Below are positions 1 to 64,000 of a DNA stretch of 64,000 nt, piece after piece. The first letter of the stretch is position 1, and each line of letters starts with the position of its first letter. Made by a program: the position numbers and the translations under genes. Origin of the DNA: Deltaproteobacteria bacterium (GTDB taxonomy: Bacteria > Myxococcota > JADLHZ01). Where the stretch lies: positions 62,001 to 126,000 of the forward strand of contig JADLHZ010000108.1 of assembly GCA_020848545.1 (NCBI GenBank), in the 5' to 3' direction. The notes beneath the pieces are model-generated. The model was not told the origin of the DNA. It was given only the letters and a program-made list of their open reading frames with translations, and did not search any database.

Positions 1-67
1 TGCCGCCCGTGGGACAGGCGGTGAGAAGCGCGAGCGGCGGCACGACGACGAGCCAGGGGAGTCTCAT
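1..67 (-). CDS. Lipoprotein N-terminus (partial)
   Basis: Only the first 22 codons lie in the window; the gene runs off the left edge. The ATG is at 67-65. The translation has an Arg at position 2, a hydrophobic core rich in Leu, Val and Pro, and then Leu-Thr-Ala-Cys, a good lipobox, so the product should be exported and lipid-anchored at that cysteine. Nothing can be said about function. No strong ribosome binding site is visible just upstream. It lies downstream of metF on the same strand, separated by about 107 bp holding a hexamer array. Confidence 0.6.
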   Translation of the reverse strand, partial: MRLPWLVVVPPLALLTACPTGG

Positions 68-120
68 AAGGGGAAAAGTGTATCGGGGGTCAGGCCGGCG
101 CGCAAGAACGCCGAGTGAAT

Positions 121-150
121 GGCGATGACGATGGTGATGGGCGATGGGCG
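121..150. repeat. Degenerate GAT-containing hexamer array
   Basis: The metF 3' spacer holds consecutive imperfect hexamers of the type GGCGAT, GACGAT, GGTGAT. It is one of several short hexamer tracts found in spacers of this window and resembles the tract that is translated in the phosphonate fusion gene. Confidence 0.5.
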
Positions 151-174
151 CGTCCTTCTCGTTCGGCTTCCTGA

Positions 175-1059
175 CTAAGGATACGACGCGCGCAACGCGC
201 TCAAGATCGCCCGCGTCGAGGCAGAGCGGTTCAAGGTGTAGAAGTGAATCCCCGGCGCGCCGCCTTCGAGCAGGCGCACGCACTGGTGCGTGGCATAAGC
301 GATGCCGAGCTCACGCGTCGCGATGGGATCGCCCTGCGCGTATTCGAGCTGCGTGCGCAGCGTTTGCGGAATGCTCGCGCCGCACAGCTTGGTGAAGCGA
401 TCGACCTGGCCGAGGTCGGTGATCGGCATGATGCCGGCGAGCACCGGCACGTAGACGCCGCGGCTGCGCAGCTTGGCGACGAAGTCGAAGTAGCGCGTCG
501 GATCGAAGAAGAGCTGTGTGATCAGGAATTCGCACCCGGCGTGCACCTTCAAGCGCGCGTGCTCGGCGTTCATGTCGAGATCTCGGTTCTCGACGTGGCC
601 TTCCGGGTAAATCGCGCCGCCGACGCACAGGGCGAACTCGTCGCGCACCAGGCTCGCGAGCTCGTGACCGTATTGAAAGCCGCCGCGCGTCGAGCTGAAG
701 GTGGTCGAGCCCTTCGGCGGATCGCCGCGCAACGCGAGCACGTTCTCGATGCCCTTGTCCTTGAGCTCGGTGAGGACGCCGCGGAGATCGTCTTTGGTCG
801 CGTCGACGCAGGTCAAGTGCGCCATCGGCACGACGCCGGCTTCGTCCTTGAGCTTCGTGACGACGTCGAGCGTGAGGCGGCGGGTGGATCCACCGGCGCC
901 GTAGGTGACCGAGCAGAAGTCCGGGTGCAGCGAGCGCAGCGATTTGATCGTCTCGCTGAGATTGTGCGCGGCTTCTTCGGTCTTCGGAGGGAAGAATTCG
1001 AAGGAGAACACAGGCCGGTTCCGAGCTTTGGCCTGGGTGAGGATCTGGGAGATACGCAT
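175..1059 (-). CDS. metF: 5,10-methylenetetrahydrofolate reductase
   Basis: Cytoplasmic flavoprotein reducing 5,10-methylene-THF to 5-methyl-THF, the methyl donor for methionine synthesis. The 294-residue product has the family length. It begins with MRISQIL and continues with the FSFEFFPPKT block (about residues 18-27) containing the catalytic-type Glu, then SVTYGAGGS, and a LALRGDPPKG folate/FAD loop near residue 115. A longer reading frame extends 13 codons upstream, but the family starts close to this Met. The neighbouring epimerase gene ends 66 bp upstream on the same strand; the spacer carries a hexamer array, so co-transcription is possible but not shown. Confidence 0.95.
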   Translation of the reverse strand: MRISQILTQAKARNRPVFSFEFFPPKTEEAAHNLSETIKSLRSLHPDFCSVTYGAGGSTRRLTLDVVTKLKDEAGVVPMAHLTCVDATKDDLRGVLTELKDKGIENVLALRGDPPKGSTTFSSTRGGFQYGHELASLVRDEFALCVGGAIYPEGHVENRDLDMNAEHARLKVHAGCEFLITQLFFDPTRYFDFVAKLRSRGVYVPVLAGIMPITDLGQVDRFTKLCGASIPQTLRTQLEYAQGDPIATRELGIAYATHQCVRLLEGGAPGIHFYTLNRSASTRAILSALRASYP

Positions 1060-1100
1060 GGCGGCCGGGGCGTACCGCTCGGGGGCGGCGGATGGCAAGG

Positions 1101-1134
1101 CTCGCCGTCGCCATCGCCCTGACGATCACCGATA
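1101..1134. repeat. Hexamer-rich spacer (CGCCGT/CGCCAT type)
   Basis: Between metF and the upstream epimerase gene, and touching the epimerase stop codon, is a run of CGCCGT, CGCCAT, CGCCCT, then GACGAT. It is an imperfect 6-bp periodic tract like those at 121-150, 15712-15735, 20604-20636 and 37929-37961. Confidence 0.4.
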
Positions 1135-2112
1135 CCCGTTCGCGACGAACCAATCCCGCGCGCGCTCGATCGCCGGTTCAATCGGCGAGAACGCATACCC
1201 GAGCTCCCGCTCTGCTTTCCCGGACGCGAAGTAGTGATCCATCAACGAGAACCGCGTCTCGGCGCGCGAGAACAGCGGCCGCTTGCCACGCAACGCCGCA
1301 AGGCCCTCGACGCACGCAGCGACGAACATCGCGAGCCAACCGGGCGCAACGCCAAACGGCTTCCGCTTGCCGACGATGCCAGCGATCTTCGTCCAAAATT
1401 CGTAATAGGTGAGATTGTGCCCGGCCAAGATGTAGCGCTGGCCCGAAACGCCGCGCTCGTCGGCCAAGATGCAGCCCCGGCACACATCGAGCACGTCGAC
1501 GAAGGAGTTGCCGCCGCTCGGCGCGAGGACGCCCTTGCCGCGCATCATCTCGAGCACCATGCCCGACGAGCTCGGCTTCGAATCGTACGCGCCGATCATG
1601 AACCCCGGATTGACGATGACGCAGTCTTGGCCCGCGGCGGCAGCGGCTTTCACGCGCTCTTCCGCGGCAGTCTTCGTATCCGGATAGACGTTGTGCAGCG
1701 CGTGCAGGTTGTACGGCGTCTCTTCGTGGGCGGGCGATCCATCGGGCACAGTGCCGACGGTGTCGACGGTCGAGATGTGCACGAAGCGCTTCACGCCGGC
1801 TTGCTTCGAGAGGCGCAAGAGCACCTCGGTGCCCTCGACGTTCACGCGCTCCATCTCTTTGCGATCGCGCTCCAAGAAGCTGACGAGCGCGCCGGCGTGA
1901 AAGACGACGTCCGTGTCGGCGACCGCGCGGGCGAGCGATGCGTGATCCACCAAATCTCCGGCGAGCTTTTCGACGCCCGAAAGATCCTTCGCCGCAATCG
2001 CGTCCTTGCCGCCGCGCGCGATGTACCGCACGCGGTACCCCTTCTCGGCGAGCACGCGCACGAGGTTTCCGCCGACGAAGCCGGTGGCGCCGGTGACGAG
2101 CGCGCGTCTCAC
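1126..2112 (-). CDS. NAD(P)-dependent epimerase/dehydratase
   Basis: Extended short-chain dehydrogenase/reductase of 328 residues, resembling dihydroflavonol-4-reductase and hopanoid-associated HpnA-like proteins. Visible features are the N-terminal Rossmann motif TGATGFVG (residues 7-14), a Ser-Thr in HISTVDTVG, and the catalytic YxxxK as YPDTK. The C-terminal substrate region gives no clear specificity, so sugar, steroid or 3-beta-hydroxysteroid substrates remain open. Its ATG overlaps the stop of the upstream Crp-type regulator gene by 4 nt, so the two are probably co-translated. Confidence 0.85.
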   Translation of the reverse strand: MRRALVTGATGFVGGNLVRVLAEKGYRVRYIARGGKDAIAAKDLSGVEKLAGDLVDHASLARAVADTDVVFHAGALVSFLERDRKEMERVNVEGTEVLLRLSKQAGVKRFVHISTVDTVGTVPDGSPAHEETPYNLHALHNVYPDTKTAAEERVKAAAAAGQDCVIVNPGFMIGAYDSKPSSSGMVLEMMRGKGVLAPSGGNSFVDVLDVCRGCILADERGVSGQRYILAGHNLTYYEFWTKIAGIVGKRKPFGVAPGWLAMFVAACVEGLAALRGKRPLFSRAETRFSLMDHYFASGKAERELGYAFSPIEPAIERARDWFVANGYR

Positions 2113-2864
2113 TCGCCCATCTCATCGGCGTCGAACGCGGCAGACAGGGTCACCGGCTCGCGCAAGAGGTACTCGCCGCGGCGGATGTACAAGCGGCCCT
2201 TCTTCTGCAGCACCTTCATCGCGCGCGAGACCGTGCGCGGGTTCAAGCCGCTCGCCGCCGCGATGTCGTCTTGGGTGGTGCGAACGAGGTAGAGGTCCGG
2301 CGCCACCATCTTGCCTTCGCGGTTGGTCAGCGTGGTCAGGTAGTTCGCGACGCGGACGAACGCCGGCTCGAGCGTTTGGCGTTCGTTGGCGATGCCCTTC
2401 GTGTGGCGTTCAGCGAGCGCCTTCGACAGGTTCAAGAGGAGCTGCACGTCGCGCGTGATGAGCTCTCGGACCAAGGCCATCGGCAGGCTGTACGCGACGA
2501 CCGGCTCCGCCGCAACCGCGGTCTCGAGCATCACGTCGCTGCCGCTGATGAGCTCGCCGGCGCCGAGCACCGAGAAGCCTTGGCGCCAATCGCTCTCGAG
2601 CGTCTCGCCTTGGGCGTTACGGTGGATGGTGCGAACCGTGCCGCTGATGACCAAGTGCACGAGGCCGGCCGGCGCTTCGACTTGGTAGATGCTGGCGCCG
2701 CGCGGCACCCGGCTGATGTCAAACTTCGTTGCGATGGCCGTCAAAGTATTTGGACTGACGCCCTGCAGGAGCGGGTGGTTCTGCAGCTCCACCGGCAGCG
2801 ACACTTCGTTGATTTCCTTGACGATTTCGAGCTTCTTTTGAGCAACCGCGACTTTTTGAACCAT
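2109..2864 (-). CDS. Crp/Fnr-family transcriptional regulator
   Basis: 251 residues: an N-terminal cyclic-nucleotide-binding-like beta-roll (about 40-150), a dimerisation helix, and a C-terminal winged helix-turn-helix with TQDDIAAASGLNPRTVSRAM near 195-215. The protein has no cysteine at all, so it cannot be an iron-sulfur FNR-type oxygen sensor. Arg and Glu residues diagnostic for cAMP binding are not obvious, and the ligand is unknown. A GGAGG ribosome binding site precedes the ATG. It is the first gene of a coupled pair with the epimerase. A TGTG-N9-CACA element about 60 bp upstream of the start could be an autoregulatory site. Confidence 0.9.
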   Translation of the reverse strand: MVQKVAVAQKKLEIVKEINEVSLPVELQNHPLLQGVSPNTLTAIATKFDISRVPRGASIYQVEAPAGLVHLVISGTVRTIHRNAQGETLESDWRQGFSVLGAGELISGSDVMLETAVAAEPVVAYSLPMALVRELITRDVQLLLNLSKALAERHTKGIANERQTLEPAFVRVANYLTTLTNREGKMVAPDLYLVRTTQDDIAAASGLNPRTVSRAMKVLQKKGRLYIRRGEYLLREPVTLSAAFDADEMGE

Positions 2865-2921
2865 AGAGCCTCCAGTGTTTGTGCCAGCGTGTGGCGTTCT
2901 GGAGCTTGATAGTGCGACTGC

Positions 2922-2938
2922 TGTGCCAACCGTTCACA
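2922..2938. promoter_or_regulatory. Possible Crp-type operator
   Basis: TGTG, nine bases, CACA lies 58-74 bp upstream of the Crp-type regulator start. The outer bases resemble the TGTGA-N6-TCACA consensus, but the inner part is not symmetric, so this is a weak candidate for autoregulation. Confidence 0.25.
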
Positions 2939-2994
2939 TGTCGGTGACGGTTGTCTGGCGCACTCTTTGGCGATAGCGATGGCGACTATGGCGG

Positions 2995-3888
2995 TTAGCA
3001 GCTGCCCTGGATCGACTTCGGCGTTCCGCACGAGTCGAGCTGCCAAAGCTTGCCGCTGATGCAGCGCGTTTGCGACGACGGGCCGCAGCGACACATGCCG
3101 CCGGAGCACTCTTTTCCGCCGCTGCAGGTTTGCGTGCTCTTGATGTGGCCGCAGCCGTCTTCTTCGATGACCTGTGAGCTCGAGCCGCAGCGATAGATGC
3201 TGCCGCTGCACGTGCCGCCCGTAGGACCGCCGCCGCTCGGGGTCCCGCCGCCGGTCAGGCACTGGCCGAACACGCAGGTCTCGCCGCTCGCGCACGCTTG
3301 CTTCAAGTCTTCGACGTCGCCGCAGGAGTTCATCCAGTAGACGGCGTCCGTCATGCACTCGACCGAGTAGTGGCTGGTGCAGCTCTGCGTCGTGCAGTTG
3401 CCGCCGCTGCAGGGCGTGCCGCAGTAGCCACCGTTGCACGAGGTGCCGCGCGGACAATCCGTATTGAGCGCGCAGGTGAGCACGCACATCTTCTTCGTCT
3501 CCACGTCGCTGAGCGCGTAGTCCTGGCAGCTCCACATAGCTTTGTCGGTGCAGTCCGCGTGGGCGCTGCATTCTTTGGTGCAGATGCCGACTTCGTCCGG
3601 CACGTCTTTGACGCAGCGGTTGAAGCTGCCTTTGCAGTCGGCGTCTGCGCTGCAGGTCTTCGGGGCGCCTTCGATGAGGCCGGTCGTGCCGGTCGTGCCG
3701 TTCACCGGGACCGGGACGCCGAGAGGGTGCATCGGCGCGCTCTCGTTGGTCGTCGTCGTGCGCGGCTCGTCGGTGACGCCGGGAATCGGGTCGATGCCGC
3801 CGGTCGTCGGCGTGACCGGCTGGCCGCTGTAGGAGCAAGCGGCGAACCCCAGGCACAACGCGGCGCGTCTAAGGAAAGTTCCGTCCAC
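2995..3888 (-). CDS. Cysteine-rich lipoprotein
   Basis: 297 residues from a GTG start chosen because it yields a short positively charged n-region, a hydrophobic core and the lipobox Phe-Ala-Ala-Cys at about residues 15-18. After a Thr/Pro-rich linker come repeated cysteine modules of the form C-x-x-x-x-D-C (for example CSADADC and CSAHADC), followed by C-x-G-x-x-C segments and two Gly-rich spacers. Such paired-cysteine modules are common in surface lipoproteins of Myxococcota; the cysteines are probably disulfide-bonded outside the inner membrane. Function is unknown. It is transcribed divergently from the ATP-grasp-like gene across 78 bp. Confidence 0.75.
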   Translation of the reverse strand: MDGTFLRRAALCLGFAACSYSGQPVTPTTGGIDPIPGVTDEPRTTTTNESAPMHPLGVPVPVNGTTGTTGLIEGAPKTCSADADCKGSFNRCVKDVPDEVGICTKECSAHADCTDKAMWSCQDYALSDVETKKMCVLTCALNTDCPRGTSCNGGYCGTPCSGGNCTTQSCTSHYSVECMTDAVYWMNSCGDVEDLKQACASGETCVFGQCLTGGGTPSGGGPTGGTCSGSIYRCGSSSQVIEEDGCGHIKSTQTCSGGKECSGGMCRCGPSSQTRCISGKLWQLDSCGTPKSIQGSC

Positions 3889-3966
3889 GCCGGCGTTATC
3901 GGAACCGGGGCCTTGGTAGTTGCCGCGATAGTTGCCTACCGACCGGCCGGCGCTTATTGAAACACC

Positions 3967-5208
3967 GTGTCCATCGAAGCCTTGAACGAGAGCTGCCACT
4001 GCATCAGCGTCGACGAAGAGGCGCTGAAGGCCGAGCTCGAGCGCGATCATACAGACCTCTATGCGCAGATCTTGAAGGATCAGCCCCACCTCTTCTCGTC
4101 GGTGCCGGTCTTCGTCTCGCCCGAGCACCTCGCGCAGATGCGGCGGGCGATCTCGGCCATAGAAGAGGTCATCGCGACGAAGGAGTGGCAGGCGGCCGCA
4201 TTGGAAGAAGCGCCGGCCATCGCCCGCCACGACCCGAAGGTGCCGGGCGTGTTCTTCGGCTTCGACTTTCACATGTCCGATCGTGGGCCGCGGCTCATCG
4301 AGATCAACACGAACGCCGGCGGCGCGTTCTTGAACGTGGCGTTGGCGAAAGCGCAAAAGGCGTGCTGCGACGAAGTGCGCGCCTTGGTGCAGCCGGCGTC
4401 CGGGGAAGAGGACACGCTCGCCGACATGTTCGTGCAAGCGTGGCGGACGGCGCGCGGAAACGTGGCGCCGCCGCGGGTGGCGATCGTCGACGCCGCGCCC
4501 GAGCAGCAGTATTTGTATCCCGAGTTCTTGCTCGCGGCGGCGGTGCTGCGCGCGCGCTCGATGCCGTGCACGATCAGCGATCCGAAAGCCCTAGAATTGC
4601 GTGACGGCGCGCTCTGGGCCGGCAGCGAGCGCATCGATCTCGTCTACAACAGGACGACCGACTTCTACTTTGCCGACGAGGCGTCGCGCGTGCTGAAGGA
4701 AGCGTACCTGAGCGGCGCTGCCGTCGTCACGCCGCACCCGCGCGCGCATGCGTTGTACGCGAACAAGGCGAACCTCGTGCGGCTCTCGGATCCCGGATGG
4801 CTCGCGCGCCTGCCGGTGAGCGACGAGACGAAGCGCGCAGTGCTCGAAGCGGTGCCGCGCACGGTGCGGGTCTTTGCCGCTGATCGCGACGCCCTCTGGT
4901 CGAAACGGAAGGAGCTCTTCTTCAAGCCCGAGCACGGCTTCGGCAGCAAAGCGGCCTATCGCGGCGACAAGCTGACGAAGGCGACCTTCGAAGAGATCTT
5001 GCAGGGCGCCTACGTCGCCCAAGCGCTGGTGCCGCCGAGCACGCGCACGATCAAGTTCGCCGGCGAAGAGCGCCCGCTGAAGCTCGACGTGCGTGCCTAC
5101 GTCTACCGCGGCGAGGTGCAACTCTTCGCGGCGCGCTTGTATCAGGGGCAAACGACGAACTTTCGCACGCAGGGCGGCGGCTTCGCCCCGGTCTACACCC
5201 GGCCCTAA
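3967..5208 (+). CDS. Putative ATP-grasp / glutathione-synthase-like protein
   Basis: 413 residues, no signal peptide or membrane segment, presumably cytosolic. Suggestive segments are RLIEINTNAGGAF near residue 110, a basic stretch ending in FFKPEHGFGSKAAYRG (about 318-333), and PLKLDVRAYVYRGEVQL near the C-terminus, resembling a carboxylate-amine ligase fold with a lysine and glycine loop and late acidic metal ligands. The substrate is unknown, and the assignment rests on general pattern rather than a named family. The start is GTG. It runs convergently into truB; the stop codons overlap by 4 nt. Confidence 0.55.
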   Translation: MSIEALNESCHCISVDEEALKAELERDHTDLYAQILKDQPHLFSSVPVFVSPEHLAQMRRAISAIEEVIATKEWQAAALEEAPAIARHDPKVPGVFFGFDFHMSDRGPRLIEINTNAGGAFLNVALAKAQKACCDEVRALVQPASGEEDTLADMFVQAWRTARGNVAPPRVAIVDAAPEQQYLYPEFLLAAAVLRARSMPCTISDPKALELRDGALWAGSERIDLVYNRTTDFYFADEASRVLKEAYLSGAAVVTPHPRAHALYANKANLVRLSDPGWLARLPVSDETKRAVLEAVPRTVRVFAADRDALWSKRKELFFKPEHGFGSKAAYRGDKLTKATFEEILQGAYVAQALVPPSTRTIKFAGEERPLKLDVRAYVYRGEVQLFAARLYQGQTTNFRTQGGGFAPVYTRP

Positions 5209-6254
5209 CCCACGAACAGGTTGCGTTCGGGTGCGAACACGAAGGTGCGGGTCAGGCGATCCCAGTTCAGCTTGCCGACCGCGTACGGCCGATCATCCGT
5301 GCCAAGCGCGAGCGCCGTCGACTCGGCCGCCCGCGACTCTTCGACCGCCTCCTTCAACACGGCGATCTGCTGGCCGCGGCGCAAGCGCGCGACGTCCTCT
5401 TGGCCGACGCGGAACATGGGCCGCGGCCGCCACGCATCACCGAGCGATTTGACGCGCTGCTTGCGCTCTTCGATCGTCAGCGCCTTCAACGCTTCGAGCG
5501 TGACCGAGTCCTTCGCGTCGAAGCCGCCCGAGAAGGTGCGGCGCAGGTTCAAGACATGCCCGCCGAGCCCGAGCGTCTGGCCGATATCGCGCGCCAACGA
5601 GCGCACGTAGGTGCCCTTGCCCACGCGGCAACGAAAGTCCGCAGCGCCGTCTGGATGCACAGCGACGATCTCGAGCGCATGCACGATGACCGGCCGCGCT
5701 TCGGGCTCGAACTGCTCGCCGGCCCGCGCGCGCTCGTACGCTCGCACGCCACCGCGTTTTTGCGCCGAGTAGCGCGGCGGCTTCTGCACGATCTCGCCGA
5801 CGAACTTCTTCGCCGCGGCTTGTGCTTCAGCGAGCGTCAGCTTCGTCGCATCGACCTCGCGCAGGACTTCGCCCTCGGCGTCGTCAGTCGTCGTGTCGAT
5901 GCCGAAGCGCATCTGCCCTTCGTACGCTTTGTCTTCGTCGGTGAGGAACTGCGCCACCTTCGTGGCCTCGCCGATCAGCAAGACGAGCAAGCCTGTCGCG
6001 AGCGGATCGAGCGTGCCGCAGTGGCCCACGCGATCGACGTTGAGCAGATCGCGCACGGCGTCGACGACATCGAAGCTCGTCAGGCCGCGCGGCTTGTCGA
6101 CGAGGAGGACCCCGGCGAGCCCGTTGGGGTCAGGGTTTTTCGAGCGCCGGCGGTGGGGCCTTCGATGGCCCCCCTTGCGGCCGTCCTTCGGTCGCTCCGT
6201 TCGGGGCGGCTGCTGCGCTTCGCTTTTGGAGTCCTTCGTATCGACGATCGACAT
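5205..6254 (-). CDS. truB: tRNA pseudouridine-55 synthase
   Basis: Isomerises U55 to pseudouridine in the T loop of tRNAs. The catalytic core begins at GVLLVDKPRGLTSFDVV (about residue 48) and carries the catalytic Asp in GHCGTLDPLATGLL. KPPRYSA and the GTYVRSLARDIG block follow, and a PUA-like C-terminal region completes the 349 residues. Unusually, about 47 residues rich in Lys, Arg and Pro precede the core. There is no ATG, GTG or TTG closer to the core in this frame, so the extension is probably real. It is read over the 3' end of the upstream coiled-coil gene in another frame. Confidence 0.92.
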   Translation of the reverse strand: MSIVDTKDSKSEAQQPPRTERPKDGRKGGHRRPHRRRSKNPDPNGLAGVLLVDKPRGLTSFDVVDAVRDLLNVDRVGHCGTLDPLATGLLVLLIGEATKVAQFLTDEDKAYEGQMRFGIDTTTDDAEGEVLREVDATKLTLAEAQAAAKKFVGEIVQKPPRYSAQKRGGVRAYERARAGEQFEPEARPVIVHALEIVAVHPDGAADFRCRVGKGTYVRSLARDIGQTLGLGGHVLNLRRTFSGGFDAKDSVTLEALKALTIEERKQRVKSLGDAWRPRPMFRVGQEDVARLRRGQQIAVLKEAVEESRAAESTALALGTDDRPYAVGKLNWDRLTRTFVFAPERNLFVG

Positions 6255-6558
6255 CTCTCACCGCTGCTTTGATGAGGCGCACGTCTTGGTCCAAGTCTTC
6301 GAGCTTGCAGTACACGCTCTCGAATGACACGCGCGCCTCATCGCGATGCGTGCGCACGTCTTCGAGCTTGCGCGAATACTGGCCGAGCCAGTCCAAGAAT
6401 TTTTCTCGGAAGTGCAGAAACTCCTGCATCTTCCGCTCGATGTCCTCGAGGCGCCTTTCCGTTTCGGCGCCCTGCACTAGAAGGTGCGATGTCTTTTGGT
6501 CAAGGGCGGACAGGAGCGAGACAATTTCCTGCGCGTGGCGGCGCAACGGGTGTTCCAT
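6130..6558 (-). CDS. Small coiled-coil protein
   Basis: 142 residues, no signal peptide. Heptad-like patterns with many Glu, Arg and Leu run from about residue 5 to 110. The last 30 residues are Ala/Pro/Gly-rich and are encoded by the same DNA that codes for the basic TruB extension in a different frame. No family is recognised. The 125-bp overlap with truB suggests translational coupling, but also means one of the two reading frames could be misassigned in this stretch. The ATG at 6558 has no strong ribosome binding site. Confidence 0.6.
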   Translation of the reverse strand: MEHPLRRHAQEIVSLLSALDQKTSHLLVQGAETERRLEDIERKMQEFLHFREKFLDWLGQYSRKLEDVRTHRDEARVSFESVYCKLEDLDQDVRLIKAAVRDVDRRYEGLQKRSAAAAPNGATEGRPQGGPSKAPPPALEKP

Positions 6559-6676
6559 ATGGATGTAAGCGTAACACGCACGTTTTCACACCCGAAAAAT
6601 TTTGCCGCGTTTCCGGCCTGCGATGAAACGTCGGGTTTCTAAGGGCGATAAGCTCGACCTTCGCCGCGACCTACCG

Positions 6677-7102
6677 CTAATCCCCGCCGATGTCCTTCGG
6701 GAACGGATCGATCTGAAACTGCGTCGTGTGGTGACACTTCTCGCATTCGAAAGTGCGCACCTCGACGCCGCCGAACGAGCGCAGCCGGTTGTCGCTCGTG
6801 AAGCCCGCGCTCTCGCCGTCGCGACCGAAGTGGGCGGACGGCCGCATGTACGCGCCGCACTTCGGGCACACCTTCACCGCTTTGACGGTCTTCGTGCGCT
6901 GCTGGCGGAGCTTGTCGTTCTTTCCGGCTTGCTTCTCGGGCTTGAGCGCGTTCTTCGTATCGGCTTCGGGCTTCGCCTTCGCCGGCGCGGCCTTGTCGAG
7001 CGAGGCCTTCAACATCGTCGGCGGCGGCGGGGCCTTCGGCGCCCGCGCCGACGTCGTGGTCTTCTCCTTCTGCTCGATCGGCCGGTCCTTCGGGCGCACC
7101 AT
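6677..7102 (-). CDS. Zinc-ribbon protein with basic disordered N-terminus
   Basis: 141 residues. The first 75 are rich in Lys, Ala and Pro and probably unstructured. The remainder holds two CxxC knuckles, Cys79/Cys82 (CPKC) and Cys120/Cys123 (CEKC), separated by 37 residues, as expected for one zinc-ribbon fold. A role in nucleic-acid or protein binding is inference only. It diverges from the membrane protein gene with only 11 bp between starts. Confidence 0.65.
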   Translation of the reverse strand: MVRPKDRPIEQKEKTTTSARAPKAPPPPTMLKASLDKAAPAKAKPEADTKNALKPEKQAGKNDKLRQQRTKTVKAVKVCPKCGAYMRPSAHFGRDGESAGFTSDNRLRSFGGVEVRTFECEKCHHTTQFQIDPFPKDIGGD

Positions 7103-7113
7103 CGTGGGAGCGA

Positions 7114-8454
7114 TTGAATCACGCAGAGGGCGTGCTAGTCGAGCGCGGGTTGAAGACCTTCGCCCGTTACCTCTCGCTGCTCGCGCTCGCGGTGCTCGTC
7201 TTCACGGCTTGTAACGCCGTGGTCGTGCTCGTGCCGCGTGAGCTGCTCGTCCGGCGCGTGCTCGCAGGGTACGAGGAAGGTGCGCTCGGCACCGAAGACT
7301 ATCCGGGCCGCAGGGTGTGGATCGGGATCGATCAATTCTCGGACTGCGTCATGCTCCAGACCATGATCGACCGGCAGCCGGCGTGGCTCGCCACGGCGAT
7401 CAGCGCGCGCTACCTGCGCTTCGACCCAGGCGGCCCAGGGACATGCCTTCGCCTGCGCGACGAGGTTGCCGGGCAAGGCGCGCCCGTCGAGCACGTGCAC
7501 TACCACCGCTACTGGTTCGGCAATCGCACCGTCACCGCGCTGCTCGTCGCGACGCTCGGCGTCGGCGGCGGTCGCATCGCGCTCACGATCGCCGGCTACG
7601 CGTCGGTGCTCTTGCTCCTCGCCGTGGCGTTTCGCCGTTCACGCCGCCTCGGCCTATGGACCTTGCCCATCGCGCTCTTTGCGCTCGTCTTTGGCGGCTT
7701 GCCACACCTCGGGCCGCTCTACTCGCACGCGCCGCAGTGGATCGTGTGCTGGCTCGCGGCGGCGCTGCTGCTCGTCGTAAAGGACATGGACCCGCATCGC
7801 CTCCGCCTGCGCGCGGCGCTCCTTGGCGCCGTCTTCGCGTACTTCGATGTGCTCCTGTCGACGCCGCTCTGCCCGCTCCTCGTCACCGCCGTCGTCTACT
7901 TGCGCTGCTTCGACGCGAGCGGTGACGCACGCGCATCGGCGAAGACGGCCGGTGCTGCGCTGGTCGGGGCCGGCGCCGGAATCGTCGCGACGGTGCTGCT
8001 GAAGCCGTTGCTCTCCGGCGCATACTTCGGTTTCGGCGGGGTGCTCGGTGACTTTTTTTCGCAGCTCTTCGTGCGCGTCGGCGCCAGCGAGCGGCGCTGG
8101 TTCTTCGCGCCGATCGCGGCGGTCTGGCGCACGCTCGACTACGCCACCTTCGCCGACGGCGCGTTCAAGTGGCCGATCGTCGGCTTCGGCCTCGCCGGCT
8201 ACGGCATCGCGATCGTGCTGTGGTGGCGCCGCCGCACGCAGGGCCATGCGCTGCTCCTCGGCCTCGCCTGCACCGTCTTGCTCGCCGCGTGGTACCTCGG
8301 CATGGCGAACCACACCGAGAACCACCCGGATCTCATGAGCCGGCACGTGTTCCTGCCGCTCGCGCTCGGGTGGACCGCGGTGCTCGTGCAAGTGGCGGCG
8401 ATGCACCGCAAGCCGCTTCGAGCGCGCGCCGACGGTCCCGCGGCGCCTTTCTGA
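7114..8454 (+). CDS. Polytopic membrane protein of unknown function
   Basis: 446 residues with about nine or ten hydrophobic helices and a first segment near residues 18-40. A hydrophilic loop of about 90 residues follows the first helix, a topology seen in GT-C-type glycosyltransferases and other lipid-linked enzymes, but no catalytic motif was recognised. Near the end MANHTENHPDLMSRHVF is a polar loop between helices. The start is uncertain: TTG at 7114, GTG at 7132 or TTG at 7150. It is the first of three tandem plus-strand genes with the acyltransferase-like and desaturase genes, suggesting a common role in lipid or glycolipid synthesis. Confidence 0.6.
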   Translation: MNHAEGVLVERGLKTFARYLSLLALAVLVFTACNAVVVLVPRELLVRRVLAGYEEGALGTEDYPGRRVWIGIDQFSDCVMLQTMIDRQPAWLATAISARYLRFDPGGPGTCLRLRDEVAGQGAPVEHVHYHRYWFGNRTVTALLVATLGVGGGRIALTIAGYASVLLLLAVAFRRSRRLGLWTLPIALFALVFGGLPHLGPLYSHAPQWIVCWLAAALLLVVKDMDPHRLRLRAALLGAVFAYFDVLLSTPLCPLLVTAVVYLRCFDASGDARASAKTAGAALVGAGAGIVATVLLKPLLSGAYFGFGGVLGDFFSQLFVRVGASERRWFFAPIAAVWRTLDYATFADGAFKWPIVGFGLAGYGIAIVLWWRRRTQGHALLLGLACTVLLAAWYLGMANHTENHPDLMSRHVFLPLALGWTAVLVQVAAMHRKPLRARADGPAAPF

Positions 8455-8514
8455 AGATCGCTGGCGCCCCCGCCGGAGCCTCGCCCCCGAAAACACCTTG
8501 CAGAGGTACTCGAG

Positions 8515-9765
8515 GTGCGTGCGCTCGGCACATGGGAGACGTTTTGCGCGACAATGCACGACGCGCTCGGCGGTGGCACGGTCATCGCCTGCGCCGCCGA
8601 GCTCTTCGCGCCCATCTCTGACGAGGCCGTCAGCGGGGCGGCGGCGACCTTGTGCCGCACCCATCCCGTCCTCACCTTCAGCCCGAGCGGCGGCCGCTTC
8701 GTCCCGCACTGGCGCGCCATCGCCGTCGAGAAGGTGGCGATCCCGGAGCCCAGCGAGTTTCTGGACGCGCTGACCAATCGCTCGTTCCCGGCTGGTGCTC
8801 CGCCGGTCGCGATCGCAACATGCGGCCGAATGGTCGGCGTCGCGTTTCACCACGCGATCGTGGACGGCCTCAGCGCGTTTCGCTTCCTCCGCGACCTCGT
8901 CGAGCTCGCCTACGCGCCACGCGAGCTGCAGAGCCCCGGCGCGCTCGGCCCGTCGGTCGAGGCCAGAATCGGCGCCCGACACGGCGCGACGAGCCTGTGG
9001 ACGAACCTGCGGGAAAACGTCGCCCACGAGTGGCGATCGCGCGCCGCCACGCCGCACAAGGCCCGCTTTGAACAGCATGTGCCGTTCGCTCGTCGCACGA
9101 CGCGGCACCTCGCATTCGCGTTGCCGCAACACGAGAGCGAAGCGGTCATCGCGCATGGCAAGAGCAGCGGCGCCGGGCTGCACGCGTGGCTCGCGGCCGC
9201 CGAGCTCCTCGCGAACCGCGATCAGTTTTTCGCCCGCCGCGCCGACACGTTCTTGCGCCACCACACAGCGATCGACCTGCGCGAGGCCGCCGGCATGTCG
9301 CCACGCGAGCTCGCGTGCGCGATCGCCGTCGTCGACACGGCGCACGCCGTGGCCGGAAAAACGATGCGCGCGCTCGCGGCAGAGATCGCCGGAGCGCTGC
9401 CGATCGCCCGCGCGCGCCGCGGCCGCATGGCGACGAAGTTCCCCCGCTGGCTCGCGCACGCCGGCGTTCGCCTCACCCTGCGCTCGAGCGAGGCCGATCG
9501 ACGCTTCCTTTACCAAAGCTCGCTGACGAACTTGGGGCGCCTGGCCGATCATCCGGCCGACGCACACATCGCGCGCTACTTCGCCAACTCCGGCCGCATC
9601 GTCGGCGACTTTCCCTTCTTGGCGCAGGTCTTCTCGCACCGCGGGATCGTCCAAGGGGCCTTCTCCTACTGCGAGCCGCTGATGAGCCACACGGCGGCCA
9701 CCGAACACTTTGAGCGCTTCCGCGCACACGCACTGCAGAGCGCCGCCCTGCGCCGAGCGGCCTAG
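8515..9765 (+). CDS. Condensation-domain/acyltransferase-like protein (HHxxxDG)
   Basis: 416 residues containing HHAIVDG at residues 112-118, the active-site signature of condensation domains, PapA-type and wax-ester-synthase-type acyltransferases. The protein is stand-alone: no carrier or adenylation domain is attached, and it is close to the length of one such domain. No membrane helix or signal peptide is evident. A GAGGT element seven bases upstream of the GTG supports the start. It sits 60 bp after the membrane protein gene and 14 bp before the desaturase gene. Acylation of a lipid or long-chain base is a reasonable inference, not shown. Confidence 0.7.
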   Translation: MRALGTWETFCATMHDALGGGTVIACAAELFAPISDEAVSGAAATLCRTHPVLTFSPSGGRFVPHWRAIAVEKVAIPEPSEFLDALTNRSFPAGAPPVAIATCGRMVGVAFHHAIVDGLSAFRFLRDLVELAYAPRELQSPGALGPSVEARIGARHGATSLWTNLRENVAHEWRSRAATPHKARFEQHVPFARRTTRHLAFALPQHESEAVIAHGKSSGAGLHAWLAAAELLANRDQFFARRADTFLRHHTAIDLREAAGMSPRELACAIAVVDTAHAVAGKTMRALAAEIAGALPIARARRGRMATKFPRWLAHAGVRLTLRSSEADRRFLYQSSLTNLGRLADHPADAHIARYFANSGRIVGDFPFLAQVFSHRGIVQGAFSYCEPLMSHTAATEHFERFRAHALQSAALRRAA

Positions 9766-9779
9766 CTAGAGGATCACCG

Positions 9780-10811
9780 ATGCCCTTCATCACGACGACC
9801 GAACCGGAACCGCACTTCGCCCGCAGAAAGCGCTTGTTGAAAGCGCACCCCGAGATCCGCACGCTCTTCGGCTACGACCCGTGGCCGAACCTGTGGATCG
9901 TCCTCTGCATCGTCGTGCAGTTCGGCATCGCCGCGCTCCTGCAATTCGCCGTCATGCCCGGCTGGGCGCGCGCGATCGCCGTGATCGTCGCCGCGTACGC
10001 GGTCGGCGCCTTCATCGCGCACTACGGCGGCGTCATCTTCCACGAGGCGTCGCACAACTTGGTGGCGCCGACCGAGACCTTGAACCGCCTGGCCGCGATC
10101 GTCGCGAACTTCGTCAACGTCGTGCCGTGCGCGATGACCTTTCGCCGCCACCACGGGCCGCACCACAAGCACATCGGCTACCGCGCGGTCGACAACGATC
10201 TGCCGGGAGATCTCGAGCGCATCCACTTCGGGCATTCGCCGCTGCGCAAGCTCTTCTGGCTGTGCACCTACACGTTCTGGGCCGTGTTCTTCCGCGGCTT
10301 CTGGCGCAAGCCGGATCGTTGGGAGGTCTTCGGCGTCGCCGTCCAGCTCACGGTCAACGCGCTCGCGATCTATTACATCGGCTGGGTCGGCTTCGCGTAC
10401 CTCGCGATCTCGACGTGGCTCTCGTCGGGACCGCACCCGGTCGCTGGTCACTTCATCCACGAGCACTACATCTGGCACGCCGGCCAAGAGACCTATTCTT
10501 ACTACGGCATCTTGAACCGTGTGACGGCGAACCTCGGCTACCACAACGAGCACCACGACTTCGTCAGCGTGCCGGGCTCACGCTTGCCCGAGCTGCACGC
10601 GATGCTGAAGGACGAATACGCGCCGCTCTACGCCGACAATTCGTGGGCGAAGGTGATGTGGCGCTTCGTGTTCGATCCGTCGATCACGCACGACTCGCGC
10701 TTTTGTCGAGGGCTCACGCCGTCGGAAGGAGCTTCACGATCACGCCCGGATGCGGCGCGTAGCTCACCCGCAGCGCCGCTCGCTCCGGCGGGTCAACGAG
10801 CTCCAGCCTGA
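9780..10811 (+). CDS. Sphingolipid delta-4-desaturase-like (DEGS1-like) membrane desaturase
   Basis: 343 residues. Three histidine boxes, HEASH (88-92), HHGPHH (124-129) and HNEHH (255-259), identify a membrane di-iron desaturase/hydroxylase. Beyond these, the N-terminal RRKRLLKAHPEIRTLF and the ETYSYYGILN and LGYHNEHHDF segments line up with human dihydroceramide desaturase DEGS1 as I remember it, including its late SW-K-V region. This places it in the sphingolipid desaturase family rather than among ordinary acyl-lipid desaturases. Reaction on a dihydroceramide or a related long-chain base is inferred. An AGAGGA site precedes the ATG. The last ~35 residues are Ser/Pro/Ala-rich and overlap the convergent P450 gene by 98 bp. 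Confidence 0.88.
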   Translation: MPFITTTEPEPHFARRKRLLKAHPEIRTLFGYDPWPNLWIVLCIVVQFGIAALLQFAVMPGWARAIAVIVAAYAVGAFIAHYGGVIFHEASHNLVAPTETLNRLAAIVANFVNVVPCAMTFRRHHGPHHKHIGYRAVDNDLPGDLERIHFGHSPLRKLFWLCTYTFWAVFFRGFWRKPDRWEVFGVAVQLTVNALAIYYIGWVGFAYLAISTWLSSGPHPVAGHFIHEHYIWHAGQETYSYYGILNRVTANLGYHNEHHDFVSVPGSRLPELHAMLKDEYAPLYADNSWAKVMWRFVFDPSITHDSRFCRGLTPSEGASRSRPDAARSSPAAPLAPAGQRAPA

Positions 10812-11964
10812 AGCGCTTCAACATCGACCCGAGCACGAGCTGCATCTCGGTCAACGCAAACGACGCGCCGATGCACGCGCGCTGGCCGAGCGCAAAAGGC
10901 AAATAGCTCCCCTTCTTCGGCGGCGGCTTGCCTTCGACGCGGAGGAAGCGCGTGTGATCGAAGCGGTCGGGATCATGGAAGTGCGCCTCGAGCCGGTGCG
11001 TCGCGTACGGGCAGTAGCCGATGGAATCACCAGGCACGAGCGCGATGTCGTCGATCTGAAACGGCGCCGTCACCTCGCGCCCGAAGGTCGGCAGCGACGG
11101 ATAGAGCCGCAGCGACTCGTCGCACACGGCGCGCAGCACGCTGTCATCGGCGCCGCGCACGAGCTCCTGCAACGCCGGCCGCTCCGCGACGAGCATCCAC
11201 ATCCAGCCGAGCGCCGACGCCGTCGTCTCGTAGCCGGCGGAGAACATGGTCAACAGGTGGTTCACCATCCGCTCGCGCGAAAACGCCGGATCCTTTTGCA
11301 TCATCGCGTTCATGTCGAAGGGCTCCGTGCTGCCTCTTCGCTCGTCCATCAGCTCGGCGATGATCCCGCGCAGCGTCGCGAGCTCGCGCACGAAGCGCCG
11401 CGCGAAGATCTTGGGATAGCGCTTCGGCAAGTCCACCGGCAACGCGCCGCGGACGGTGATCGACCCCAAGCAGTGCGCGAGCGCCGTCACGATGCGCTGC
11501 ATGTGCTCGTCGACGTTTCGGTAGAACATGCGCTCGCCGATGACCCCGAGCGTGATCGCGAGGCTGTCTTGGTAGAGATCGCGCTCCTCGCCGACCTTCA
11601 ATGTGTCCATGTACGCGTCGATGCGCTTCTGCATGATCGGAAGAAACGCGGCGTTCGCCGCCGGCTTGAACGCGGGCTGCAAGCGGCTGCGATCTTCCTC
11701 CCACACGGCGCCTTCGGTCGTAATCAGCCCGTCGCCCAAGATGTCGGTCAGCAGCTGGTAGTCGAAGCTCTTCTTCAGCTTGTCGTTGTGCTGCACGAGC
11801 GTCGTCGCGATCGCTTCGTGATCCAAGAAGAGCCAGATGCGCCGGCTCGGGTGCGGCAGGATCAAGCGCGGCCCGAATTCGCGCCCGAACTCCAGGAACG
11901 TCTTCGCGCGATCGGTGACGAAGCCGTGCGCGAGCCGCGGCCACTCGTAGAACGGGATCTTCAG
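10714..11964 (-). CDS. Cytochrome P450
   Basis: Heme monooxygenase, soluble by appearance. The I-helix AGYETT (243-248), the K-helix ExxR (ESLR, 283-286) and the heme loop FALGQRACIG with proximal Cys364 are all present, and 416 residues is a normal bacterial length. The reading frame has no ATG, GTG or TTG near the expected start. The best candidate is a CTG that overlaps the purC stop as CTGA, implying translational re-initiation. It is the third gene of a DUF6178-purC-P450 chain, yet faces the desaturase locus, so its substrate could be a lipid; this is inference. Confidence 0.85.
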   Translation of the reverse strand: MKIPFYEWPRLAHGFVTDRAKTFLEFGREFGPRLILPHPSRRIWLFLDHEAIATTLVQHNDKLKKSFDYQLLTDILGDGLITTEGAVWEEDRSRLQPAFKPAANAAFLPIMQKRIDAYMDTLKVGEERDLYQDSLAITLGVIGERMFYRNVDEHMQRIVTALAHCLGSITVRGALPVDLPKRYPKIFARRFVRELATLRGIIAELMDERRGSTEPFDMNAMMQKDPAFSRERMVNHLLTMFSAGYETTASALGWMWMLVAERPALQELVRGADDSVLRAVCDESLRLYPSLPTFGREVTAPFQIDDIALVPGDSIGYCPYATHRLEAHFHDPDRFDHTRFLRVEGKPPPKKGSYLPFALGQRACIGASFALTEMQLVLGSMLKRFRLELVDPPERAALRVSYAPHPGVIVKLLPTA

Positions 11965-12959
11965 GCGAGCGCCTTCCTCAGGTTCTGCTCGACGCGCGCG
12001 AGCACCGGCCCCGAGTGCACCTCGAGCGGCGATCCCACCAACACTTCGTAGAGCTCGAGGTACCGGCGCGCGAGCTCGGCGCGAACGCTGTCCGGGATCT
12101 CTGGCGGCGGGCCGTCGCCCTTCCAGCCGTGCTCGATGAGCCAGCCGCGCAGAAACTCCTTGTCGAGCATGCGCGGCGTCTCCTTGGCTTTGATCCGCGC
12201 GTCGAGATCGTCGGCGTACCAGTAGCGGCTGCAGTCCGGGGTGTGCACTTCGTCGATCGCGATGATCTCTCCGCCGTGACGCCCGAACTCGTACTTCGTG
12301 TCGACGAGCACGAGCCCGCGCGCCTTCGCGTGCGCCGAGCCGGCGTCGAACAAGGTGAGCGCCAGCGCCTGCACGCGCTCCCACTCGGCGGGCGTGCAGA
12401 TCCCCCGCGCGACGATCTCCTTCGCTGAGATCGGCGTGTCATGCTCGCCGTATGCAGCCTTCGTCGACGGCGTGATGATCGGCTGCGCAAACGCTTGATA
12501 CTGCGTCATGCCCTTCGGCAGCGTGATGCCGTACGCCGCTTCGCCGCCAGCCTGATGCTTTCCTGACTCGTACTCCCGCCAAAGCGAGCCCGTCAGCCGC
12601 GCGCGCACGATGAGCTCGAGCGGGATCGCCTTGGCTTCTTTGGCGATCATCACTTGCGGATCCGGCACGCTGAGCAAGTGGTTCGGCACTTGCTTCGCCG
12701 TCTTCTCGAACCAGAAGCGCGCGATCTGCGTCAGCATCTCGCCCTTGAACGGGATGACGCCGAGCAAGCGATCGAAGGCGCTGATGCGATCCGAGACGAC
12801 GAGGATGCGCTGATCGCCGCGTGACCAATTGTCGCGCACTTTGCCCTGGTAGAAGCCGGAGAGCCCGAGCGCCTTTCCGAGCGGCGCGGCGTCGGCCAAG
12901 GCGTGCGGCATCTGTGCAATCAGGGTTGGGGCGAGGATCGTCTCCGCCTTTGTCTTCAT
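11961..12959 (-). CDS. purC: Phosphoribosylaminoimidazole-succinocarboxamide synthase
   Basis: ATP-dependent ligase joining CAIR and aspartate in purine synthesis. The 332-residue product is of the longer PurC type. It shows GFYQGKVRDNW, VVSDRISAFD (near residues 60-70), a RARLTGSLWREYESG block and a C-terminal VDTKYEFG segment, all typical of the family. The Met chosen is followed by KTKAE. Its ATG overlaps the stop of the DUF6178-like gene by 4 nt, and its stop overlaps the P450 start, so all three are likely translated together. Pairing purine synthesis with a P450 is unexpected and may reflect genome compaction. Confidence 0.95.
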   Translation of the reverse strand: MKTKAETILAPTLIAQMPHALADAAPLGKALGLSGFYQGKVRDNWSRGDQRILVVSDRISAFDRLLGVIPFKGEMLTQIARFWFEKTAKQVPNHLLSVPDPQVMIAKEAKAIPLELIVRARLTGSLWREYESGKHQAGGEAAYGITLPKGMTQYQAFAQPIITPSTKAAYGEHDTPISAKEIVARGICTPAEWERVQALALTLFDAGSAHAKARGLVLVDTKYEFGRHGGEIIAIDEVHTPDCSRYWYADDLDARIKAKETPRMLDKEFLRGWLIEHGWKGDGPPPEIPDSVRAELARRYLELYEVLVGSPLEVHSGPVLARVEQNLRKALA

Positions 12960-14626
12960 CCCTGCTCCTTGCGAACGATGAGGTTCAAGTACTGCGGCTC
13001 GGCCTCGACACCGGCCGCGAGCACGTCGCGAACGAGCGCGGCCCATACCTCGTGCAGCGTCGCGACCACTTCCGGCGGCGGCTCCAGATCCGGCAGCGCG
13101 GCGTCTTTGCTCACCACGGCATGGAACGCGCGCAGGTCCGCGGGGCTCACGCCGAAGGTGTCCTTCAGGCTCGCGCCGAGCGTCGCGCGCAACAACGCCG
13201 AGCGCAGCAAGAGATCCACGGTGACCGCGTGTATGTCCGGCTCGCAGGCTTGCAGCGACACCGCGTAGTCCGCCGCGGCCCGCGCGACGAAGCGCAGCGC
13301 GAGCATCTGCCGGGCGAGCCCTTCGATCCGCTTCTGAGCGTGCGCGAGGTCCTGGCGGGAAGCGAACGCGCGCGCTGGTTCACCCGCGGGTCCCTCGACG
13401 AAGCGCGGGATGCGCCCGAGCAACGCCTTCAGGAAGCGCTCGTCGTCGGCGTTGAGCGGGCGGCGCGAAAGACCGGGCAGGCGAAAGAGCCCCTCGCTCT
13501 CGGCCTTGCGCACCCAATCGGCGAGCTTGTGCGACTGCTCGACGCCGAGCGACAAGAGCTCGCGCAGCGGGTGCTTGCGAACGAGCGCCGCCGCCGCCTC
13601 GGGGTCGCCTGCCGACAACACCTCGAGCCCGAGCGAGATCCAATTGCGCACGTCGCGGCCCGCCGCCCGCACGCTGTCCGTCTCCGAGTACACGCGCTCT
13701 TCGAACACGCACGTCGCGTTGACGGCGTAGATCAACTCGTTCTCGAGCTCGCCGACGAGCTCCACGTCTTGCACCGCGTTCATGACGCGTACGAAGAACG
13801 AGTCAGCGAAAAACGGCTCGGCGTAGGTGACCGGCAGTGTGTGGCGCACCGCCGTGTGGCCTTCGCGCGCCTTCAACTGCGCCGCTGGCCCGCGCCGGGA
13901 GAACAGCTTGAACGCGTCGTCGCGCGGCGGAAAGCCGAGCTCCTCCAAGCGGGCGTCGCGCAGGCGCACCACCGTCTCTTCGAGCTCGGCGGCGATCGCC
14001 CACTTCGCATCGCGCATCATCGTGTCGGCGCGCTGCCAGTCGACCGAGTACAAGTCGGCGATCAAGCGCAGCGGCGAGAACGGCTTGTTGTCGTTCGCCG
14101 GCACGTCGTTCGCGGCGGTCGGCAGCGACTCGTCGAGCTCCGAGGGCTCTTCGTCGTCCATCACTTCGAGCACGAAGGTGCCGTCCGGCGTCACCAGGCG
14201 CTCGACGTCGTCGTCCGGCCAGTTCTCGTCGCGCGCGTCGTACACCTTCAAGCGGCGGAACAAGTAGAGCGTCTGCAGATCCTCATCGAGCTTCTCGAAG
14301 AGCAGCGTCGCCGTGCCGTGCCCGTGCGCGATCGCCGCTGCGAGCCAGCGCTCGATGTAGCGCAAGTCCGGCGCCGACGACGAGCCGATGCCGAGATCGA
14401 TGACGCGCTTCACCTGCTCGTCGCTGGCGAGCGCCACCACGTCGATCGCGTCGCCTTCGCCGACGTCTTGCGCCAGCGCGAAGAGCTCGAGCGGATCGAG
14501 CGCTTGGACCGCCGCGGTGACGTCGCGGCTGTTCAGGAGCTCGCGCAGGCGCTGCGCCCCACCCTTGCCGACGTCGGCGCGAAAGCGGGAGAACGGGATG
14601 ATCTTGTCGTCTCTTTCTGGGCTCAT
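12956..14626 (-). CDS. DUF6178-like protein
   Basis: 556 residues, no signal peptide or membrane helix, presumably cytosolic. It is mainly alpha-helical by composition, with regularly spaced Leu and acidic residues and repeated 'LD/DP' turns (for example AAVQALDPLELFALAQDVG). The overall pattern matches what I recall of the DUF6178 family of Deltaproteobacteria, whose function is unknown. The start ATG at 14626 is 39 bp from the divergent holB gene. It leads the 4-nt-overlapping chain with purC and the P450. Confidence 0.7.
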   Translation of the reverse strand: MSPERDDKIIPFSRFRADVGKGGAQRLRELLNSRDVTAAVQALDPLELFALAQDVGEGDAIDVVALASDEQVKRVIDLGIGSSSAPDLRYIERWLAAAIAHGHGTATLLFEKLDEDLQTLYLFRRLKVYDARDENWPDDDVERLVTPDGTFVLEVMDDEEPSELDESLPTAANDVPANDNKPFSPLRLIADLYSVDWQRADTMMRDAKWAIAAELEETVVRLRDARLEELGFPPRDDAFKLFSRRGPAAQLKAREGHTAVRHTLPVTYAEPFFADSFFVRVMNAVQDVELVGELENELIYAVNATCVFEERVYSETDSVRAAGRDVRNWISLGLEVLSAGDPEAAAALVRKHPLRELLSLGVEQSHKLADWVRKAESEGLFRLPGLSRRPLNADDERFLKALLGRIPRFVEGPAGEPARAFASRQDLAHAQKRIEGLARQMLALRFVARAAADYAVSLQACEPDIHAVTVDLLLRSALLRATLGASLKDTFGVSPADLRAFHAVVSKDAALPDLEPPPEVVATLHEVWAALVRDVLAAGVEAEPQYLNLIVRKEQG

Positions 14627-14665
14627 CGAGAGGCCGCCGGCTAGCCTGCGCCGCGCAGATTGTCT

Positions 14666-15592
14666 ATGACGTCCGCCGTGCCTCCTTCGATTCAACCGCT
14701 CGCCTACTCGCCGCACCTCAAGGCGGTGACGCCCGTGCTGTCGGCGCTGAAGAGTGGCCGCCAGCACCATGCGAACCTGTGGTCGGGCCCGGAGGGCATC
14801 GGCAAGTACCTCTGGGCGCGCAAGATCGCCCGCTACGCCTTGTGCATGAGCGGCGACGGCATCTTCGACGATCGCTGCCCGTGCGTCTCGTGCCAGCAGG
14901 GCGATCAGCACCCGGACCTCGTCGTGCTTGGAAACGAGCCGGAGTCGCTCAAGGTGGATCGGGTGCGCCAACTGCTCGCCGCCTGCGCGTTGAAGCCGAT
15001 GATCAGCGCGCGCCGCGTCGTCATCATCCGCGACGTCCATCTGTTGACGCCGCAGGCGCAGAACGCGTTTCTGAAGACGCTGGAAGAGCCGCCGGGACAG
15101 ACGATCTTCATCTTGCTCACGCACCAAGAGCGCAAGCTCCTGCAGACCATCCGCTCGCGCTGCCAACACGTGCGCTTCTCGCCGTTGGACGCGGCGTCGC
15201 TGCGGACGATCTTCCACGAGCTGCTCGCGCCCTTCGACGACGCGGCGAAGCAGAGCTTGCTCGACGCCGCCGCCGGATCCGGCGCGCAGCTGCAGCGGCT
15301 CATCGAAGCCGGCGAAGAAGACGAGCTGTTCAAGAAGCCGCTCGGGCCGCTGTTGAAGGCGCCGATCCGCGATCGCTTGGCCGCGGCCGAGACGCTGGCC
15401 GAATCGCAGCAGACGACGCAGATCGCGGCGATCCGCTTGGCCGCGCAGCTCGCCGAGTGGGCGCGCACGGGACAGCCGCATCAAACGAAGCGCGCGATAG
15501 CGTTGTTCGACGAGTTGAACGAGCTCGTCCTGCGCGCCGAGGGCAACGGGAATCGGCGCTTGCTGTGGGAGAAGTGGCTGCTCTCCGTTTAG
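14666..15592 (+). CDS. holB: DNA polymerase III subunit delta-prime
   Basis: Clamp-loader subunit, AAA+ fold. The 308 residues show a P-loop GPEGIGK near residue 42, the zinc-module cysteines in CPCVSCQQGDQHPD, the sensor-1 region with QAQNAFLKTLEEPP, and the SRC motif (RSRCQ) that supplies the arginine finger. An in-frame TTG lies two codons upstream; the ATG at 14666 is preferred. It is the first gene of a holB, ricT, metG, tatD row. Confidence 0.93.
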   Translation: MTSAVPPSIQPLAYSPHLKAVTPVLSALKSGRQHHANLWSGPEGIGKYLWARKIARYALCMSGDGIFDDRCPCVSCQQGDQHPDLVVLGNEPESLKVDRVRQLLAACALKPMISARRVVIIRDVHLLTPQAQNAFLKTLEEPPGQTIFILLTHQERKLLQTIRSRCQHVRFSPLDAASLRTIFHELLAPFDDAAKQSLLDAAAGSGAQLQRLIEAGEEDELFKKPLGPLLKAPIRDRLAAAETLAESQQTTQIAAIRLAAQLAEWARTGQPHQTKRAIALFDELNELVLRAEGNGNRRLLWEKWLLSV

Positions 15593-15711
15593 TGTTGAAA
15601 AACGGTAGCGACGGGCCGTCCGGGATGAAGAGTGATCGATCGGCTTTTTTGTTTTCCCTGGCCCTGACCCAGCCCCTGGGCCCCGACCTCCCGTGCCCTG
15701 GCCGCGCACGC

Positions 15712-15735
15712 GACCTCGACCGTGACCATGACCGC
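15712..15735. repeat. GACCNN hexamer array
   Basis: Four consecutive imperfect hexamers (GACCTC, GACCGT, GACCAT, GACCGC) in the holB-ricT spacer. Confidence 0.5.
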
Positions 15736-15975
15736 GCGGTTGCCATAAGGGCGTGTCTGGTGTGAAAACAAAGGCTTGCGTCGAGCGGCGATCGTTCGGT
15801 CGCGAAGGAGCTTTTGCTCGCCGTCGTCTCGGCGAACGCAGCGGTGGGCGCGACGACAGATTCAGCGATGCACGCAGTAGACGCCGTCGCCCATAGGCTG
15901 TGCGGCAGGCTCAGCCGTCTTTGCCGCTGAACCGCCGGAGGCCGAGGCCACGGTCGGGTTCGCGGGCAGGGTCGC

Positions 15976-16020
15976 GTGCGCGGCCAGGGCGTGCGCGGCC
16001 AGGGCGTGGGAGGCCAGGGC
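15976..16020. repeat. 15-bp tandem repeat, three copies
   Basis: Two identical copies of a 15-mer beginning GTGCGCGGCC are followed by a third with two differences, and a degenerate partial copy lies just upstream. It sits in non-coding DNA before ricT. Confidence 0.7.
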
Positions 16021-16216
16021 GAGAACGGAGCCAGGCGGACGCTCGCCGCTGTTCGCGCCGCGTTCAACACCGCCGACCCGGCCAGAAGAAGAGCCACGAT
16101 GGCCTGCTGTGCCGTTTTTTCAACGGCCTGCTGGGCCTCCCCCGAGTCCGCCCTGACGCGCGGGTCCACGACGGAACCTTGCGATCCCCGGGCATGTGAG
16201 CGAAGCCAAAGGATCT

Positions 16217-17824
<1,608 letters not shown>

Positions 17825-17867
17825 CACCCTCGACTCGCGTGCGCATGTTCTGCGATAGCCGCGGCAA

Positions 17868-19880
17868 ATGAGCACCCGCACTCTCGTCACCAGCGGCCTG
17901 CCGTACGCGAACGGCAGCATCCACCTCGGCCACCTCGTCGAGTACCTGCAGACCGACATCTTCGTGCGCGCGCTGAAGCTCTCGGGCAAAGACGTGCTCT
18001 ACTGCTGCGGCGACGACACGCACGGCACGCCGATCGAAGTCAGCGCGCAAAAACGCGGCATCAAGCCCGAGCAGCTCGTCGCCGAGACCGAGAAGGAGCA
18101 CGTCGAAGACTTCAAGAAGTTCGACGTCGGCTTCGACGGCTTCTACGGCACGAACCACCCGGTCAACGAGAAGTACGCGATCGAGATCTACGACGCGCTG
18201 AAGAAGAAGGGCTGGATCGAGCGCCGTCAGTTGGAGCAGCTCTACTGCGAGACCGACAAGCGCTTCCTCCCCGATCGCTTCGTGCGCGGCACCTGCCCGA
18301 AGTGCGGCACCGCCGATCAATACGGCGACGTCTGCGAGTCTTGCGGCACGACGTACCAGCCGACCGAGCTCAAAGGCCCGAAGTGCATCCTCTGCGGCAC
18401 GGCGCCGGTCCTGAAGTCGAGCGAGCACGCGTTCTTCGTGCTCGAGAAAGCGCGCAAGCCGCTGGTCGAGTGGCTCGACACGCCGGGGCGCGTGCAGCCC
18501 GAGATGCGCAACTTCGTCGAGACGTGGCTGAAGGACGGCCTGCGCGACTGGTGCATCACGCGCGACGGGCCGTACTTCGGCTTTCACGTGCCGGACATGC
18601 CGGGAAAATATTTCTACGTTTGGCTCGACGCACCGATCGGCTACATCGGCTCGACGCACCGAACGGCCGAGCGCCTCGGCAAGAACGTAGAGGACTACTG
18701 GCGCGGCCCGGCCGGTGAGACCGAGATCGTGCACGTCATCGGCAAAGACATCGTGTACTTTCATGCGCTCTTCTGGCCGGCGCTGCTGTCCGCTGCAGGG
18801 TTCACGCTGCCGAGCAAGCTGCATGTGCACGGCATGCTGCGCGTCAACGGCGAGAAGATGTCGAAGACGCGCGGCACCTTCATCAACGCGAAGGTGTTCG
18901 CCGCGCACTTGGATCCGCAGTACTTGCGCTTCTATTACGCGACGAAGCTCTCCGCGAAGGTCGAAGACATCGATCTCTCGTTCGAGGACTTCGTCAATCG
19001 CATCAACGCCGAGCTGGTGAACAAGATCGTCAATCTCTATTCGCGCGTCGTGCCGTTCTTGGGGAAGCTCGACAAGCGCCTCGGCAACGACGCGCGCAAG
19101 GACTCGCCGGAAGCGCGCGAGGTCGTCCGCTTGCTCACCGAGGCGCAAAAGGGCTTCACCTCGATCGACCACGCGCACGCGATGCAGCAGGTGCTCGCGA
19201 TCGCCGACATCGGAAACAAGTACTTCCAGGACAACAAGCCCTGGGAGAAGATGAAGGCCGACCCCGAGGGCGCGCGCGCCGTCTGCACCTTCGTCATCAA
19301 TGTGTGCAAGGCCGTGACGATCGGCATCAAGCCCGTGCTGCCGAAGCTCGCCGCCGAGACCGAGAAGATGCTCGGCATCGGCCCGGTCGATTTCCGATCA
19401 CCGTTGTTCGACCTCACGGATCGCAGCATCGGCGAGCCGCAACGCCTCATCGAAAGGATCGACATGGAACCTTTGAACAAGATCGTCGAAGCGAGCGCGA
19501 CCGCGGCGCCGGCCGCCCCCCCCGCCGCCGCGCCGATCGACCCGGTGAAGCCGGAGATCACCTACGATCAATTCAGCGTGGTCGATCTGCGCGCCGGCAA
19601 GATCAAGTCCGCGGAGCGCGTGCCGAAGAGCGAAAAGCTGTTGAAGCTGATGGTCGACGTCGGAGAGCCCGAGCCGCGGCAAGTGATCGCCGGCATCGGC
19701 CTCGCGTATCAGCCGGAGCAGCTCGTTGGAAAAACGGTCGTCTGCTGCGTGAACCTGAAGCCGGCGAAGCTCATGGGCCACGAGTCGAAGGCGATGATCC
19801 TCGCGGCCGGCCCGGGCGGAAAAGATCTCGTCGTCACCGAGCTGCCCGCGGCGACGCCGGCCGGCGCTGCGGTGAAGTAG
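17868..19880 (+). CDS. metG: Methionyl-tRNA synthetase
   Basis: Charges tRNA-Met. The 670 residues hold the class I HIGH-type motif as HLGH (residues 18-21, within ANGSIHLGH), paired zinc knuckles CPKC and CESC with a further CILC, the KMSKT signature (KMSKS type) near residue 331, an anticodon-binding helical domain, and a C-terminal EMAP/Trbp-like tRNA-binding domain (about 560-670) after a Pro/Ala linker. The length and domain order are typical. It lies directly between ricT and a HEAT-repeat gene on the same strand. Confidence 0.97.
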   Translation: MSTRTLVTSGLPYANGSIHLGHLVEYLQTDIFVRALKLSGKDVLYCCGDDTHGTPIEVSAQKRGIKPEQLVAETEKEHVEDFKKFDVGFDGFYGTNHPVNEKYAIEIYDALKKKGWIERRQLEQLYCETDKRFLPDRFVRGTCPKCGTADQYGDVCESCGTTYQPTELKGPKCILCGTAPVLKSSEHAFFVLEKARKPLVEWLDTPGRVQPEMRNFVETWLKDGLRDWCITRDGPYFGFHVPDMPGKYFYVWLDAPIGYIGSTHRTAERLGKNVEDYWRGPAGETEIVHVIGKDIVYFHALFWPALLSAAGFTLPSKLHVHGMLRVNGEKMSKTRGTFINAKVFAAHLDPQYLRFYYATKLSAKVEDIDLSFEDFVNRINAELVNKIVNLYSRVVPFLGKLDKRLGNDARKDSPEAREVVRLLTEAQKGFTSIDHAHAMQQVLAIADIGNKYFQDNKPWEKMKADPEGARAVCTFVINVCKAVTIGIKPVLPKLAAETEKMLGIGPVDFRSPLFDLTDRSIGEPQRLIERIDMEPLNKIVEASATAAPAAPPAAAPIDPVKPEITYDQFSVVDLRAGKIKSAERVPKSEKLLKLMVDVGEPEPRQVIAGIGLAYQPEQLVGKTVVCCVNLKPAKLMGHESKAMILAAGPGGKDLVVTELPAATPAGAAVK

Positions 19881-19895
19881 CTGTCAGCCATCAGC

Positions 19896-20603
19896 ATGAA
19901 AGATCCGTTCACTCACGCAGGACAGAAAGAGCTCGCCGCGGCACTGCGGTCTGACGACGACGAAACGCGCGTACGGGCGGCGTGCGCGGTCGGCGACCAG
20001 TTGCGCTTCAAAGAGATCACGGCGCTCGAGACGCCGCTCCGCTTGGAGCTCGTGAAGGCGGCCAAAGACGCGAGCATCGGCTTTTCGGATCTGCGCTTCG
20101 AGGCGGCGATCGCGCTCTGCGAAGCGCGCGATCCCGAAGGCGCCGTGCTGCTCGACGCGCTCGAGCTGAAAGACCGCCGCTTCGACGCCGTGAAGGCGCT
20201 GTCGCGGCTCGACACCGAGCCTGTGCGCAACACGCTCGCTTTCATGGCCCGGCGCATGTTGATCCCCTGGGCCGATCGGCTCGTGGCCTCGGCGGCGTGC
20301 GCGGTGCTCGGCGACAGAGACGGCGCGCGCTACTTCGAGAAGATGCTGACAACGCGCTGGTTCCTCAGCCGCCGCGCGATGGCGCTGCACTTGCTCGGCG
20401 AGCTGCGCCACCCCGAGGCGTTCACCGTGCTCAGCGGCCTCGCCGGCAGTGTTGGCGATCCGGCGCGCCCCGTCGCGATCCGGGCGCTCGGCCACTTGGG
20501 CGACAAGCGCGCCGTCAAGCAGCTGCAAGAGATCTTCGCCGCGCAACCCGAAGGCGCCGATCTCCACGAAGACCTTCGCTACGCCCTCGACCTATTGACC
20601 TGA
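19896..20603 (+). CDS. HEAT-repeat protein
   Basis: 235 residues made of successive helical pairs with conserved Asp/Arg turns (RVRAACAVGDQLR, DRRFDAVKALSRLD, PVAIRALGHLGDKRAV), the pattern of HEAT/PBS-lyase-type repeats. No signal peptide and no catalytic motif. A scaffold or adaptor role is likely but the partner is unknown. It begins 15 bp after metG and intervenes between metG and tatD. Confidence 0.8.
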   Translation: MKDPFTHAGQKELAAALRSDDDETRVRAACAVGDQLRFKEITALETPLRLELVKAAKDASIGFSDLRFEAAIALCEARDPEGAVLLDALELKDRRFDAVKALSRLDTEPVRNTLAFMARRMLIPWADRLVASAACAVLGDRDGARYFEKMLTTRWFLSRRAMALHLLGELRHPEAFTVLSGLAGSVGDPARPVAIRALGHLGDKRAVKQLQEIFAAQPEGADLHEDLRYALDLLT

Positions 20604-20636
20604 GCGTCGCCGTTGACGTCGCCGTCGCCGTCGCCG
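20604..20636. repeat. GTCGCC hexamer array
   Basis: Near-perfect copies of GTCGCC with one interrupted unit fill the 46-bp gap between the HEAT gene stop and tatD. Confidence 0.7.
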
Positions 20637-20649
20637 ATTGTATCCGCCT

Positions 20650-21429
20650 ATGTGGACCGACGCGCACTGCCACCTCGATCGCGACAACACCGCGCACGCG
20701 AGCGCCCTAGCGATCATCGATCGCGCCCGCGCCGCCAAGGTGCAGCGCTTGGTCGCGGTCGGCGTCGGTCACGAGGGCCGCGCGCTCACCGAAGTCCAAG
20801 CGCTCGCCGAGGCCGACGAAGACATCTACTTCACCGCCGGCATCCACCCGCACGACGCCAAAGACGCGAGCGAAGCAGCGATCGCGGCGGTCGAAGGCGC
20901 GCTCTCACACCGAAAGTGCGTCGCGCTCGGCGAAGTGGGCCTCGACTATTACTACGATAACTCACCACGCGCAGAGCAGCGCGCCCTCTTCGAGCGCATG
21001 ATCGGCACCGCGATCGCGCACAAGAAGAAGCTGATGCTCCACGTCCGCGACGCGCACGATGAAGCGCTCGAGATGCTCGCCGCGCGCTTGCCGAAGGATC
21101 TGAAAGATCCCGGCATCGTCCACTGCTTCACCGAGGGCCGCGCGATCGCCGAGCGTTACCTCGCGCTCGGCTTCTACCTCTCCATCCCCGGCATCGTGAC
21201 GTTCAAGACCGCGGCGCCGCTGCAGGACGCGGTCGTGCACATGCCACGCGACAAGGTGCTCGTCGAAACGGACTCGCCGTACCTCGCGCCAATCCCGATG
21301 CGCGGCAAGAAGAACGAGCCCGCGTTCGTCCCGTACGTCGGCAAGAAGATCGCCGAGCTTTGGGGCACCTCGGAGGCAGATGTTGCGACGCTGACGAGCG
21401 CCAACGCTGCGCGGATCTTCGGGTGGTGA
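20650..21429 (+). CDS. tatD: TatD-family metal-dependent hydrolase
   Basis: Amidohydrolase-fold nuclease family (TatD/YcfH/YabD). The 259 residues open with DAHCHLD (metal ligands), continue with GEVGLDYYYD (metal Glu), HVRDAHDEAL, a VHCFTEG histidine and the late LVETDSPYLAP metal Asp. An upstream TTG at 20638 would add four residues; the ATG gives the family N-terminus. It closes the holB-ricT-metG-tatD row. Confidence 0.94.
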   Translation: MWTDAHCHLDRDNTAHASALAIIDRARAAKVQRLVAVGVGHEGRALTEVQALAEADEDIYFTAGIHPHDAKDASEAAIAAVEGALSHRKCVALGEVGLDYYYDNSPRAEQRALFERMIGTAIAHKKKLMLHVRDAHDEALEMLAARLPKDLKDPGIVHCFTEGRAIAERYLALGFYLSIPGIVTFKTAAPLQDAVVHMPRDKVLVETDSPYLAPIPMRGKKNEPAFVPYVGKKIAELWGTSEADVATLTSANAARIFGW

Positions 21430-21472
21430 GCCTCACTTGCGTCATCGGCGCGCCTGACCTAGTGCGCCCTTC

Positions 21473-22312
21473 GTGAACGCACTCCTTGTGGCGACCTCGC
21501 TTCTGACCTCAGGCCTCGGCACCGCAGGCGACAGCTGCGCCGCCGCGAGCGACTGCGACCCCGGGCTGAGCTGCACGAACGGCACCTGCACCGAGGCCGC
21601 CGGCGCGCCGTGCCAGCGCACCGCCGACTGTCCGTCCGAGATGCGCTGCCGCGCGAACCAGTGCGTCGCGCCCGGTCAAGCGCCGCCCGCGCTGCCGCCA
21701 CCGCCACCTCCGCCGCCGACGTCGCCGTTCCAGCCGCAATACGGCGCGCCGGCCCCTGACCCGAACGCAGGCTTCGGCGCCAACGTCACGCTCTCGACCC
21801 GAAACGGCGAGCCGGTCGTCGTGTCGCTGCAAGCGGGCGAAGGCGGCGCCGCGCTCGCGAGCTGCGTCACGCCGTGTGCCATGCGCGTGCAGCCGGGCCA
21901 GTATTACCTCGCGATCTCCGGCGACGGCGTGCGCTCGGGCGGCGGCTACGTGGTCATTCAAGGCGACGGCGTCATCATGATCCGGCGCAGCACGAACGCG
22001 ATGTTCGGCTGGGGCATCTCGGCGACGGCGATCGGCGGCAGCGCGCTCGTTGCCGGCGCGACGCTCATCGGCATCGGTGCGACGATCCCGTTCGGGTCGT
22101 TCTTTCGCTTCAACGGCGACCTGATCATCGCTGGCACCATCGTGCTGATGGTCGGCGTCGCGTTCACGATCGCCGGGCCGATCGCGCTCGGGCGCTCGGT
22201 GAAGTCGAAGATCGCGTTCACGTCCGGCGGTATCGCGATGGCGCTGGCGTCTTTCGACATCGTTCCGCTGAAAGAAGGCGGCGCGCTCGGCACGGTCGGC
22301 TTCACGTTCTAG
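21473..22312 (+). CDS. Secreted/membrane Cys-rich protein with PEGA-like segment
   Basis: 279 residues from a GTG. A signal sequence (about 1-18) is followed by two cysteine modules (DSCAAASDCDPGLSC and CQRTADCPSEMRC), a run of eight Pro, a beta-rich PEGA-like region ending in CVTPCAMRVQPGQYYLAISGDG, and two hydrophobic helices near 180-235. The likely arrangement is an exported cysteine module tethered to the membrane. Function unknown. Confidence 0.65.
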   Translation: MNALLVATSLLTSGLGTAGDSCAAASDCDPGLSCTNGTCTEAAGAPCQRTADCPSEMRCRANQCVAPGQAPPALPPPPPPPPTSPFQPQYGAPAPDPNAGFGANVTLSTRNGEPVVVSLQAGEGGAALASCVTPCAMRVQPGQYYLAISGDGVRSGGGYVVIQGDGVIMIRRSTNAMFGWGISATAIGGSALVAGATLIGIGATIPFGSFFRFNGDLIIAGTIVLMVGVAFTIAGPIALGRSVKSKIAFTSGGIAMALASFDIVPLKEGGALGTVGFTF

Positions 22313-22511
22313 ACCCCTGGTATGACTTCCGTGCCTCGAGCATGGCCGGACTTGATTGTCCGAATCGCCGGCGTCGCGCGATCCAACGAAAACGCGCCGC
22401 GGGCCTGAATACCCGAGGATTCCGCGGTAGCGCACAATGTATTCACCGTGGCACAGCGCTTGCTCAGTGCGGGCCGAACCTGAAACCCCACCGGACACCA
22501 ACGAGGTCATC

Positions 22512-24722
22512 ATGCGCAGACGGTCCCTTCTTCTTCCCCTGCTCGTCCCGCTGATTCATTGCCAGCCGCCGTCGTCGAACATCATGCCTGACCCGGACCC
22601 GGTGATCGCCGCCCCCGGCACGACGACGAGCGCGAGCACCTTCGCGCTGACGCCGCTGAAGACTTGCACCGAAGTGAACACCAGCATCCGCGCGCGGCTC
22701 GAGACGAAGGCCGCCGCGACGATCCAGAAGCAGCTGAACGACGAGCTCGCCCGCAGAAAAGCCGCGCGCGATGGCGGTTGGACCACATGCTACAAGGGCG
22801 GCTACTACGAGGAAGACGTGGCCTACGGTGCCACCGGCGCGGTCGGCAACTCCGCGCCGCCGCAGGCTTCGCCGACCTCGCCCGCCACGGCAGGGGCCAG
22901 CGCAGACGCCCAGAAGGCCGGTGACTCCGCCACGAGCTATTCGACGACCAACAACCAGGTCGCGTCGGTCGACGAAGCCGACTACATGAAGAACGACGGC
23001 AAGTACCTCTACATCCTCGCCGAGGGGCACCTGCAGATCTTCAGCATCTTCCCGACGGCCACCGCCGAGCGCGTGTCGAAGACGAAGATCGACGGCACGC
23101 TGAAGACGCTGCTCCTGCACAAGGACACGCTGATCGTCTACTCGGCGCCGGATCCGAAGAAGAACGATCCCTACGCCGGCTGGTACTACCACCGCGGCGA
23201 GTGCACCTACGGCTACGAGTGCGACTTCTCGGGCGACGGCCAGCCGACGCTCGCGTCGATCTACGACGTCAGCGATCGCGCAGCGCCGAAGCTGAAGACC
23301 GAGCTGCAGATCACCTCGAGCTACTTGAGCGCGCGCGGCATCGGCGCGAACGCCCACACCGCGGTGCAGTACTCGCAAGCCGCCCTGCCGCTCGAGACGT
23401 ACATCCCGTGGGACACAGTGAACGACACCTGCGACGACGACTCGGCGCTGATCTCCGCGGCGGCGGCGCTCGTCGCGAAGAACAAGGCGACGATCGACGC
23501 GCTCCCTGACGCCGGCTTGATCCCGGGCGTGATCCGCCGCGACTACGACGCGCAGGGCAAGGCCACCGTTACCGCGACCAGCGTTCCCTGCGAGGGCTTC
23601 TTCGCGTCGAACGAGCCGGAATCGAGCGACATTTTGAGCGTCGTCTCCTTCAACGTCGACGCTCTGCAGACGCCCACGATCACCAGCGTCATCGGCCGGC
23701 CGGGCCCGATCTATGCGTCGCCGACGGCGCTCTTCGTCGCCTCGCGCCATCAGCCGGACTGGTCGTACTACAGCTACGCCGACGGCCAACAGATGGCGCC
23801 GGAAGAGTCGAGCACCGTCCACAAGTTCACGCTCGGCGAGGGCCAAGCGCTGTACGTGGCGTCCGGAAAAATCCGGGGCCGCGTGCTGAACCAATTCGCC
23901 ATGGACGAGTACGATACGCACTTGCGCCTCGCTTCGACGGTCGGCCACTTGCCAGGCCCCACCGAGAACATCATGACCGTGCTCGCGCAGAAGGACGCGA
24001 CGCTCGAGATCACCGGCGAGCTCGGCGACATCGCCAACGGCGAAGACATCCGCTCGGTGCGCTTCGACGGTAAGCGCGGCTTCGCAGTGACCTTCAAGAA
24101 GACCGACCCGCTCTACTACTTCGATCTCTCGGACCACGCGGCGCCGGCGATCATGGGCGCGCTGAAGATCCCGGGCTTCTCGACGTACATGCACATGCTC
24201 GACGACAATCACCTGTTGACCATCGGCTACGACGCCTTCGATCACGGGAGCTTTGCGTTCTTCGACGGCGTGCTCTTGCAGATCTTCGACATCGAGAACC
24301 CGTACCAGCCGACGCTCGCGCACAAGGAGCGCATCGGCACCCGTGGCAGCTCGTCGGAAGCGCTGACCAACCACCTGGCGTTCAACTACTTCGCGCCGCG
24401 CGGCCAGCTCGCCATCCCGATGACCATCTGCGAAGGCGGCGGCGACGGTAGCTACGGCATGAACATGACCTTCTCGGGCACCATGCTCTATGACGTGAAC
24501 GCGCAAAGCGGCTTCAACCTCGCGGGCAAGCTCCAGCTGATGAGCGCGCCGGATCCGCAAAACGGCGCCACCTGCGGCAACTGGTGGACAAATGCGTCGT
24601 CCTACGTGCGCCGCACCGTGTTCATGGACGAGACCTTGTGGAGCGTGGCCGGCGACAAGCTCGTCGCTTCGCCAGTGTCGAGCATCGGCACGGCATTGAA
24701 GACGCTCTCGTTGATGCCATAA
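22512..24722 (+). CDS. Secreted beta-propeller domain lipoprotein
   Basis: 736 residues. The N-terminus MRRRSLLLPLLVPLIHC suggests a lipobox at Cys17, although His at -1 is unusual. From about residue 135 the segment STTNNQVASVDEADYMKNDGKYLYIL matches what I recall of the secreted beta-propeller family PF09826, and repeated strand-rich blades run to the end, with several cysteines that may form disulfides. No enzymatic motif is seen; a ligand-binding or structural role outside the cell is likely. A GAGGT site precedes the ATG; longer upstream starts lack a signal peptide. Confidence 0.8.
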   Translation: MRRRSLLLPLLVPLIHCQPPSSNIMPDPDPVIAAPGTTTSASTFALTPLKTCTEVNTSIRARLETKAAATIQKQLNDELARRKAARDGGWTTCYKGGYYEEDVAYGATGAVGNSAPPQASPTSPATAGASADAQKAGDSATSYSTTNNQVASVDEADYMKNDGKYLYILAEGHLQIFSIFPTATAERVSKTKIDGTLKTLLLHKDTLIVYSAPDPKKNDPYAGWYYHRGECTYGYECDFSGDGQPTLASIYDVSDRAAPKLKTELQITSSYLSARGIGANAHTAVQYSQAALPLETYIPWDTVNDTCDDDSALISAAAALVAKNKATIDALPDAGLIPGVIRRDYDAQGKATVTATSVPCEGFFASNEPESSDILSVVSFNVDALQTPTITSVIGRPGPIYASPTALFVASRHQPDWSYYSYADGQQMAPEESSTVHKFTLGEGQALYVASGKIRGRVLNQFAMDEYDTHLRLASTVGHLPGPTENIMTVLAQKDATLEITGELGDIANGEDIRSVRFDGKRGFAVTFKKTDPLYYFDLSDHAAPAIMGALKIPGFSTYMHMLDDNHLLTIGYDAFDHGSFAFFDGVLLQIFDIENPYQPTLAHKERIGTRGSSSEALTNHLAFNYFAPRGQLAIPMTICEGGGDGSYGMNMTFSGTMLYDVNAQSGFNLAGKLQLMSAPDPQNGATCGNWWTNASSYVRRTVFMDETLWSVAGDKLVASPVSSIGTALKTLSLMP

Positions 24723-24804
24723 GACGCCTACGAATCGGGCGCGAAAGCTCGCATCGCGACAACCCGCCGCATCTGCTCCCCGATACTCTCGGCAGGAGCA
24801 ACCC

Positions 24805-26043
24805 ATGCCGATCGGGCCCGAAGATCCGAACCGCACCTTTGCCAAGAACTGGAGCACCGGCGGCGCCATCGCGCTCGATGAGGTCGACCCCGCGCGCCGG
24901 AAGATCCTCGCTGAAGCCGACACCGACAAAGACGGCCTCGTCACCATGCGCGAGGCCCGCGATCGGCTGATCGTCCGCAGCAAGGTGCTGTCGGATCCGG
25001 CGTCGAAGACCTTCAAGAAAGAGCTCGAAGCGTTCCTGCTCGAGAAGACCGGCCTCGCCGTCGACACCTTGGCGCAGCGCTCGCAGCCGCTCTCCCACGT
25101 CTTCTACATTCAGGTGAACAACGCCGCCAACAAGACGCTGCGCGAAGAGACCGACCTGCGCGCGATCGTGCAAAAGGATCCGGACAAGCCCGCGCTCGAC
25201 AAGCTCAACCTCACCGCGGCGTTCAACACCGACGGCGACGTGGAAGCCGCGAGCGACGCCTTTCGCGCCGCCGTCACGAGCTACTTCGACGATCTGCTTC
25301 GCAAGGGCCAGCGGCTCACCGGCTTCATCATCTCGGGCCACTCGAACGGCACGAGCATGCTGCAGGAGACCGAGCACCACATGTACTACGCGAACTTGGA
25401 TCCGCGAGAGGTCCTGCGCGAGATCAAGGACTCGGATCCGAAGTACGCGAAGCTGATGGACGGCTGCGAGAAGATGGCGGCGCTCGCGTGCTTTCAAGGC
25501 GGCGCGCTGAACGAGTGGGCCGAGCTCTTCCCGAACGCCTCGCTCGCCGGCACGCGGCAGTTCGCACCGCTGTCGAGCTCGGGCGCGTCGGCCGCGCTCT
25601 TCGATCAGGCTGCGACCGCGCACCAAGTGATCGAAGACGCGAAGGGAGACGCGGCGGCGGCAGCTGCGGCGGCGCAGAAAGTTCCGTTCGCAGCCGACCT
25701 GCGCAGCGGTGATCCCGCGCTGCTCGTGCCCGTCGATCCGGCGCAGGCGTTGGCCAAAGCGAAGGCTCAGTTCGCGACCGCCGAGACCGCGTACAAGGCC
25801 TTCGCCAAAGACATCGGCGACGTGCGCACGAACGGCGGCGCCGGCGTGCAGCAGCGCTACCTCGATCAATATTACGCCGTCGCGAACACCTACTACTTGG
25901 CGCTGAACGATCTCTGGGTCGTGCAAGGCCGTCCGGGCGGCGATCGCGGCGCGCAGGCTCAGGCGATCGACAAGGCCCTCTTCGAGCGCGACGACCTCTT
26001 CGCGATCCGAAAGCACCTGCCGCGGCCGCAAGCGGCGGCCTAG
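24805..26043 (+). CDS. EF-hand protein with possible caspase-like (clan CD) dyad
   Basis: 412 residues, no signal peptide. A canonical 12-residue EF-hand loop (Asp39 to Glu50, DTDKDGLVTMRE) follows an N-terminal helix. In the middle, GFIISGHSNG (His179) and MAALACFQGG (Cys229) each sit at the end of a hydrophobic strand, the arrangement of the catalytic His and Cys of clan CD peptidases and CHAT domains. A helical, Ala-rich C-terminal part follows. Calcium-controlled proteolysis is a hypothesis; the dyad could be coincidental. Neighbours give no clear context. Confidence 0.55.
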   Translation: MPIGPEDPNRTFAKNWSTGGAIALDEVDPARRKILAEADTDKDGLVTMREARDRLIVRSKVLSDPASKTFKKELEAFLLEKTGLAVDTLAQRSQPLSHVFYIQVNNAANKTLREETDLRAIVQKDPDKPALDKLNLTAAFNTDGDVEAASDAFRAAVTSYFDDLLRKGQRLTGFIISGHSNGTSMLQETEHHMYYANLDPREVLREIKDSDPKYAKLMDGCEKMAALACFQGGALNEWAELFPNASLAGTRQFAPLSSSGASAALFDQAATAHQVIEDAKGDAAAAAAAAQKVPFAADLRSGDPALLVPVDPAQALAKAKAQFATAETAYKAFAKDIGDVRTNGGAGVQQRYLDQYYAVANTYYLALNDLWVVQGRPGGDRGAQAQAIDKALFERDDLFAIRKHLPRPQAAA

Positions 26044-26045
26044 GC

Positions 26046-26513
26046 CTAGCGCTTCTTCTTCCGCTCTTCGCCGTACTTCTTCATGTCGAAGCCGACGCGT
26101 TGCAAGAACGCCGCTTCGTCCTTCAGCACCTGCTGGTTCAGCGGGCTCGTGATGTCGGGATCCTTACTGAGCAGCCACTTCACCACGCCGTGAAACGACG
26201 CTTGCTTCGCCTCGGCGCGCGCTTGTTCCAGCTGCTTCTGCGCCTCGGCGATGCGCTTCTCTTCGGCGTCGAGCTTGTTCTTCAGCTCAACGAGCTCGGT
26301 CTCGAAGCCACCCTCCGGCGCCGCCTTCGCCGCCGGCTTGACGCTCCCCGGCTTCGCGCTGGCCGAGTCTTTCACGAGCTGCGCCGTCGTCATCCCGCGC
26401 TCGCGCATCGCCGGGTTCATCGACAAGAGCTTGCGCGCCATCTCTGGCGAAATGCCCTGCGCCTGCTGGCTGTCGAGCGTCTGCCACGGATCGTCGTCTT
26501 TCTTGTCGCCCAC
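26046..26513 (-). CDS. Coiled-coil protein, unknown
   Basis: 155 residues, hydrophilic, no signal peptide. An N-terminal region with two PEMARKLLSMNPAM-like helices is followed by an Ala/Lys/Pro linker and a heptad-rich coil (about 70-108) of Glu, Lys, Ala and Gln, then a basic tail. No family recognised. It faces the EF-hand gene tail-to-tail with 2 bp between stops and lies 10 bp after the upstream TPR protein gene on the same strand. Confidence 0.6.
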   Translation of the reverse strand: MGDKKDDDPWQTLDSQQAQGISPEMARKLLSMNPAMRERGMTTAQLVKDSASAKPGSVKPAAKAAPEGGFETELVELKNKLDAEEKRIAEAQKQLEQARAEAKQASFHGVVKWLLSKDPDITSPLNQQVLKDEAAFLQRVGFDMKKYGEERKKKR

Positions 26514-26523
26514 GTCACTCCCT

Positions 26524-27285
26524 CTATGGCTCGAACGCCGCCGCGTCGATGACCGCCGCGATCACCGCGCCGATCAACGCGAAGAACGCGACGTCCATGC
26601 CGATCTGAAGACCGCGCGCGCGATCGGGATGCAAGAAGCGCCCGTTCGGCAGCATGTCGTTTCTGAACAGCACGCCGCACGCGATGTTCGCGGCGAGCGC
26701 GCCGGCTTCGAGCGCCAAGAAGAGCGTCCCGCGCACCGGCGAGCCGGCGAGGTACTGACCGATGCCGAGCGGCGTCAGGTAGTACCAATGCCACGTCCGC
26801 GCAGGCTGCGTTGGCGTGACGACAATCTCCTTCGGCTGCAAGTCCGGCGCAGCGGCGATCTCTCGAGTGGCGGGCGCCGCGGGCTCGGAGGCGGGCGCCG
26901 GCGGAGGTCGCACGACGCGCGGCACGGCGTCCGCGAAGTAGCGCGCCGTCTCGGGCATCACGGTCGCGGCGTCGAACTCGAAGTCGGCGAAGCGTTCGAC
27001 GAGCGAGCGATAGGCGGCGATCGCCGACGGCTTGTTGCCCGCGTTGTAGTAGCTGAGCACGAGCTGCGCGCGCAGATCCCGCTCGGCCGGCGAGAGGATG
27101 TCGTTCGACGGCAAGAGCGCGAGCGCCCGTTCGTAGAGCCCCGCGGCTTTGGCGAAGCGGGCGTCGAGGAACGCGGCCTCGGCGTCGCGCTTGACCGATT
27201 CGAACGACGCTACCGCCGGCGCGCGCTTCGCCGCGACCGCGGATGCAGACCATACGAGCACGACCATCGCCACGAGCCAGCGCAT
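26524..27285 (-). CDS. Exported TPR-like protein with C-terminal membrane helices
   Basis: 253 residues. The Met at 27285 gives a clear signal peptide (MRWLVAMVVLVWSASAVAA). A tetratricopeptide-like helical part (about 25-105) leads into a Pro/Ala linker and two hydrophobic helices near 180-245 (GTLFLALEAGALAANIACG and the last 20 residues). The pattern resembles DUF5683-type envelope proteins. It is divergent from the kinase gene, 42 bp away, and may be functionally linked to it. Confidence 0.65.
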   Translation of the reverse strand: MRWLVAMVVLVWSASAVAAKRAPAVASFESVKRDAEAAFLDARFAKAAGLYERALALLPSNDILSPAERDLRAQLVLSYYNAGNKPSAIAAYRSLVERFADFEFDAATVMPETARYFADAVPRVVRPPPAPASEPAAPATREIAAAPDLQPKEIVVTPTQPARTWHWYYLTPLGIGQYLAGSPVRGTLFLALEAGALAANIACGVLFRNDMLPNGRFLHPDRARGLQIGMDVAFFALIGAVIAAVIDAAAFEP

Positions 27286-27311
27286 TCTCTCGAAACCTCT
27301 CACCCGCACAG

Positions 27312-27317
27312 TATACA
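27312..27317 (+). promoter_or_regulatory. Candidate -10 element of the kinase gene
   Basis: TATACA lies 11 nt before the kinase GTG. If used, transcription would begin at or next to the start codon, giving a leaderless message. No convincing -35 is visible. Confidence 0.25.
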
Positions 27318-27327
27318 CTCGACCCGA

Positions 27328-28773
27328 GTGATCAGCCCGGGCGAGACAGTCCTCGAGCGCTACCGCATCGACGCGCCCCTCGGCGAAGGCGGCTTCGGCT
27401 CAGTCTACGTCGCGACCGACTTGCGCACGAACAAACGCGTGGCGGTGAAGATCATCCACCCGCCCGAGGGCATGGATCCGCTCGACGCCGCCACCTTGAT
27501 GGAGCGCGAGATCAAGGCGCTGATGCTGATCGATCACCCGGGCGTCGTGCGCTTGCTCGATTGGCAGCAACGCAACGACGGCTCCGCCTGCATCGTCACC
27601 GAGCTGCTCGTCGGCACCGATCTCGAGCGTGCGATCGAGCTGCGTGGCCCCGTGCCCATCGCGGCCGCCATCGCGCTCTTCGACGAAGTGCTCGCGGCGC
27701 TCGCGGTGGCGCACGGCCACGCCATCGTCCACCGCGACATCAAGCCGGCGAACATCTTCTTGTGCACGAACGGCCGCGTCGTGCTCCTCGACTTCGGCAT
27801 CGCGCGCGCGACCGAGGAGGGCTCGAGCAAGACGATGGCGCGGAGCGCGAACACCGGGCTCATGGGCACGCCCTACTTCTTCGCCCCCGAGCGCGTCGCG
27901 GGGCTGCCGACCGGCACCTTCAGCGACGTCTTTGCGTTCGGTGGCACCCTGTTCTTCGCGCTGACCGGGGTGGTGCCGTTCGGCGAGGGCGCGAAGAGCA
28001 TGATCGCCGTCATCGACGCGATCGCGCGCAACGAACGGCGCGCGATCGCGGAGGTGCGCACCGACGTGCCGAGCGGCCTCGCGGCGTTCGTCGAAAAATG
28101 CCTGGCGTACAAGCCCCCGGATCGCTTCGCCGACGCCGGAGCCGCGAAGAGGGCGCTGGCGCAGGTGGTTGCCGCGACGACGGACGCGCACGAGGCGCTG
28201 CGGCGCTACGCGAGCAAGAGCACGGAGGAGACCTCGGTCGTGGCGGTGCCGAGTCAAGAGGAGACGTCGGTCGTGGCGGTGCCGAGTCAAACCGTCGTCG
28301 CGACTGTCGCCGCGACGGTGCCGATCACGGCGCCCGCCAAGCCGCCGAAGCGCCGTGCGCTCTGGCCGTACGTCGCGGCGGCCGTCGTCCCGCTCGCCAT
28401 CGTCTCGGCCTTCCTGCTGCGACCAAAGCCGGTCGAGAAGCGCGTGGAGACCCCACCGGCGCCCGCGAGCCAACCGGAAGCGTTGCCGACTCCCGCCGCG
28501 ATCGAAGCGCCCATCGTGCCGGACGCACCGAAACCTCCGCCGCCCGCGGCGAAGAGCGGCGTCGTCAAGGTGGTGTTGCACCAGTGGGCGGACGTGACGA
28601 TCGACGGCGCTGCACAAGGTCGCAAGCAGAGCGCGGCACGCTTCACGGTGGGCGAAGGTGCGCACAGCATCGTCTTTTCGCGCCCCGGCTTCCCCTCCCG
28701 CAGCGCCCGCGTCAAAGTGAGCGGTGGCGACGAGGTCGTCGTGCACCTCGACTTCGAACGGGGCCTCCCCTGA
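27328..28773 (+). CDS. Membrane Ser/Thr protein kinase with PEGA-like domain
   Basis: 481 residues. The kinase domain (about 10-275) has the glycine loop GEGGFGSVY, the VAVK lysine (Lys41), HRDIKPAN (Asp137), DFG (Asp155) and an APE, so it should be active. A juxtamembrane stretch contains a perfect-in-protein tandem 11-residue repeat (EETSVVAVPSQ), then one transmembrane helix near 343-363, a Pro-rich linker and an extracytoplasmic PEGA-like domain (about 410-475). The layout is typical of receptor-like kinases in Myxococcota. The GTG start is chosen because an upstream open frame lies over the divergent gene. Confidence 0.9.
   Translation: MISPGETVLERYRIDAPLGEGGFGSVYVATDLRTNKRVAVKIIHPPEGMDPLDAATLMEREIKALMLIDHPGVVRLLDWQQRNDGSACIVTELLVGTDLERAIELRGPVPIAAAIALFDEVLAALAVAHGHAIVHRDIKPANIFLCTNGRVVLLDFGIARATEEGSSKTMARSANTGLMGTPYFFAPERVAGLPTGTFSDVFAFGGTLFFALTGVVPFGEGAKSMIAVIDAIARNERRAIAEVRTDVPSGLAAFVEKCLAYKPPDRFADAGAAKRALAQVVAATTDAHEALRRYASKSTEETSVVAVPSQEETSVVAVPSQTVVATVAATVPITAPAKPPKRRALWPYVAAAVVPLAIVSAFLLRPKPVEKRVETPPAPASQPEALPTPAAIEAPIVPDAPKPPPPAAKSGVVKVVLHQWADVTIDGAAQGRKQSAARFTVGEGAHSIVFSRPGFPSRSARVKVSGGDEVVVHLDFERGLP
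28225..28290. repeat. 33-bp tandem duplication in kinase gene
   Basis: Two adjacent 33-nt units differing by one base encode two copies of EETSVVAVPSQ between kinase domain and membrane helix. The near identity points to a recent slippage event. Confidence 0.85.
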
Positions 28774-28776
28774 CCC

Positions 28777-28788
28777 TGTAACGTTACA
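28777..28788. promoter_or_regulatory. Perfect 12-bp palindrome TGTAACGTTACA
   Basis: The palindrome has a central CG, as in operators of LacI-type repressors, and lies 65-76 bp before the 892-residue protein gene. Two more inverted repeats follow in the same gap: GTTTC/GAAAC at 28800-28815 and GTCGC/GCGAC at 28822-28833. Confidence 0.45.
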
Positions 28789-28852
28789 AATTCGCCGGTG
28801 TTTCACCCGCGAAACGTAGCCGTCGCCTGCGACAGCCGTTAACATCGAGCGC

Positions 28853-31531
28853 ATGACGACGATCACCGGTGGACCGAAGAAGCCTGTCTTAAAAGACGTG
28901 GACGCCGCCCCCATCGCGGTCGACAAAGCGGCGGAGGCGAAGCCGGCGCAAGCGCTGACCAAGATCGCTGTCGGCGACGGCGTCGACGCCGGCGCCGGGC
29001 ACACGACGCTGCCGCAGGAGACCATTGTCCCGACGGCGCCGAGCGACCTGCCAAAGATGGAGCGCACGTTCGCCGATCTCGCTGGCCGCGTCGGCGAACG
29101 GCCGACGACCGCGCCTGCCGAAGCGTTCGCGCTCGACGGCACGAAGCTCACACCTGCCGGTGAAGGCTACCCGCGCGAGACGGAGCAAGCGACGATCGTG
29201 CTGGTCGGCCTCGCGCAGGAAGGGCTCGCCGATCTCGACGACGAAGCGAGCACTCGGCTCGACGCGCGCGTGCTGGCTTGGACGCTGCCGCTGCAGACGG
29301 ACGCGAAGACCCAGCGCCTCGGCGTGCAGCTCGCGCCCGCCGCGCTACCGCTCTTCACCGCGCTGGCGAGCGCGCCGTCACCACCACAGCCGGCGCCGGT
29401 CCTTCGCCTGCGCCGCGCGCTCGAGGCGGCCACCGACGGCGCGCCGCTGCCCGCGAGCGAGAAGCGCGGGATGGCGAAGCTCAAGCGCCTCGCGCTCGTC
29501 AAAGCGGACGACAGCGCGAGCCCAGAAGCCGAGGCGATGCGGAGCGCGCTCGCGACGCTGCCGCCGATCACGCTGCCGGACGGTCCGGTGCTCGCGTTCG
29601 AACGGAGCGCGCGCCAGCTCGGTGCCGAGATCGCGGCCACCGCCGACGTCGAGGCGCTGCTGCAGATCGTGCTCTTCGAGTGCGAGCGGCTCGCCGGCGC
29701 CGACCTGAAGGACGCGGTCAACGAGATGCGCGCCTGCAACGAGAAGAAGAAGGCGCAGCGGCAGTTCATGGCGTACTTGAAGCGGCAAGAAGCGGCGATG
29801 AAGGCCGATCTGCGCCAGGAGTACGATCGCCGCGCCGCGATTCCGCCGCCCGATCTCATGCACATCGACACGAAGACGCTCTCGTTCGACGACTTTTGCG
29901 AGTCGCAGAAGCTGATGCAGAAGAGTGGCGACTTCGCCGGTCCGGGCGACGGCGTGCCGCCGGATCCGGACAAGTCGCCGGTGCTCGGGCTGTCACCGAA
30001 CAAGACGGTGTACGATTACGACGTCAAAGACAGCAAAGGCCGCGCGCTGTCGGTCAAGGAGCTGCAAGCAGCGCAAAAGCTCGGCATCTCGCCCGAAGAC
30101 ATGTGCGATCTGAAGGACGTCTGGGGCAGCGACGGCGAGCTGCGCGGCAAGTTCGCGAGCATGAACGATTGGCTGACGAGCACCGCGACGAAAGGCGTCA
30201 GCCTGACGGTGCCGCCGAGACCGAACGCGACGAAGCAAGTGAGCGATTACATCGGCAAGTGGAAGACGGAGCAGGCGAAGAAGAACTTGCCGCCGCCCCC
30301 TGGCAACGTGCCGGGGCTCGATTCGAAATTTCCCGGCGTCGGCGCCGCCGTCCTCGATTGGCTGCAGAAAGTCTACGACGCCCTCGGCAGCCCCGGCGGC
30401 GACTTCGAAGTGTTCTTGAAGGCCGCGCCTCCCGATGGCGTTGGCCTGAAGGAGATGGCGCCGTTGGAGAATGAAACAGCGTACAACGCCTTCTGCACGT
30501 GGCTGAAGAACAATAAGCCGCTCACTTACAGCGACGGAACTGGCCAAAAAACCGCAAAGGACGAGATCGGGGCACTTCTCGGGAAGCCTACCGACGGCAC
30601 GTTGCCGAATGGGGACACCGACCTCGAGGATGACAGGTTCAAAGAGTATATAGACAATGCGGGCAAGAACCTTCCCCCGCCCGGCAAGGACGCGATCGAC
30701 GAAAAAGTCGCTCGCTACATCGCCACGAAGCTCTGCCGCATCCAGAACATCAGCGCAGGCAACTTGGAATTCGGCGACCTCAAGCAAATTCCAGGCTATC
30801 CGAACGACCCGCGCGTCGCGCAGTACGTCGGGCTCTTGCTCGCAGAGATGGTGAAGGATCTGAAGTGGTCGACGGCTCACAAGGAGGACAATGCGCCGTT
30901 TCGCAACAGCTGCCTCCTTTCCCGTCAGTGGTTCGTGGTAGGCGGCAACCATCTCCACGGAATCCCGAACGGCACCGGGTATGGCAGCCATTGGTTTCAC
31001 ACGAGCGACATGAAGCAGCTCGTCACCTCCCTGACGACAGATGTGAACAAGCTGATGGCGACGAACCCTGAAAAGTTCGACACGAAGTTTCCTTCCACCA
31101 ACGGCGCGAAGCTCGACGCGCTCCTCGGTGCTCCGCCCGACGCGACCGGACCCGGGCTGATTTCGGGCGACGCGGGCAACGGCGGTGGTAACGACGGCGG
31201 CGGCGACAACACGCTCGGCGGGGCCGCCGGCGCGATGGGCATGGCTTTCAGCCTGCAACCGTCGATCAAGAGCAAACTGAGCCTCGCCGCGCTCGAAGAG
31301 ACGCCCGGCATCGAGCACTTCGACGGCTTGAACGAGCTCTCGCTGCGCCAACTCGACGCCGAGATCGACGCGTGGAAGGGCAAGATGGACTCGACCGGCG
31401 ATCTCTCGGATGAGCTGTCGTTGAAGCTGCAGGCGACGATGGACCGCCGAAAGAAGTTCTTGGAGACCCTCTCGAACGTGATGAAGAAGCTCTCGGACAC
31501 CGGCCAAGCCATCACCCAGAACCTCAAATGA
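28853..31531 (+). CDS. Large protein of unknown function
   Basis: 892 residues without signal peptide. The first ~100 residues are Ala/Pro/Lys-rich and probably disordered; 110-330 is helical; a central region (about 530-745) has many aromatics and codons such as ATA, AGG and AAT that are rare in neighbours; a Gly/Asp-rich linker (GNGGGNDGGGDN) precedes a C-terminal pair of amphipathic helices ending in VMKKLSDTGQAITQNLK. No family is recognised. Its last codon overlaps the ATG of a small TPR protein, which suggests the two work together; a secreted protein with a TPR chaperone, as in type III secretion, is one speculative reading. Confidence 0.6.
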   Translation: MTTITGGPKKPVLKDVDAAPIAVDKAAEAKPAQALTKIAVGDGVDAGAGHTTLPQETIVPTAPSDLPKMERTFADLAGRVGERPTTAPAEAFALDGTKLTPAGEGYPRETEQATIVLVGLAQEGLADLDDEASTRLDARVLAWTLPLQTDAKTQRLGVQLAPAALPLFTALASAPSPPQPAPVLRLRRALEAATDGAPLPASEKRGMAKLKRLALVKADDSASPEAEAMRSALATLPPITLPDGPVLAFERSARQLGAEIAATADVEALLQIVLFECERLAGADLKDAVNEMRACNEKKKAQRQFMAYLKRQEAAMKADLRQEYDRRAAIPPPDLMHIDTKTLSFDDFCESQKLMQKSGDFAGPGDGVPPDPDKSPVLGLSPNKTVYDYDVKDSKGRALSVKELQAAQKLGISPEDMCDLKDVWGSDGELRGKFASMNDWLTSTATKGVSLTVPPRPNATKQVSDYIGKWKTEQAKKNLPPPPGNVPGLDSKFPGVGAAVLDWLQKVYDALGSPGGDFEVFLKAAPPDGVGLKEMAPLENETAYNAFCTWLKNNKPLTYSDGTGQKTAKDEIGALLGKPTDGTLPNGDTDLEDDRFKEYIDNAGKNLPPPGKDAIDEKVARYIATKLCRIQNISAGNLEFGDLKQIPGYPNDPRVAQYVGLLLAEMVKDLKWSTAHKEDNAPFRNSCLLSRQWFVVGGNHLHGIPNGTGYGSHWFHTSDMKQLVTSLTTDVNKLMATNPEKFDTKFPSTNGAKLDALLGAPPDATGPGLISGDAGNGGGNDGGGDNTLGGAAGAMGMAFSLQPSIKSKLSLAALEETPGIEHFDGLNELSLRQLDAEIDAWKGKMDSTGDLSDELSLKLQATMDRRKKFLETLSNVMKKLSDTGQAITQNLK

Positions 31532-31917
31532 ACGCTGCCGCTCTCATCGCCGCCGGTGTTCGCGCCCTGCAGGCAAAGGATCTCGCGCGCGCCGACGCCT
31601 ATCTCCGCGACGCTGTCGCGCTCGCGCCCGACGACGCCAACGCTGCCATCGCCTTCGGCGTCGTCCTCGCGCTCAAACAACAGAGCGCCGACGCGATCTT
31701 GCACTTGCAACGCGGAACGCAGATCGCCCCAACGCGCATCGACGCTTGGTGCGCGCTCGGTGAGATCTTCTTGGACCGCCTCGACTACCGCCACGCGGCG
31801 ACGGCGCTCGAACGCTGCCTCGAGCTCGATCCGACGGGCGTACACCCACACGGGGTCCGGGCGCGTATGCTGATCAAGCGGGCAGAGCGCCAGCTGCAGC
31901 CGGGCAGAAAACTTTGA
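31528..31917 (+). CDS. Small TPR protein
   Basis: 129 residues forming about three tetratricopeptide repeats (AKDLARADAYLRDAVALAPDD is the first) plus a basic C-terminal helix. Its ATG overlaps the stop of the 892-residue protein gene by 4 nt, so translation is probably coupled. The size and repeat number are compatible with a class II secretion chaperone of the LcrH/SycD kind, but no secretion genes lie nearby, so a general adaptor role is equally possible. Confidence 0.75.
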   Translation: MNAAALIAAGVRALQAKDLARADAYLRDAVALAPDDANAAIAFGVVLALKQQSADAILHLQRGTQIAPTRIDAWCALGEIFLDRLDYRHAATALERCLELDPTGVHPHGVRARMLIKRAERQLQPGRKL

Positions 31918-31949
31918 CTTTACACGGTTGAGCCTCGATCCTTATCACG

Positions 31950-32342
31950 ATGGGTGACGACGATCGCCGAGAGCACTTTCGCGCACCGATCGAGCTCAAG
32001 GTCGAATACAAGAAGATGAACACCTTCTTCGCCGACTACACGAAGAACATCTCGAAGGGCGGCACCTTCATCAAGACCGCCAAGCCGCTGAAGGTCGGCA
32101 CCGAGTTCCTGTTCAAGCTCGTCATCCCGGCGCTCGACAAGCCGATCGAGATCCGCGGTCGCGTCATGTGGACGAACCAAGAAGGCAACGCGCAGCGCCC
32201 GGAGGTGCCGGACAACGGCATGGGCATCAAGTTCCTCTACGATGACGATCGCCAGCGCGCGAGCTTCGAGGGCTTCGTCGAAGGGCTGATGGCCGACTCG
32301 CTCGGCACGCACCTGATGCAGAAGCTCGTCAAGAAGGGGTGA
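31950..32342 (+). CDS. PilZ-domain protein
   Basis: 130 residues, single domain. RREHFR near the N-terminus supplies an RxxxR and NISKGG at about 34-39 supplies the (D/N)xSxxG motif, so c-di-GMP binding is plausible. The sequence resembles the PilZ-like domain family expanded in Myxococcus. It overlaps the following sixA-like gene by 4 nt. Confidence 0.88.
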   Translation: MGDDDRREHFRAPIELKVEYKKMNTFFADYTKNISKGGTFIKTAKPLKVGTEFLFKLVIPALDKPIEIRGRVMWTNQEGNAQRPEVPDNGMGIKFLYDDDRQRASFEGFVEGLMADSLGTHLMQKLVKKG

Positions 32343-32854
32343 GCGCCGTGCCGTTCTCCCTCTACCTCATGCGCCATGGCATCGCCGAAGACTTCGACCC
32401 TGCGTCGATGAAGAGCGACGCCGATCGCAAGCTCACCAAGGAAGGCAAGGACAAGCTCGCGGAGCAAGCCAAGGGCGTCCGCGCGCTCGACCTCGACCTC
32501 GGCCTGCTCGTCACGAGCCCGTTTACGCGCGCGCGCCAAACGGCCGAGATCGTCGCCGGCGCGCTCGACGCGAAGCTCCCGCTGGAGATCGCGAGCGAGC
32601 TCGTGCCGAACGCCGACCCCGAGCAGATCCTCGAGTACCTCGCGGCGAAGAAGGCGAGCGCTCCGACTTTGCTCTTCGGTCATGAGCCTCACCTGTCGAC
32701 GCTGGTGTCGATCGTCTTGTCTGGGAAGAGCGAGATCGCCGTGGAGATGAAGAAGGGCGCGCTCGTCGGGCTCGAGCTGATGCGCTTGCAGCCGCCGTTT
32801 CGCGGGCATCTGCGCTTTTTGATCCCACCGCGCGCGCTCCGAGGTCTGCATTAG
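32339..32854 (+). CDS. sixA: SixA-like phosphohistidine phosphatase
   Basis: 171 residues. LYLMRHGIAEDF carries the RHG catalytic histidine motif of the histidine phosphatase superfamily; TSPFTRARQTAEIV and the second histidine in FGHEPHLSTL complete the active site. Length and motifs match SixA, which dephosphorylates histidine-phosphotransfer proteins in E. coli. The GTG at 32339 overlaps the PilZ stop by 4 nt; GTG at 32348 is an alternative. Confidence 0.85.
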   Translation: MSAVPFSLYLMRHGIAEDFDPASMKSDADRKLTKEGKDKLAEQAKGVRALDLDLGLLVTSPFTRARQTAEIVAGALDAKLPLEIASELVPNADPEQILEYLAAKKASAPTLLFGHEPHLSTLVSIVLSGKSEIAVEMKKGALVGLELMRLQPPFRGHLRFLIPPRALRGLH

Positions 32855-32860
32855 AGCGCC

Positions 32861-32889
32861 TTGACAACTTACTTACCTACAAGTAAGTT
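32861..32889 (+). promoter_or_regulatory. Promoter with embedded TetR-type operator
   Basis: TTGACA (32861-32866), a 17-bp spacer and TAAGTT (32884-32889) form a sigma-70-like promoter. Within it lie perfect 9-bp arms AACTTACTT and AAGTAAGTT separated by 6 bp. Repressor binding here would block RNA polymerase, so autoregulation of the TetR gene is likely. Confidence 0.7.
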
Positions 32890-32895
32890 CAACAC

Positions 32896-33450
32896 ATGGC
32901 CGACACCCGCGAGGACATCCTGCGCACGGCAGGGCGGATGCTGCAGATGAAGGGGTTCAACTCCTTCAGCTTCGCCCACGTCGCCGAGCAGCTCGGGGTG
33001 AAGCCGGCCGCGATCCACTACCACTTCAAGACCAAGACGGACCTCGGCGTCGCGCTCATCGCCCGCTACCACATGCGCTACAAGACGATCATGGAAGACG
33101 CCGAGACGCTGCCGCCGCACAAGCAGCTCGAGGGCTTCTTCGCGATGTTCCAGCGCTTCGCCGAGGACGGCCGCGTTTGCTTCGAAGGCGTGCTGCAAGC
33201 CGAGTGGAACGCGGTGCCCCCGGAGATGCAGGCGGCGCTCGGGCCGATGATCGCCGAGGTGCACGCCTGGCTCACGCGCGTCATCGAGCAAGGGCGCAAG
33301 GCCGGGACCATCACCTTCGTCGGCAAGGCGAGCGACAAGGCCGCTGTGATCGCCGCCACGGTCCAGGGCGCGCTGCAGGCGGCGCGGGTGCGCGGCAAGC
33401 CCTTCTTCGAAGGGGCGATCCGGCAGCTGCGGACCGAGCTGATGGCGTAG
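32896..33450 (+). CDS. TetR/AcrR-family regulator
   Basis: 184 residues. The N-terminal helix-turn-helix reads FSFAHVAEQLGVKPAAIHYHFKTKTDLGVAL (about 24-54), the family pattern, followed by a helical ligand domain. Ligand unknown. Near-identical 22-bp palindromes lie over its own promoter and just upstream of the following hydrolase gene, so it probably represses both. The hydrolase may act on, or produce, the inducer. Confidence 0.93.
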   Translation: MADTREDILRTAGRMLQMKGFNSFSFAHVAEQLGVKPAAIHYHFKTKTDLGVALIARYHMRYKTIMEDAETLPPHKQLEGFFAMFQRFAEDGRVCFEGVLQAEWNAVPPEMQAALGPMIAEVHAWLTRVIEQGRKAGTITFVGKASDKAAVIAATVQGALQAARVRGKPFFEGAIRQLRTELMA

Positions 33451-33468
33451 CTTTCGTTTGTCTTTAAA

Positions 33469-33490
33469 ACTTACTTATAGATAAGTAAGT
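33469..33490. promoter_or_regulatory. Second TetR-type operator, 22-bp perfect palindrome
   Basis: Arms ACTTACTTAT and ATAAGTAAGT are separated by AG. The site matches the operator at 32867-32888 in 19 of 22 positions and lies 15 bp upstream of the hydrolase ATG. Confidence 0.75.
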
Positions 33491-33505
33491 AGGAAGGATA
33501 GGACG

Positions 33506-34444
33506 ATGAATACAGAGACAGTCACGGTCACCCCGCTTCGCCGCGAAATCAACGAGCACGCCGAGATCAAGCCGCTACCGCGGCCGCGAACGCTCTCGGC
33601 GCAACTGCAGCGTGGCGCCCTCGCGGCGCTGTCGAAGGTCGCGCCTGCGCTGACCATCGACGTCCTCTACGGGCAATACTTCACGCCCTTTCGCTATCGC
33701 CCGCGCACCCGCGAGCGCGAGATCTTGAACGACGCTCAACGCCGGCGAGTGCACGCCGCCGGCCGCGAGGTCGTGGTCTACGAGTGGGGTGCTCAACCTG
33801 ACTATCCCTGGGAGCGGCGCAGCACGAAGAGCGCGTTGCTCGTGCACGGCTGGTCGGGCGCGGCCGCCCAAATGACGCCGTTCGTGGCGCCGCTGCTCGC
33901 CGCTGGCTATTCGGTCCGAGCCTTTGACTGGCCGGCGCACGGCCGATCGCGCGGCTCACAAGTCACCGTCGCCGAAGTCGCCGACGTCATCACGGCCCTC
34001 GCGCGGGAGGACGCGGCGCCCGTCATCGTCGCCCACTCACTCGGCGGCTCTGCGGCCTTGATCTCAGCGGCGCGCGGCCTCGACGCCAGCGCCTTCGTGC
34101 TCTTTGCGGCCGGCGCGCGCCTCGATCGCTATCCGTTGCGCTTCGCCGAGGCGGTCGGTGCCGGCCCGGCGCACGGCGTCGCCCTCAAAGAGCGGCTCGT
34201 GCGAGAGCTCGGCGACGACGTCATCGCCCCGGGCCACACGCCGCTCCTCGATCGCGCGCTCGACGTTCCCGCGCTCTTCGTCCACGACGTCGACGACGCC
34301 GAGATGCCGCATGAAGACTCGCGCTGGCTGGCGTCGCGTTTTCATCACGCGCACCTCGTCAGCACCGCCGGCCTCGGTCATCGGCGGATCTTGAAAGACG
34401 CGCCGGTGCTGGCTGAAGTCATTCGCTTTCTCGAGCGGACGTAA
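33506..34444 (+). CDS. Alpha/beta hydrolase
   Basis: 312 residues. LLVHGWSG provides the oxyanion loop, AHSLGG the nucleophile Ser, HDVDDAEMP the likely acidic residue and GLGHRRIL the catalytic His. No signal peptide. An esterase or lipase on small or lipid esters is likely; specificity is unknown. An AGGAAGGA ribosome binding site lies upstream. It is downstream of the TetR gene and its second palindrome. Confidence 0.88.
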   Translation: MNTETVTVTPLRREINEHAEIKPLPRPRTLSAQLQRGALAALSKVAPALTIDVLYGQYFTPFRYRPRTREREILNDAQRRRVHAAGREVVVYEWGAQPDYPWERRSTKSALLVHGWSGAAAQMTPFVAPLLAAGYSVRAFDWPAHGRSRGSQVTVAEVADVITALAREDAAPVIVAHSLGGSAALISAARGLDASAFVLFAAGARLDRYPLRFAEAVGAGPAHGVALKERLVRELGDDVIAPGHTPLLDRALDVPALFVHDVDDAEMPHEDSRWLASRFHHAHLVSTAGLGHRRILKDAPVLAEVIRFLERT

Positions 34445-34500
34445 AAGCCCCAAAGCAACTCCGGCGAAAACGCCGAGGTGCCGCATCGGCATTTGCAGCG

Positions 34501-36885
34501 CTAGAGATCTTCGACGAGGTCCATCACGCGGGAGAGCGGCGAATCGACGGTGCGATCGAGCAACGGCTGCACCACGTCCATCAGGCGATCCATCTGTTCG
34601 TTGGTATTCAAGCCGAGCGCGGGATCCGGCGCCTTCGGCATCATCATCGCGTCGATGAACACGTCGGGGTTCGCGAGCGACGGCACACGCATGCCGACCT
34701 TCGTCACCGCGTGCTGCGTGAGCGCATCGAAGTAGAGCGGCTCGGTCGCGGTCGCCCCGTTCTTGCACGCTTGCCGTTCGGGGGTGTTGCCGAGGTCGGA
34801 GCACACCGCGATGCGCTTGGCGCCGTTCGGCAACGTGCGCACGTAGAAGGGCACGCCGGCCGTCGTCAACGGCGATCGCAAGCGATGGGTGAAGGCGAGC
34901 GCACCGAAGTCGGCCGTGAACGGACGCGCGGCCGGCTGTGGATTGGGAAACTCGAAGCCGCCGCCGCTGCCGGCGACGTTGGCGCCGATGGCCGCGCAGT
35001 TGCCGCTGCTGTTGGGCCAACTGTCCGAGCAGGTGTAGCCCGAGATCTCCCAGTGGCCGAGCGTCTGCGGCGCGCTCGCGCTCTCGGCTGCGTCGACCGC
35101 GCTCTTCAGCTCGCCAATGAGCGTGCGGTAGTGGGTGCCCCACCCGTTCGGCAGACAGGCGACGAGCGCGCTGGAGACGCAGCCGACCGCCGACAGATCG
35201 CCGACGAGATCGTCGAACGCCGCGAGCTGGCCTGACACGGTCTTTCGATAGAACGACGCGTTCTTGTTCTCGTCGAGCACGAGCATGAAGCCCGTGTTCA
35301 GCGCGTTCGTGAGCGACACGTAGTCGATGTCGTCCCGCTGCGAATCCCAGACGAGCTCCTTCGTGATGACACTGCCGCCGATGCGCAGCCCGTTCGCGGC
35401 GACCTCACCGGCGGCGGCGAGCACCCCGATCAACGTGCGGACGAGCTTCAGCTCTCGGGCAGTCAGCTGAATGTCGTTCGGGGTCCGAAAGATCTCGTGT
35501 GGGAACGCGAAGATCATTCCCGGTGCTTGGCTGTAGGCCCGCTGCAAATCGTCGACGACGTAGCGCTTCAGGTCCGCAGCGATGTTCAAGAAGGCGAAGT
35601 AGACGTCGTTGACGTTCGAGCCGCCCTTCGAGCTGCGGACAGCGCTCGCGAACAGATCGAAGAAGAACCCTCCAGGCGCCAAACCGCTGCTCCCGTTCAT
35701 GTCGATCAGCTGATCGGCGGTGATCGACGTGCCGGTGAGCGGAGCCAAGATCGCCACCGCTTTTTGCGCGGCGGCGATCGTGATCGGCGTTGCCTTGTCG
35801 ACGAGCTGGCGCAAGGCGATCTTGAGCCGGCGTGGGTTGGTGCCTTGGTTCGTGCAGCCGGTGATCGCACCGGTCGTCGTCGAGCACCCCGTCTGTTCGA
35901 TCAGCGTCAGCTCGGTGACCGGCCCGACCGGCGATTGCCGCGGGACCACGGTCACGTACTCACCGGGCGCGATGCCGAGCTCGGTCAAGTAGACGAAGCC
36001 GGCGGCGGTGTTGTCGAGCGCGAAGTACACGGTACTTTGCGCCTGCGCGTCGTACCAAGCGATGTGCGTGCGCTTGTTCAAGTCGCGCGCGGTGTCGTCC
36101 TCGAGGCACGGCATCACCGCTCCCGGTCGCGCGCAGCCTTGCAACGCGTCGATCGGCGTGCCGTCGGTGACGTTGAAGCTCTTCAGCCCGCGAAAGACGA
36201 GCTTCATGCGAAAGCTGTCGAGCGCGGCATCGAGCGGCTGGATCAAGGTGAGGCTGCCGCGGGTTGGCGACGCGGGTTCGGCGCCGCCGTCGTTCGTCGT
36301 TTCGGTCGTGAGATACGACGAGTAGCGCGGCGTGACGGTCAAGGTCGAAGACGGCCCAGTGGCCGGCACCAGAGTCACGCCGAGATCGATCGGCGACTCC
36401 GGCCGGAGCCCACGCGCGACGAGATCGATCGCGCCGCCGTCGCCATAGATGTTCCTAGACCATGGCAAGACGCCGTCGACAGAAAAGACCCCGAGAAAAG
36501 TATTGAGCCCGTTCGACAGCTCGGGGGCGGCGATCAAGAACGAGAGGCCGCGATAAACGAAGTACTTCGCGTCCGGCGTCTCCTCGGGGAACGCCGCCAT
36601 CGCCGTCAGGTAGTCGTCGGCGCAGTGAAAGGTTCCGACGTGGTCGTTGGCGCGAAACGGCGTCTCGCAGTCCGGCGCGGCCGGGGGTTTCGGCGCCGTG
36701 ATCAGCGTCGCCTGAGAGCTTTGGTCGGTCAGCGACGCGGCGCCGTCGTCGTCGTCGAGCGTGGCGCCCGGATCGAGGTTTTGTTGGCCGTCGAGGCCGG
36801 CGCGTCCGTTCTTCAGGCCGTTGCAAGCCGAAGAGAGCCCGACCATGGTCGCCAATGCCGCCACCCAAAGCACGCGCGAGTCCAT
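34501..36885 (-). CDS. Large lipoprotein of unknown function
   Basis: 794 residues from the Met at 36885, which gives the signal peptide MDSRVLWVAALATMVGLSSAC with lipobox Ser-Ser-Ala-Cys. An acidic linker follows, then a long globular region with scattered cysteine pairs. No repeats, catalytic motif or known family were recognised. Starts farther upstream (36921, 36945) would bury the signal peptide. It is the last of a group of minus-strand envelope genes. Confidence 0.7.
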   Translation of the reverse strand: MDSRVLWVAALATMVGLSSACNGLKNGRAGLDGQQNLDPGATLDDDDGAASLTDQSSQATLITAPKPPAAPDCETPFRANDHVGTFHCADDYLTAMAAFPEETPDAKYFVYRGLSFLIAAPELSNGLNTFLGVFSVDGVLPWSRNIYGDGGAIDLVARGLRPESPIDLGVTLVPATGPSSTLTVTPRYSSYLTTETTNDGGAEPASPTRGSLTLIQPLDAALDSFRMKLVFRGLKSFNVTDGTPIDALQGCARPGAVMPCLEDDTARDLNKRTHIAWYDAQAQSTVYFALDNTAAGFVYLTELGIAPGEYVTVVPRQSPVGPVTELTLIEQTGCSTTTGAITGCTNQGTNPRRLKIALRQLVDKATPITIAAAQKAVAILAPLTGTSITADQLIDMNGSSGLAPGGFFFDLFASAVRSSKGGSNVNDVYFAFLNIAADLKRYVVDDLQRAYSQAPGMIFAFPHEIFRTPNDIQLTARELKLVRTLIGVLAAAGEVAANGLRIGGSVITKELVWDSQRDDIDYVSLTNALNTGFMLVLDENKNASFYRKTVSGQLAAFDDLVGDLSAVGCVSSALVACLPNGWGTHYRTLIGELKSAVDAAESASAPQTLGHWEISGYTCSDSWPNSSGNCAAIGANVAGSGGGFEFPNPQPAARPFTADFGALAFTHRLRSPLTTAGVPFYVRTLPNGAKRIAVCSDLGNTPERQACKNGATATEPLYFDALTQHAVTKVGMRVPSLANPDVFIDAMMMPKAPDPALGLNTNEQMDRLMDVVQPLLDRTVDSPLSRVMDLVEDL

Positions 36886-36966
36886 CCTGTTACTTTCCGT
36901 GATCGGGCTCAACTTGGCCATCTTTATCGACCGCCGCAGCGCCATGTACGGCCATGTCGGACAACT

Positions 36967-37449
36967 CTAATCCTTCGGGGCAGCCGGGACGTTCTCGAAG
37001 CGCACGCGCGAACCCGCGACGATCCCGTGGCGCGCCGCAAAGCCGCCGTTCACCTCGAGCACGAATTGGGCGGCGGCGTTCACTGAGCGGGTCGTCGTCG
37101 TCATGGGCGCTGCGTTCTCGACGATGCCGGCCACGCTCATGTCGGCTCGAATGAAGATCATGTCGAGCGCGATCAAGGTGTCCTTCATCCAGAACGTGAG
37201 GACGGACTCCTTCGGGAAGAGAAAGAGCATGCCGGCGTCTTCGGCGAGCTGCGCGCGGTTCATCAGGCCGGTTTGGCGCGTGCTCGGCGTGTCGACGACC
37301 TCCACGCTCACCTGCACCGTGTCGCCGTCTTTGCTGCCGAGGAAGACCAGCGGTTTTTCTGCCGGCGTCGTCGGTGTCGCTGGTTGTGGCTTGCCGTTAC
37401 AGTCTGCGCCCACACTCGCGAGCGCCAGCATGAGGACGAGCGCGCGCAC
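36967..37449 (-). CDS. DUF192-family exported protein
   Basis: 160 residues from a GTG. A signal peptide (VRALVLMLALASVGADC) precedes the DUF192 beta-barrel, recognisable by RQTGLMNRAQLAEDAGMLFLFP and FWMKDTLIALDMIFI. Family function is not established. It starts 2 bp after the stop of the upstream small lipoprotein gene, so the two are an operon. Longer upstream frames run over that gene and were rejected. Confidence 0.88.
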   Translation of the reverse strand: MRALVLMLALASVGADCNGKPQPATPTTPAEKPLVFLGSKDGDTVQVSVEVVDTPSTRQTGLMNRAQLAEDAGMLFLFPKESVLTFWMKDTLIALDMIFIRADMSVAGIVENAAPMTTTTRSVNAAAQFVLEVNGGFAARHGIVAGSRVRFENVPAAPKD

Positions 37450-37451
37450 GG

Positions 37452-37886
37452 CTACTCTTTGATGTCGCAGAAGTACGCTGGCTGATCCGGCACCGTCGTC
37501 TCGACGCGGCGGCACACCATGGTGTCGCGCGGACAGTCGCCGCTCACGTTCGGCCGGCAGGTCTTGGCGAGCAGGCAGTAACGGTTCTGCGACAACGGGC
37601 CGACGGGCTGCAGCTGCGCGCAGGCAAAGCCGTCGGGGCAGTTTCTGTCGCTGGCACATTCACGGGAGCAGTAGTTCGGACGCACCTGCGTCGAGACGCA
37701 CTGAAACGACTCGCACTTTCCGTCTTTGCGCACGGTGGCCGGAAAGACGATTTCGCTGTCGCCCGACACCGAGCTGTTGTCGTCTGGGACGGTTCCTTCG
37801 GGCGGCGGGCAGGAGTGACCGAGATCGCTCGGCTCACAAGCGACGAAAACGAGCGCGCAAAGGACGGCCAAGCGTGAGAGGGTCAC
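37452..37886 (-). CDS. Small Cys-rich lipoprotein
   Basis: 144 residues from a GTG chosen to expose the signal peptide VTLSRLAVLCALVFVAC with a Val-Ala-Cys lipobox. The mature part has paired cysteines (CESFQC, CSRECASDRNC) resembling the modules in the lipoprotein at 2995-3888. Function unknown; co-transcribed with the DUF192 gene. Confidence 0.75.
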   Translation of the reverse strand: MTLSRLAVLCALVFVACEPSDLGHSCPPPEGTVPDDNSSVSGDSEIVFPATVRKDGKCESFQCVSTQVRPNYCSRECASDRNCPDGFACAQLQPVGPLSQNRYCLLAKTCRPNVSGDCPRDTMVCRRVETTVPDQPAYFCDIKE

Positions 37887-37928
37887 GTCGTGGTGAGTAA
37901 CATCGCGAGATCGGCCTCGCAAGAATTC

Positions 37929-37961
37929 GTGGCCGTGAACGTGGGGCCGTGGCCGTGGCCG
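37929..37961. repeat. GTGGCC hexamer array
   Basis: Copies of GTGGCC and GTGAAC with one irregular unit occupy the gap between the glycosyltransferase stop and the small lipoprotein start. Confidence 0.6.
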
Positions 37962-37970
37962 ATTTTCCCC

Positions 37971-38642
37971 TCAAGATCCGATCGGCGCTTTGGCGAGCTG
38001 TCCGTTTGCACCGATGTTCTTCGATCGCAGCGACACCCGATCATCGCCCTCGACGTGATAGACGAGCGTCGGCCACTTCGCTTGCACCACCTTGGCGCCG
38101 AGCGCGTCGATGCGCTGATAGAGATCGTAATCCATCGACACGAGCTGACGTAGCCCGCGCACCCGCCGCAAGATCGCGCGCCGCACGACGAAGGTTCCGA
38201 GCAAGTGACACTGCGAGAAGTGGATGCGCTTCCCCGGCCGCTCGAGATCGGCGACGAACTGCCGCGCCCGCGGTCCGACGACGCGCGCGCCGCCCCACAC
38301 GAGATCGACGCTCGGATGCTTCGCCAAGAACGCGACCCGGCGTGCCAAGTGCGTCGGCGCGTACTCGTCGTCGTCGTCGAGAAACGCGACGAATGGGGAG
38401 CGCGCCATCGCGATCGCGAGGTTCAGCGCCGCGGCCTGTCCCGCATTCGCTTGCCGGGCGAAGATGATCCGGCGGTCCTCACGCGCAAAGGGCGCCACGG
38501 TCGGCCACAGCGGCGCCGCCGATCCGTCGTCGACGATGATGTGCTCGTAGTCGGCGAAGGTCTGCCCGCGCACGCTCGCGATTGCGCGGGCCAGCATCTT
38601 CGGACGCTGGTACGCTGCGGTGACGACGCTGATCGCGCTCAC
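37971..38642 (-). CDS. Family 2 glycosyltransferase
   Basis: 223 residues, a compact GT-A domain. ISVVTAAYQRPKML opens the nucleotide-binding fold, IIVDDGS is the first acidic motif, and FLDDDDE the DxD-type metal site; a later MDYDLYQRI matches the acceptor-side region. No membrane helix. The GTG start overlaps the stop of the upstream DUF4384-like gene by 4 nt. Donor and acceptor sugars are unknown. Confidence 0.88.
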   Translation of the reverse strand: MSAISVVTAAYQRPKMLARAIASVRGQTFADYEHIIVDDGSAAPLWPTVAPFAREDRRIIFARQANAGQAAALNLAIAMARSPFVAFLDDDDEYAPTHLARRVAFLAKHPSVDLVWGGARVVGPRARQFVADLERPGKRIHFSQCHLLGTFVVRRAILRRVRGLRQLVSMDYDLYQRIDALGAKVVQAKWPTLVYHVEGDDRVSLRSKNIGANGQLAKAPIGS

Positions 38643-40087
38643 GGCATCGTCGTCAGGGTGACCATCGCCTCGGCGGTCTCCGCTGCCGCCTTCTTCTTCG
38701 TGAGGCCGCGGTGCTTCACGAGCGCCGCCGTCTCGGTGACGACGTCGTACTTCTCGCCTTGCACGACCTGCGGCACGGTCGGCAGCGGCTCCGGCTTCTC
38801 GGTGAACGCCACGGCGTGCAAGCGCTCGATGCCGAACGGCGCCGTGACCTCGAAGACGTCGGGATACTCGACGGCGAAGTTCACCTTGCTCTGATCGATG
38901 TAATACGCCTGCGCCAAGGGCACCTTCGCGCCGCTCGCCAGCAAGTACACGAGGCGCACGTAGCAAGGCTTGTTCACGCGCATCAGCAGCTTCACTTCTT
39001 CTTTGGCCTGGAAGACGAGATTGCTCGCGCCCTTGCTGGTCCAAACTTCGACGCGCAAGTCGCCCGAGACCTGCTCACCCTGCGCGAGGATCTTCTGATC
39101 GACGAGCGCTTGCTGCAGGTTCTGCGGCACCAAGGAGAGATCCTTCGGCACGGCCGCCTTCTTTACGCTCGCTTCAGCGCTAGCGACGGCGACGCCAGAT
39201 GCGACTTCGCGCGCGATGACGACAATGCGCACCGCGTCGTCGAGCTCTGCGTAAGTGCCCTTCATCACGATCGCTTTGCCCAGCGGCTTCGGACCGAGGA
39301 GCTTCGCCGCGGCGATCTTGCTCTCGAGGTCGCCAGCGACCTGCCGCCCGAAGACGCTGGAGAAGCTCGTGACGCCGTAGGTGAGGGGCGCGATCGTCAG
39401 ACGCGCACCGGTGGCGACCCCTTGCTGCGATAATTGCAGCGCCAGCGACCCGACCGCGTCAGCCAGCGTCGACGCGGCGGCTTTCGCCAAGCGCACGAGC
39501 TGCTCGTCGATCTTTCCGTTCAGCGCGACGCTCTCGGCGGTGAACGCCGCGTCGCCGCCGGCGAGCACGCGCACGACCGCTTCGGCGTCGAGCGCTTCGG
39601 CGAGCGCCGTCCGCGCCGCCAGGAACGCGCGCATCGCGTCGGCCTCGGCGCCGCTCTTCTCGCCGCGGGCATACGCGTCCTTGGCAGAGAGCAGCGCGCG
39701 ATCGCGATCGGCGCGTGCGTCCGCTGCCGCTTGCGAGCGGGCGACGACCGCGAGCGCGTAGGCCTTGCCGGCAACCACGTGCGTCTCGAAGCGGAGGCCG
39801 GCGACGCGCACGTCGGTCGTCGCGCGCGTGAAGGCGGCGATCGCGTACGACTGCTTGCCGTTCTTCTCGGCGCTGACGTCGCTCTGCTCGGACTCGATGC
39901 GGACGCTGATCTGCTGCGCGACCTGGGCTGCGGCCTGCGACTTAGCGGCGTCGACGTTCCCGTCCGCAGCGGCGCCAAAACCGACGAGGTGCGTCGCCTG
40001 CGGATACTTCGCTGCCTTGCCGCCGCTCTGCACCCAATCCGGATCGGCGCCGAGACACAAAAACGCGATCGCGATCACCATGTGCAT
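38639..40087 (-). CDS. LPP20/DUF4384-like exported protein
   Basis: 482 residues from the first of two closely spaced ATGs (40087; 40081 is possible). A short hydrophobic N-terminus suggests export. Residues 30-120 resemble the LPP20/flagellar-assembly-lipoprotein fold (AKSQAAAQVAQQISVRIESEQS), and the C-terminal part (about 340-430, with LLMRVNKPCYVRLVYLLASG) resembles DUF4384. Such proteins are envelope-associated and of unknown role. It is divergent from the first outer-membrane barrel gene of the glt-like row and coupled to the glycosyltransferase gene. Confidence 0.72.
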   Translation of the reverse strand: MHMVIAIAFLCLGADPDWVQSGGKAAKYPQATHLVGFGAAADGNVDAAKSQAAAQVAQQISVRIESEQSDVSAEKNGKQSYAIAAFTRATTDVRVAGLRFETHVVAGKAYALAVVARSQAAADARADRDRALLSAKDAYARGEKSGAEADAMRAFLAARTALAEALDAEAVVRVLAGGDAAFTAESVALNGKIDEQLVRLAKAAASTLADAVGSLALQLSQQGVATGARLTIAPLTYGVTSFSSVFGRQVAGDLESKIAAAKLLGPKPLGKAIVMKGTYAELDDAVRIVVIAREVASGVAVASAEASVKKAAVPKDLSLVPQNLQQALVDQKILAQGEQVSGDLRVEVWTSKGASNLVFQAKEEVKLLMRVNKPCYVRLVYLLASGAKVPLAQAYYIDQSKVNFAVEYPDVFEVTAPFGIERLHAVAFTEKPEPLPTVPQVVQGEKYDVVTETAALVKHRGLTKKKAAAETAEAMVTLTTMP

Positions 40088-40118
40088 GGACGGCCATGAT
40101 CGCGGACCGGGACGACCA

Positions 40119-40134
40119 CCGCCAATAAACTTGT
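40119..40134 (+). promoter_or_regulatory. Upstream 16-mer, copy 1 (CCGCCAATAAACTTGT)
   Basis: An identical 16-mer occurs at 40970-40985, before the paralogous next gene. Its TTGT forms the start of a possible -35 (TTGTCA). No equally clear -10 follows in this copy. Confidence 0.55.
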
Positions 40135-40153
40135 CAGGAGATCGACGAACGAT

Positions 40154-40942
40154 ATGGTAGCCTTCGTGTCGCCCGTGAAACGCTTTCTCTTCCTCTGCGC
40201 CCTCGCGTCCGCCCCGCTCGTGTCGCCCGCCGCGTTTGCGGCTGACGCCGACAAGAAAGACGATCAAAAAAGCGACGGCGAAGGCGAGTCGAGCCGCGAC
40301 GATCGCATGGGCGATCGCTCCCGGCGCCTCACTGATCGCATCAAGAGCGTGCAGCGCAAGGCATTCATCAAGCGCGGCCGCCACGAGCTCTCGGTGAACG
40401 GCGGCCTATCGTTGAACGACGCGTTCTACCAGCAGTTCACGGTCGGCGCCGGCTATGCGTACCACATCGTCGATGCGCTCGCGCTCGAGGCGAGCTTCAA
40501 GTACTTCATGCCGCCGCTCGCGACCGACCCACGCATCCTCCGCGTCGAAGACCCCACCTCGCGCGTGTTGATCTACTCGCCGCAGCTGACGATCAGCGCC
40601 GAGGCGCAGTTCTCGCCGATCTACGGCAAGGTCTCGCTGATGGCCGAAGCGGTGGTCCACTTCGACCTCTACATCGCGGCGGGCGGCGGCGTGTTGATGA
40701 CGGAGCAACGGCGCGCGGGCGATGGCTCCGAGTGGCGCGGCCTCGGCACCGTCGCGATCGGCGCGCGCATCATGCTGACCGCGTGGCTCACGCTGCGCTT
40801 CGAGTTTCGCGACAACCTCTATCAAGATCCGCGCACCGCGAGCTCGGTTCGCCCGAACGAGAGCCCCGTGCAGAACCTCCTGATGTTCAATTTCGGGCTG
40901 TCGTTCTTCCTGCCGCCGAGCTTCGACTACAAGGGTGAATGA
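40154..40942 (+). CDS. Outer-membrane beta-barrel, GltB/GltA-like (first paralog)
   Basis: 262 residues. A signal peptide ends in AFAA; a charged linker with DKKDDQK follows, then a basic stretch (SRRLTDRIKSVQRKAF) and a barrel with alternating strands ending in the aromatic SFFLPPSFDYKGE. It shares long blocks with the next gene (SVNGGLSLNDAFYQQFTVG is one). By order and paired duplication it corresponds to gltB in the M. xanthus gltK-B-A-C cluster. The ATG at 40154 is used, but GTG at 40175 gives a more typical signal peptide. Confidence 0.78.
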   Translation: MVAFVSPVKRFLFLCALASAPLVSPAAFAADADKKDDQKSDGEGESSRDDRMGDRSRRLTDRIKSVQRKAFIKRGRHELSVNGGLSLNDAFYQQFTVGAGYAYHIVDALALEASFKYFMPPLATDPRILRVEDPTSRVLIYSPQLTISAEAQFSPIYGKVSLMAEAVVHFDLYIAAGGGVLMTEQRRAGDGSEWRGLGTVAIGARIMLTAWLTLRFEFRDNLYQDPRTASSVRPNESPVQNLLMFNFGLSFFLPPSFDYKGE

Positions 40943-40969
40943 TTTCGGTGCCAGAAAGCCCGTCGCGCT

Positions 40970-40985
40970 CCGCCAATAAACTTGT
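40970..40985 (+). promoter_or_regulatory. Upstream 16-mer, copy 2
   Basis: Identical to 40119-40134. Here it overlaps TTGTGA (40982-40987), which with a 17-bp spacer and TAAGCT (41005-41010) makes a plausible sigma-70-type promoter for the second barrel gene. Confidence 0.55.
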
Positions 40986-41065
40986 GACCCCTAGGAGCGA
41001 ACGCTAAGCTTACGGCCGAACTGCAAACGCTCGTAATCTCGGCCAGTTATGACTCAGGAGCCCCT

Positions 41066-41869
41066 GTGACGCGTGTGAAATGGCTCTTCGTCCCACTTCT
41101 GCTCGGAGCGGCGATCGCGCTCGTGTTGCCGCTGAGCGTGGCGCGCGCGGCGGAGTCTGGCGCGCCGACCGCCGACAAGAAGGACGATCAGAAAGCAGAC
41201 GACGGCAACGAGTCGGGCCGCGAAGATCGTTTGGAAGATCGCACGCGCCGGCTCGGCGATCGCATCAAGAGCGTGCAGCGGAAGGCGTTCATCAAGCGCA
41301 ACCGCCACGAGCTCAGCGTCAACGGCGGGCTCTCGCTGAACGACGCGTTCTATCAACAGTTCACCGTCGGCGGCGGCTACACCTATCACATCACCGAGCA
41401 CTTCGCGCTCGAGGCCAACTTCAAGTACTTCCTGCCGCCGCTGCGCACGGACGCCGTCCGTATCGTGCGCACGACCGAATCGGCGACGCCGATCCTGATC
41501 TACTCTCCGCAGCTCTCGATCACCGGCGAGCTCCAGTTCGCGCCGATCTACGGGAAGATCTCGCTGATGGCGGAAGCGATCATCCACTTCGACGTCTACA
41601 TCGCCGCCGGCTTCGGGGTCGTGATGACGGAGGAGCGTCACCCGGGCGACGGCTCACCGTGGCGCGCGCTCGGCACCGCCGCGATCGGCGCGCGCATCAT
41701 GACAACGGATTGGCTGACGATCCGCGCCGAGATCCGCGATCAGATCTATCAAGACACGCGCACCTCGAGCGCCGCGCGGCCGAACGAGAACGCGATTCAG
41801 AACATGCTCACCTTCAACCTGGGCGTCTCGTTCTTCCTGCCGCCGAGCTTCGATTACCGTTACGAGTGA
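41066..41869 (+). CDS. Outer-membrane beta-barrel, GltA/GltB-like (second paralog)
   Basis: 267 residues from GTG, preceded by AGGAG at good spacing. Signal peptide to about residue 28, the same charged linker and basic patch as the preceding protein, then a barrel closing with SFFLPPSFDYRYE. The two barrels are clearly tandem duplicates. In M. xanthus GltA and GltB are outer-membrane parts of the gliding machinery; this copy is placed like gltA. The following gltC-like gene starts 15 bp after the stop. Confidence 0.78.
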   Translation: MTRVKWLFVPLLLGAAIALVLPLSVARAAESGAPTADKKDDQKADDGNESGREDRLEDRTRRLGDRIKSVQRKAFIKRNRHELSVNGGLSLNDAFYQQFTVGGGYTYHITEHFALEANFKYFLPPLRTDAVRIVRTTESATPILIYSPQLSITGELQFAPIYGKISLMAEAIIHFDVYIAAGFGVVMTEERHPGDGSPWRALGTAAIGARIMTTDWLTIRAEIRDQIYQDTRTSSAARPNENAIQNMLTFNLGVSFFLPPSFDYRYE

Positions 41870-41884
41870 GTGAGGAAATTTGAG

Positions 41885-44062
41885 ATGATGCGGCTGCACC
41901 AGGCCCTGCCCTTCTCGATCGCACTCTCGCTCGCCGCGTTCATCGGCGTCTCCGTCGTCACGAGCGACGCGGTCGCGGCGAAGAAGAAGAAGAAGAAGGA
42001 CGCCAAAGACAAAGACAAGGCGAAGGACAAGGACCCGAAAGACGAAGGTGGCTTCGACTTCGGCGGCCCAGCGACGCCCGCACCCGCGCCGGCCGCGACG
42101 CCGACCCCCGCCCCGGCACCAGCGGCGACCCCAGCGCCCGCTCCTACTCCGGCTCCTGCGCCGGCAGCGACGCCAGCGGCTGCGCCGACCGCACCTCCAC
42201 CTGCCGCGCCGGCGGCTGCGCCCGCCAAGAGCACGCCGGCGCCGACCGCGTCGCGCACCTCGCGCAAGCGCCGGCCGAAGGCCAAAGGCGGCGGCGCCGT
42301 GTTCGACTTCTCGGAAGAGTCCGCGGAGAAGGTGGAGCTCAAGGTCTCGAACCTCGAGAAGGATCGCTTCGAAAAAGCGAACGACTACACGATCGACGAG
42401 CGTTGGGAAGCCGCGGCCGGCGAATGGATCGCGATCTTGGAAGATCCGAAGAGCGAGCCGTATCACAAGGAAGCGCAGTACCAGCTCGCCAAGGCCACTT
42501 ATAAGCTCGGGCTCTACAACGCCGCGCTCAGCCGTTTTCAGGCGATCATCATCCAGGGCGAGCAACACCCGCGCTATCAGAAGGCCGTCGAGTGGCTCTT
42601 CTTCATCAGCCGAAAGCTCGTCGACGAAACCGGCGTGCTCGAAGAGCTCGCGCAGTTCACCGGCGTGCAGTGGCCGAAGAAGTACCGCAACGAGTACCGC
42701 TACCTGCTCGCGAAGTATCAGTACCTGCGCGCGTACGAGCTCGAAGTTCTGCGCATCCAGGAAGAGCAAGCGGCGAAGTACAAGACGGGCAGCACCGCGG
42801 CGCCCGCGTTCGACTTCTCGGGCGGCGGCACCGAGGAGAAATCGACCGCGATGGACTTCTCGGCCGAAGCGACGCCGCAGCCGAGCGCGTTCGACTTCAC
42901 CGGCGACGAAGGCTCAGGCGGCAACAAGAACATCGGCTCGATGGAGTTCACGACCGAGGACGTCGAGGGCAAGAAGACGACCGAGAAGCTCGTCGACGTC
43001 ATCGCCGACGCGCGCAAGTTGTTGTCACAAATACCACCAGCCTCTCGCTACTTCCCGCGCGGAAAATATCTCGAAGGCTTGCTGAACTTCTTGGAGAACC
43101 AAGATCAGTTCGCGGTCGACGCGTTCCGCCAGGTCATCCGCCTGTTGAACCCACGCAAGGGGAAGATGAGCGATCCGAAACTGCGTGAGAGCGCGTTCTT
43201 GTCGCTCGCGCGCGCGCACTACGGCTACAAGCAGTACCGCGCCGCCGCTTACTACTACTCGAAGGTCGAGCGTGGATCAGACTCTTGGCTAGACTCGATG
43301 TTCGAATCGAGCTGGGCGTTCTTCCGGCTCGGCGACTACGAAAAAGCGCTCGGCAACCTGGTCACGCTGCACTCACCCTTCTTCATCAACGAGTACTACC
43401 CGGAGTCGCAGATCCTGAAGGCCGTGATCTTCTTCGACAAGTGCCGTTACGAAGAGACGAAGATCATCCTCCGAGAGTTCAACGCGCTGTACCGCCCGCT
43501 GATCGAAGCGATCAAGAAGCTGAACGAAGAGCAGCTGACGCCGGATCAGTACTACAGCCGCCTCGTGCTGCTGCAGAAGGAGTCGGCGAAGGATCAGCAA
43601 AAACTCCTCGCGCGCATCTTGAGCATCGCCCTCGGCGAGCAAGACGTGCGCCGCGCCGACGCGTCGGTGCGCGAGGTCGAGCGCGAGATCGGCGACGTCA
43701 AGAAGCTGCCGAAGGCGCTCTCGGATTCGCAGTACGCGAAGACGACGATCGAAGAGCTCGAGAAGGTGCTGAAGAGCCGGCAAAGCCGCGCGGGCGACCT
43801 CGCCAAAAAGCGCATCGAGCGCGAGTACCTGCACCTGCGCGACTTGCTCGGCCAGGCGTACCGCATCCAGTTCGAGACGGCGACCGTCGAGAAGACGTCG
43901 TTCGAAGGCAAGCTCACCGGCGAGCAGCTGACGCCCGAGCTGAAGAAGAAGCGCGACAGCGTGGCGACGGACGACGAGAAGATCTACTGGCCCTTCGACG
44001 GCGAGTACTGGGAAGACGAGCTCGGGACCTATCAGTACGCGCTCGGTCAGAGCTGTGACTAA
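41885..44062 (+). CDS. gltC: Periplasmic TPR protein, GltC-like
   Basis: 725 residues. The ATG at 41885 follows GTGAGGAA and starts a signal peptide ending near AVAA; a poly-Lys stretch follows. A disordered Pro/Ala region (about 60-125) and a second linker (about 300-370) carry recurring phenylalanine motifs: FDFGG, FDFSEE, FDFSGG, MDFSAE, FDFTGD, MEFTTE. Between and after them lie tetratricopeptide helices. The position after the barrel pair and TPR content match GltC; the FDF motifs may bind a partner. Identification is by context and architecture. Confidence 0.68.
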   Translation: MMRLHQALPFSIALSLAAFIGVSVVTSDAVAAKKKKKKDAKDKDKAKDKDPKDEGGFDFGGPATPAPAPAATPTPAPAPAATPAPAPTPAPAPAATPAAAPTAPPPAAPAAAPAKSTPAPTASRTSRKRRPKAKGGGAVFDFSEESAEKVELKVSNLEKDRFEKANDYTIDERWEAAAGEWIAILEDPKSEPYHKEAQYQLAKATYKLGLYNAALSRFQAIIIQGEQHPRYQKAVEWLFFISRKLVDETGVLEELAQFTGVQWPKKYRNEYRYLLAKYQYLRAYELEVLRIQEEQAAKYKTGSTAAPAFDFSGGGTEEKSTAMDFSAEATPQPSAFDFTGDEGSGGNKNIGSMEFTTEDVEGKKTTEKLVDVIADARKLLSQIPPASRYFPRGKYLEGLLNFLENQDQFAVDAFRQVIRLLNPRKGKMSDPKLRESAFLSLARAHYGYKQYRAAAYYYSKVERGSDSWLDSMFESSWAFFRLGDYEKALGNLVTLHSPFFINEYYPESQILKAVIFFDKCRYEETKIILREFNALYRPLIEAIKKLNEEQLTPDQYYSRLVLLQKESAKDQQKLLARILSIALGEQDVRRADASVREVEREIGDVKKLPKALSDSQYAKTTIEELEKVLKSRQSRAGDLAKKRIEREYLHLRDLLGQAYRIQFETATVEKTSFEGKLTGEQLTPELKKKRDSVATDDEKIYWPFDGEYWEDELGTYQYALGQSCD

Positions 44063-44085
44063 TTGAGGGGAACTAGGGACATGCC

Positions 44086-47000
44086 ATGAAGAGGCGCTCG
44101 ATATTCCTCGCTGCACTGAGTGCCGCGCTGATCGGCACCACGCCGATCGCGCTGCGCGCCGACGCCGCGAAAAAAGGGAAGAAAGCCGCCGCGGCCAAGA
44201 AGGACAAGAAAGACAAGAAGGACAAAGATCCTGCCGACGCGGCCAAGGAGAGCAAGAACGCCGCGGTCGTCAAGAAGGACATCAAGAAGGAAGCGTCGCT
44301 CGATCCGAAGTCGGACTTCAAAGGCCCGGTCGGCTCTGAAGCCGCGTCGAAGTTCGAGCCGAAAGCGGTCGTCGGCGAGCGCATGGGCCCGGCGCTCAAG
44401 ATCGATTCGTTCCGCGCCAAGCTCGAGAAGAACATCGGCGCCAAACGCGAAGAACAACTGAAGCAGCTCGAGCAGATCCTCGAGTTCACCAACGACGAGC
44501 AGGAGAAAGCGAGCCTGTACTTCCGTCGCGGCGAGCTCATCTGGGAGAAGTCGAAGGAGTTCTTCTTCAAGTCGCAAGAAGCGTCGACGCAAGCCGACGA
44601 AGACAAGTTCGCGGCCGAGTCCAAGAAGCTGCAGCAGGACGCCGTCGCCGACTACAAGCGCGTCGTCAAAGATTATCCGCAGTTCGAGCGCGTCGACGAA
44701 GTGCTCTACTACTTGGGCGTCAGCTTGATCGAGCTCGGGCAGAGCGAAGAGGCGTCCGAGTACTACCGCCGCCTGATCAGCGAGTTTCCAAACTCGCAGT
44801 ACGTTCCGGACGCGTGGCTCGCGGTCGGCGACTTCTTCTTCGACAAGGCCGATCTGCAAAAAGCGCTGAAGGCGTACCAGAAGGCCGAGGAGTTCACCGA
44901 GAGCACGGTCTACGGCTTCGCCGTCTACAAGCAGGGTTGGTGCTACATCAACTCGGGCGAGTGGGAAAAGGCGATGGACCGCTTCCGCAAGGTCATCAAG
45001 TACGCCGACACGCAGCTCAAGAGCGGCAACAAGGCGCGCCTGTCGCTGCGCAAGGAAGCGCAGAAGGACTACGTGCGTTCGTACTCGAACGTCGGCACCG
45101 GCAGAGAAGCGAAGGCCGACTTCCTGAAGGTCGGCGGCAAAGACAACTACCGCGCGATGCTCGAGTCGCTCGGCAACATCTACGTCGACCAGGGTAAGCA
45201 CAAGGACGTCATCGCGCTCTTCTCGGATCTCATCCAAGACACGCCGAACAGCACGCGAAACGCCGTGTTCCAGGGCCGCGTCGTCGAAGCGGCGTCGCGC
45301 CTCGGCAACAAGAAGTACACGGTGAGCGAGTCGCGCAAGCTCGCGAACATCTACCTCAAGATCAAGAAGACTTCGGCCGAGACCACCGATCCGGCAAAGA
45401 AGGAAGAGATCGAGAAGGACCTGAAGAACGCCGCCGACGTCAGCGAGAACACCGTGCGGCGCTTGGCGACGAGCTACCACCAAGAAGCGATCAAGACGAA
45501 GAACGAGGACCTCTACGGCCTGGCGATGGAGCTCTACAGCGACTACCTCTCGCTCTTCCCCGACACGATCTACGCCTACGACATGCGCTTCTTCTACGCC
45601 GAGCTCCTCTACAAGCTCGAGGAGTTCGAGAAGGCCGCGGTGCAGTACTCGATGGTCGTCGACATGCGCCCCGACCCGAACGCGACCGAGCCGGAGAAGA
45701 AGCCGCGCTTCTTGCTCCTTGCCGCCGAAGAGGCCGTGCGCTCGTACGACAACGTGGTCAGCGACCTGGACAAGAAGAACCCGCCGAAGGTCGTCGGCAT
45801 CGAGCCGGTGCCGTTGCCGGAGCTGAAGGCCGCGTTGATCAAGGCCTGCGAGCGCTACCTCTTCTACGTGCCGAAGGGCCCGCGCGTCGTCGAGATCGGC
45901 TACAAGATGGCGCGCATCTATTACATCTACAACCAGTTCGAGAAAGCAGCGCCTGCGTTCCTGCAAATCGCGCGCGAGCACCCAAAGCACGAGACGGCCG
46001 TCTACTCGGCGAACCTCGTGCTCGACATCTACAACGGCTTGAAGGACTACGAGACGCTCGAGAAGCTCGCGCGCGAGTTCTACGACAACAAAGAGCTCGG
46101 CGATCCGAAGTCGAAGGGCGAGTGGCGCGGCATCATCGAGTCGGCCACGTTCAAGAAGATCGAGCAACGCGAGAAGAGCAAAGACTACCTCTCCGCCGCC
46201 GACGCTTACATGGCGTTCACCAAGGAGTTCCCGGACAGCCAGTACGTCGAGAAGTCGGTGTACAACGCCGCCGTCAACTACGACAAAGGCGGCAAGCTCG
46301 ACCAAGCGATCTCGACCCGGCGCTACTTGATCGACAAGTTTCCGAAGTCCGAGCTCGTCCCGACCGTGCTCTACAACATCGCCGAATCCTACGAGCGCGT
46401 CGCCGACTTCGAGAAGGCCGCCACCGAGTACGAGCTCTTCGCGCAACGCTACAACACAGACAAGCGCGCCGAGGATGCGCTCTTCAACGCCGGCGTCTAT
46501 CGCAGGACGCTCCTGCAGCACGTGAAGGCCAAGGAGAGCTTCTACGCGTATCTGAAGGCGTACCCGAACGCGGCCGAGTCGACGAAGGTGCAGTTCTCGC
46601 TCTGCGAGATGCAGGAAGAGCGCAAGGACTGGGGCGGCGCTGAAGCTTGCTACTTCGACTTTTATCGCAAGAACAAAGCCAAAGACGTCGATCGCTGGCT
46701 GACGGCGCAGTACAAGCGCGGCCTCATCTTCCGCGACAAGACGAAGTACATGAAGGGCGCGCACGAAGCGCTCGACGACTTCGAGAAGCAAGCGACGAAG
46801 AAGATGAAGGAGATGGGCAAAGAGTTCGCGCAGAAGATGCCCTACGTGAACGAAGGCCTCGCCGCGCTCGCGCTGATCCAAGCCGAAGGAGAGTTCGCCG
46901 AGTACAAGCGGCTGAACTTCAAGGACCCGGGCAACGAGAAGGCGTTCAAGAAGTCGCTCGACGAGAAGCTCGAGCGTCTGAAGAAGGTGAAGAAGACCTT

Positions 47001-47673
47001 CGAGAGCGTGATCATCACCTACAAGGAGCCGGACACGACCCTCGCCGCCCTCTATTATATGGCGGAGAGCCTGCGTGACGTCATCCGCGCCTTCAACGAA
47101 ACCCCGATCCCGAAGGAAGTCACCGTCGAGGGCAAGAAGATCAAGCTCACCGACGAGCTGAAGGAAATGTACAAGGAGAAGCTCAAGGCCGAGACGCTGC
47201 CCTTCGAAGAGCAGGCGATCGAGGCGTACAAGGCGTGCAACAAGAAGGCGAACGACCTCGGCGTCTATAACCGCTGGAGCGTGAAGGCCTTGGAGCGCTT
47301 GCATGACTACCGGCCGGACGAGTTCCCGCTGATCACCGAGATGAAGTTGAAGCCACAGACCACGCTCGTGCTCTCGCGCGCGCCGCTCTACACCGAGCTG
47401 CCGAAGGCTGCTGCGCCGGTCGAGGCGGAAGCCCCGGTGCAGCCCGCGAAGAAGATTAGCACCGAGCCCGCGAAGGCCGACGACAAAGCGAAGCCGGCGA
47501 GCGACAAGAAGCCGGACGACAAGAAGCCGGACGAGAAGAAGCCCGAAGAGAAGAAGCCCGACGCGAAGAAGTCGGACACCGTGGCCAAGGCGAGCGAGAA
47601 GCCGGGCGACAAGAAGGCCGACGAGCAGGTGAAGAAGGACGAGAACGCCAAAGAAGAAGAGCCGAAGGACTGA
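44086..47673 (+). CDS. gltD: Very long periplasmic TPR protein, GltD/AgmU-like
   Basis: 1195 residues, close to the length I recall for M. xanthus AgmU (GltD). Signal peptide (1-25), a Lys-rich linker, then tetratricopeptide-type repeats to about residue 1090 (for example EASEYYRRLISEFPNSQYVPDAW), many with the FP-x-S spacing of periplasmic TPR proteins. The last ~100 residues are a Lys/Asp/Pro repeat tail (DKKPDDKKPDEKKPEEKKPD). It probably forms a scaffold across the periplasm. It starts 23 bp after gltC and ends 3 bp before the gltE-like gene. Confidence 0.75.
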   Translation: MKRRSIFLAALSAALIGTTPIALRADAAKKGKKAAAAKKDKKDKKDKDPADAAKESKNAAVVKKDIKKEASLDPKSDFKGPVGSEAASKFEPKAVVGERMGPALKIDSFRAKLEKNIGAKREEQLKQLEQILEFTNDEQEKASLYFRRGELIWEKSKEFFFKSQEASTQADEDKFAAESKKLQQDAVADYKRVVKDYPQFERVDEVLYYLGVSLIELGQSEEASEYYRRLISEFPNSQYVPDAWLAVGDFFFDKADLQKALKAYQKAEEFTESTVYGFAVYKQGWCYINSGEWEKAMDRFRKVIKYADTQLKSGNKARLSLRKEAQKDYVRSYSNVGTGREAKADFLKVGGKDNYRAMLESLGNIYVDQGKHKDVIALFSDLIQDTPNSTRNAVFQGRVVEAASRLGNKKYTVSESRKLANIYLKIKKTSAETTDPAKKEEIEKDLKNAADVSENTVRRLATSYHQEAIKTKNEDLYGLAMELYSDYLSLFPDTIYAYDMRFFYAELLYKLEEFEKAAVQYSMVVDMRPDPNATEPEKKPRFLLLAAEEAVRSYDNVVSDLDKKNPPKVVGIEPVPLPELKAALIKACERYLFYVPKGPRVVEIGYKMARIYYIYNQFEKAAPAFLQIAREHPKHETAVYSANLVLDIYNGLKDYETLEKLAREFYDNKELGDPKSKGEWRGIIESATFKKIEQREKSKDYLSAADAYMAFTKEFPDSQYVEKSVYNAAVNYDKGGKLDQAISTRRYLIDKFPKSELVPTVLYNIAESYERVADFEKAATEYELFAQRYNTDKRAEDALFNAGVYRRTLLQHVKAKESFYAYLKAYPNAAESTKVQFSLCEMQEERKDWGGAEACYFDFYRKNKAKDVDRWLTAQYKRGLIFRDKTKYMKGAHEALDDFEKQATKKMKEMGKEFAQKMPYVNEGLAALALIQAEGEFAEYKRLNFKDPGNEKAFKKSLDEKLERLKKVKKTFESVIITYKEPDTTLAALYYMAESLRDVIRAFNETPIPKEVTVEGKKIKLTDELKEMYKEKLKAETLPFEEQAIEAYKACNKKANDLGVYNRWSVKALERLHDYRPDEFPLITEMKLKPQTTLVLSRAPLYTELPKAAAPVEAEAPVQPAKKISTEPAKADDKAKPASDKKPDDKKPDEKKPEEKKPDAKKSDTVAKASEKPGDKKADEQVKKDENAKEEEPKD

Positions 47674-47676
47674 GCC

Positions 47677-48966
47677 ATGTGTAGAAAACCATACATTGCA
47701 TCGTTCCTTCTCTTGATGGCTTGCGGTGGCGGCACGAAAGCGGGCCCGCCACCCGACGTCGCGCCGCGAAAAGAACGCACGCCCGAGCAAGGGCCGACCG
47801 CGTCGCAGGCCGCCGCGAAGAAGTTCGGTGAGGCGGTCGCCGAGCTCGACACGCAGAAGAAGGCAGGCAAGGTCGACCTCGTCGCGCTGAAGCCGCTCTT
47901 CGAAGCGGCGGCCAAAGAGGACAAGCAGTTCGCCGAAGCGCACTACAACTTGGGCGTCATCGCGGAAGCTGAAGGCAAAGCGCAGGACGCCGAGAAGTCG
48001 TACCGCCTCGCGCTCGCGATCGACAGCAAGCTCGGCCTCGCGGCGACGAACCTCGCGGGCGTCCTCGTCGATCAAGGCAAGGTCGACGACGCGCTCAAGA
48101 TGCTCGAGAGCTTCGTCAAGGTCGATCCGTCGCAAGCCCGCCCACGCGTCGCGCTCGCGCAGATCTACCGCGACAAGAAGCGCTACGAAGACGCGCTCGA
48201 GCAGTGCCGCGCTGCGCTCCAACGCGATCCGCGCAACCTGGAAGCGTTCGAGACGATGTCAGTGACCTACGCAGACATGGGCAACCCACCGATGAGCCGC
48301 CTGGTCGGCGCGCGCGGGCTCAAGGTCGACGACAAGGACGCGATCATCCACTACACGCGCGGGCGCTTGGTGCTCGCCGAGAACAAGATCCCCGAGGCCG
48401 TGCTCGAGTTCAAGCGCGCGTTGGAAGCGAACCCCGACCTGCGCGGCGCGCGGATCGATCTGGCCGAGGTGGCGCTCAACTACCGCGACTTCGGCAACGC
48501 CAAGCTGCACTACTCCGAGCTCTTGAAGCAGACGCCGAACGACCTCGCGCTGCTCGTCAACCTCGGCATCGCCAACAAGGGCCTCGGGCTCACCGACGAA
48601 GCAAAGGCGGCGTACGAAAAAGCGCTGCAGCTCGACAAGCAGAACCCCGCCGCGACCATGAACCTCGCGATCCTGTACCACCGGAACCTGAACGACTTCG
48701 CGCAGGCCCTGAAGTACTACCAACTCTACGAGCAGAAGCCGGCGGCCGAAGGCGGACCAGACGCTGCGACGATCAAGGCGGCGATCACCGAGCTCGAGCA
48801 GACGATCGCCGCGCTCAAAGAAGCCGAGAAGTTCGAGCAGATGGAGAAAGAGCGCGCGGCGACGCAACCGGCACAGCCAGAACAACCGCCGCCGGGCGAC
48901 GGCGCACAGCAACCCACACCGGACGGACAGGCGGCGCCAGCGTCACAGCCCACCGGGGCACAGTGA
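47677..48966 (+). CDS. gltE: TPR lipoprotein, GltE/AglT-like
   Basis: 429 residues. Signal peptide with lipobox LMAC near residue 16, then about eight tetratricopeptide repeats (AHYNLGVIAEAEGKAQDAEKSYRLAL is typical) and a Gln/Pro-rich tail. Lipid-anchored TPR protein directly after a GltD-like protein is the arrangement of AglT in M. xanthus, an outer-membrane-attached component. No catalytic function is expected. Confidence 0.78.
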   Translation: MCRKPYIASFLLLMACGGGTKAGPPPDVAPRKERTPEQGPTASQAAAKKFGEAVAELDTQKKAGKVDLVALKPLFEAAAKEDKQFAEAHYNLGVIAEAEGKAQDAEKSYRLALAIDSKLGLAATNLAGVLVDQGKVDDALKMLESFVKVDPSQARPRVALAQIYRDKKRYEDALEQCRAALQRDPRNLEAFETMSVTYADMGNPPMSRLVGARGLKVDDKDAIIHYTRGRLVLAENKIPEAVLEFKRALEANPDLRGARIDLAEVALNYRDFGNAKLHYSELLKQTPNDLALLVNLGIANKGLGLTDEAKAAYEKALQLDKQNPAATMNLAILYHRNLNDFAQALKYYQLYEQKPAAEGGPDAATIKAAITELEQTIAALKEAEKFEQMEKERAATQPAQPEQPPPGDGAQQPTPDGQAAPASQPTGAQ

Positions 48967-49060
48967 TCGTTGAAACCGCGGCACGGCGTGCGGCGTTAAA
49001 ATGATGAGGGTTTGGCAAAGAGCCGGGTAGAATGGCGTAGGATGTAGACTCGGAGGTCGT

Positions 49061-49324
49061 ATGCGCAGAACGAAGATCATCGCGCTCTTTGCCCTCGCCA
49101 CATTGTGGTCGAGCGGCGCCCTCGCGGCCGATGCCCCGAAGGGTGGCGGCGAAGTTTATCAGAAGCAGCAAGTCGTCGACTTCGGCGACGACACGATCGA
49201 AGGCGACTTGACCAAGCCGGACGGCGAAATGTTCGACGCGCGCAAGCGGGCGCGCCATAAGAAGCTGATTCGCTATCGCGAGCACTTCCGCAGCGAAGTG
49301 CTGCAATCGATTCGGGCGCTCTAG
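49061..49324 (+). CDS. Small periplasmic protein, GltF-like
   Basis: 87 residues: signal peptide ending in ALAA (residues 1-22), then a short conserved-looking part VYQKQQVVDFGDDTIEGDL and a basic C-terminal helix. The ATG is preceded by GGAGG. Its placement between GltE-like and GltG-like genes fits GltF (CglF) in M. xanthus; the sequence itself is too short for independent recognition. The 94-bp gap before it is the largest from the GltC-like gene onward. Confidence 0.6.
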   Translation: MRRTKIIALFALATLWSSGALAADAPKGGGEVYQKQQVVDFGDDTIEGDLTKPDGEMFDARKRARHKKLIRYREHFRSEVLQSIRAL

Positions 49325-49344
49325 AGGGATCCGAGCAGGGACAC

Positions 49345-51411
49345 ATGGCACAAGCGATCACATTGCAGGTTTACCGCGGCGATCAGCTGATCTCGACGCA
49401 GACTTTCGACCGCGACGTCATCAAGATCGGTCGCCTGCCGTCGGCGCAGCTCCGGCTCGATGACTTGAAGGTGGCGCGTATTCACGCGGTCATCGAGATC
49501 CCGAGCGGTGGCAAAGAGTTCTTCCTGCAAGACATGGGCAGCGCCGAAGGCACCTTCCTGAACGGCGAGAAGATCAAGCGCACGAAGCTGAAGGATCAAG
49601 ATCAGATCGTCGTCGGCGAGACGCGGCTCTTCGTCATGATGGGCGGGGCCAAGGCGGCGCAGCCCGGCATGCCGATGCAGCAGCCCATGCAGCAGCCGAT
49701 GCAGCAGCAGCCGATGATGCAGCAGCCGATGATGCAGCAGCAGCCGATGCAGCAGCGTCCGATGCAGCCGCAACCGGGCATGCAAGCGCAACCACGGCCG
49801 GCGCAGCCGATGGGCCAGATGCAGCAGCCGCAGCAACAAATGCCGATGGCGCAGCCCGTGTTCACGCCGGCGCAGCCGTTTCAGCCGCCGCAGCAGGGCG
49901 GCCAGCCGAAGATGCCGAACTTCGATCCGCGCAGCATCGGTTTCTCGCAGCCGATCGAGCGCATCGGCACCGCGGCGATGGATCGCGCGGCGTTCGACGA
50001 CGGTGGCGTCGGCCTCGAGCCGGAAAAGCCAGTCTCGGTCGACAACCGCGCGCTCGAGCTGCGCATGTATTGGGGCGACATCATCCTCGACATCTCGCAC
50101 TTGGAGATGCCGAAGCACGCGAAGCAGATCACCATCGGCGAGACGCGCAACACCGACATCTTCATCTCGTCGGAAGGCTTGCCGAAGGAAGAGTTTCCGC
50201 TCATCCGCCACACCGACGGCCAATACGTCCTCACCTTCTTCAACGACTTGGAAGGCGAAGTGCAGCATGGCGGCGAGCTGAAGACGCTCAAGGACATGCG
50301 GGCGTCGTCGCGGGTGCAAAAAGACGAAGAGATGGAAGGCTGCTACCGCTTGAACATGGACGTCGGCACGAAAGCGATCGTCCACTGGGGCGGCTTGACG
50401 ATGGCGATGCGCTTCGTGCCGCCGCCGCAGAAGCTCATCGGCACGGGGATGAACCTCGACTTTCAGTTCGTCAACATCATCGTTATCGTGTTCTTCATGA
50501 TGGTTGGCTCGATCTTCTCGCTCTCGCTCTACCCGTACGAGGCCGAGGCGCTGAACGAAGAGCTGATGAAGAGCGACAACAAGTTCGCGCAGTTCATCTT
50601 GGAGCCCCCGAAGCCACCTGAGCAGCAGAAGGCCGCGCAGGAGTTCTTGAACAAGCTGCAGGAGAAGGAAGCAGCCGGCCCGTCGAAGGCGAAGGCCGAC
50701 GAAGGCAAGTTCGGCAAGGACAAGGCGCCGCAAGCGGACGCGCACTCCGCGCAAAAAGCGATCAAGCCGGACGACAAGGAAGTCCTGAAGAACGCCGGTA
50801 TCTTCAAAGCCTTGGGCGCGGGCGGCTTCTCGCAAGTCATCGGCTCGAACAGCGGCCTCGGCGGCGACGTGCAGAACGCGCTCGGTAACCTGACCGGCAA
50901 GACCGCGGGCGACTCCGGCGGCCTCGGTGGCCTCGGCCTGAAAGGCTCGGGCCCCGGCGGCGGCGGCATCGGCGACTCGATCGGCCTCGCCAAGGGCGTG
51001 AGCACCAGCGGCCGTATCGGCGGCGCCGCCAACTATGGCTCGGATCAGGGCAAGCTCGGAGCCAAGCGCGACACCGACATCAACTTGGCAGACGCGCCGC
51101 CGGTCGTGCAGGGCTCGCTCGACCCGGCGTTGATCAAGAAGGTCATCCAAGAAAACCGCAACGCGATCCGCTACTGCTACGAGCGCGAGCTGCAGGTGAA
51201 AAAAGATCTCGCCGGTATCATCAAGACGCAGTTCATCATCGGCCCGGGCGGCAACGTCACGATGTCGGTGGTCAAAGACTCGACGATGAAGAACCCGAAC
51301 GTCGAGAGCTGCATCGCTTCGAAGATCCGCGGCCTGCTCTTTCCGAAGCCAAAGGGCGGCGGCATCGTCATCGTGAACTATCCGTTCGTGTTCAAATCGG
51401 CGGGAGGCTGA
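49345..51411 (+). CDS. gltG: FHA / transmembrane / AgmX-PglI C-terminal protein, GltG-like
   Basis: 688 residues. The N-terminal FHA domain has IGRLPSAQLRLDDLKVARIHAVIE (about 27-52). A Met/Gln/Pro low-complexity segment (about 110-190) follows, then a second beta-rich domain, one transmembrane helix (about 375-395) and a Gly-rich linker. The C-terminal ~100 residues (INLA to the end, with VIQENRNAIRYCYERELQ and KNPNVESCIASKIRGLLFP) match the AgmX/PglI C-terminal domain, a TonB-C-like module. FHA domains read phosphothreonine, so cytoplasmic phosphorylation may be linked to the envelope complex. Confidence 0.88.
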   Translation: MAQAITLQVYRGDQLISTQTFDRDVIKIGRLPSAQLRLDDLKVARIHAVIEIPSGGKEFFLQDMGSAEGTFLNGEKIKRTKLKDQDQIVVGETRLFVMMGGAKAAQPGMPMQQPMQQPMQQQPMMQQPMMQQQPMQQRPMQPQPGMQAQPRPAQPMGQMQQPQQQMPMAQPVFTPAQPFQPPQQGGQPKMPNFDPRSIGFSQPIERIGTAAMDRAAFDDGGVGLEPEKPVSVDNRALELRMYWGDIILDISHLEMPKHAKQITIGETRNTDIFISSEGLPKEEFPLIRHTDGQYVLTFFNDLEGEVQHGGELKTLKDMRASSRVQKDEEMEGCYRLNMDVGTKAIVHWGGLTMAMRFVPPPQKLIGTGMNLDFQFVNIIVIVFFMMVGSIFSLSLYPYEAEALNEELMKSDNKFAQFILEPPKPPEQQKAAQEFLNKLQEKEAAGPSKAKADEGKFGKDKAPQADAHSAQKAIKPDDKEVLKNAGIFKALGAGGFSQVIGSNSGLGGDVQNALGNLTGKTAGDSGGLGGLGLKGSGPGGGGIGDSIGLAKGVSTSGRIGGAANYGSDQGKLGAKRDTDINLADAPPVVQGSLDPALIKKVIQENRNAIRYCYERELQVKKDLAGIIKTQFIIGPGGNVTMSVVKDSTMKNPNVESCIASKIRGLLFPKPKGGGIVIVNYPFVFKSAGG
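49671..49771. repeat. CAG-rich tandem repeat coding for Met-Gln-Gln-Pro
   Basis: Imperfect units of CAGCAGCCGATG and close variants encode the low-complexity part of the GltG-like protein. Slippage here could alter linker length without a frameshift. Confidence 0.8.
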
Positions 51412-52035
51412 GTGAGCCCAATTCTATTCGCCTTCGTGTTGGTGTCGGCGGAGCCGGCGAGCGCGCCTGCGGAGGGCGGCGACTCCGACATCGCCAGCGG
51501 CCTGCAGTCGGAGGGCGTGCAAAAAGCGAAGTACAGCGAGATCGAGCGCGGTTTTTCGCTGCGCTTGCCGATCGGCATGCTCGCGTACCTGACGCAAGTG
51601 CAAGCGGCGAACGGCAGCCCGCCCTTCAGCAAGCAGTACCTGCCCGGTCTGCTGATCGGCGCCGAGCTCGCCTACGACGTCTTGCCGATCCTCGACATCG
51701 GCGGCTTCTTCTACTTCTCGAACGCGCAGGGCACCGGCACCGGCGTCATCCGCGACATGAACACGATCATGGGCGGCCTGATGGTGCACCTCTCGTTCTT
51801 CCACACCGACCGGGTCTATCTCGGCGCCAAGGTCGGCGTCGGCTACGGCATGCAGGACACGAACGTCGAGCGCTTGCAGCACGGGCTCGGCATCATCGGC
51901 GGCCTCACGCTCGAATACTACACGCGGATTCGTCACTTCTCGGTGGCGATCGACGCCGGCGTGCTCGCGTGGCTCGTGCCGATTCCGATCTCGGTGGCGC
52001 TCGCCGTGATCCCGGCGGTCCGCTACACCTTCTGA
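51412..52035 (+). CDS. Small outer-membrane barrel, GltH/CglE-like
   Basis: 207 residues from a GTG directly following the gltG stop (0 bp). Signal peptide to about residue 19. Amphipathic strands alternate from about 45, with LLIGAELAYDVLPILDIGGFFYFS and a final VRYTF, a C-terminal aromatic typical of barrels. As the gene after GltG it corresponds to gltH (cglE) of M. xanthus. It ends the glt-like row; no gltI or gltJ follows. Confidence 0.68.
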   Translation: MSPILFAFVLVSAEPASAPAEGGDSDIASGLQSEGVQKAKYSEIERGFSLRLPIGMLAYLTQVQAANGSPPFSKQYLPGLLIGAELAYDVLPILDIGGFFYFSNAQGTGTGVIRDMNTIMGGLMVHLSFFHTDRVYLGAKVGVGYGMQDTNVERLQHGLGIIGGLTLEYYTRIRHFSVAIDAGVLAWLVPIPISVALAVIPAVRYTF

Positions 52036-52036
52036 T

Positions 52037-52522
52037 TTACTTCTTCCGCTGAAACAAGATCGCGAGCCGCGCGATCTCGCCATCGCTGATGAAGATGCGC
52101 AGCGTGTCGCCGTCGACGCTGAGCTCCAGCGTTTGCTTCTTCGCCACACAGCCTTCGACGTTGCCGAGCGGAAAGCACAGCAAGGTGCCGCCGGCGGCGG
52201 CGTTTTTCTCGTCGATCCGCGCCGGCTCTCCGCCGAGCGGCGCCAGCACGATCGACTGGATCTCGAGCGTCATCTTCTCCGGCACCGTGCGCGCGTCGAT
52301 CGCGTACCGGGCTTTGACGACCAGCGTGCCGAGCGTCACTTCGGACTCCGTGCTCAGGGTGGCCTCGATACGCGCGTCGGTTCCGGTGAATGAGAGCTGC
52401 GATGCCGCGACGAAGGTCAGAGTGGTGCTGAGCGCAATCGGGAGCGCGTTGCCGGCCCAACTTCCGACGATCGGATGCGGAGCGCAGGCGGCTAGCAAAA
52501 GAGCGAAGGCGACGCGAAGCAC
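52037..52522 (-). CDS. Small lipoprotein, unknown
   Basis: 161 residues from GTG: signal peptide MLRVAFALLLAAC with lipobox Leu-Ala-Ala-Cys. The mature part is beta-rich (IVGSWAGNALP... FTGTDARIEATLS), reminiscent of lipocalin-like or DUF-type lipoproteins, without a clear family. It faces the preceding barrel gene tail-to-tail with 1 bp between stops. Confidence 0.7.
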   Translation of the reverse strand: MLRVAFALLLAACAPHPIVGSWAGNALPIALSTTLTFVAASQLSFTGTDARIEATLSTESEVTLGTLVVKARYAIDARTVPEKMTLEIQSIVLAPLGGEPARIDEKNAAAGGTLLCFPLGNVEGCVAKKQTLELSVDGDTLRIFISDGEIARLAILFQRKK

Positions 52523-52609
52523 CTATGAATTGTGACATCATCGACGTTCGCTCGCATCTTTAGGAAACCGCTAAGCACCCGCGCGCGATAACGAACATGA
52601 GGTGTGCGG

Positions 52610-54145
52610 GTGCGATTGGTCTCTCTGCTTATCGTCGTGTCTTCTTTGCTCGTCGGCCGTACCGTTGAGGCCGTCACGCGCTGCGTGAAGTGGAACAACG
52701 CTGCGTGTACGACCGCGGACTGGGCGAACACCCAGAACCGGCAGGTCTTGGTCTTCGCCACCGGCTACTCGGCAGAGGAAGAAGCCACATTCTGGAGTGA
52801 CTTCAACGGCGTGGTCACCCAGATGACGGGCACGGCGGGGCAGAACGTCTACTCACGGCAGCAGAAGGAGCGCTGGCTGTTCTTCGGCGAGTTCAGGCCG
52901 AGCTCCACGCTCGCGAGCAGGACTGCCCTGTTCGGCGCCGAAGTCATCGCGCATCCGTCGCGCGGCGAGATGCTCGTCATGAAGAGCGACGACGTCTACG
53001 CGCGCGTCGATCAACTGCGTAGCTCCGGCTTCCCCTACCTGCGCCCGTTCACGGCGAGCGTCATCTTCAACACCTTCCGCGGCACCGCGAACGCGTCGCC
53101 GCCTTCGTTCATCGGCAAGCCCTATGGCACCGCCAAGTTCAACCGCGGCGACGCCCAGTCGAGCTGGGTGGCGACGCACGAGATCGGCCACTCGGGGATG
53201 AACTTCCTCGACGAGTACACCGAGTGGGGCATGGAAGACCTGAGCATCCGCTCGATCGACGTATTGACGCCGCTCTTGCTCTTGAACGCGAGCTGGCGCG
53301 GCGTGTTCGATGCGCTCGGCTCGTTGACGACGGTCTACGACATCGACCTCAGCGAGATCCTCGCGGCCGATGGCAACGACAACATCGCGCTCTCGCCGTT
53401 CCCGTCGACGGTTCAGCCGTCCACCCCTGAAGTGTACTTGTACGAAGGCGGCATGATGTTCGGCCGCGGCACCTGGCACATGAAGGGCAAGAGCCTGATG
53501 AACGGCTTCGGCAACTTGCGCGGGCCGGACGACTCGATCTCCAACACGCACACGCCGGCGCAGCAGCGCGTGATCAACACGATGTACAGCGGCGTCCCCG
53601 GCCGGCCGAACAACCGCCTGCGCAACGCGGGTCCGATCGACGGCTGGCCCCTCGCGTTCGGCTCGAAGACGCGCGTGATGCTCTTCGACTCGGACAAGCA
53701 CCACCACTTTCAAGGGACCAAGAAGTACACGGTGCAGGTCGGCTGGTACGAGCGGCAGTGGAAGACGTGCTGGGCCGCGTTCATTCCCTACCCGTGCAGC
53801 ACCGACGTCTGGAAGACGGCCGAGCGCACCGTGACCCCCGAGCGGCGCACGGTCAACTTCAAGATCTCGTTCGCGTATGGCCTGCTCACGCTCACGCAAG
53901 ACCTCGTCTGCAAGTTGGGCATCCGCGAAGTGAACGTGGGCGGGTCGCCCTTCCAGCTGTGCTCGACCGACCTGTCGACGATCAGCACCTCGCTCTTGCC
54001 GGCCATCGAATTCCAGATGCCGTACCAGGACGTCGACGTGCCGGCGTCGCAGTGGATGACGACGTATCACTGGCGCTTCAAGACGAACAACGGCGCGATG
54101 GACTCCGGATACACCGGGTGGTCGCGCTTCTTCCGTTCGTTCTGA
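52610..54145 (+). CDS. Secreted M64-like zinc metallopeptidase
   Basis: 511 residues. The zinc site HEIGHSGMNFLDEY at about 190-203 has the HExxH-x6-DEY spacing of family M64 (IgA peptidase) as I recall it. A signal peptide (about 1-20) precedes it, so the enzyme is exported. A Thr/aromatic-rich C-terminal half follows with cysteines that could pair. A GAGGTG site at 52599-52604 supports the GTG at 52610 over the one at 52604. Substrate unknown; predatory protein degradation is a possibility. Confidence 0.78.
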   Translation: MRLVSLLIVVSSLLVGRTVEAVTRCVKWNNAACTTADWANTQNRQVLVFATGYSAEEEATFWSDFNGVVTQMTGTAGQNVYSRQQKERWLFFGEFRPSSTLASRTALFGAEVIAHPSRGEMLVMKSDDVYARVDQLRSSGFPYLRPFTASVIFNTFRGTANASPPSFIGKPYGTAKFNRGDAQSSWVATHEIGHSGMNFLDEYTEWGMEDLSIRSIDVLTPLLLLNASWRGVFDALGSLTTVYDIDLSEILAADGNDNIALSPFPSTVQPSTPEVYLYEGGMMFGRGTWHMKGKSLMNGFGNLRGPDDSISNTHTPAQQRVINTMYSGVPGRPNNRLRNAGPIDGWPLAFGSKTRVMLFDSDKHHHFQGTKKYTVQVGWYERQWKTCWAAFIPYPCSTDVWKTAERTVTPERRTVNFKISFAYGLLTLTQDLVCKLGIREVNVGGSPFQLCSTDLSTISTSLLPAIEFQMPYQDVDVPASQWMTTYHWRFKTNNGAMDSGYTGWSRFFRSF

Positions 54146-54165
54146 GAATCAGCTAACGCGGCCGC

Positions 54166-55146
54166 GTGCACGGCCTCCTCCTGATCCTAGCGATCGCAGC
54201 CGATCGCCCGAAGACCACCGCGGCGATGGCGCTGACGGCGAAGGGCGTCGACGCGACGACCGCGAGCGCGTTCGACGAGCTCGTCGTGCAGGCGCTCGGC
54301 GACGCCGACATCGGCAAGGTGATCGCGCCGTCGGACATCCGCGCGCTGCTCGACCTGTCCGAGTCGCAGCGCCTCGCCGGCTGCGACACCACGAAGTGCA
54401 TCGCCGAGATCTCGGCCGCGCTCGGCGTGCAGTACATCGTCAGCGGGTCGCTCGTGAAAGTGGGCGCCGACCTCCTGCTCTCGCTCGCGCGCATCGACAC
54501 GCGGACCAGCGAAGTGCTCGCGCGCGCGCAGCGGCGAGTCGCGCCGGGCGGCGACTACGCGACCGCGGTGGCTGAAGCGGTGGGCGATCTCGTCGGCAAG
54601 AAGCTCGAGGCTGTGCGCACCGTCGGCCCGGCGAGCGCGCCGAGGGTCGAGGCACCGCCGCGCGTCGTGCCGCCTGCGATCGTACGCACGAACGTGCCTC
54701 CGCCGGTCGCGCTGACGCCGGAGCAGCGCGACCAGCTCGAGGCGCAGCAGAGGGAACGCCAGGCCAAAGGCAACGCGCGCCGTGCCGAGCAAACGCGTTC
54801 GCAGTACATTTCCGGAACGGTGCTCGGCGTGAGCGGCGTCGCGCTCGCCCTCACCGGTGCGCTCTTGATCGCCCTGCGACCCACGTTTCAGAGCATCAGC
54901 GGGCGTGAGTATGCGGCGCTCGGAGACGCGCGGACGCCGGCGCAGGTGGCTGCGGCCGAGCAGGCCCTCGCCAGCGCGATCTTCGCCAACAAGACGAACC
55001 CGCTGTCGGGGTCGGTCTTGATCGGCATCGGCTCGGCGTTCGCGCTGACCAGCGTGATCCTCTTCGCCTCGGCGCCGCGGGTGAAGCCGACGCTCAGCGT
55101 GACAACCAACGGCGCGGCGCTTGGCCTCGAAGGTGCGCTGTGGTGA
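54166..55146 (+). CDS. Exported protein with TolB-N/CsgG-like domain
   Basis: 326 residues from GTG. Short hydrophobic N-terminus, then a domain with ADIGKVIAPSDIRALLDLSESQRLAGC and ALGVQYIVSGSLVKVG (about 45-105), the pattern of periplasmic TolB-N-like or CsgG-like proteins. A basic Arg/Gln helix (185-210) leads to two hydrophobic helices (about 222-240, 285-305). Function unknown. It overlaps the next gene by 7 bp. Confidence 0.65.
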   Translation: MHGLLLILAIAADRPKTTAAMALTAKGVDATTASAFDELVVQALGDADIGKVIAPSDIRALLDLSESQRLAGCDTTKCIAEISAALGVQYIVSGSLVKVGADLLLSLARIDTRTSEVLARAQRRVAPGGDYATAVAEAVGDLVGKKLEAVRTVGPASAPRVEAPPRVVPPAIVRTNVPPPVALTPEQRDQLEAQQRERQAKGNARRAEQTRSQYISGTVLGVSGVALALTGALLIALRPTFQSISGREYAALGDARTPAQVAAAEQALASAIFANKTNPLSGSVLIGIGSAFALTSVILFASAPRVKPTLSVTTNGAALGLEGALW

Positions 55147-56048
55147 TCCGCGCGCTCGCGGCCTCGCTCGTCCTTTTCACGAGCTGCGGGCCGAACGTTC
55201 CGGACTTCGCGTTCCCGCGCTACAAGAGCCTCGGCGCTGCCTTCAATTTCTTGTGCGGGCTGAAGGACGACGGCAACGTCGAGTGCCTGGATCCGATCGA
55301 TGGCGAGGGGAAGCTCTTCTACACGCTGAAGGGCTCGGAGCTCGTCGCGCTGCCGCGGCAGGGGTCGGCGCAGAGTTGCGCCGTGACCGATCGCACCGAG
55401 ATCCGCTGCTGGTCGGTGCGAGACTACGCCGGGTCGCGCGATCTCGACGGGCTCGATCCGCCGCGGGGATCCTTCAGCATGGTCAGCTCCGATTCTTTGA
55501 CCGGCGCTATCTGCGGCGTGCGCGCGACGAGCGGCGCCATTCTGTGCGCGGCCAAAGACGAGGTCAGCGCCATCGCCGACAACGCGCCGTCGGGCCAGTA
55601 CAAGACCGTCGCCGTCGGCGATTTGGAAGCGTGCGGGCTGTCGACCGCGGGCGAGATTCGCTGTTGGGGCAAGGACGTGTCCCTCGCGAGTTGGCCCGGG
55701 ATTTACGATGATTTGCGCTGCATCAACGGCGTCTGCGCGGGGAGCATCGGCGGAACCACGCTCTCGTCGCCCACCTTCGGCAACATCGATTTTCGCCCGT
55801 TCATCGACTTCGCCTACTTTCGCAAGTTCCTCTGCGTGCTCGCCGTCGACGGCGCTGTCGAGTGCAAGTACTCGACCGGAGCCACGGTCATGGAGATCCC
55901 GAGCACGCCCCTCGTCACGATCACGATCGAAGAATCGCCGACGCACGATCCGACGTGGATCTGCGGCGACACCGCGGCGAAGGTGCCGGTGTGCTACGCC
56001 CTGCCGTCGGGGAAGCGTCTGACTTTGAGCCGCGCCGAGCACGAATAG
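55140..56048 (+). CDS. Lipoprotein with RCC1-like repeats
   Basis: 302 residues. Signal peptide with Phe-Thr-Ser-Cys lipobox near residue 16. Several segments of the type CGL-x-DDG-x-VEC and CGLSTAGEIRCWG recur with regular cysteines, the fold pattern of RCC1-type beta-propellers in Myxococcota. The first two codons are both GTG. Overlap with the upstream gene suggests co-translation. A binding function outside the inner membrane is likely. Confidence 0.7.
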   Translation: MVIRALAASLVLFTSCGPNVPDFAFPRYKSLGAAFNFLCGLKDDGNVECLDPIDGEGKLFYTLKGSELVALPRQGSAQSCAVTDRTEIRCWSVRDYAGSRDLDGLDPPRGSFSMVSSDSLTGAICGVRATSGAILCAAKDEVSAIADNAPSGQYKTVAVGDLEACGLSTAGEIRCWGKDVSLASWPGIYDDLRCINGVCAGSIGGTTLSSPTFGNIDFRPFIDFAYFRKFLCVLAVDGAVECKYSTGATVMEIPSTPLVTITIEESPTHDPTWICGDTAAKVPVCYALPSGKRLTLSRAEHE

Positions 56049-56089
56049 CGCCACGCGAGATGAGAAAAGAGCGCAGCGAGGTTTCTCAT

Positions 56090-56947
56090 TTAACCGATCG
56101 CCGCCTCGAAGAACGCCTTGATCGCGCGATCCTTGCGCCGATCGGCTAGGCAGACGGCGTGCTCTTCGGTGAAGAGCGCCGCCTCGTGGATCTCGACGGC
56201 CGTGACGCGCTCATCGGCGCCGAGCTCCGGCAGCGACACGACGCCGAAGCCGAGCCCCGCGGCCACCGCCTCCCGCACGGCCTCGCGGCTCTCGATCTCG
56301 AGGACGGCCTTTGGCTGCACGCCGCGCCGCTTCGTCCACGCATCGAAGGCCTGTCGTGTCGCCGAACCTGGCTCGCGCATCACCATCGGCGCTTGGTGAA
56401 GCTCCTCGGGCCGCACGCGCCGCGCCTTGGCCCAAGGATGCCGGCGCGCGACGAAGGCGACGATCGGGTGCTTGGCGATGCGCCGCGCGTAGAGCCGCTC
56501 GTCGTCGCTCGACTGCGCGAGAATCGCCACGTCGCTGGCCACATCGAGGAGGCGCTGCTCGGCGATCGCGCTGTTGCCCACGGTGACTGTGAGCGCGAGG
56601 CCGGGGTGCGTCGCACGCAAGCGCACGATCACCGGCACCACGTGATACGGGCCGTCCGCGGCGATCCGGAGCGCGCCGGTCTGAAGTCCGCCGGCAGCGG
56701 CGAGCAACGCGTCGGCGTCGTCGGCGACCGAATTCAAGCGACGCGCGAGGCGCAAGAGATCCTCCGCAAGCGGCGTGACGACCACGCGGCGGCCTTGACG
56801 CAGGAAGAGCGTGACACCGTAGTGTGCCTCCAGGGCACGCACCTGATGCGTGAGCGCCGGCTGCGTGACGCCGATCGCCCGGGCCGCCGCCGAGAACCCG
56901 CCGTGGGTGGCCACCGCGGCGAACGCTCGAAGTTGCGCGAAGTTCAT
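56090..56947 (-). CDS. LysR-type regulator of phosphonate genes
   Basis: 285 residues. The N-terminal helix-turn-helix is AFAAVATHGGFSAAARAIGVTQPALTHQVRALE (about 8-40), followed by the periplasmic-binding-protein-like sensor. It is divergent from the phosphonate fusion gene; between them lie perfect 11-bp inverted repeats, one of which abuts this gene's ATG. The likely inducer is 2-aminoethylphosphonate or an intermediate. An upstream ATG at 57022 lies inside the divergent gene and was rejected. Confidence 0.9.
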   Translation of the reverse strand: MNFAQLRAFAAVATHGGFSAAARAIGVTQPALTHQVRALEAHYGVTLFLRQGRRVVVTPLAEDLLRLARRLNSVADDADALLAAAGGLQTGALRIAADGPYHVVPVIVRLRATHPGLALTVTVGNSAIAEQRLLDVASDVAILAQSSDDERLYARRIAKHPIVAFVARRHPWAKARRVRPEELHQAPMVMREPGSATRQAFDAWTKRRGVQPKAVLEIESREAVREAVAAGLGFGVVSLPELGADERVTAVEIHEAALFTEEHAVCLADRRKDRAIKAFFEAAIG

Positions 56948-56994
56948 ATGAATACAATTTATATGTCGATTAACTTCGTCGCTATTGTATTCAT
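56948..56994. promoter_or_regulatory. Divergent operator: 11-bp perfect inverted repeat
   Basis: Arms ATGAATACAAT (56948-56958) and ATTGTATTCAT (56984-56994) are exact reverse complements separated by 25 bp. The spacer is AT-rich against a GC-rich background, as expected for promoters. It probably binds the LysR dimer pair. Confidence 0.75.
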
Positions 56995-57020
56995 GGGCGC
57001 ACACCTGCATCCTCGCCCCC

Positions 57021-59363
57021 ATGCCCTACCTTCTCACGCCAGGCCCGCTGACGACCGCCGCCGCGACCAAAGACGCCATGCAAGTGGACTACGGATCGCG
57101 CGACCACACCTTCATCGGCTTCACCAAGCGCGTGCGTGAGCGCTTGCTCTGGCTGTGCGCGGGTGAACGGACGCACACCGCGGTCATGCTGCAAGGCTCG
57201 GGCACCTACGCCGTCGAGGCCGCGTTCGGAACGCTCGTGCCGAAGGACGGCAAGGTGGCCGTGCTCGTCAACGGCGCCTACGGCAAGCGCATGGTCGAGA
57301 TCGTCAAGGTGCTCGGCCGCGCGCACGTGACCCAGGAGACCGCTGAGGACGTGCCGGTCGATCCCGCTGCGTTGGATCGTCTGCTCGCGGACGACCAAGC
57401 GATCACCGACGTCGCCGTCGTCTACACCGAGACGACGACCGGCATTCGGAATCCTTTGGAGGCGATCGCGGCGGTGACGGCGCGCCACGGCCGCCGCTTG
57501 ATCGTCGACGCGATGAGCTGCTTCGGCGCGCTGCCGATCGATCTGCGCACGCTGCCGATCGACGCGCTGTGTGCGTCGTCGAACAAGTGCCTAGAAGGCG
57601 TGCCCGGCATCGGCTTCGTCATCGTGCGGACCGAGTGGCTGAACGCTTGCGCCGGCCGCTCGCACTCTTTGGCGTTGGACCTCCACGCGCAGTCGCAGGG
57701 CTTCGACAAGAACGGCCAATGGCGCTTCACGCCGCCGACGCATGTGCTCGCGGCGTTCGACAAGGCGCTCGATCTGCACGCCGTCGAGGGCGGCGTCGAA
57801 GGGCGCGGCGCCAGGTATCTGGCGAACCAACGCGTGCTCGTCGACGGCATGCGCGCGATGGGTTTTCGGACGCTGCTGCCGGATCATTTGATGTCGCCGA
57901 CGATCGTCACCTTTCACATGCCGCAGGATCCCAAGTTCGTCTTTCAGACGTTCTACGATCGCCTGCGCGAGAAGGGCTTCGTCATTTATCCCGGGAAGCT
58001 GACGGCGGCGGACAGCTTTCGGATCGGGTGCATTGGCGATCTGACGCCGGAGATCATGCGGGCGGCGCTCGGTGCGATCGATGAGACGGTGAAGGAGATG
58101 GGCGCGAAGATTTCCGGCGACGGCGACGGAAACGGCAACGGCGACGTGACCGTGAATGGACGCAGGTACGCCTGGCCGAAGAAGCCGACGGTGGTGATCT
58201 GCCTCGACGGCTGCGCGCCGGAGTACTTCGAGAAAGCCGTCGCCGCCGGCAAGATGCCGAACCTGGCGAAGATGGTCGAGCGCGGCACGAACGCGTCGGC
58301 GCGCTGCGTGATCCCGTCGTTCACGAATCCGAACAACATGTCGATCGTCACCGGCGCGCCGCCGAGCGTACACGGCATCAGCGGCAACTTCTTCATCGAT
58401 CCGCGCACCGGCGAGGAAGTCATGATGAACGATCCGAAGTTCTTGCGCGCGCCGACGCTCCTGGCGGCGTTCTCGGCGGCCGGCGCGAAGGTCGTTGCGA
58501 TCACGGCCAAAGACAAGCTGCGCAAGATGCTCGGGGAAGGGCTGAAGGGCGTCGCGTTCTCGGCGGAGAAGGCCGACAAGTGCACGCTCGCGGAGCATGG
58601 CATCACCGACGTGGTCGCGAAGGTGGGCATGCCCGTGCCGGACGTCTACAGCGCGGAGCTCAGCGAATTCGTGTTGAAAGCCGGCGTCGTCCTCTTGAAG
58701 AGCGACAAGCCCGACATCCTCTATCTCTCGACCACCGACTACGTGCAGCACAAGCACGCGCCGGGCACCGACGAAGCGAACGCGTTCTACGCGATGATCG
58801 ACAAGTACCTCGGCGAGCTCGATGCGCTCGGCGCCGTCATCGCGATCACCGCTGATCACGGAATGAACGCGAAGGCCGACGCTGCCGGCAAGCCGCGCGT
58901 GCTCTACTTGGGCGACTGGCTCGACGAGAAGCTCGGCAAGGACAAGGCGCGCGTCATCCTGCCGATCACCGATCCCTACGTCGTCCATCACGGCGCTCTC
59001 GGCAGCTTCGCGTGGATCCACTGGGGCCCGAGCGTGACCGCCGAGCAACGGCAAGCGCTGACGCAAGAGCTCGCGAAGGATCCGAACATGGAAGTCGTCC
59101 TCGATCGCACCGCCGCCGCGCGCCGCTTCGAGCTGCCGGCCGATCGCGTGGGCGACGTGTGCGTCATCACCAAGGCGAACGCCGTCGTCGGCACCGAAGC
59201 TGCGCGCCACGATCTGACGGGGCTCGACGCGCCGCTGCGCTCGCACGGTGGGCTCGGTGAAGAGCGCGTGCCGCTCGTCTTGAACGTGGCGCGCAAGACC
59301 GCGGGCCGCGATCTCAGAAACTTCGACGCGTTCGACCTCGCGCTCAATGGAGACAAGCAATGA
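57021..59363 (+). CDS. PhnW-PhnA fusion: 2-AEP aminotransferase / phosphonoacetate hydrolase
   Basis: 780 residues in two catalytic parts. Residues 1-360 match 2-aminoethylphosphonate-pyruvate transaminase: LTPGPLT at the N-terminus and the PLP lysine in SSNKCLEGVPG (Lys189). Residues 388-780 match phosphonoacetate hydrolase of the alkaline phosphatase superfamily: CLDG metal Asp396, SFTNPNN nucleophile Thr435, STTDYVQHKH, TADHG and a late SHGG. They are joined by GDGDGNGNGDVTVNG (366-380), encoded by hexamers. The first and last steps of the PhnW-PhnY-PhnA route are thus on one chain; PhnY is supplied by the next, 4-nt-overlapping gene. Confidence 0.9.
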   Translation: MPYLLTPGPLTTAAATKDAMQVDYGSRDHTFIGFTKRVRERLLWLCAGERTHTAVMLQGSGTYAVEAAFGTLVPKDGKVAVLVNGAYGKRMVEIVKVLGRAHVTQETAEDVPVDPAALDRLLADDQAITDVAVVYTETTTGIRNPLEAIAAVTARHGRRLIVDAMSCFGALPIDLRTLPIDALCASSNKCLEGVPGIGFVIVRTEWLNACAGRSHSLALDLHAQSQGFDKNGQWRFTPPTHVLAAFDKALDLHAVEGGVEGRGARYLANQRVLVDGMRAMGFRTLLPDHLMSPTIVTFHMPQDPKFVFQTFYDRLREKGFVIYPGKLTAADSFRIGCIGDLTPEIMRAALGAIDETVKEMGAKISGDGDGNGNGDVTVNGRRYAWPKKPTVVICLDGCAPEYFEKAVAAGKMPNLAKMVERGTNASARCVIPSFTNPNNMSIVTGAPPSVHGISGNFFIDPRTGEEVMMNDPKFLRAPTLLAAFSAAGAKVVAITAKDKLRKMLGEGLKGVAFSAEKADKCTLAEHGITDVVAKVGMPVPDVYSAELSEFVLKAGVVLLKSDKPDILYLSTTDYVQHKHAPGTDEANAFYAMIDKYLGELDALGAVIAITADHGMNAKADAAGKPRVLYLGDWLDEKLGKDKARVILPITDPYVVHHGALGSFAWIHWGPSVTAEQRQALTQELAKDPNMEVVLDRTAAARRFELPADRVGDVCVITKANAVVGTEAARHDLTGLDAPLRSHGGLGEERVPLVLNVARKTAGRDLRNFDAFDLALNGDKQ
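58116..58160. repeat. Translated hexamer array at the fusion junction
   Basis: GGCGAC, GGCGAC, GGAAAC, GGCAAC, GGCGAC, then GTGACC and GTGAAT. The units resemble those in the window's intergenic hexamer tracts. They encode the Gly/Asp/Asn linker between the transaminase and hydrolase domains. Confidence 0.8.
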
Positions 59364-60781
59364 AGACGGAAGCCATGCGCATCCTCGGCGAGAAGGTCTC
59401 GCGCGAGCGCACCTACGAAGTGAAGAACCCCTACTCCGGTGCCGTCGTGGCCAAGGTCGCGATGGCGAGCGTCGCCGACATCGATCACGCGATCGAAGGC
59501 GCTGCGCGGGCGAAGCTCACGCTCACCCGCTTCGAGCGCGCGAAGATCTTGGAGCGCACCGCGCAGATCCTGGAAGATCGCAAGCAGACCGTCGCCGACG
59601 TCATCACCAGCGAGAGCGGCCTCTGCAAGAAGGACACGCTCTACGAGGTCGGGCGCGCGCAGGACGTCTTGAACCTGGCCGCGCGCCTCTTGAACCAAGA
59701 CGACGGCGAAGCGTTCGCCTGCGATCTCACGCCGCACGGCAAGAAGCGCCGCATCTTCACCCTGCGCGAGCCGCTCGCCGGAGTGATCACGGCGATCACG
59801 CCGTTCAACCATCCGCTGAACCAAGTGGCGCACAAGGTGGCGCCCTCGATCGCGACGAACAACCGCATGATCCTGAAGCCGAGCGAAAAGACACCGCTGT
59901 CCGCGTTTTTGCTCGCCGACGCTTTGTACGAAGCCGGCCTGCCGCCCGAGATGCTGTCGATCGTCAGCGGCGATCCGAAGGAGATCGGCGAGCGGCTGAT
60001 CACGCACCCGAAGGTGGATCTCGTCACCTTCACTGGCGGCGTCGCGATCGGCAAGTGGATCGCCGAGCGCGCGGGCTACAAGCGCCTGGTGCTCGAGCTC
60101 GGCGGCAACGATCCCTTGATCGTCATGGACGACGCCGACCTCGACGAGGCGGTGGCGCTCGCGGTGAACGGCTCGTACAAGAACTCGGGGCAACGCTGCA
60201 CGGCCGTCAAGCGCATGCTCGTGCACGAGAAGATCGCCGACGCGTTCGTCGCCGGCCTCGTCGAGAAGACGAAGGCGCTGAAGTACGGCGACCCCAGCGA
60301 TCCCGCGACCGACATGGGCACCGTCATCGACGAAGCGGCGGCGAAGATCTGCGAAGAGCGCGTGAACGACGCGATCGCGCGCGGAGGCAAGCTGCTCTAC
60401 GGCAACGTCCGCAAAGGCGCGCTCTACTCGCCGACCGTCGTCGATCACGTCAAAGCCGACTGGACGCTCGTGAAGGAGGAGACCTTCGGGCCGGTGTCGC
60501 CGATCATCCGCTTCAAGAACATCGACGAGGCGATCGCGCTGTCGAACTCGACGGCCTACGGCTTGTCGAGCGGCGTCTGCACGAACCGCTTGGACGACGT
60601 GATGCGCTTCGTCCGCGAGCTGCAAGTCGGCACCGTCAACGTGCGCGAAGTGCCGGGCTACCGCACCGAGATGTCGCCGTTCGGCGGCATCAAGGACTCC
60701 GGCCTCGGCTACAAGGAAGGCGTGAAGGAGGCGATGAAGAGCTTCACCAACTTGAAGACCTTCTCATTGCCTTGGATGTGA
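59360..60781 (+). CDS. phnY: Phosphonoacetaldehyde dehydrogenase
   Basis: 473 residues, aldehyde dehydrogenase family. Cofactor loop VTFTGGVAIG (about 222-231), catalytic Glu246 in LELGGNDP and nucleophile Cys280 in SGQRCTAVKR. Context decides the substrate: coupled by 4-nt overlap to the PhnW-PhnA fusion, it would oxidise phosphonoacetaldehyde to phosphonoacetate, with NAD(P)+. Its stop directly abuts that of the convergent transporter gene. Confidence 0.9.
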   Translation: MKTEAMRILGEKVSRERTYEVKNPYSGAVVAKVAMASVADIDHAIEGAARAKLTLTRFERAKILERTAQILEDRKQTVADVITSESGLCKKDTLYEVGRAQDVLNLAARLLNQDDGEAFACDLTPHGKKRRIFTLREPLAGVITAITPFNHPLNQVAHKVAPSIATNNRMILKPSEKTPLSAFLLADALYEAGLPPEMLSIVSGDPKEIGERLITHPKVDLVTFTGGVAIGKWIAERAGYKRLVLELGGNDPLIVMDDADLDEAVALAVNGSYKNSGQRCTAVKRMLVHEKIADAFVAGLVEKTKALKYGDPSDPATDMGTVIDEAAAKICEERVNDAIARGGKLLYGNVRKGALYSPTVVDHVKADWTLVKEETFGPVSPIIRFKNIDEAIALSNSTAYGLSSGVCTNRLDDVMRFVRELQVGTVNVREVPGYRTEMSPFGGIKDSGLGYKEGVKEAMKSFTNLKTFSLPWM

Positions 60782-62026
60782 CTAAACATTGATCCCGCGC
60801 CGGCGCATCATCCCATAGAACAAGCCGGCGCCGACGGCGGCCAATCCTGCAACGAGCACCAAGAGCAAGAACACGGAATCCACCCCAACCCGGGATTTCA
60901 GATAGCCGATCACCGGCTCTTGCAGGATTGGCCCCGCCGAGCCCACGCCGTTGATGATGCCGGCGGCGAGCGCAGCGCGTTTGCGATCGGCCACGTCAGC
61001 GGCGCCGGCGCCCGAGAGGAGCGCGTCCGGCCCCATCGCCATGAAGCCGACGACGCCGAGCAACACGACGAAGAGCACGATCGAGTGCAGGCCGACCAAG
61101 TAGAGCAGCACGCAGCCGAAGACGCAGCCGATCGACATCGCGAAGATCACGGGCGTACGCCGGCTCTGAAAGAGGTAGTCCGAGATCGGGCCGCTCGCGA
61201 GCACGCCGAGAAAGCCGATCCAATCGAACGCCGTCGACGCGTAGCCGGCGTTCGCTGTCGACATCGAGAAGTGCTCGCGCAGGATCAGCGCGCTCCAGCT
61301 GTCGAGCGCGTAGCGCAGGAACTTGAAGCCGAAGTAAATGAAGCCCATGCCGATGACGAGCGGATAGAAGCCGATCGCCGCCTTTTGGCCCGCCGGCCCC
61401 GCGCCGCCGTGATCCTCGAGCGCAGGCTGGCCTTCTTGCTCCGGGCTCTCGTGGCCCCAGAAGACGAAGAGCACGATGATCGCAGCGAGCGCGATCGCCG
61501 TCCCCGAGAACGACCAGAGTAAGCCGAGCCAGCCGAAGAGCAGCGCGGCGAGGCCCTTCGCGATCGCCGCGCCGAGCTGATAGCACGTGGCCCAGAACGA
61601 CATGATCGTTCCGCGCTCTTCCTTCCGCGTCCAGTTGGCGACGATGCCGACCGTGTGGCCCCAGCCCGTCGCCTGTGCGAAGCCTTGTACCGCCATCAAC
61701 GCGAACACCGGCCAGTACGCCGAAGGACCTGCCGGCAACACGGCGGCCGTCAGGAAGTTGCACGCGACCGACACCAGCATGCCGCCGACTAAGATCGATC
61801 GGCTCGAGTATTTGCGACCGAGCGCGGCCGCGAGGAACTGCCCGAGCATGTAGGTGACGAGGTAGCCGGTCCACAGGTGCGAGACCGAGAAGTCGTCGAG
61901 CGCGAGCTGCTCCTTCAACGGACCTTTGACCACGCTGAACACTTTGCGCGTGACGTAGAAGCCCGCGTAGCACCACCACGTCGCGATCAGCATTTGCCAC
62001 CGCAGCGTTCGGAAGCGCTCGGACAT
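60782..62026 (-). CDS. MFS transporter of the organophosphate antiporter type
   Basis: 414 residues, about 12 helices. The N-terminal YAGFYVTRKVFSVVKGPLKEQL resembles the FY-x-x-R-K region of GlpT/UhpT (organophosphate:Pi antiporter) transporters, whose arginines bind the phosphoryl group. A GWGHTVGIVANW loop lies between helices 4 and 5. Import of 2-AEP or another phosphonate is inferred from the neighbours. The ATG at 62026 follows AAGGTG; GTG at 62032 is an alternative. Confidence 0.8.
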   Translation of the reverse strand: MSERFRTLRWQMLIATWWCYAGFYVTRKVFSVVKGPLKEQLALDDFSVSHLWTGYLVTYMLGQFLAAALGRKYSSRSILVGGMLVSVACNFLTAAVLPAGPSAYWPVFALMAVQGFAQATGWGHTVGIVANWTRKEERGTIMSFWATCYQLGAAIAKGLAALLFGWLGLLWSFSGTAIALAAIIVLFVFWGHESPEQEGQPALEDHGGAGPAGQKAAIGFYPLVIGMGFIYFGFKFLRYALDSWSALILREHFSMSTANAGYASTAFDWIGFLGVLASGPISDYLFQSRRTPVIFAMSIGCVFGCVLLYLVGLHSIVLFVVLLGVVGFMAMGPDALLSGAGAADVADRKRAALAAGIINGVGSAGPILQEPVIGYLKSRVGVDSVFLLLVLVAGLAAVGAGLFYGMMRRRGINV

Positions 62027-62103
62027 GCGCACCTTGTGTCACCCGCGCCGCTCGCGTTCAAGGTGGGTTTGCCTTTGCGCGAGCGATCTGAGAGCGACGG
62101 CGC

Positions 62104-64000
62104 ATGCGTGCGTTCGCCGCTTCGATGTTCATTCTGTGTGCGTGTGCTTCGACCCTGCCACGCCTGCCGGTGCCGGCGCTGTCGAGCGCGGTCGACGCCG
62201 ACGATCCGCTGATCGCCGCGTTCTACGACGCTTCGCCCTTCGATGCGCCGACCTTCGAGGCGCTGCTCGCCACCGCGCTCCGCGAACGCCCGCGCTCGGC
62301 GGCCGTGCACGAGGTCGCGATGCAGCGGGCGAAGCTGCGCGGCGATCACGACGCGGCGTTCATGCACGCGCTCCACGCCGCGGCCGCGACACGTTCGCCG
62401 CTCGCCGCGTGGTTCGTCAGCGAGCTCGATCGCAACGATCGCACGGTGTCCGAGATGCGCGCGGCCATCGAGCTGACGCGCGCGATCTACGCGAGCGATG
62501 CGCCGGCCGCCGTCCGCGCCGAAGCCGCGATCACGCTGGCGTCGCTGCTCGCGTCCTTCGACGAGCGGGACGAAGCGCAGGCGTTGAACCGCTGGCTCGG
62601 GTACATGTCACAATTTCTATACATTGGCCCCTTCGACAACGACCAGGGCAAGGGCTTCGCTACGCCGTATCCGCCGGAGCAGACGATCGACGCGGCGAAG
62701 ACGTACCCCGGCAAGATCCTGCCGATCGGGTGGCGGCCGCTCAGGCGCCTCAACGAGGAGGCCGCGGTCTGGCTCGACGACGTCATCTCGCCGGCCGAGC
62801 ACGCGGTCACCTACTTCGCCACCTTCGTGCGCGCCGGCGCGTCGCGAGAGGTGCTGCTGCACGTCCGCTGCGGCGCTGCGCTGAAGATCCTCGTGAATGA
62901 TCAGGTCGTCTTCAGCGAGGAGAAGCTCGGCGCCGGGCGCAACGACAACATCACGGTTCCGCTGCGCCTCGAGGCGGGGTGGCACAAGCTCGTGTTCAAG
63001 ATCGCCGGCCAGCGCAGCACCGCTTTTGCCGCTCGCTTCTCGGACAATGACGGCGGGCCGATCGAGCTCGAAGCGTCCAACGTGCCGAAGACCATGCTCG
63101 CCGCGGCGCACGTCATCGAGCGACCAGTGGGGCTCGCGCCTGCGATCGCCACGTTCGCGTCGCCCGGGCGCAGAGCATTTTGGCAGACGCGCGAAGTGTA
63201 CCGCTCCGGCCGCCAGTTGGACGTCGTGCCGGCGCACGAAGCCGCGGCGCAAGCGATGCGGGGTCACCCGCTCGCGATCTTCGAAGGCGCGCTCGCGTAC
63301 TGGGACAACGACGAGCTCGGAAAGGCGATCGATCTGCTCGGCAAAGGGACCGAGCGCTTCGGCGATGTGCTGCCGGCCTTCCTGCAAAAGCGCGCGCGCT
63401 TCTACCGCCAGAAGAAGCAGCTCGACAAAGCGCAGCGCGACTTGGAGCGCGCCGTCGAACGCGCGCCGAAGAGCCGCTTTCTGTGGATGGATCTCGCCGA
63501 CCTCTTGGACGCGCGCGGGCTCGGGCCAGAGCGCACGCGCGTCCTCACCAAGGTGCTCGGTGAGTGGCCGGACAGCGTCTGGGCCAAGCGCGAGCTCGCC
63601 GACGCTTGGTCGAGCCGCGGTTACACGCAGCGTGCCGAGGTGCTGCACAGAGAGATCGCGCGCCTGTTGCCCGGCGAGAACCGCGGCTGGCAGCGCCTCG
63701 TCGACCGCGACGTGCAACGCGGCGATCTCGACGCCGCCATCGATCGCCTGCGCGAGATGCAAGCGCGGCAGCCGCTGGCGCACGGGCTCGTGATGCAAGA
63801 GGCCGACCTCTGGCGCCGCAACGATCGACCCGAGGAAGCCACCGCGTTGCTCACGCGTGTCGCGACGCAGGATCCCGACTGGGCACGCCCCTACGAACGG
63901 CTCGCCGTGCTCTACGACGAGCAAGGGAAGAAGGACGCGACGCTCGCAGAGTACAAGCGCGCGCTCGCCCGCGATCCGAAGAACAGCACGCTGCGCGAGC
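62104..64000 (+). CDS. Large TPR lipoprotein (partial, runs off right edge)
   Basis: 632 codons are visible without a stop. Signal peptide MRAFAASMFILCAC with a cysteine lipobox. Residues 150-330 hold FLYIGPFDNDQGKGF and a beta-rich section; similar YIGPFDN segments occur in front of DUF3857/transglutaminase-like proteins of Myxococcota, so such domains may follow outside the window. From about 370 tetratricopeptide repeats appear (LERAVERAPKSRFLWMDLADLLD). Function unknown. Confidence 0.7.
   Translation, partial: MRAFAASMFILCACASTLPRLPVPALSSAVDADDPLIAAFYDASPFDAPTFEALLATALRERPRSAAVHEVAMQRAKLRGDHDAAFMHALHAAAATRSPLAAWFVSELDRNDRTVSEMRAAIELTRAIYASDAPAAVRAEAAITLASLLASFDERDEAQALNRWLGYMSQFLYIGPFDNDQGKGFATPYPPEQTIDAAKTYPGKILPIGWRPLRRLNEEAAVWLDDVISPAEHAVTYFATFVRAGASREVLLHVRCGAALKILVNDQVVFSEEKLGAGRNDNITVPLRLEAGWHKLVFKIAGQRSTAFAARFSDNDGGPIELEASNVPKTMLAAAHVIERPVGLAPAIATFASPGRRAFWQTREVYRSGRQLDVVPAHEAAAQAMRGHPLAIFEGALAYWDNDELGKAIDLLGKGTERFGDVLPAFLQKRARFYRQKKQLDKAQRDLERAVERAPKSRFLWMDLADLLDARGLGPERTRVLTKVLGEWPDSVWAKRELADAWSSRGYTQRAEVLHREIARLLPGENRGWQRLVDRDVQRGDLDAAIDRLREMQARQPLAHGLVMQEADLWRRNDRPEEATALLTRVATQDPDWARPYERLAVLYDEQGKKDATLAEYKRALARDPKNSTLRE

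Follow-up and report, generated by a model that had tools for sequence, protein, structure and literature searches.

In animals, dihydroceramide and ceramide differ by a delta-4 double bond, which is typical of sphingosine and is made by enzymes of the DES/DEGS family. A bacterial gene whose product resembles human DEGS1, located at positions 9780–10811 of the window (the whole 64,000-nucleotide stretch of DNA that was analyzed), raises the question of whether it is a true sphingolipid delta-4 desaturase (DES/DEGS) homolog and, if so, which lipid of its host it modifies. The source genome (G000; 7.99 Mb in 163 contigs, 100% complete) is a member of the Myxococcota; G118, another genome of this phylum, has its SPT gene at coordinates identical to those in the genome of the Hyalangium versicolor locus. 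In the following, C numbers denote contigs of this genome, L numbers denote loci, and the remaining G numbers denote other genomes.

The desaturase gene and its neighbors

The features of the locus are listed below, with the evidence for each given in brackets.

7114–8454, + strand: multi-spanning membrane protein, upstream of the desaturase and in the same direction (coding-like composition)
8515–9765, + strand: condensation/PapA/WS-DGAT-type acyltransferase with the motif HHAIVDG (PapA_C E=2.3e-5, WS/DGAT E=6e-4, both below cut-off)
9768–9773, + strand: Shine-Dalgarno-like AGAGGA, 6 bases before the ATG (read from the sequence)
9780–10811, + strand: DES/DEGS-family membrane desaturase gene, 343 aa (Pfam, tree, AlphaFold2 model, fold matches)
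9795–9884, + strand: Lipid_DES (PF08557) N-terminal region, residues 6–35 (Pfam)
10041–10055, + strand: histidine box 1, HEASH (HxxxH), residues 88–92 (both His invariant, 23 aligned members)
10152–10166, + strand: histidine box 2, HGPHH (HxxHH), residues 125–129 (His invariant, 23 aligned members)
10461–10466, + strand: EH of GHFIHEHY, residues 228–229 (invariant, 23 aligned members)
10542–10556, + strand: histidine box 3, HNEHH (HxxHH), residues 255–259 (His invariant, 23 aligned members)
10714–11960, − strand: convergent cytochrome P450, start approximate (PF00067, 176 bits)

The open reading frame starts with ATG, and its codon-position GC content (0.61/0.47/0.87) follows the pattern of a coding gene. 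Pfam analysis of the product revealed two matches well beyond chance: Lipid_DES, at 46.6 bits with a cut-off of 23 (E=2.3e-12), and FA_desaturase (PF00487), at 69.1 bits on residues 67–282 (E=6.4e-19). In the NCBIfam scan the product was named by no model. The preliminary description of this DNA had claimed that the similarity to DEGS1 extends beyond the histidine boxes, and this was borne out: all of the quoted motifs were found (ARRKRLLKAHPEIRTL, GHFIHEHY, ETYSYYG and GYHNEHHDF), and a 307-aa alignment of the two proteins shows 35.5% identity (165 bits; E=5e-51, from a search of a small set). DEGS1 (PF08557 plus PF00487) also shares with the bacterial protein the three boxes and the overall length. 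They differ in the context of box 1 (VIFHEASHN in the window desaturase, AIHEIAHN in DEGS1), and the bacterial gene lies in a putative operon with an acyltransferase and a P450.

All eight box histidines are invariant in the alignment of 23 family members, and the EH pair at residues 228–229 could possibly supply an extra iron ligand, by analogy with the enzyme class. A confident AlphaFold2 model based on these aligned members (pLDDT 88.4, pTM 0.88) has AlkB and human stearoyl-CoA desaturase among its best, albeit weak, matches to solved structures, so that the modelled fold is that of the membrane diiron desaturases; a sequence search of solved structures retrieved no relative. The C-terminal ~30 residues are unconserved and overlap the convergent P450 gene. 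Judged by these features, 9780–10811 is a genuine gene and a member of the DES/DEGS family.

The stop codon of the upstream gene and the start codon of the desaturase are separated by 14 bases, which suggests that the two form one operon and that the acyltransferase is probably co-transcribed with the desaturase. The structure model of the acyltransferase (pLDDT 41) was unusable, and the membrane protein at 7114–8454 had no match in Pfam or NCBIfam.

Two further loci within the window were recorded. At 56985–60781, a 2-aminoethylphosphonate transaminase fused to a phosphonoacetate hydrolase is followed by a phosphonoacetaldehyde dehydrogenase, with an adjoining MFS transporter, and this represents a 2-aminoethylphosphonate breakdown cluster with a PhnW-PhnA fusion. 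An HpnA-like protein of the epimerase family (265 bits, cut-off 368), encoded at 1126–2112, is a candidate second ceramide-type reductase.

The DES family in bacteria

A scan of genome contigs identified 573 bacterial genome stretches encoding DES relatives. Those retained originate from the Bacteroidota, Myxococcota, Bdellovibrionota, Pseudomonadota, Ignavibacteriota, Gemmatimonadota and others, and a DES-family gene is present in 38 of the 195 genomes of the phylum Myxococcota. A viral scan for eukaryote-type desaturase relatives yielded none. Lipid_DES was passed by all nine other bacterial relatives scanned with Pfam (24.8–66 bits), and a fused protein encoded at L175 fails it. Several bacterial relatives are 46–50% identical to human DEGS1 over their full length, and the window desaturase scores lowest against DEGS1 among all relatives in the set. 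On these counts the family is widespread across bacteria and not essentially eukaryotic, which corrects, as far as the family is concerned, the earlier remark that delta-4 unsaturation is regarded as mainly eukaryotic. Our searches of the open literature retrieved no paper on a bacterial dihydroceramide desaturase, which is weak evidence of absence.

Phylogenetic analysis placed the window desaturase, its paralogue from the same genome, DEGS1 and bacterial relatives in a single clade of 27 rows (support 100/99). The sequence used for DEGS1, the sole eukaryotic member of the tree, is supported by its Lipid_DES score (74.3 bits). The window desaturase belongs to a subclade of sequences from Myxococcota, Flavobacteriales, Aureispira and the locus L015 (94/71; 99/95 without the window desaturase), which is sister to an 18-row clade containing DEGS1 (100/98). 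Its branch (1.46) makes it one of the most divergent members of the family. The placement was unchanged after removal of the two longest branches, and without the window protein the subclade of the paralogue kept an SH-aLRT value of 99. DEGS1 itself nests, weakly (89/50), beside sequences of Myxococcota and Bacteriovoracaceae. Five other desaturases of the source genome fell far outside the DES clade, on branches of 7–10 changes per site. The phylogeny therefore upheld the identification of the protein as a DES homolog, lying apart from the acyl-lipid desaturases.

The source genome contains 13 FA_desaturase matches, the window desaturase included, two of which (the window gene and one on C151) are members of the DES family. 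The locus of the C151 paralogue (L122:8123–14432) encodes a protein of 738 aa in which a Glyco_transf_21 (GT21) domain of the ceramide-glucosyltransferase type (127 bits) is fused to a DES domain, and the latter includes a Lipid_DES region as well. The GT21 family includes ceramide glucosyltransferase; against HpnI this part scores 192 bits, well under the cut-off of 310, which makes it something other than a plain HpnI. The paralogue is preceded by a gene for a condensation-type acyltransferase fused to a P450 and followed by a P450 gene, and the L015 locus comprises a P450, a glycosyltransferase, a condensation-type acyltransferase, the desaturase and a P450. The HHxxxDG motif is invariant in the aligned acyltransferases of the window, C151 and L015. 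The P450s flanking the three desaturases are just 25–31% alike, which indicates a recurring combination of gene types and not one cluster found three times.

Fusions of another kind were observed at L174:7665–9425, L175:7542–9239 and L187:6975–8672, where a DES-family desaturase stands behind a ferritin/AurF/COQ7-like domain of ~250 aa. Two 836-aa frames (L172 and L173) were rejected as fusions, since no match was obtained for their N-terminal portions, which are probably artefacts of an over-extended frame.

The genomic context of other family members links them to sphingolipid genes. A canonical serine palmitoyltransferase (SPT) gene lies within 8–9 kb at 5 of 80 desaturase loci; if genes were placed at random, with 1.3 SPT genes assumed for a genome of 4.0 Mb, ~0.34 such loci would be expected. 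Two of these five loci are closely related and we therefore count four lineages, with p about 4e-4. Relatives located near SPT, CerR-like and/or CerS-like genes were found at L012, L018, L024, L028 and L063. Of 34 genomes of several phyla that carry a desaturase of this family, 29 have canonical SPT; within the Myxococcota it is present in 29 of 38 genomes with a desaturase versus 62 of 157 without one (Fisher p=5e-5, uncorrected for kinship). An oxoamine synthase beside the desaturase at L013 proved to be BioF-like and was left out of the count. At L080 the desaturase adjoins a ketosynthase and an acyl-AMP ligase-oxoamine synthase fusion. In the case of L028 (Cytophagaceae; L028:1353–15984), the region encodes a PEP mutase, a phosphonopyruvate-decarboxylase-type TPP enzyme, the DES protein, an SPT, an epimerase and a GNAT protein, and the desaturase gene and a gene for a CDP-alcohol phosphotransferase are 3 bases apart; by its gene content, this cluster resembles a pathway for phosphono-sphingolipids that includes a desaturase. 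The SPT/CerR/CerS-linked proteins (for example those of L028, L063 and, from Bacteriovorax, L018) belong to the same family as the window desaturase (~37–43% identity). Their neighbors include a canonical SPT, whereas the window gene is linked to a P450 and an acyltransferase, in a genome with an oxoamine synthase fused to a polyketide synthase (PKS).

Possible supply of a sphingoid backbone

No canonical SPT was detected in the source genome (no match above 398 bits; such a gene occurs in 91 of 195 genomes across the phylum). A search for oxoamine synthases with PF00155 and TIGR01825 left two candidates, on C147 and C65. The C147 protein was rejected as an SPT since its scores, 336 bits against KBL and 192 against SPT, mark it as KBL-like. 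C65 (L129:1957–12050) encodes a polyketide synthase of 1827 aa with the domain order KS-ACP-KR-DH-oxoamine synthase, in which the C-terminal domain is SPT-like. The motifs of the PKS part (KS Cys/His, ACP Ser, KR and DH) are intact, and there is no ER domain. Further members of the operon are genes for an ACP, a fatty acyl-AMP ligase and a protein of the epimerase family, and a divergently oriented gene encodes a GNAT acyltransferase. The latter, single-copy in the genome, is ceramide-synthase-like and matches the GNAT protein encoded beside SPT at L028 (29%, E=2e-37).

In a tree, the oxoamine-synthase domain grouped with SPTs and not with KBL or BioF, weakly (80/80). It scores below every NCBIfam SPT cut-off (NF047600, 321 versus 640; NF047599, 286 versus 500) and somewhat higher on the bioF model (341 versus 321); with an SPT profile it reached 332 bits, E. 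coli KBL 346 and SPTs 640–717. Given these scores, the domain is a putative SPT. Relatives of it occur in ~48 of the 195 genomes of the phylum (54–65% identity), mostly in frames of 1800–2500 aa, and the neighbors of the C65 PKS-oxoamine synthase recur at L203. The spt-like gene envisaged in the preliminary description is borne out in part: a canonical SPT is missing, and the genome has instead an SPT-like domain at the end of a PKS, within a ceramide-type operon.

Comparable routes are known from other bacteria. In Pseudomonas fluorescens MYb115, which makes sphingolipids, PfSgaAB produces sphinganine by means of a PKS and a separate PLP oxoamine synthase (PMC12134224). The source of the sphingoid base would be of the same kind on C65, with the difference that the two genes of MYb115 correspond to one protein, accompanied by genes for the ACP, acyl-AMP ligase, epimerase and GNAT protein. 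The ceramide operon of Rhodobacteria is arranged aasR-cerR-acpR-spt, with cerS separate (PMC9386255, PMC11324152), and in Caulobacter and Rhodobacteria cerS has its own operon (PMC11324152). The SPT operon of E. coli BL21 (FAAL-epimerase-ACP-SPT) matches the C65 operon in composition. These operons share with C65 the grouping of an acyl-AMP ligase, an epimerase-family reductase, an ACP and an oxoamine synthase, as well as a GNAT acyltransferase in another operon; they differ from it in that C65 has the PKS-oxoamine synthase fusion in place of SPT, and the epimerase match is weak (E=2e-10).

Other Myxococcota encode a cyclopropane-synthase-type methyltransferase adjoining the PKS-oxoamine synthase (L203:5165–6019 and L204:14016–14870), which perhaps methylates the sphingoid base.

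Most genomes in which the subclade of the window desaturase occurs lack canonical SPT. A PKS-type oxoamine synthase takes its place in four of them (G000, G126, G171 and G201); G129 (98% complete) and G213, of the same subclade, have neither a canonical SPT nor a clear PKS-oxoamine synthase, and neither SPT type was found in G169 (85% complete). The last three genomes indicate that the link between desaturase and SPT is not strict.

Probable function of the desaturase

The reading that we favor, and to which we assign about an even chance, is that the protein desaturates the long-chain base of a lipid of the ceramide or glycosylceramide kind, probably at delta-4 and in trans, both substrate and position being predicted. 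The observations behind it are membership in the family, the intact metal-binding boxes, the modelled fold, the phylogeny with DEGS1, the association of bacterial relatives with SPT, the GT21-fused paralogue, the P450 and acyltransferase neighbors, and the ceramide-type operon elsewhere in the genome. In the proposed pathway, the acyl-AMP ligase of the C65 operon would load the ACP, the PKS would extend the chain, the oxoamine-synthase domain would condense it with serine, the epimerase-family enzyme would reduce the product and the GNAT enzyme would N-acylate it. The desaturase, as an oxygen-dependent membrane diiron enzyme of the DES/DEGS type, would then carry out O2-dependent desaturation of the N-acylated or glycosylated sphingoid lipid, with later tailoring by the GT21, P450 and acyltransferase enzymes. 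The absence of a backbone gene next to the desaturase counts against this reading, as do the divergence of the protein, the lack of canonical SPT, the low SPT scores of the C65 domain and the subclade genomes G129 and G213. Of the delta-4 interpretation proposed earlier, the homology stands and the functional reading is supported in part, the SPT of the host being reduced to the PKS-fused SPT-like domain.

A PKS with KR and DH domains and no ER also weighs against the delta-4 assignment, because the C65 protein, with its active-site motifs intact, could itself make 4-ene sphingoid bases: provided that KR and DH act on the final chain, serine would be condensed with a trans-2-enoyl thioester to yield a 3-keto-4-ene base, and a delta-4 double bond would be possible without a desaturase. 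In that event the desaturases would modify a different part of the molecule, hydroxylate its C4 or have some other lipid as substrate. This makes C4 hydroxylation of a sphingoid backbone (which DEGS2 can perform), or desaturation at another position, a serious alternative, though we consider it less likely. The prevalence of the subclade in genomes without canonical SPT, including the four with the PKS-type enzyme, agrees with it. In the membrane diiron desaturase class, a single step separates hydroxylation from desaturation; no sequence feature separating hydroxylase from desaturase was found in this analysis.

It is more doubtful that the substrate is a non-sphingoid lipid and that the desaturase, together with P450s and condensation-type acyltransferases, tailors the product of a lipid-type secondary-metabolite cluster. 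The combination of HHxxxDG acyltransferase, desaturase and P450 common to the three subclade loci would fit such a role, as would the presence of the gene in G129 and G213; against it stand the grouping of the window desaturase with DEGS1 and the SPT-linked bacterial relatives, and the fusion of the paralogue to a GT21 domain, ceramide glucosyltransferase being a member of GT21. PF00487, which the protein shares with the 12 other matches in the genome, would suit a common fatty acid desaturase acting on acyl-lipids or acyl-CoA and mistaken for DES. This is very improbable and largely refuted by the trees: Lipid_DES is above its cut-off and the five other desaturases lie far outside the clade.

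Taken beyond the sphingoid desaturation that we favor, the data allow a broader picture, which we put forward tentatively: that the organism makes unsaturated glycosphingolipid-like lipids from a PKS-derived base, tailored by two DES enzymes (one of them glucosyltransferase-fused), and that the eukaryotic delta-4 desaturase is nested in a family of bacterial enzymes with members in Myxococcota and Bdellovibrionota. The desaturase family itself is known; what is unusual here is its setting, with a backbone route through a PKS-fused oxoamine synthase and a glucosyltransferase-desaturase fusion. Of interest to specialists are the abundance of the uncharacterized bacterial branch and the position of DEGS1 within it. 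With a DES family so widespread in bacteria, the eukaryotic delta-4 desaturase may have been exchanged with them, the placement of DEGS1 beside Myxococcota and Bacteriovoracaceae being weak (89/50). Moreover, if the bacterial DES proteins, sometimes clustered with SPT and ceramide genes, act as delta-4 desaturases, many bacteria could make sphingosine-type lipids.
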